The notes under the pieces are model-generated. The model was not told the origin of the DNA and searched no databases. It saw only the letters and a program-made list of their open reading frames with translations. 19,701 nucleotides of DNA, taken from the NCBI GenBank assembly GCA_029557025.1, contig JAKPRU010001154.1:1-19701 (forward strand). Direction: 5' to 3'. This DNA comes from Candidatus Omnitrophota bacterium (lineage in GTDB: Bacteria; Hinthialibacterota; Hinthialibacteria; Hinthialibacterales; JAKPRU01). This document shows, piece by piece, positions 1 to 19,701 of this stretch (positions are counted from its first letter, which is position 1; each line of letters opens with the position of its first letter). Position numbers and translations under genes: made by a program.

Positions 1-400
1 CTACCAGCACCAGGTGCTGAACATGCGGCGGGATCTCTGCCAGACCTTGGCCCAGGGGTCCCAGCACGGTGATCCTGTCTCCCTGTTTTGAAGCGCCCAA
101 TCGCCTTGTTCCCGGACCCACCATTTCAAACAGAATGGAAAAGCCATCCTCGATCCATCGGTTGATGCTGAAAGGACGGTTCAAGAGGGGAGACAACGGA
201 ACTGTCTGAAATAAATCGATCTCGTCCGCCGGATGGCACGTGACCTGAAAAAATTGCCCGGCCAGGGCGCGTTTGGCCTGTTCGGGAGCATGGAAACTGA
301 GACGGGTAAACCGTCCGTCGGTCTCCACGCGGTTTACGCGGACGGGTTCAATCCGCGCCGGACTCTGGGGAGGCGGTTCGTTCGGCAATTGTGCCCTCAC
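1..400 (-). CDS. pyrK: Dihydroorotate dehydrogenase electron-transfer subunit (PyrK-like), 3' end outside window
   Basis: This is the N-terminal part (about 133 residues) of a ferredoxin-reductase-type flavoprotein; the remainder lies beyond the left edge. Translation of the minus strand shows GQFFQVTC, then the FAD-binding motif RPFSI, then ILFEMVGPGTRRLGASKQGD and ITVLGPLGQG. This order is typical of PyrK, which passes electrons from dihydroorotate dehydrogenase (PyrD) to NAD+ in pyrimidine synthesis. The [2Fe-2S] cysteine region expected near the C-terminus is not visible. I chose the GTG at 400, giving MRAQLPNEPPPQSPARIEPV; there is no ATG ahead of the conserved part, and a TTG at 388 is the alternative. 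The start overlaps the last 53 bp of the upstream glycosyltransferase gene in another frame, so the two are probably co-transcribed. Related ferredoxin-reductase subunits such as sulfide dehydrogenase beta share this fold, and a neighbouring pyrD outside the window would settle the name. Confidence 0.75.
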   Translation of the reverse strand, partial: MRAQLPNEPPPQSPARIEPVRVNRVETDGRFTRLSFHAPEQAKRALAGQFFQVTCHPADEIDLFQTVPLSPLLNRPFSINRWIEDGFSILFEMVGPGTRRLGASKQGDRITVLGPLGQGLAEIPPHVQHLVLV

Positions 401-1811
401 GCAGTTGAGTAACCAGTCTCCAACCGGAGACCGCGAACAGTGTAACCGGTACGAGGAATAATGCCACCCAACACGATCCCTGTCGTGCCATGTCGATCAG
501 CAGGAGATTCGGGGAATGACTCAGCAGCCATTCGAAATGCAACACCGGTACGCTTCGGGAGGGCTGGTATACGGACATCTGTTTGGCGATGGGATTCAAA
601 TCCAATCCGGCTTCACGAATAACCAGCACGGCATCCGTAAGAAGTCCCAGGATTGGCATTCCAACTGATACGGCCAATAGAAGCCATATCCAGGTCCCTG
701 TTCGCTTTCGCTCGAACCAGTAAACCGAGGCGGCAACGGCCAGCCAGGGGGTGATTTGGAAAATGTGCCTTGGCCCCCAATCCGAGCCTCCCGCCCAATT
801 CTGCCATTTGCTCATCACGGCCAGATACCCGCCGATCACCAGAAACGCGGTCACTGCGAACCGGCTGTCTCTCCTCCACACGGCACGAACTCCCGGAATC
901 GCCAACAGGAGTATCGGCGAGAAAACAAACAAGCTGCGCCCCGGAGTGAAAAGAAAACCGTGCAGGCCGATCAGCAACGGTGTGGCGAATTGAACCCCTT
1001 CCGCCTGATCTTCGTATCCGGTACTCACAACAGAGCCGAAACGATACACGTTGTATCCCGCGAGACAGGCCAGCGCCGCAAGAACCGGGACGCCTGCAAG
1101 AAACCAGCGTTTCACGAGGTCCCGAACTGTTCGCGTGTTCCGTCCGCTTTCCCAGGCGAACGCCGCGCCTGCCACAAGCGTATCCAGGCGAGTCAGAATG
1201 CCCCACGCGAAGATCAAGCCGGACAAGAGCAAACGTCGCACCGAAAGCGCGGGGTTCTGATCGGCTTTTTGAAGAACGGCGAGCGAACCCAGGACACACA
1301 AGCCCGCAAGCGGTTCGGTGAAAAACGTGCGGCCATGTGTCCAGGCCACGGTGGCCATGCCGAACACAAGCCCGGCAAGGAGACTCTCCCGTAAGTTCAA
1401 TCCCAGCCTTGCCAGAAGACGCCTCAAAACCAGGACCATGCCGATCGTAATCAGTATGTTGACAAACACGGCGCAGAGGCGAAATGCGCGGAGGTTGACC
1501 ACCTCGAAGGAGTTTGATGAACCCAACGCAAGCCACGGGAGATACAGAACCATCGATCCCGCCAGGGGCAGGCCGAGACCGTATTGAGGGTACTCCCGTC
1601 CATCACGGCCGGTTTTTGTGGCGAATCCCATCGGCAAGGGCGGAACCGCGCCGCGATTCCCCTGCATCAGAGAAACAGCCGTCCGCAGCAGGATTTCCTC
1701 ATCCGGTGAGGTCAGCGGGTAGGCAGGCAGAAACAGCAAGTAGAGTGAAAGAAGACACAGCGCAAGCCGAATCTCGCCGCGCGATACATCGGCCTGGTGC
1801 AGGGATTTCAT
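348..1811 (-). CDS. Multi-pass membrane glycosyltransferase, GT39/ArnT-like
   Basis: A 487-residue integral membrane protein with about ten hydrophobic segments. After the first one, LALCLLSLYLLFLPAYPL, comes the acidic loop TSPDEEILLRTAVSLMQ. An Asp-Glu pair in the first periplasmic loop is the catalytic hallmark of GT-C enzymes of the PMT/ArnT type, which transfer sugars from polyprenyl-phosphate carriers to lipid or protein acceptors outside the membrane. A later loop, YPQYGLGLPLAGSMV, also fits. The acceptor cannot be read from the sequence. The reading frame stays open upstream to 2081, but that part would run antisense through the divergent nrnA gene. I therefore start at ATG 1811 (MKSLHQADVSRGE), just before the first membrane segment; the ribosome binding site there is weak. 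The 3' end overlaps the pyrK-like start. Confidence 0.7.
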   Translation of the reverse strand: MKSLHQADVSRGEIRLALCLLSLYLLFLPAYPLTSPDEEILLRTAVSLMQGNRGAVPPLPMGFATKTGRDGREYPQYGLGLPLAGSMVLYLPWLALGSSNSFEVVNLRAFRLCAVFVNILITIGMVLVLRRLLARLGLNLRESLLAGLVFGMATVAWTHGRTFFTEPLAGLCVLGSLAVLQKADQNPALSVRRLLLSGLIFAWGILTRLDTLVAGAAFAWESGRNTRTVRDLVKRWFLAGVPVLAALACLAGYNVYRFGSVVSTGYEDQAEGVQFATPLLIGLHGFLFTPGRSLFVFSPILLLAIPGVRAVWRRDSRFAVTAFLVIGGYLAVMSKWQNWAGGSDWGPRHIFQITPWLAVAASVYWFERKRTGTWIWLLLAVSVGMPILGLLTDAVLVIREAGLDLNPIAKQMSVYQPSRSVPVLHFEWLLSHSPNLLLIDMARQGSCWVALFLVPVTLFAVSGWRLVTQLREGTIAERTASPESGAD

Positions 1812-1928
1812 GGAATCATTCTCTGCGGGCACGGGCACTTCCTGGCGTTTTATTGGATTTGTATAGTAATCCTTTTCATGCCGAATGCGCAGGTTCATCG
1901 GCGGAGACATTTTTTGCGGAAAAATCTT

Positions 1929-2939
1929 ATGTGGGATCGAATTGTTTCCATTCTGCGCAAGAATGATCGTTTTCTCATCACCAGTCACATTCGTCCGGAT
2001 GGTGATGCAGTCGGGTCCTGTCTGGCGCTTCGTCGGATATTGACTGAAATGGGCAAGGCAGCACGCTGGGTGACACACCACGTACCGCCCCAGGAGTTTT
2101 CCTTTTTATTTCAACCGGGGGAATTGGAGATTTTCGACAAGTTTACGGCCTTGGATGGAATTGACTGTATCTGTGCGCTTGATGTTTCGGACTGGCGACG
2201 GATCGGCGACCTTGCGGAACCTCTTCAGGCGCTGACTGCGGATAAGATCTGCCTGGATCACCATCCGTGCGACGGAGTCCTGGTGGAGGCCGAGGTTCGG
2301 GATGAGCAGGCAAGCGCCACGGCCGTTCTGGTTTATCGCCTGTTGCGGCATCTCGATCATCCGCTTTCCCTTCCGGTTGCGGAGGCGATTTACACCGGTG
2401 TGATGACGGATACTATGTCATTTCGCCTGGCGAATACGAACGCGGAAGCGCATGAGGTAGCCTCTGCGTGCCTGCAAGCGGGAGTCAGTGCGCCGAGAAT
2501 CTACGAACAGATTTATGGGACATCTTCGATGGCGCGGCTGAAACTGGCCTCCCAGGTGCTTTCGACCTTGTCATTGGCCGCGGACGGACGGGTAGCGTAT
2601 GTTTATGCGACCCGTGAGATGTATGACACGGCAGGAGCGGTTCGGGGGGATGACGAGGATTTTGTGGAGTATCCCCGTTCTCTGGCCGGAGTGGAAATTG
2701 CGATCTTTCTGCGCGAGACAGATGTCGGAACGGTACGAGTGAGTTGGCGGGCGAGAAACGATATGGATGTTTCACTTTCGGCTCGTCATTTCGGAGGGGG
2801 TGGGCATGTTCGCGCGGCGGGAGCAGAACTGAACATGCCGTTGGATGCTGCCCTGAAGGAGGTCATCGCGGAAGCTGTTGAGCGTGTTACTCACGCAGAT
2901 CGTTCCTCTGTTGCGGGGTCCGGAACTGATAGGCCGTGA
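1929..2939 (+). CDS. nrnA: DHH/DHHA1 phosphoesterase, NrnA-like oligoribonuclease / pAp phosphatase
   Basis: A 336-residue cytoplasmic protein of the DHH superfamily with every catalytic motif visible: SHIRPDGDAVGS (residues 19-30, metal-binding Asp), CALDVSDWRRI (about 82-92), the name-giving LDHH (109-112), TGVMTDTMSFR (156-166), and the DHHA1 substrate loop GGGGHVRAAG (289-298). Members degrade 2-5 nt RNA and dephosphorylate pAp with Mn2+. The ATG at 1929 places the first helix directly before the PDGDA motif, as in family members. The open frame begins at 1797, but its extra 44 residues would run into the divergent glycosyltransferase. A possible -10 (TATAGT, 1862-1867) lies upstream with no convincing -35. 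The gene is not beside rbfA or truB, where nrnA often lies. The last 15 residues after the final helix look unconserved. Confidence 0.88.
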   Translation: MWDRIVSILRKNDRFLITSHIRPDGDAVGSCLALRRILTEMGKAARWVTHHVPPQEFSFLFQPGELEIFDKFTALDGIDCICALDVSDWRRIGDLAEPLQALTADKICLDHHPCDGVLVEAEVRDEQASATAVLVYRLLRHLDHPLSLPVAEAIYTGVMTDTMSFRLANTNAEAHEVASACLQAGVSAPRIYEQIYGTSSMARLKLASQVLSTLSLAADGRVAYVYATREMYDTAGAVRGDDEDFVEYPRSLAGVEIAIFLRETDVGTVRVSWRARNDMDVSLSARHFGGGGHVRAAGAELNMPLDAALKEVIAEAVERVTHADRSSVAGSGTDRP

Positions 2940-3138
2940 TCCGGGCAACAACGGTTTCCAGCTGCCCATTTCCACGCGGGTGGAGCAGGTCGATGGCGAA
3001 TAGGATGTCCTGGAAAACCGAAAAAGGTTTGACGAGTTGTTTCATGTGCGATAATGTTCTACGTTCGTGCCGATTCATTGTCGGCAGGATCGTCATGCCC
3101 ATGCCGGAGCAGGTCCCGCATGGTTTGCTGGAGAAGTA

Positions 3139-3819
3139 ATGCCAAAGGATATCGCTGAAAGTCAACCGCGCTACGTTATCGACCAAGAGCCGTCTCGTCA
3201 AAAGAAGGTAAAGATCCTCCCGGATGAGCAGCGGAAAGCCCTGGAAAAGGTCATGCAGGCTGGCGGGCATGTTCTGGATCGTGATGAACGGGATGTGCTG
3301 CTCCAACTTCTCGACCGTCTGAATATCGAAACCGACCGGCTCAAGGCTCTGCGCAAGGTTGCCGGTGAGGACCGTCCTCTGGACCAGGTTCTGCGGGAGT
3401 TGCGCAAGAAAGAGGGGCTGGATGCGGACGGTCGTCTCCAGGACGAGGAACCGCAAATCCGCAAGACCTCGCACGTGGTCGGGTATCGTCCCGAAGAAGT
3501 CGTGCGAAGGTATCTGGAATCGTGGAACCAGCAGACTTTCGGTGCGGAATATGATTGTTTCAGCAAGTCTTTCTTGAATATGTCCCGTGAGGACTATATC
3601 AATCGCAGGCAGGTTGTTTATCGCCAGACGCTGGCGAAGGGTGGCATGAAACAGAGGATGGGAGATATTCTTTCCGTGGATGTGAGCGGTCCCGAGGCCG
3701 AGGTACGGTGTACAAAAATTATCCAAATGGGAGACGGCAAGGAGACCGTGGAAAAAGATTTGTACCGTCTTCGCATCGAGAACAATCGCTGGGTGATTTA
3801 TCAGGTTGAACCCCTCTGA
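3139..3819 (+). CDS. Hypothetical protein with C-terminal NTF2-like domain
   Basis: A 226-residue soluble protein without signal peptide or membrane segment. Residues about 1-95 are charged and helical, rich in Lys, Glu and Arg (for example ALEKVMQAGGHVLDRDERD). Residues from about 115 to the end look like an NTF2/SnoaL-like cone fold: an opening helix EEVVRRYLESWNQQTF, a second helix, then strands ILSVDVSGPEAEVRCTKII, KDLYRLRIENNRWVIYQVE. Such domains bind small ligands or act as structural modules, and no catalytic residue can be assigned. ATG 3139 has a good Shine-Dalgarno (GGAG, about 5 nt upstream). The frame is open further up to 3067, but those codons look unlike the gene. It lies 200 bp after nrnA and may be co-transcribed with it. 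The function is unknown. Confidence 0.72.
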   Translation: MPKDIAESQPRYVIDQEPSRQKKVKILPDEQRKALEKVMQAGGHVLDRDERDVLLQLLDRLNIETDRLKALRKVAGEDRPLDQVLRELRKKEGLDADGRLQDEEPQIRKTSHVVGYRPEEVVRRYLESWNQQTFGAEYDCFSKSFLNMSREDYINRRQVVYRQTLAKGGMKQRMGDILSVDVSGPEAEVRCTKIIQMGDGKETVEKDLYRLRIENNRWVIYQVEPL

Positions 3820-3849
3820 TTGCCCTTTAATCTGTTTCCTGAGTTTTCA

Positions 3850-3858
3850 TGGTATGAT
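3850..3858 (+). promoter_or_regulatory. Possible extended -10 promoter of the prepilin-like gene
   Basis: TGGTATGAT fits the extended -10 form TGnTATAAT with one mismatch, about 80 bp before the prepilin start. No clear -35 box lies 16-18 bp upstream. A second candidate is GATAGAATAA (3870-3879), a 10-mer that also occurs upstream of the other prepilin-like gene. Confidence 0.3.
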
Positions 3859-3938
3859 AGTATGAATAGGATAGAATAAACGAATGGAAGGTGGGTCATT
3901 TTTCCGGTCAAAACGCCGCTGTGAAAGGATGGCAACCG

Positions 3939-4505
3939 ATGAGACCCAGAGGATTCACCCTGATTGAGCTTCTGATTGTTGTTGCCATCATCGGCATTCT
4001 CGCCGCCATCGCTGTACCCAATTTCATCAATGCCCGTTTGAAAGCCACGATTGCCAGGGTTTATTCCGAGGAGAAGGCAATCAATGACGCCTATACAATG
4101 TACAACCTCGATAACAGCAGCTGGCCTCCGCATCTCGATGGAGACCCGGCGCAGCATCGGTTTGTGACCACGCCGGTTGCTTACTTGTCAACCTCATTAA
4201 AAGATCCGTTTCAGCAAGAGGGAATCACCGCCTCGGAAACGATCGGTTGGTATCAGGGGCAGTATCATGAGGAACCGGGCTACCAGATGCGGGCGGAGTT
4301 TTATGGAACCGGTGACCCGGCTGCCAAGGCCTATGCGGACACGAACAAAAATGCCGCTTTCTTCTGCCGTTCGGTCGGGCCGGATATGGATCGGGTTTCA
4401 GAACGGTCGATTCCTTATGACATTACCAACGGACTCAGCAGCCAGGGAACCATTTGCACTCCCATGCCCGGTTCATGGACAAACAAATATCCATACGAGC
4501 GGTGA
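3939..4505 (+). CDS. Prepilin-like protein with N-terminal methylation motif (type II secretion G / type IV pilin-like)
   Basis: A 188-residue class III signal protein. The N-terminus MRPRG/FTLIELLIVVAIIG carries the prepilin peptidase site after Gly5, Phe at mature position +1 and Glu at +5, followed by the hydrophobic assembly helix (AAIAVPNFINARLKA). The rest is a globular domain with TTPVAYLSTSLKDPF, a motif seen in many solitary pseudopilins of PVC-like and related uncultured phyla. Such proteins are processed by PilD and held in the inner membrane or a pseudopilus. No pil or gsp assembly genes are nearby, so its role is open. ATG 3939 has AAAGGA about 9 nt upstream and puts the leader at the normal length; an ATG at 3891 would add 16 unlikely residues. 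It is followed by an inverted-repeat element. Confidence 0.85.
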   Translation: MRPRGFTLIELLIVVAIIGILAAIAVPNFINARLKATIARVYSEEKAINDAYTMYNLDNSSWPPHLDGDPAQHRFVTTPVAYLSTSLKDPFQQEGITASETIGWYQGQYHEEPGYQMRAEFYGTGDPAAKAYADTNKNAAFFCRSVGPDMDRVSERSIPYDITNGLSSQGTICTPMPGSWTNKYPYER

Positions 4506-4645
4506 GAATTAAGAATTAAAAATTAAGAGATGAAGAAAGAGAAGGACCCCGACCTTCGGGGGAGGGATTCTCTCCTGTGCATCCATAAGGGCAATCGTGA
4601 TAATCCCTAACGAGATCAAGAGGGGTATGGTATTCTTAATTTTTC
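4506..4645. repeat. MITE/REP-like intergenic element with AT-rich inverted ends
   Basis: Starting one base after the prepilin stop are three near-identical 7-mers (GAATTAA, GAATTAA, AAATTAA; 4506-4526). AAAAATTAAGA (4518-4528) is repeated in perfect inverse orientation as TCTTAATTTTT (4634-4644), so 11-bp inverted ends enclose about 105 bp. Inside is the palindrome CCCCGA-CCT-TCGGGG (4547-4561), related to the CCCCCGATCTTCGGGGG core of the elements at 7130 and 17885. No open reading frame or T-run is present. It could also act as an mRNA 3' end structure. Confidence 0.5.
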
Positions 4646-4673
4646 ACCTGAATCATGAAGGAGTGTAATTTTC

Positions 4674-5648
4674 ATGTTCAAGAATCTCTCTCGCAGCTTG
4701 CCCGTTGTTCTTATCCTGGTCTGCTCTGTGGCGATTCTTGCCGCGCCGGTGGATTTGAAATTGAAGTTCCGGAAAGGCGAGACCTTCGAGCAGAGTATTC
4801 AAATAAAAAATAAAGGGACAATGGGGCCGGAGGGAACCCAGATGCCGATTGACACGCTGATGAAAATGCGTCTTGCCTTCGATGTATTGGAGGTTAATGG
4901 AGACCAGTCCGCTCAACTGAAATCCTCCATGAAAGAACTCAAGATCAGCGGAATGCCGATGGTTCAGGGGGAATTGGACTATGCGGAGATACTCGGACTG
5001 AAAGACCAATCGATGCAGCTCACAATCGACAGCCGGGGGAATGTGATCGCAACAGAAGGAGCCGAATCTCTCGGCGGCCCGGGAGCCATGCCGGGAAGCC
5101 CGATGTCCAACTCCGCCCAGTTTGAGTATTTTCCTACCCTGCCGGATCATCCCGTTGAAGTTGACGAAACCTGGGTGAATGAAAAGAAAGTCCAACTTCC
5201 CGGCGCCTCGGTGGAGGGGGTCAATCGGGAGGAGTATGTCCTTCGGGGGATCAAGGAATGGAACGGTATTCAGGTTGCTGTGATCGGAATGAAATCCAAG
5301 GCCGAAGTGAAAGATGCCACCATGTCGCTGGAAAGTCCCGGCTCTATGGGGGCAGAGGTGCAGATGACCTACTGCATCAATTCAATGAACACCGAGAAAG
5401 AAGGGGAAATGCTTATGGACATTGAGAAAGGGCGTCTTCTCGGAGCGGACCTTGTAATCAAGACCCGGGGCGATATTTCGATCTCCACCGGAGTTCAAGG
5501 CGAGAACTTCCCCAGTACCATTAAGACGGTTTCCAACATGGATACCGATGTTGTGTATCGTTATGGTGAGGAGGAAACGCCGGATCTGAGCAGCCTGTAC
5601 ACCAAGAGGGAGGAACCCACAGAGCAGAATCAATCCACAACGAAATAA
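4674..5648 (+). CDS. Exported hypothetical protein (DUF6263-like)
   Basis: A 324-residue protein with a clear Sec signal peptide: MFKNLSRSLP, then hydrophobic VVLILVCSVAILA ending in AAP, with cleavage likely near residue 24. The mature part is beta-rich and has no cysteine except in TYCINS. Segments such as LKLKFRKGETFEQSIQIKNK, an Asp/Val-rich middle (LPDHPVEVDETWVNEKKV) and GRLLGADLVIKTRGD resemble periplasmic proteins grouped as DUF6263, whose function is unknown. The family assignment is from memory of the pattern and is weak. ATG 4674 has AAGGAG with a 10-nt spacer. The gene ends 20 bp before hisS and may share its transcript. The low-complexity Gly/Pro/Met stretch GGPGAMPGSPM (about 134-144) looks like a linker. 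Confidence 0.7.
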   Translation: MFKNLSRSLPVVLILVCSVAILAAPVDLKLKFRKGETFEQSIQIKNKGTMGPEGTQMPIDTLMKMRLAFDVLEVNGDQSAQLKSSMKELKISGMPMVQGELDYAEILGLKDQSMQLTIDSRGNVIATEGAESLGGPGAMPGSPMSNSAQFEYFPTLPDHPVEVDETWVNEKKVQLPGASVEGVNREEYVLRGIKEWNGIQVAVIGMKSKAEVKDATMSLESPGSMGAEVQMTYCINSMNTEKEGEMLMDIEKGRLLGADLVIKTRGDISISTGVQGENFPSTIKTVSNMDTDVVYRYGEEETPDLSSLYTKREEPTEQNQSTTK

Positions 5649-5668
5649 TTTTTTCGCGGAACGGAACC

Positions 5669-7087
5669 ATGTCGAACACAGTGCAACCTCGATTACTCAA
5701 AGGATTTCAGGATTATCTGCCCGGTCAGATGATTGCCCGTCAGCGGATCATTCAAACGGTGCGGGAATGCTACGAACGGTTCGGGTTTCTGCCGTTGGAT
5801 ACCCCGGCGCAGGAATACGCTTTGACACTGCTGGGACCGGGCGGCGAGGAATCCAATAAGCAAATTTTTCGATTCTCGAATCCGGAGAATGAGGATATCG
5901 GCCTGCGGTACGATCTCACTGTGCCGCTGGCACGTGTAGTCGCTATGTATCCCGATCTGCCGAAGCCGTTCCGTCGGTACCAGGTCGGTAAGCTCTGGCG
6001 AGCGGAGAAACCGGATCCCGGAAGGTATCGGGAGTTTATTCAGTTCGACCTGGATGCGGTCGGCTGCCCGGATGTGCTTACGGATGCGGAGATCATCCTT
6101 GCTATGCACGATACTCTTCGGGCGCTGGGGATTGAGCGATTTGTAATTCACATCAACAACCGGAAAGTCCTCAACGCGGCGGTCACACACGCAGGGGTCT
6201 CCGCCGAAAAAGTGAATGCCGTCATTCGTGTGATCGACAAGTTGGAGAAGATCGGAATACAGGACGTCAGGAAAGAACTTGCAGACGGGCGCGTGGATGC
6301 CTCCGGTGATCGGATTCGCGGTCTGGGTCTTGAACCCTCACAAATCAATCGACTCTGCGAGTTTCTGGAGATCCCAGGCGGGACGAGAACCGATGTGTTG
6401 AAAAATGTCTCGCGTGTTCTGAGCGATTGCCGGGCAGCCCAGGAGGGGATCGAGGAATTGAATCAAATCGCGGGGTATCTGGACGCGGTCGCCATTTCCG
6501 AAGACCTTGCGATTATCGACCCAACCCTGGCGCGTGGTCTGGACTATTATACCGGCCCGATCTTTGAGACAACCTTGCCGGATGCGCCCCGGTTCGGTTC
6601 GGTGTTCAGCGGCGGACGATATGACAATCTGATTCGACGGTTTTCCGATGAGGAGATTCCCGCTACGGGAGCCTCGGTGGGAATTGACCGTCTCCTGGCC
6701 GCGCTGGATAGTTTGGGATTGGTGCCGGATATCCGGTGCACGGCGCGTGTTCTGGTGACGGTGATGGATCAGCAGCACAAGGCAGAATACCTTCGTATGG
6801 CCCAGGAACTCCGACGTGCGGGTATTGCGACAGAGTTGTATACCGGCACAGCAAAAGGCCTGGGCAAACAACTGAAGTATGCCAATGCGCTGGGGATGGA
6901 TGTTGCGGTCATTGCAGGTGATGACGAGTTTGCGCAGGGAACCGTCTCTATTAAAGACCTTGGGGCCGGAATGGCAAAACGGAAACAGGCCGATACCCGC
7001 GAAGAATGGATGGAAAAGGGGACAGCCGGTCAGCAGACGGTGAAACGGGAGCAGCTGGTTGAAACTGTGCGGGCGTTTCTGGGGTAG
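5669..7087 (+). CDS. hisS: Histidyl-tRNA synthetase
   Basis: A 472-residue class II aminoacyl-tRNA synthetase that charges tRNA-His. Visible motifs in order are: motif 1 region KGFQDYLPGQM (11-21), RYDLTVPLAR (80-89), motif 2 with RYQVGKLWRAEKPDPGRYRE (103-122), the histidine-specific motif LARGLDYYTG (287-296), GGRYDNLIRRF (315-325), and motif 3 GASVGIDRLLAAL (334-346). The C-terminal anticodon-binding domain (about 355-472) contains ELYTGTAKGLGKQLKYA. The intact LARGLDYYTG argues for a true HisRS rather than the paralogue HisZ. It is longer than the E. coli type (about 424 residues), with an enlarged region between motif 2 and the histidine motif, as in eukaryote-like HisRS. ATG 5669 has a purine-rich but weak ribosome binding site. 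Confidence 0.95.
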   Translation: MSNTVQPRLLKGFQDYLPGQMIARQRIIQTVRECYERFGFLPLDTPAQEYALTLLGPGGEESNKQIFRFSNPENEDIGLRYDLTVPLARVVAMYPDLPKPFRRYQVGKLWRAEKPDPGRYREFIQFDLDAVGCPDVLTDAEIILAMHDTLRALGIERFVIHINNRKVLNAAVTHAGVSAEKVNAVIRVIDKLEKIGIQDVRKELADGRVDASGDRIRGLGLEPSQINRLCEFLEIPGGTRTDVLKNVSRVLSDCRAAQEGIEELNQIAGYLDAVAISEDLAIIDPTLARGLDYYTGPIFETTLPDAPRFGSVFSGGRYDNLIRRFSDEEIPATGASVGIDRLLAALDSLGLVPDIRCTARVLVTVMDQQHKAEYLRMAQELRRAGIATELYTGTAKGLGKQLKYANALGMDVAVIAGDDEFAQGTVSIKDLGAGMAKRKQADTREEWMEKGTAGQQTVKREQLVETVRAFLG

Positions 7088-7129
7088 AGATATTCTGCCA
7101 TCTATTCCGGAAAGGTGGGTCAATGATTT

Positions 7130-7244
7130 CAACCCCCCTTGTATTCCCCCCGATCTTCGGGGGAAGCATCCCTCACCCGAAGGTCCGGCAAGGTCACAGC
7201 TAAAATCCCTCCCCCGAAGATCGAGGGAGGGTAGGTGGGGGTTG
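7130..7244. repeat. Inverted-repeat element, copy A, between hisS and galactokinase
   Basis: A 115-bp palindromic element bounded by CAACCCCCC (7130) and GGTGGGGGTTG (7234-7244). The left arm contains TTCCCCCCGATCTTCGGGGG and the right arm its near-exact inverse, TCCCCCGAAGATCGAGGG; each arm can also fold on itself. The outer 12-mer CAACCCCCACCT is shared, in inverse orientation, with the element at 17885. It has no coding capacity of its own. Its right edge touches the galactokinase start and supplies the purine-rich stretch before it. Confidence 0.7.
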
Positions 7245-7250
7245 ATTCCA

Positions 7251-8624
7251 TTGGACTTATCAACCGAATTTCCCCGGCTTTTCCATCAAACCTATGGCCG
7301 CGCTTGGGACTTCGCTGTCCGAGCGCCGGGACGGGTTAACCTAATTGGGGAGCATACGGACTACAACGGGTTTCCTGTTCTTCCCATGTCCCTCGAGCAG
7401 GCCATCTACGCAGCGGTCGGCATTCGCGCGGATAAGGTGGTCCAAGTCCGCAATGTCGATTCGCGATATCCCGAGTTCACGTTTGTACTGGAAGATCAAA
7501 TCCTGCCCGGCAATGCGGGGGATTGGGGGAATTATGTCAAGGCCGGGATTCAGGGTGTTATTGACTGGGAAAAGAATCCCAAGCCGTTGGCGGAACTCCA
7601 TGGATTCGATTGCCTGATCTCCGGCACGATTCCGCCCGGAAGCGGGCTGAGCTCCTCCTCCGCGCTGGTTGTGGCCTCTGCGCTGGCATTCCTGGAGGCT
7701 AATAAGATTGTGTATGAGCGTGCATCTCTCGCGGAGAGGCTGGCTTTTGCAGAGCATTACGTGGGAACGCAGGGTGGCGGTATGGACCAAGCGATCTGTC
7801 TTCTTGGCGAGGCTGGCCATGCGCTGAAAATTGATTTTTTCCCGTTGCGCGCTTCGCCCGTGCCGTTGCCCGAAGGCTGGTCGATTGTGATCTGCAACAG
7901 CCTTATCCGCGCCGAGAAAACCAGGGCGGCCATGCGCCTCTACAACCGCAGACCGATTGAGTGTCGTATCGCTGCGGCAATGCTTGAAAAACAGTGTTTC
8001 GGCTCCCATGGGAATTGTGCACGTTTGTCTCAACTGATCGGTCCTGAATGCAGTCCGAAGAACTTGCTGGAACAGGCCATGGCTTTTTTTCACGAGGATG
8101 GTTACTCCTGGGCGGAGATTGCGGCATTTCTCAAGGAAGATCCTGATGAAGTTCGAAGCCGCTTGGGCAGGATGCGTGATGGTTCCGTGTTCGGGGAGAC
8201 AGAAGACGGGTTCCAGCTGCGGAAGCGGGTGAGGCATGTCCTTACGGAAGCCATGCGGGTGGAGCAGTCTTTTGAGGCGCTGTTATCCGGCGATGTTTTG
8301 AGGTTTGCCGAGTTGATGAACGATTCCCATCGTTCCTGCCGGGATGATTATGAAATCAGCTGTCCCGAACTGGATGTCCTGGTCCAGGTAGCCCGTATGT
8401 CGGGTGCGGAGGGCGCTCGACTTACCGGAGCCGGATTCGGCGGATGTACGGTGAACCTGGTTCAGGATGAGAAGGTGGGTGATTTCCGTGCGGAAATCTG
8501 GGAAGAGTATGTTCAACGATACCTGATATGGAAAAGGCCGGAACTTGGGGAGAGTGTCGATTCCGGTGACATGCTCTCCATTTCCAAGCCGGCTCGGGGT
8601 GCGGAGATCATCAGACAGGGATGA
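7251..8624 (+). CDS. galK: Galactokinase-family GHMP kinase, resembling the eukaryotic Gal1/GALK2 branch
   Basis: A 457-residue GHMP kinase predicted to phosphorylate galactose (or GalNAc) at C1 with ATP. Motifs are the galactokinase signature GRVNLIGEHTDYNG (27-40), the phosphate-binding loop GSGLSSSSALV (130-140), the catalytic Asp in GGGMDQ (Asp179), and motif 3 TGAGFGGCTV (392-401). Bacterial GalK has about 385 residues. This one carries roughly 60 extra residues between YNRRPIECR (231-239) and LRKRVRHVLTEAMRV, including GYSWAEIAAFLKEDPDEV. Together with HYVGTQGGGMDQ, FPLRASPVPLP, MNDSHRSCRDDYE and a terminal SKPARGAEII, this matches the eukaryotic GALK2/Gal1 arrangement as I recall it. 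No ATG lies upstream of the signature in this frame. TTG 7251 is the best start and TTG 7242 the alternative; the frame runs further back through the repeat element. Confidence 0.85.
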   Translation: MDLSTEFPRLFHQTYGRAWDFAVRAPGRVNLIGEHTDYNGFPVLPMSLEQAIYAAVGIRADKVVQVRNVDSRYPEFTFVLEDQILPGNAGDWGNYVKAGIQGVIDWEKNPKPLAELHGFDCLISGTIPPGSGLSSSSALVVASALAFLEANKIVYERASLAERLAFAEHYVGTQGGGMDQAICLLGEAGHALKIDFFPLRASPVPLPEGWSIVICNSLIRAEKTRAAMRLYNRRPIECRIAAAMLEKQCFGSHGNCARLSQLIGPECSPKNLLEQAMAFFHEDGYSWAEIAAFLKEDPDEVRSRLGRMRDGSVFGETEDGFQLRKRVRHVLTEAMRVEQSFEALLSGDVLRFAELMNDSHRSCRDDYEISCPELDVLVQVARMSGAEGARLTGAGFGGCTVNLVQDEKVGDFRAEIWEEYVQRYLIWKRPELGESVDSGDMLSISKPARGAEIIRQG

Positions 8625-8625
8625 A

Positions 8626-9072
8626 TCAGGCGGTGTAAGGTTCCGCAGGGCCGGAGCGAACCGACCCGTGGCGGGGGCTGGCGAAAGGATTAAACTCTTT
8701 CGCGCGACGCGCCTCCAATTTCCCCTGTATCCTTCCGATGAGCATCTTCCTTGAAGGACGCTTTTCGGCCCACTGAAGCGCCTTCTGAAATTCATGGGGA
8801 TCGTCCAGGAACTTATACCGATCCTTGATCCCAAGGTCCGCATAGCATTGTTTCAGACAGGCTTTCTCTGCGCGGGATATCCCCAGTTCCTCAAGCAGCC
8901 GATTGTATTTGTCGGACTCCCGGCCGATCCGATCGAGGTACCGGACCAGATGAATCAGGCCGTTCAAAAGAAAGACAATCACAATTGCCCCCCCCAGGAA
9001 GTAGATCAATTCCATGGGAACAGTCCACTCTTGAGTCGGCTGAAATACATTGAGTGAACTCTGCATCATCAT
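8626..9072 (-). CDS. Small membrane-anchored hypothetical protein
   Basis: A 148-residue protein with one clear transmembrane helix (about 21-43, ELIYFLGGAIVIVFLLNGLIH) and a cytoplasmic, charged helical tail. The segment LGISRAEKACLKQCYADLG followed by DRYKFLDDPHEFQKALQ resembles the helical region that precedes PilZ domains in some bacterial proteins, but no PilZ domain follows. That comparison is weak and I do not assign a function. Three consecutive ATGs (9072, 9069, 9066) follow GAGAGGGAC, so the exact start is uncertain by one or two codons. It converges with the galactokinase gene: the two stop codons are one base apart. A strong promoter lies about 150 bp upstream. Confidence 0.7.
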   Translation of the reverse strand: MMMQSSLNVFQPTQEWTVPMELIYFLGGAIVIVFLLNGLIHLVRYLDRIGRESDKYNRLLEELGISRAEKACLKQCYADLGIKDRYKFLDDPHEFQKALQWAEKRPSRKMLIGRIQGKLEARRAKEFNPFASPRHGSVRSGPAEPYTA

Positions 9073-9226
9073 GTCCCTCTCGTTGAAACGGTCTTTTGGG
9101 GCGGACCGGCAGGCCGGACCACCTTGTCAAGTTTCTCCTTCGGCCATAGATTGCCTCGAATCCTGCGATCACGGGTGTATATCGAGTCGGTCCGTGTTGT
9201 TGATCCAATCAGGTGCATTCATTTTT

Positions 9227-9254
9227 AATATATCGCAATTTTCGTGCTTGTCAA
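9227..9254 (-). promoter_or_regulatory. Sigma70-type promoter for the minus-strand membrane protein
   Basis: Reading the minus strand, TTGACA (9254-9249) is followed after 16 bp by TATATT (9232-9227), a perfect -35 and a 5/6 -10. Transcription would start near 9220, giving a leader of about 150 nt before the start at 9072. The surrounding 305-bp gap (9073-9377) is AT-rich and holds no gene I can support. It should also contain the plus-strand promoter of the Tat-signal pseudogene, but no plus-strand candidate is convincing. Confidence 0.55.
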
Positions 9255-9377
9255 GGCGGAGGTTTACATAATATCACCGTTGAACCAAATTTAACGAAGA
9301 CCGTGAGACGCATTCTGCAACGGATGGCCTATATATATGGTCCTTATTATTCCACAAATGGAAGGAGCGAACAGCCG

Positions 9378-10180
9378 ATGTTTCCCCGGAGAAGGTTTCT
9401 GAAACAGGCAGGCCTTACCGCCGGGTGTGCCTTAACACTGCAGAATTCCTCCATGGCCCGCGTGGAACAGCCTGCAAGAATGATCGAACCGTTCCTGGAA
9501 GAATACGGATTCGGGGATTACACCGCTCCCGTGGCGGGAGGCATGGAGCGATTCGGCCTCGATAACTACCGTCTGTTGCTCGATGACATGCTCAACGCGC
9601 GGATGAATTCGCTTCTGGTCTGCATCAAGTGGCTCACCACCGGCTATTACTCCAAACTCTCCTTTCAAGACCAGTCCCCGGTAATCCGGTGATTGAGTCC
9701 CAAAATGGACTGATTCGCCAGGTGATCCGAGAGGCGCATCAGCGGGGGATCAAGATTCGATTTAATTTGTGCCTCACGTATTTCGATGCGGAAGTCTTCG
9801 GCGGAACGCCCTACCAGACCTTTGATAACAGCAGCGGTGTCCCTTTCCCACGCCCAATCGGAGTCTATGACACGGATGCTCCCGGCCTGATCGAACGGGC
9901 CTGCCAGGTCTGCGAAGAGGTACTGGAGGAATTCCCCGGAGTGGATGGATATATCATCGAACTGGAGGGTACAGGTGTGGAAGTGCCTTATCGAATCGAC
10001 TTATACAACCAATGGGCGAAAGAGCACGGAAAGCGTCCCTTCCAGGAAGTCGGTCATCCCCTGAATCCACGCGGGATGGATGCTCCCGAATGGCGGGAAT
10101 ATACGACGTTTTCTCGGTTCAAAGTCTTGCGGGTGATTGAGGAAACTATACGTAAAAAGAGCTTTAACGGCGACCTCTTG
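9378..10180 (+). pseudogene. Decayed Tat-exported TIM-barrel-like protein (frameshifted and 3'-truncated)
   Basis: The ATG at 9378 (AAGGAG 12 nt upstream) begins a twin-arginine signal peptide, MFPRRRFLKQAGLTAGCALT. The protein continues with glycoside-hydrolase-like (beta/alpha) text: LLLDDMLNARMNSLLVCIKW, then a stop at 9690-9692. Coding continues in another frame (NGLIRQVIREAHQRGIKIRF, DGYIIELEGTGVEVPYRIDL). Adding one C to the C-run at 9676-9679 rejoins both parts as SFQDQSPGNPVIESQNG, so this is a one-base deletion or a sequencing error. The family-like sequence ends around RKKSFNGDLL (about 10180), where the frame runs antisense into the convergent prepilin-like gene. The 3' half of the barrel is therefore missing. 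A substrate cannot be named. The first frame alone would give a 104-residue fragment. Confidence 0.7.
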
Positions 10181-10676
10181 AAATGGTGTAATAGCCCACA
10201 TACGAGGCATGGGCCAGGCTCCAGTCCAGTGCCGGACCCGGGCTGCGGACCGTGTACTTATAGGCATTTCCGTAAACATACAACGTATGCCCGGATCGGC
10301 TGTCGTCATCGTAGACATAACCTCCGTCCCAGATCTTGTCCAAACTCGGCTTGATATTCTGAGGATTTGCGGTTTGAAACGGATCGATGGGGATGGACGT
10401 GACATAGGCGACCGGAGTAGTCAACACATGATACCGATAGGTATGTTTTTCCCACCACTTGGTACCTGTCCAAAACGCGCTGCCGGGATAGACATTGTTA
10501 TCCAGCCGGTACATTTCCAGGGCGCTTGACAGCGATTTCAGGTCGCCATACACGCGGCTCAGTTTAGCCTTGGTTTGTGCGTTGATGAAATTGGGAACGG
10601 CGATGGCCGCCAGGATTCCGATAATCGCCACCACGATGAGCAACTCGATCAGGATGAACCCGAATCGCTTTTCCAT
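10164..10676 (-). CDS. Second prepilin-like protein, possibly shortened at its C-terminus
   Basis: A 170-residue prepilin: MEKRFG/FILIELLIVVAIIG, with the peptidase site after Gly6, Phe +1 and Glu +5, then the helix AAIAVPNFINAQTKAKLSRV. Ile replaces the usual Thr at +2. The middle shares LTTPVAYVTSIPIDPFQ with the prepilin at 3939, so the two are paralogues. The C-terminus (SPGPALDWSLAHASYVGYYT, then ISRGRR) ends about where the paralogue carries a further 20-25 residues. It stops inside the junction with the decayed Tat gene, so it may be truncated. ATG 10676 has AGGAAA about 9 nt upstream; a GTG one codon earlier is also possible. No pilus assembly genes are nearby. Confidence 0.82.
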   Translation of the reverse strand: MEKRFGFILIELLIVVAIIGILAAIAVPNFINAQTKAKLSRVYGDLKSLSSALEMYRLDNNVYPGSAFWTGTKWWEKHTYRYHVLTTPVAYVTSIPIDPFQTANPQNIKPSLDKIWDGGYVYDDDSRSGHTLYVYGNAYKYTVRSPGPALDWSLAHASYVGYYTISRGRR

Positions 10677-10720
10677 CACGCAAGTTTCCTGTTCGGAGCG
10701 TTGTGAATTCAGACCGCCTT

Positions 10721-10729
10721 ATTCTATCA
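10721..10729 (-). promoter_or_regulatory. Possible extended -10 promoter of the second prepilin-like gene
   Basis: On the minus strand TGATAGAAT fits TGnTATAAT with one mismatch, about 45 bp before ATG 10676. It belongs to the 10-mer GATAGAATAA that also occurs 60 bp before the first prepilin gene (3870-3879). There is no good -35. Confidence 0.35.
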
Positions 10730-10792
10730 CCCGGCGCGGGAGCTTGTATTGATTCGTGGCCGGGCGCGCAAGTGGTCGATGGTTTTGCAGAA

Positions 10793-10842
10793 GAATGCCG
10801 GAAACGGCGCATTCCGCTGAGTGCCAGGCGGGGACGCCTGGC
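10793..10842. repeat. Two adjacent intergenic hairpins
   Basis: The first hairpin is GAATG-CCG-GAAA-CGG-(CG)-CATTC (10793-10814), a stem with a GNRA-type loop and a 2-nt bulge. The second is a perfect 8-bp stem, GCCAGGCG-GGGA-CGCCTGGC (10823-10842). Neither is followed by a T-run. The second resembles in design the GC-rich palindromes at 18055, 18161 and 19631. Confidence 0.55.
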
Positions 10843-11140
10843 CTAGTGGAAGAAGTGGTGACGATTGGGTTTGTCCATCCGGAATACCTGGTCCTCTTGT
10901 GTATCCGCTGTGCAACATATATCAGTCTGATCCGTGCGATTAGGTGTCGGCCAAGTAGTATTGGGGGAACAGAGGGGACTCCACGTTATGGCTAGAATCC
11001 TTTCCCAACTGGACGCAGAGGGGTGCAGGTATCCTTGTGCGCTGTAAGAAAGTCTTTTCTGGGAAGCTGTGAGGAATGCGGGGATTGGTTGGCGGGGAGG
11101 CTTGATATGCCGGGGAACTGACCGAAAGAGATGAAATCCG

Positions 11141-11169
11141 TTGACATGCCGGATTATGGCAGGTATCTT
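11141..11169 (+). promoter_or_regulatory. Sigma70-type promoter of the hdr-mvh operon
   Basis: TTGACA (11141-11146), a 17-bp spacer, then TATCTT (11164-11169): a perfect -35 and a 4/6 -10. Transcription would begin near 11176, leaving a leader of about 200 nt before hdrC. It is the only good promoter found upstream of the operon. Confidence 0.55.
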
Positions 11170-11212
11170 AATGTTTGATCAGAATCGGGTCATTTTCGGG
11201 CGTGAGAATCAG

Positions 11213-11250
11213 CCGGGTGGTTTCGGGAAAGACAACCCGGATGTTTTTTT
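11213..11250 (+). terminator. Terminator-like hairpin in the hdrC leader (possible attenuator)
   Basis: CCGGGT (11213-11218) pairs with ACCCGG (11235-11240), with partial pairing inside, and is followed at once by ATG and seven T (11244-11250). This is the form of a Rho-independent terminator. It lies downstream of the operon promoter and 128 bp before hdrC. A second ACCCGG (11252-11257) sits just after the T-run and could compete for the same CCGGGT, so an alternative fold is possible. No known riboswitch was recognised. Confidence 0.4.
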
Positions 11251-11377
11251 GACCCGGACCGGGCACGGATTGTTTTGCAGGCAGCCGGAGTTCCGGAAAA
11301 TAGCCCCGTGAATCTGACAAGCTGCCCAGGCAGGCGTGATTATTGTATGAGGCCCATACAGGCGCAGGAGACCGAAT

Positions 11378-11998
11378 ATGTTTCAACAAGGTATTCAGCG
11401 GCGGATTAAATACCAGGCAGAGCTGGACGGCAATTTTGCGAAGGAGATTGCATCGACGCCGGGTTGCGATAATCTCTTCAGTTGCATCCAATGCGGGAAA
11501 TGCAGTGGAACGTGTCCCCTGAGCATTTACATGGATTATACGCCCCGCCGTGTGATTGCCATGACACGCGCCGGATTTAAGGAGGAAGTTCTTCAAAGTC
11601 AGACGATCTGGCTATGTGCGTCCTGCTACTCCTGCACGGCGGAGTGTCCCAAGGAAATCAAGATCACCGATGTGATGTATGCGCTGAAACAGCGTGCCAT
11701 CCGGGACAAGGTATACCCCAAGCGGTTTCCGACTCCGATCTTGGCGCGGGAGTTTTTCAGTTCTATCTGGAAATACGGTCGAAATACGGAGAGTTGGCTG
11801 ATCGTGCGGATGTATCTGAAGAGCAATCCGTTCAAGATGATCGCACAGAGCCTGTTGGGGTTCAACCTGTGGCGAACAGGTCGAATGGGTCTCAAACCCG
11901 AATCCATCAAAGATCGCACCGGTCTTCAACGTCTCCTTGAGGCCGTGGAACAAGCAGAACCAAAAGAAAGCCGTACACCGGCGGGTAAGAGGGAGTGA
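11378..11998 (+). CDS. hdrC: Heterodisulfide reductase-like subunit C
   Basis: A 206-residue iron-sulfur protein, first gene of the six-gene operon. It has two ferredoxin-type CX2CX2CX3C motifs, CIQCGKCSGTCP (Cys 36, 39, 42, 46) and CASCYSCTAECP (Cys 80, 83, 86, 90), each binding a [4Fe-4S] cluster. HdrC is the wire between the flavin subunit HdrA and the catalytic subunit HdrB. The region after residue 100 is helical, and the last about 25 residues are charged and probably disordered. ATG 11378 has AGGAGA 7 nt upstream. Archaeal HdrC proteins are similar or slightly shorter. It has no membrane segment, which fits the soluble HdrABC complex rather than membrane-bound HdrDE. Confidence 0.92.
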   Translation: MFQQGIQRRIKYQAELDGNFAKEIASTPGCDNLFSCIQCGKCSGTCPLSIYMDYTPRRVIAMTRAGFKEEVLQSQTIWLCASCYSCTAECPKEIKITDVMYALKQRAIRDKVYPKRFPTPILAREFFSSIWKYGRNTESWLIVRMYLKSNPFKMIAQSLLGFNLWRTGRMGLKPESIKDRTGLQRLLEAVEQAEPKESRTPAGKRE

Positions 11999-12003
11999 GT
12001 CCC

Positions 12004-12876
12004 ATGGTATACCTTTACTATCCCGGATGTTCATTAAAAGGAACCGGCAGAGCGTACGAAGAGTCTCTCCTGGCAGTTTTTAAGGCTTTGGACGAGCCGC
12101 TCCAGGAGCTGGACGACTGGAATTGCTGCGGCGCGACCGCCTATATGGCGGTCGATGAAATGAAGGCCTTCGCTCTGGCTGCGCGGAATCTGGCGTTGGC
12201 CGAAGCCCAAATGTCCGATGGCAACGTGACGATGGTCGTACCCTGCAACGCCTGCTACCTGGTTCTAATGAAAACGCAGCAGTACATGCAGGAGTATGCC
12301 GAAGTCGGCAAGAAACTCCGCGGCGTTCTGGAGAAAGCCGGGCTGCACTACGAAGGGAAAGTGGTTATTCGGCATCCCCTGGACGTGTTGGTGAACGATA
12401 TCGGCCTGGAACACATCTCGAAACATATAAAGCGTTCGCTGGGCGATCTTCCGGTTGCCGCCTATTACGGATGCCAGATGGTGAGACCGTATTGCACATT
12501 CGATGACCAGCATAATCCCATGTCCATGGACAAGCTGGTCAAGGCGCTTGGGGCCGTGCCGGTGGATTGGCCGCTGAAAACACGGTGTTGCGGTGGGGCA
12601 TTGACCGGAACCATTGAAGAAGTGGGAGTTCGATTGAATTACATTCTTCTCAGGGAAGCGCAGAAGCGTGGCGCCCAAGTCATGGCAACGGCCTGCCCGC
12701 TCTGCCAATTCAATTTGGAATGTTATCAGGGTTCCATGAACCGTCAGTACGAGGAGAAAATTCACGTGACACCCGTCTATTTCAGCCAGTTGATGGGTAT
12801 CGCGTTCGGATTGAGCCGGCATACATTGGGGTTGCATCGTTCCCTTGTGGCGATGCCCCAGCAACTCGCCATATAA
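12004..12876 (+). CDS. hdrB: Heterodisulfide reductase-like subunit B (two CCG domains)
   Basis: A 290-residue catalytic subunit. Both CCG domains are complete: Cys9-X31-Cys41-Cys42-X38-Cys81-X2-Cys84, and Cys157-X37-Cys195-Cys196-X34-Cys231-X2-Cys234. In methanogen HdrB these ligate two non-cubane [4Fe-4S] clusters that split the CoM-S-S-CoB disulfide. Having both sets intact predicts an active site for a disulfide-like acceptor; a bacterium without CoM and CoB would need another one. ATG 12004 has GGGAG about 9 nt upstream. A GTG at 11995 overlapping the hdrC stop is an alternative. The final 25 residues beyond VYFSQLMGIAFGL are typical for the family. Confidence 0.92.
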   Translation: MVYLYYPGCSLKGTGRAYEESLLAVFKALDEPLQELDDWNCCGATAYMAVDEMKAFALAARNLALAEAQMSDGNVTMVVPCNACYLVLMKTQQYMQEYAEVGKKLRGVLEKAGLHYEGKVVIRHPLDVLVNDIGLEHISKHIKRSLGDLPVAAYYGCQMVRPYCTFDDQHNPMSMDKLVKALGAVPVDWPLKTRCCGGALTGTIEEVGVRLNYILLREAQKRGAQVMATACPLCQFNLECYQGSMNRQYEEKIHVTPVYFSQLMGIAFGLSRHTLGLHRSLVAMPQQLAI

Positions 12877-12882
12877 AGGAGG
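12875..12882 (+). promoter_or_regulatory. Shine-Dalgarno that fixes the hdrA GTG start
   Basis: AAAGGAGG overlaps the hdrB stop codon and lies 10 nt before GTG 12893. It favours this GTG over the upstream start at 12845, which would lie inside hdrB. Confidence 0.75.
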
Positions 12883-12892
12883 TTCCATTTCC

Positions 12893-14887
12893 GTGACTGC
12901 AATCCAAGGTAACGGATCCATTCGAATCGGGGTATTCATCTGCCATTGCGGAATCAACATTGCGGCGAAAGTGAACATCTCCGAAGTGGTGGAATTTGCC
13001 AAGACACTACCGCATGTGGCCTGCGCAACAGATTATCAATTCCTCTGCTCCGATCCGGGCCAGGAATTGATTAAGACGCACATACGGGAAAACAACCTGA
13101 ACCGGATCGTCGTCGCTTCCTGTTCTCCGCTGATGCACGAAGTCACATTTCGTCGTGCGGCCGGCGAAGCCGGGCTGAATCCTTTTTATGTTCAGATGGC
13201 GAACATCCGGGAGCAGGTGAGTTGGGTTACAAAGGACATGAAGTCGAGTACGACGAAGGCGAAGGCGCTGGTCGCGGCGGCTGTCAGGCGGGTGGCCAGG
13301 CATGATGCGCTCGAAGTGCGCCAGGTTCCCGTGAAGGCGGATGTTCTGGTAGTCGGTGGCGGTATCGCGGGTATTCAGGCTGCGCTTACCATCGCCAACT
13401 CCGATAAGAAAGTCTACCTGGTGGAACGGGAGCCGACCATCGGCGGGCACATGGCCCAGTTTGACAAGACCTTTCCCACGCTGGACTGCGCCGCCTGTAT
13501 TCTCACTCCCAAAATGTCCAGTGTTGCCGTTCACCCCAATATCACTCTTCTCACCTTTTCTGAAGTCGTCAGCGTGGAAGGCTACACGGGGAATTTCCGG
13601 GTCCGAATCAAGCGGAAGCCCCGCTATGTGATTGAAGATAAATGTGTCGGCTGCAATGCGTGCGTAGATGCCTGTATCTATAAACAGCCCCGGTTTCCGG
13701 ATGAGTTCAACGTGGGTCTCAGCAAACGAAAGCCGGTTTACATGCCGTTCCCGCAGGCCACTCCCTCTGTGGTTCTGATTGATCCGGAGTCGTGCATTCA
13801 GCTCAAAAAGGGAACTTGCAAGATGCCCTGTGTGGATGCGTGCGACCGGAATGCCATCGACTTCAATCAGAAAGAAGAGTTCCTGGATGTCGACGTGGGG
13901 GCGATCATTCTGGCCACGGGATATCAGCCGTTCAATCCTTCACGGATTCCGGAATATGGTTACGGAAAGTACCCGAACGTCTATACCGGACTGGAAGTGG
14001 AACGGCTGGTGAATGCGGCAGGGCCGACCCAGGGCCAGATTGTGCTGAAAGACGGCACAAAACCGAAATCGGTGGGGATCATCCATTGTGTCGGTTCGCG
14101 CGATCAGAAAACGAATCCTTACTGTTCCCGTGTGTGCTGCATGTACTCGCTTAAGTTGGCCCACCTGATTAAGGAGCGGACCGAAGCGGAAGTGTTCAAT
14201 TTTTATATCGACATGCGCGCTGCCGGAAAAGGCTACGAAGAGTTTTATGACAAGGTAATGAGCGAGCAGGTGCAGGTTGTACGGGGACGGGTTGCCGAGG
14301 TGACGGATTGGGCGATGACACCCGAAGAGGAAGGGAAGCTGGTTTTGCGAGTGGAGGATACCCTGGTGGGTGTTGCCCGCCGGATTCCCGTGGATATGGT
14401 CGTTCTTTCCGTGGGTCTGGAACCGCAGCCGGATGTGGAACAGGTCCAACGGTTGTTCAATATCAGTTGCAGCAAAGGCGGGTGGCTTCTGGAACGCCAC
14501 CCGAAGTTGGCGCCGGTGTCAACGTTTACGGATGGGATATTCATCGCCGGGGCCTGCCAGGGACCGAAGGACATTCCCGATTGTGTGGCGCAAGCCGGAG
14601 CCGCTGCCGGGGAAGCCATGGCCCTGATTGACAAAGGCCATGTGGACCTGGAGCCGAATGCCGCGCATGTTCGCGAAAACTGTTCCGGCTGCCAGACCTG
14701 TATATCGGCCTGTCCGTTCCATGCGATTTCCCTGGACAAGGAGACCGGGCTTTCCGTGGTCAATGAAGCGCTGTGCAAGGGCTGTGGGACCTGCGTCGCT
14801 TCCTGTCCTTCGGGAGTCGCTCAACAGCAAATGTTTACCGACGAACAGATTTACGAAGAGATTGAGGGAATAATGAATTATGTCTGA
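12893..14887 (+). CDS. hdrA: Heterodisulfide reductase-like subunit A, electron-bifurcating flavoprotein
   Basis: A 664-residue FAD and iron-sulfur protein, the expected site of electron bifurcation. In order: N-terminal GVFICHCGINIAAKVN (13-28); Rossmann FAD motif VLVVGGGIAGIQAAL (151-165); the HdrA hallmark GGHMAQFDKTFPTLDCAAC (184-202); an inserted ferredoxin motif CVGCNACVDAC (251-261) with a further Cys set at 301, 309, 313 and 317; the second half of the thioredoxin-reductase-like core (SVGLEPQPDVEQV); and two C-terminal [4Fe-4S] motifs CSGCQTCISAC (597-607) and CKGCGTCVASC (628-638). By homology it splits electron pairs from the hydrogenase (via MvhD) between ferredoxin and HdrB. The GTG start has a strong Shine-Dalgarno. 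The 3' end overlaps mvhD by 8 bp. Length and motifs match methanogen-type HdrA without a fused extra domain. Confidence 0.95.
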   Translation: MTAIQGNGSIRIGVFICHCGINIAAKVNISEVVEFAKTLPHVACATDYQFLCSDPGQELIKTHIRENNLNRIVVASCSPLMHEVTFRRAAGEAGLNPFYVQMANIREQVSWVTKDMKSSTTKAKALVAAAVRRVARHDALEVRQVPVKADVLVVGGGIAGIQAALTIANSDKKVYLVEREPTIGGHMAQFDKTFPTLDCAACILTPKMSSVAVHPNITLLTFSEVVSVEGYTGNFRVRIKRKPRYVIEDKCVGCNACVDACIYKQPRFPDEFNVGLSKRKPVYMPFPQATPSVVLIDPESCIQLKKGTCKMPCVDACDRNAIDFNQKEEFLDVDVGAIILATGYQPFNPSRIPEYGYGKYPNVYTGLEVERLVNAAGPTQGQIVLKDGTKPKSVGIIHCVGSRDQKTNPYCSRVCCMYSLKLAHLIKERTEAEVFNFYIDMRAAGKGYEEFYDKVMSEQVQVVRGRVAEVTDWAMTPEEEGKLVLRVEDTLVGVARRIPVDMVVLSVGLEPQPDVEQVQRLFNISCSKGGWLLERHPKLAPVSTFTDGIFIAGACQGPKDIPDCVAQAGAAAGEAMALIDKGHVDLEPNAAHVRENCSGCQTCISACPFHAISLDKETGLSVVNEALCKGCGTCVASCPSGVAQQQMFTDEQIYEEIEGIMNYV

Positions 14888-15389
14888 GGTCTCCAAATCA
14901 TCAAGCGGTAATGGATTCGAACCGAGAATTGTCGGCTTTTTCTGCAACTGGTGTACATATACCGCTGCGGACCTGGCCGGCACCTCTCGCCTGACTTACG
15001 CACCGAATGTCCGGGTGTTGCGCGTCATGTGCTCTGGAAGGCTTGATCCCCAGTTTATTTTGGATGCGTTTCGAAAGGGGGCCGATGGGGTTCTCATCGG
15101 AGGTTGCCATCCCGGAGACTGCCATTACCAGGCGGGCAACTACAAAGCATTACGTCGGTACACGTTGCTGAAACGCCTGCTCAAGACAATGGGAATTGAG
15201 GAAGAGCGTGTTCGGCTGGAGTGGATCTCAGCATCCGAGGGCGACAAGGTTCAGCGAGTCATTAACGAGATGACAGAGGATATTCGACGGCTCGGCCCGT
15301 TGCGCCTTCCCCCCATCCCTCACGCGGGTCGGATGCCGGGCGAGGCCGTGGAAAGGGTTTCTTCAATCGGACAGGAGACAGGATTATGA
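14880..15389 (+). CDS. mvhD: F420-non-reducing hydrogenase delta subunit (MvhD-like)
   Basis: A 169-residue protein that links the [NiFe] hydrogenase to HdrA by a [2Fe-2S] cluster. The family pattern is clear: IVGFFCNWCTYTAADLAG (17-34, Cys22 and Cys25), VRVLRVMCSGRLDP (44-57, Cys51), and GADGVLIGGCHPGDCHYQAG (67-86, Cys76 and Cys81), then ERVRLEWISASEG. All five conserved cysteines are present. ATG 14880 lies in the sequence ATGTCTGA, sharing 8 bp with the hdrA stop, so translation is probably coupled. The stop overlaps the mvhG start by 4 bp (ATGA). The tail beyond residue 145 is Pro-rich and poorly conserved. Confidence 0.94.
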   Translation: MSEVSKSSSGNGFEPRIVGFFCNWCTYTAADLAGTSRLTYAPNVRVLRVMCSGRLDPQFILDAFRKGADGVLIGGCHPGDCHYQAGNYKALRRYTLLKRLLKTMGIEEERVRLEWISASEGDKVQRVINEMTEDIRRLGPLRLPPIPHAGRMPGEAVERVSSIGQETGL

Positions 15390-16369
15390 GCAAACCCAAA
15401 ATCGGATTTTACTGGTGCGCTTCCTGCGGCGGTTGTGATGAGGCCGTGGTGGACTTGGCGGAAAACATACTTTCGGTTGTAGAAGCCGTCGATATTGCCG
15501 TATGGCCGGTCGCGATGGATTTCAAGCGTTCGGATGTGGAAAACATGCAGGATGGGGAGATGGTGGTGACCTTCATCAACGGCGCAATTCGCAATTCGGA
15601 AGACCGCGAAATTGTCGAGATTCTGCGTCATAAGTCGCAATATATCGTGGCGTTCGGCAGCTGCGCACATTTGGGGGGAGTACCCGGAATGGGCAATCTG
15701 TATACGCGAGAGTCCATTATCGAATGCAGTTACATCGAGACTCCCAGCGTTGTCAACCCGGAGAAGGTCTGTCCCCAAGGAGAGGTGACCGTCCCGGAAG
15801 GGGTGGTGACTCTTCCCGTGCTGGAGGAGCGGGTATGGACATTGGACCAGACAATCGAGGTGGATTATTACCTTCCCGGTTGTCCTCCTCCGGTGGCGTT
15901 GATTGTAGATGGGGTGACGGCGTTTCTCACGAATCAGTTGCCGCCGAAAGGCTCTGTTCTGGGACCGAAACACGCGTTGTGCCTGGATTGCCCCAGAAAA
16001 GACACGAAACCGGAGAATATGCTCATCAAGGAATTCAAGAGACCCCATGAAACGGAAATCGATCCGGAAACCTGCCTCTTGGCTCAAGGATTGCTCTGCC
16101 TGGGACCTGCGACGCGGAGCGGTTGTGGGGCGGCGTGCATTAACGGTAACATGCCCTGTACGGGCTGCCTGGGACCGACCGACTCAGTGAGAGATTACGG
16201 AGCAAAGGCCCTGTCGGGGATAGCCTCGCTGTTCGATGCGGAAACCGAGGCCGATATCGCCCGGATCGCCGATCGAATTGTAGACCCTGCCGGAACGTTT
16301 TACCGTTACAGCTTGCCCGGATCACTTTTCCAGGGAAAGGTATTCCAGAAAGAGGGAGCACGATCATGA
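15386..16369 (+). CDS. mvhG: F420-non-reducing [NiFe] hydrogenase small subunit (group 3c, MvhG-like)
   Basis: A 327-residue small subunit that carries electrons from the NiFe site through three iron-sulfur clusters. Proximal cluster ligands are visible in WCASCGGC (Cys11, 14, 17), GSCAHLGG (Cys93) and YLPGCPPP (Cys166). Further cysteines in CLDCPRK (199, 202), ETC (230), LLCLG (238), GCGAACING (247, 251) and CTGC (258, 261) supply the medial and distal clusters. There is no Tat signal, in keeping with a cytoplasmic group 3 enzyme and unlike group 1 uptake hydrogenases. ATG 15386 has AGGAGA 9 nt upstream and overlaps the mvhD stop; its own stop overlaps the mvhA start (ATGA). These junctions imply fixed co-expression of the three Mvh subunits. 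Confidence 0.94.
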   Translation: MSKPKIGFYWCASCGGCDEAVVDLAENILSVVEAVDIAVWPVAMDFKRSDVENMQDGEMVVTFINGAIRNSEDREIVEILRHKSQYIVAFGSCAHLGGVPGMGNLYTRESIIECSYIETPSVVNPEKVCPQGEVTVPEGVVTLPVLEERVWTLDQTIEVDYYLPGCPPPVALIVDGVTAFLTNQLPPKGSVLGPKHALCLDCPRKDTKPENMLIKEFKRPHETEIDPETCLLAQGLLCLGPATRSGCGAACINGNMPCTGCLGPTDSVRDYGAKALSGIASLFDAETEADIARIADRIVDPAGTFYRYSLPGSLFQGKVFQKEGARS

Positions 16370-17829
16370 CTCGGCATATTACCGTCAAGCCTATCACCCG
16401 GCTCGAAGGGCATGGAGTGATTGATATTATTCTCAACGATGCAGGGAATGTGGATCATGCCTATTTCCAGGTTCCCGAGCTGCGCGGTTTTGAAAAATTC
16501 GCCCAGGGGCGACCGGCGGAGGATATGCCGCAGATTACCTCCCGCATTTGTGGGGTCTGTCCCATGGCGCACCATATAGCCGCTACCAAGACACTCGACA
16601 ACCTGTATCGTGTAGACCCGCCTCCGGCAGCCAAGAAGATTCGGGAACTGGTTTACAACACGTTTGTTTTTGAGGATCACACGCTGCATTTCTATTTCCT
16701 TGGGGGGCCTGATTTTCTGGTCGGTCCTGCGGCTCCGAAATCGGACCGGAACATTCTTGGTGTTCTGGGCAAGTTCGGATTGGAGATCGGTAAGAAAGTG
16801 ATCGGGATGCGGAAAGAAATGCGCGACCTGATCAGCCTGATGGCCGGAAAGGTGATTCACCCTGTCTTTGGATTGCCCGGCGGAATTTCGAAACCGATGC
16901 GCCCGGAAGATCAGGCCCGGTTTGCGGCCGCGGCAGACAGGGGAATCGAATTCGCGCTGATGACTCTGGATGTTTTTCATAAAGTAGTGCTTGAAAATCC
17001 GGAGTATGTTGAGCTGATTACCTCTGATGCCTACACCCATAAAACCCATTATATGGGCCTGGTAGACAACAACAATCATCTTAATCTCTACGATGGACAA
17101 GTACGGGTCGTTGCGCCGGATGGGAAAGAAAAGGTGAAGTTCCCCATCGCCGAGTATCTGCAACATATCGGCGAACATGTGGAACCGTGTAGTTATATCA
17201 AGTTCTGCTTCCTGAAAGATGTCGGCTGGAAGGGATTCACCGAAGGACCCGACAGTGGGGTTTTCAGTGTCGCTCCTCTGGCAAGACTGAACGCCTCGGA
17301 TCGAATGGCCACTCCGAAAGCGCAGGAAGCCCGCGAAGAATTCTACAAGACCCTCGGAGGAAAGCCGGTTCATCACACCCTGGCCAACCACTGGGCGCGT
17401 TTGATTGAAGTGCTGTATGCCGCCGAACGGATGAAAGAACTGGCGAACGACCCGGAGATTCTCAGCAAGGAAGTGCGTACCATTCCGAGGACCACTCCTC
17501 AGGAGGGAATCGGTGTGGTGGAAGCGCCGCGTGGGACTCTGATTCATCATTACCAGACCGATGAACACGGTGTTATTACGCACGCTAATCTCATTGTGGC
17601 TACGCAGAACAACTCAGCGCGGATTTCCATGTCGGTTGATAAGGCGGCGAAACAATGGATCAAAAACGGCCGGGTGGATGATGGGCTACTGAACCGTGTG
17701 GAGATGGCGTTTCGCGCGTATGATCCGTGCCACGGGTGTGGAACGCACGCGCTACCGGGGCAGATGAGCCTGAAGGTTCGCCTGTACGATGCGGAGCGAA
17801 ACTTGATTCGGGAGATTCAGCAGGGTTGA
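16366..17829 (+). CDS. mvhA: F420-non-reducing [NiFe] hydrogenase large subunit (group 3c, MvhA-like)
   Basis: A 487-residue catalytic subunit that binds the NiFe(CN)2CO centre. The N-terminal L1-type motif is RICGVCPMAHH (60-70, Cys62 and Cys65), preceded by ITRLEGHG. The C-terminal L2-type motif is DPCHGCGTH (Cys455, Cys458, His461). All four nickel-ligand cysteines are present, so activity is expected. In related enzymes a maturation protease cuts after the final His; here that would remove 26 residues. The substitution HGCGT in place of the more usual LSCAT of MvhA is minor. ATG 16366 has GGGAG about 9 nt upstream and a 4-bp overlap with mvhG. It is the last gene of the operon: a repeat region follows after about 50 bp. 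No hyp maturation gene or protease gene lies in the window, so these must be elsewhere. Confidence 0.95.
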   Translation: MTRHITVKPITRLEGHGVIDIILNDAGNVDHAYFQVPELRGFEKFAQGRPAEDMPQITSRICGVCPMAHHIAATKTLDNLYRVDPPPAAKKIRELVYNTFVFEDHTLHFYFLGGPDFLVGPAAPKSDRNILGVLGKFGLEIGKKVIGMRKEMRDLISLMAGKVIHPVFGLPGGISKPMRPEDQARFAAAADRGIEFALMTLDVFHKVVLENPEYVELITSDAYTHKTHYMGLVDNNNHLNLYDGQVRVVAPDGKEKVKFPIAEYLQHIGEHVEPCSYIKFCFLKDVGWKGFTEGPDSGVFSVAPLARLNASDRMATPKAQEAREEFYKTLGGKPVHHTLANHWARLIEVLYAAERMKELANDPEILSKEVRTIPRTTPQEGIGVVEAPRGTLIHHYQTDEHGVITHANLIVATQNNSARISMSVDKAAKQWIKNGRVDDGLLNRVEMAFRAYDPCHGCGTHALPGQMSLKVRLYDAERNLIREIQQG

Positions 17830-17884
17830 GGGTGGCAAAGTCGAAATCTGTTTTATCAACCCCGACCTGAGCTTTCTCAGCAGT

Positions 17885-17966
17885 CAACCCCCACCTCACC
17901 TCCCCCGATCTTCGGGGAAGGAATAATGCTTCCCCCTGAAGATCGGGGGGAACAGAAGGGGGGGAG
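17885..17966. repeat. Inverted-repeat element, copy B, after mvhA
   Basis: An 82-bp palindrome. The left arm begins with CAACCCCCACCT and continues with TCCCCCGATCTTCGGGGAAG; the right arm, CTTCCCCCTGAAGATCGGGG, is its near-exact inverse, separated by a 9-bp centre. The core GATCTTC/GAAGATC and the 12-base end match copy A (7130-7244) and, less closely, the palindrome at 4547. As RNA it forms one long hairpin. There is no coding capacity. Confidence 0.7.
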
Positions 17967-18050
17967 TCCAGGATTGCAGATGCCATAATTGTCCTCTGCT
18001 ATGCTATTGCCCTGTAACCGAAATACTCTGACAATGTAATTTGGTTTGCT

Positions 18051-18180
18051 GCCGCAGGCTGGAAGCCTGTGCCACCCATGTTCTCCCCATCCCTCTGGGA
18101 AAGCGACTGTCTTGAGAGTGAAGGCACATCGGGTTGGGAGGAGCGATTGCCCGGGTGGCGCCGGCATCTTGCCGGTGACC
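18051..18180. repeat. Composite palindromic repeat: two hairpins around an 80-bp core
   Basis: The left hairpin is CAGGCT-GGA-AGCCTG (18055-18069) and the right is CCGGCA-TCT-TGCCGG (18161-18175); each can be extended by a wobble pair and a G-C pair. Just inside them lie GTGCCACCC and, inverted with one mismatch, GGGTGGCGC, which bound a core of about 75 bp. The symmetry suggests one repeat unit rather than two chance hairpins. Confidence 0.5.
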
Positions 18181-18286
18181 TTTGGGACAACGGTATGTCA
18201 AGCCAATTCAGTTACGGAACATTATGTTCTTGCTTATCGCTTACGCCCGGAAGGAATCCTGCATTCATTCACAAGGATAAAAAACC

Positions 18287-19615
18287 ATGAGTGAGCTGAT
18301 CTACATGTTCGCAAGTCTTGCCGACCGTCATCGCGATGGGGTCACCAGCCTGGATGGGATGCGCCTGTTGTCCGACACGCTGCACCCGCTGGGTGTGAAA
18401 ATCACCTGGATTGTCAGTCCGGAATCGGCACGGATCGCCCAAAAGGAGCTGACCCGGTGGCACGGCGATTTCGGTGATGATATTGCGGTTGCCACACCCG
18501 CTCTTGCCGGAAGTCTGGACGAAAAGAAGAAACAGATGGCCGCCACACGGGATGCCATTCAGAAGGCGCTCCCCTGGGCCAACCTGACCATCGCCGCCTG
18601 GGGACATCAGGACCCTGAAATCGTGACGGTGCTGGAGGATCTTGGATTCGAGGGATTGTGGGGATTCTGCTGGGAACAGATCGAAATCGACAACATCACG
18701 GATCGGGGTTGCCCGTGGGGATTCTATTACATGGATCGCGATGAACGTCTGCGCCCCGCTCGTCACCAGGGGAAACCATGTCGCGGCGTGATTGGGATGG
18801 AATGGACTGCTCGGGATTTGCTCAAGAGCTTTCATTCCGGGAATCCGTGCATTTATTCCACCGACCCGAATGATGTGGCGCGCGGCAGTATATGCTCCTG
18901 GGAAGACATTGAATACTGGAAAGGTATCGCCGACAACTACATTCAAAACACACGATACAACGATCATGTTTTCCTTTTGCAGCACCAGGAGGCGCATGAA
19001 TCCGAACGGTCGGATCTGTGCCGGTGCTATACTGTGGAAGACATCAAAGAATCCGTAGCGATGCTGGACCGTTTTGTACGGCATCTCAAAACATTCCCCA
19101 AGATCAAAATGCTGACCCTGCAAGAGGCGGCACAGCTTTACCGCGGACGGTACGACAAGACTCCCTCATCTTACATGCTCTGGACGGATATCCCGACTCC
19201 ACCGCCGAATCCCGATTACACCTGGAGTATGCCGACCGGCCCCTGGCCGAAAACCTTCCTGTTCTATGATTGCGATGCACAAATGATGTTTATCGAGAAT
19301 AAGGTGGAGCCGGTTTGTGTCCGCAATTACCATCGGCCCTGGAAGCGAGAGGAGTATTTCGCGGAACCGTTCATTCCCAGAACAAAGCTGGTGCGGAATG
19401 TGCGCTATCATTGGGACCGTGAAATTGAAATCGAGGCCACCAGCCCGAAAGCAATGCCGTTCGGTCTCGCGCTGTGGGGAGATTATTCCCTTTACCAGTT
19501 GGGCGATTGCCCCGGCCTGATCGAGGGCAAAATGCTGCCCCATGAGCTGCTTTTCCTGCGGTATGACTTGCAGGAAGGGAAGAACGTCTTTCGCATCCAA
19601 TTACGGGGGAAATAA
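18287..19615 (+). CDS. Polysaccharide-deacetylase-like (NodB-fold) hypothetical protein
   Basis: A 442-residue soluble protein with no signal peptide. The first about 290 residues read like a deformed (beta/alpha) barrel of the polysaccharide deacetylase superfamily: an opening strand with a metal-site-like Asp (MFASLADRHRDGV), GVKITWIVSPESARIAQKEL, then NLTIAAWGHQDPEIVTVLED, LGFEGLWGFCWEQIEIDN and HVFLLQHQEAHES. The C-terminal about 130 residues are beta-rich (VRYHWDREIEIEATSPKAMP) and look like a carbohydrate-binding-type sandwich. The canonical HXXXH metal site cannot be placed with confidence, so activity is uncertain. ATG 18287 has AAGGAT about 8 nt upstream. It stands alone between repeat regions and shows no link to the hydrogenase operon apart from position. 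Confidence 0.6.
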   Translation: MSELIYMFASLADRHRDGVTSLDGMRLLSDTLHPLGVKITWIVSPESARIAQKELTRWHGDFGDDIAVATPALAGSLDEKKKQMAATRDAIQKALPWANLTIAAWGHQDPEIVTVLEDLGFEGLWGFCWEQIEIDNITDRGCPWGFYYMDRDERLRPARHQGKPCRGVIGMEWTARDLLKSFHSGNPCIYSTDPNDVARGSICSWEDIEYWKGIADNYIQNTRYNDHVFLLQHQEAHESERSDLCRCYTVEDIKESVAMLDRFVRHLKTFPKIKMLTLQEAAQLYRGRYDKTPSSYMLWTDIPTPPPNPDYTWSMPTGPWPKTFLFYDCDAQMMFIENKVEPVCVRNYHRPWKREEYFAEPFIPRTKLVRNVRYHWDREIEIEATSPKAMPFGLALWGDYSLYQLGDCPGLIEGKMLPHELLFLRYDLQEGKNVFRIQLRGK

Positions 19616-19626
19616 TAGGATCCCCC

Positions 19627-19701
19627 AGTAGGACAGGCCTCCGTGCCTGTCACCCCCGGTACAGTAGGACAGGCCTCCGTGCCTGTCACCCCCGGTACAG
19701 T
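19627..19701. repeat. 36-bp tandem palindromic repeat, running off the window
   Basis: Two full copies (19627-19662 and 19663-19698) are identical, and a third begins at 19699. Each holds the perfect palindrome GACAGGC-CTCCGT-GCCTGTC followed by ACCCCCGGTAC. The copies directly abut, so this is a tandem array and not a CRISPR. It starts 11 bp after the preceding stop codon, and the full copy number is outside the window. Confidence 0.85.

Follow-up and report, generated by a model that had tools for sequence, protein, structure and literature searches.

The best-described relatives of the locus analysed here are the HdrABC-MvhAGD complexes of methanogens (5odc, 9sw2 and others; group 3c), which have six subunits and an HdrB with a double noncubane cluster. 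The HdrA residues K409 and E356 have been proposed as a mark of bifurcation and are reported from most archaeal HdrA (PMC12054007), so that they discriminate weakly. Cys81 and Cys234 of HdrB are described as the bridging cysteines at the catalytic irons in a paper that also deals with EtfD, a CCG-domain protein homologous to HdrBC with non-catalytic linear and His-capped clusters (Thr539, His583) and a membrane domain (PMC13083937).

Bacterial Hdr-Mvh sets are common. The mvhADG-hdrABC genes of Sumerlaeota are described as occurring without CoM synthesis or methanogenesis, their role being left open and sulfur, sulfate or iron being suggested (PMC8092238), and the same gene pair is in print for WOR-3 (PMC12542636). 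In Moorella and Sporomusa, homologues of HdrCBA and MvhD are described as part of an HdrCBA-MvhD-MetVF complex with a larger HdrA of 101 and 162.8 kDa (PMC9430772). The locus described here is another member of the bacterial Hdr-Mvh sets, from a different phylum than the Sumerlaeota and WOR-3 genes. It differs from the Moorella and Sporomusa complex in having hydrogenase subunits in the place of MetVF; metV and metF are absent from the operon, and metF is at another locus.

A six-gene hdr-mvh operon in a Hinthialibacterota bacterium

The window (the whole stretch of DNA that was analysed, 19,701 nt) comes from a bacterium whose order includes Candidatus Hinthialibacter antarcticus, which makes Ca. 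Hinthialibacterota very probably its phylum. Positions 11378 to 17829 hold six intact, closely packed ORFs, all on the forward strand, which match the families HdrC, HdrB, HdrA2-type HdrA, MvhD/FlpD, VhuG and VhuA:

hdrC, 11378..11998, + strand, 206 aa; relay subunit with two [4Fe-4S] clusters and a C-terminal extension; TIGR03290 83.4 bits (cut-off 160), Fer4_8
hdrB, 11995..12876, + strand, 293 aa (start GTG 11995) or 290 aa (start ATG 12004); two CCG domains and a double noncubane cluster; predicted high-potential acceptor site
hdrA, 12893..14887, + strand, about 664 aa from GTG 12893 (ORF open from TTG 12845); FAD bifurcating subunit; NF040770 825 bits (cut-off 1100)
mvhD, 14880..15389, + strand, 169 aa; [2Fe-2S] linker; FlpD E 1.6e-56
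mvhG, 15386..16369, + strand, 327 aa; hydrogenase small subunit; NF045875 201 bits (cut-off 450)
mvhA, 16366..17829, + strand, 487 aa; [NiFe] large subunit, DPCHGCGTH being followed by a tail of 26 aa; NF041785 396 bits (cut-off 800)

The first-pass annotation had described the six genes as intact and overlapping. They are intact, but the overlap probably does not extend to every junction. GTG 12893, which is preceded by AAAGGAGG, is most likely the start of hdrA, and hdrA would then not overlap hdrB. At the remaining junctions the overlap is 4 to 8 nt when the first start codons are taken, although hdrB may start at ATG 12004, downstream of the hdrC stop. A simple hydrophobicity count gave no transmembrane segment in HdrB, HdrC, MvhD, MvhG or MvhA and one such segment in HdrA, at residue 151, which is the beginning of the FAD-binding fold.

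The host is bacterial, as had been proposed from the neighbouring genes, judged by synteny and by its near relatives, which are bacteria. The earlier remark that no CoM synthesis gene was in the window extends, for ComA (PF02679), to the host genome (one genome, 90.85% complete), where it was not found; ComA was the only CoM marker searched and is an incomplete one, the control Methanosarcina acetivorans also giving no match. DsrC was not found in this genome either and was rejected as the partner of HdrB. A search for hyp genes and ferredoxin-using enzymes, suggested at the same time, found HypD and, in 14/14 members of the class, the ferredoxin-linked enzyme family POR.

Cofactor ligands and position among known complexes

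HdrA matches 5odc_A at E 2e-207, therefore not by chance, and has 27 cysteines in common with it. MvhG shares 12 with 5odc_E, MvhD five with 8rvu_F and HdrC eight with 8rvu_c; the unshared cysteines of these four chains number 4, 2, 1 and 0 (5odc_A, 5odc_E, 8rvu_F and 8rvu_c, all cysteines being counted, ligand or not). MvhA has the motifs RICGVCP (C62, C65) and DPCHGCGTH (C455, C458). Thus the four nickel-ligand cysteines noted at first pass are present, and the statement that every cluster motif of HdrA is visible holds for the 27 shared cysteines; four cysteines of 5odc_A, ligand or not, are missing. The second cluster of HdrA also differs from the methanogen protein in its spacing, CX7CX3CX3C, and there is an extra conserved cysteine. 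The counterparts of K409 and E356 are K423 and E372 (666-aa numbering, beginning at window base 12887), and the pair is kept in 55/55 HdrA relatives (identity at least 55%, span at least 600 residues, short or cut contigs excluded).

Five of the six subunits have their nearest solved chains in Hdr/Mvh complexes of the CoB-CoM type. The exception is MvhA, for which phmmer gave HydL 7t2r (397 bits) narrowly over MvhA 5odc (386.5 bits), and we count this against our reading of the locus. In the tree MvhA joins the methanogen MvhA/VhuA (42 rows, support 100/98) with HoxH and HydL outside. Within this group it lies in a strongly supported, mostly bacterial clade apart from methanogen MvhA/VhuA, and a Sumerlaeota relative (L023) stands elsewhere in the tree. 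This tree has 47 rows, hand-picked from 98 rows of a first tree plus five PDB chains, and supersedes that first tree (103 rows), which gave long-branch warnings. All subunits score below the methanogen NCBIfam cut-offs, by the values listed above for HdrA, HdrC, VhuG and VhuA and with 167 bits against 345 for HdrB and 138 against 215 for VhuD.

The six genes standing together, the ten HdrB ligands described below, the K409/E356 counterparts and the Mvh/Vhu clade bear out the first-pass assignment to a bifurcating-type complex, and we regard it as almost certain that the complex is of the HdrABC-MvhAGD kind.

The acceptor at HdrB and the direction of electron flow

Both CCG domains reported for HdrB were found as two CCG stretches, and all ten noncubane ligands are present. 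C12, C44, C45, C84 and C87 align with C9, C41, C42, C78 and C81 of 5odc_B, and C160, C198, C199, C234 and C237 with its C153, C193, C194, C231 and C234. The ten are kept in 51/51 HdrB rows (aligned span at least 230 residues, short or cut contigs excluded). Together with the signature DWNCCGAT they characterize HdrB of the window type. Both bridging cysteines are retained, and the residue ahead of the first is Ala86, where EtfD has His. In contrast with EtfD, HdrB has neither the linear nor the His-capped cluster change, nor a membrane segment.

The residues around these ligands differ from those of methanogens. Positions conserved in the bacteria and uniform in the methanogens (four chains, of which two are very similar) are switched in 16/24 cases at five residues or less from a ligand and in 4/16 cases elsewhere, so that 16 of the 20 uniform switches flank a cluster ligand. 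The switched block may partly be plain divergence. Switches around intact ligands nevertheless favour a disulfide-type substrate that would not be CoM-S-S-CoB.

We propose that the operon encodes a soluble HdrABC-MvhAGD complex in which MvhA and MvhG would split H2, or make it, and MvhD would deliver electrons in pairs to HdrA, at its FAD. HdrA would then give one electron of each pair to ferredoxin and the other, by way of HdrC, to HdrB, where two open noncubane [4Fe-4S] clusters would most likely cleave a thiol disulfide that is neither CoM-S-S-CoB nor DsrC. Ferredoxin-reducing bifurcation is quite likely on this sequence evidence, and an acceptor of the disulfide type is moderately likely. 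The explanation as a whole, with a disulfide other than these two at HdrB, we consider probable. We infer that H2 is the donor rather than the product. Two further observations count against the proposal: a HycI-type maturation protease was not detected in the genus, where the search could miss divergent ones, and neither reduced glutathione nor dihydrolipoate is described as being of help with the Sporomusa complex (PMC9430772).

The high-potential acceptor might instead be a carrier in the membrane, such as the quinone pool, and HdrCB would then act like SdhE or EtfD. HdrB scores almost as well with the model of SdhE, a quinol-linked protein (154.7 bits, cut-off 500), as with the HdrB model (166.6 bits, cut-off 345), which is a point against a disulfide, and HdrC residues 75-194 match SdhB of MFR, the 8-methylmenaquinol:fumarate reductase to which SdhE belongs. 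Additionally, in eight of the 80 best related loci (out of at least 562) the MvhA-bearing core adjoins EtfBA and HdrD-like proteins, with hdrA in view in seven of the eight, and the long HdrD-like proteins have several hydrophobic segments. In seven of these eight loci, however, the HdrD-like proteins, like EtfD, are short of several ligands (among the long ones, ligands are lost in 8/10 rows), whereas HdrB of the window has ten. The contrast is not absolute: the long proteins of the loci L017 and L078 keep all ten, and because that of L078 stands beside EtfBA, a link to ETF or quinone is compatible with a full set of ligands. HdrB and HdrC lack transmembrane segments and there is no ETF gene near the operon, and we think a membrane acceptor unlikely. 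A role of HdrB as a mere electron relay to a docking enzyme such as methylene-THF reductase, with no disulfide, is less probable still. The genus does have a separate metF locus with its own HdrCBA and MvhD, but metF stands with this second Hdr set and not with the one in the window. Of the 25 neighbour families that recur most often (81 loci), the wide ones comprise maturation genes, kinase-like proteins, CCG/HdrD-like proteins and EtfAB; the operon has none of these beside it, nor did any of the 25 provide a recurrent substrate-like gene there.

Reverse operation of the complex, in which H2 would be made from reduced ferredoxin and a dithiol in fermentation, is possible but doubtful. POR throughout the class is consistent with it, as is the result for RnfC, which has matches in 14/14 class genomes and exceeds the cut-off in 0/14; Rnf was therefore rejected as the ferredoxin outlet, and another may be needed. 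The direction cannot be set from sequence. A further hydrogenase of the genome, whose small subunit is TAT-like, counts against reverse operation, since hydrogenases of this type usually take up H2. Lastly, an ordinary methanogen CoM-S-S-CoB system would agree with the solved chains closest to five of the subunits, but is scarcely credible given the bacterial synteny and relatives, the missing ComA match, the scores below cut-off and the separate clade; a methanogen host or recent transfer was rejected on synteny, kinship and the tree.

Distribution and possible significance

If the acceptor is a disulfide, as we favour, ferredoxin of very low potential would be made from H2 in many uncultured bacteria by means of an oxidant that has no name yet. 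Tentatively, and with less than even likelihood, bacteria of at least 12 phyla might share one undescribed HdrB disulfide, a small thiol pair or a thiol protein, marked by the switched block. Such a disulfide would be to these bacteria what CoM-S-S-CoB is to methanogens, coupling H2 oxidation to ferredoxin reduction. The acceptor question becomes testable through the switched HdrB residues and through the difference from relatives in which the same core is joined to ETF.

MvhA has at least 8000 matches at E of 0.001 or less. The 80 loci examined were the best among at least 562 and so lean to close relatives; of these, 27 have no acceptor module in view (12 of these have no hdrA in view either), and HdrB is close to mvhA in 40. 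Within the class, HdrB orthologues occur in 10/14 members; acetyl-CoA synthase CdhC was found in 0/14 and matched in the archaeal controls only. The better RnfC matches are 437-449 aa long in the four loci inspected, and in two of them (L148 and L149) a microcompartment-shell-like protein adjoins; these RnfC-like proteins may belong to a PduS/PduT set.

The hdr-mvh operon and its host

The window spans the complete contig C1136, which carries the operon and belongs to a 4.69 Mb assembly with a completeness of 90.85% and a contamination of 5.89%. Open reading frames and family matches place six genes on it:

11378-17829, + strand: genes for HdrC, HdrB, HdrA, MvhD, MvhG and MvhA (n = 6)

The first-pass annotation described these genes as intact and all overlapping. 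They are intact, but the GTG at 12893 has a clear ribosome site 5' of it and is most likely the start of hdrA, which would leave no overlap with hdrB. The remaining junctions overlap by 4-8 bases, given the first start codons. The cluster and nickel motifs reported at the same time are borne out: the ten noncubane ligands of HdrB are complete (as in all 51 aligned rows, the window plus 50, and in four methanogen chains), HdrA is 51% identical to 5odc_A of a solved methanogen-type complex and shares 27 Cys with it, and both CxxC motifs of MvhA are present. MvhG has 12 Cys in common with 5odc_E, MvhD five with 8rvu_F and HdrC eight with 8rvu_c. K409 and E356 are proposed, in an excerpt of PMC12054007, as marks of bifurcating HdrA, and their counterparts K423 and E372 are retained in 55/55 relatives; because the excerpt also places them in most archaeal HdrA, they are weak discriminators. 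HdrA (12893-14887) additionally has an extra Cys, C528 (Arg512 in 5odc), kept in 54/55 relatives, and a second ferredoxin-like cluster at C303-C319, spaced CX7CX3CX3C, whose second Cys is kept in 53/55.

Genome G001, of the same genus, shows the same neighbouring genes on a 114 kb contig (hisS 97%, galK 92%), so the operon is chromosomal and no binning noise. HdrB orthologues occur in 10 of the 14 class genomes (G000-G009), with none in G010-G013. Within the order, MvhA of G003 includes residue 21 to the end of P0075, a protein match sourced to Candidatus Hinthialibacter antarcticus, whose genus NCBI assigns to Ca. Hinthialibacterota; P0101, of G005 in the same order, carries the label Omnitrophota from its source, at odds with that assignment.

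MvhA and the spread of the operon

The proposed phylogeny check puts MvhA on the Mvh/Vhu side. In a 47-row tree it lies in a 38-row clade (support 100/100), bacterial apart from five archaeal rows, none with a methanogen in its title; the clade adjoins methanogen MvhA/VhuA, with HoxH and HydL apart. The best solved match by phmmer disagrees with the tree, being HydL (397 bits vs 386.5 for 5odc_F), and all six subunits score below the methanogen-model cut-offs for Hdr and Vhu. MvhA of the class is not one clade: members of the genus and of the rest of the order are placed separately, amid sequences from other phyla (14 rows, 99/98), so that MvhA may have passed between phyla. Three further [NiFe] hydrogenases are present in the genome (L136 on C967, L137 on C71, L138 on C1055), one with a TAT-like small subunit; the large subunits on C71 and C1055 cluster with HydL 7t2r in the tree.

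Operons of this kind are common: every candidate scored (at least 8000) matches MvhA, and HdrB is near mvhA in 40 of 80 loci (the best 80 of at least 562), and 36 of these 40 have an HdrB identity of at least 45%, covering 12 named phyla, with four rows lacking a phylum. Passages of PMC8092238 describe mvhADG and hdrABC in Sumerlaeota without CoM synthesis or methanogenesis, 34 WOR-3 MAGs have both according to PMC12542636, which likens their set to that of Sumerlaeota, and Mvh outside methanogens is noted in a section of PMC6085437. The operon is thus a further example of a type already known.

The acceptor of HdrB

CoM synthesis in the same genome would, according to the first-pass annotation, have pointed to the ordinary methanogen system. 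The marker ComA (PF02679), the one gene of CoM/CoB synthesis and methanogenesis covered by the search, has no match in this genome, nor has it one in one of the methanogen controls. The genome likewise gives no match to DsrC; alternative disulfides such as DsrC have been proposed (in part of PMC5296606).

Judged from its sequence, the HdrB ligand set is of the catalytic type. Beside the clusters, DWNCCGAT, K93, Y157 and R164 are fixed in 46/46 close rows and Q161 in 98%; the four methanogen chains have GASCCPAP, E87, H150, K157 and H154, respectively. A position counts as switched if the 46 rows conserve it, the four chains have a single residue there and the two groups differ; 16/64 positions at five residues or fewer from a ligand are switched vs 4/219 elsewhere. 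Among conserved-and-uniform positions, 16/24 differ near ligands vs 4/16 elsewhere, again against four methanogen chains. The switched block, a sequence contrast with four chains, is partly plain divergence. Its concentration beside the ligands is taken to favour a disulfide other than the methanogen one as substrate.

The ligand count alone may also be compatible with an ETF or quinone link for HdrB. The SdhE model, of a quinol-linked relative, scores it at 154.7 bits vs 166.6 for the HdrB model. Eight of the 80 loci (L019, L029, L032, L033, L038, L040, L061 and L078; best 80 of at least 562) combine the hydrogenase core with EtfBA and HdrD-like proteins and have no hdrB, hdrA being in view in seven; a ninth, L025, has both sets. 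This arrangement in place of hdrC-hdrB is possibly an ETF- or quinone-linked variant, with mostly degenerate noncubane ligands. Among the HdrD-like proteins, the soluble ones (8 rows, 390-455 aa) lack several of the noncubane ligands, as do 8/10 of the longer proteins (612-706 aa; a simple count gives them 3-6 hydrophobic segments). The ten counterparts are retained in L017 and L078, the latter beside EtfBA and with His at the EtfD His583 position. In EtfD itself, described as a quinone wire in an extract of PMC13083937, some noncubane ligands are replaced. Such losses in most HdrD-like proteins speak against an ETF or quinone link for the window HdrB, which has all ten. From the contrast between the two kinds of locus, output modules seem to be swapped on the hydrogenase core, the window having the catalytic type.

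Metabolic setting and other loci

The search for hyp genes that had been recommended detected HypD in the genome. POR is found in 14/14 class members and CdhC in 0/14; RnfC has matches in 14/14, over the cut-off in 0/14. At L148 and L149, two loci of this class, a microcompartment-shell-like protein adjoins the RnfC-like protein, a pair we take to be PduS/PduT-like.

The HycI-type protease (PF01750) has no match in the three genus genomes (G000, G001, G002), although MvhA retains a tail beyond DPCHGCGTH and G000 has four [NiFe] large-subunit loci. A PF01750 gene adjoins mvhA in 5/6 sister-family members of the order; the sixth, G008, has no match and a cut contig. The search can miss divergent forms, because the control Synechococcus elongatus, in which a [NiFe] hydrogenase and HypD were matched, gives no PF01750 match.

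A second Hdr locus is seen at L095 (C1268) and L096 (C982) and is complete in L153:

metF, two glutamate-synthase-like genes, GXGXG/GATase-like gene, hdrC, hdrB, hdrA, mvhD, metV-like gene

Its hdrA encodes 1508 aa with a GltD-like part.

Elsewhere in the window, two overlapping ORFs in different frames at 9213-10354, the first with a TAT-like start, have no Pfam match and may be one broken gene. Two prepilin-like ORFs (3891-4505 and 10164-10679) carry the motif LIELLIVVAIIGILAAIAVPNFINA, the second with N_methyl and T2SSG matches.
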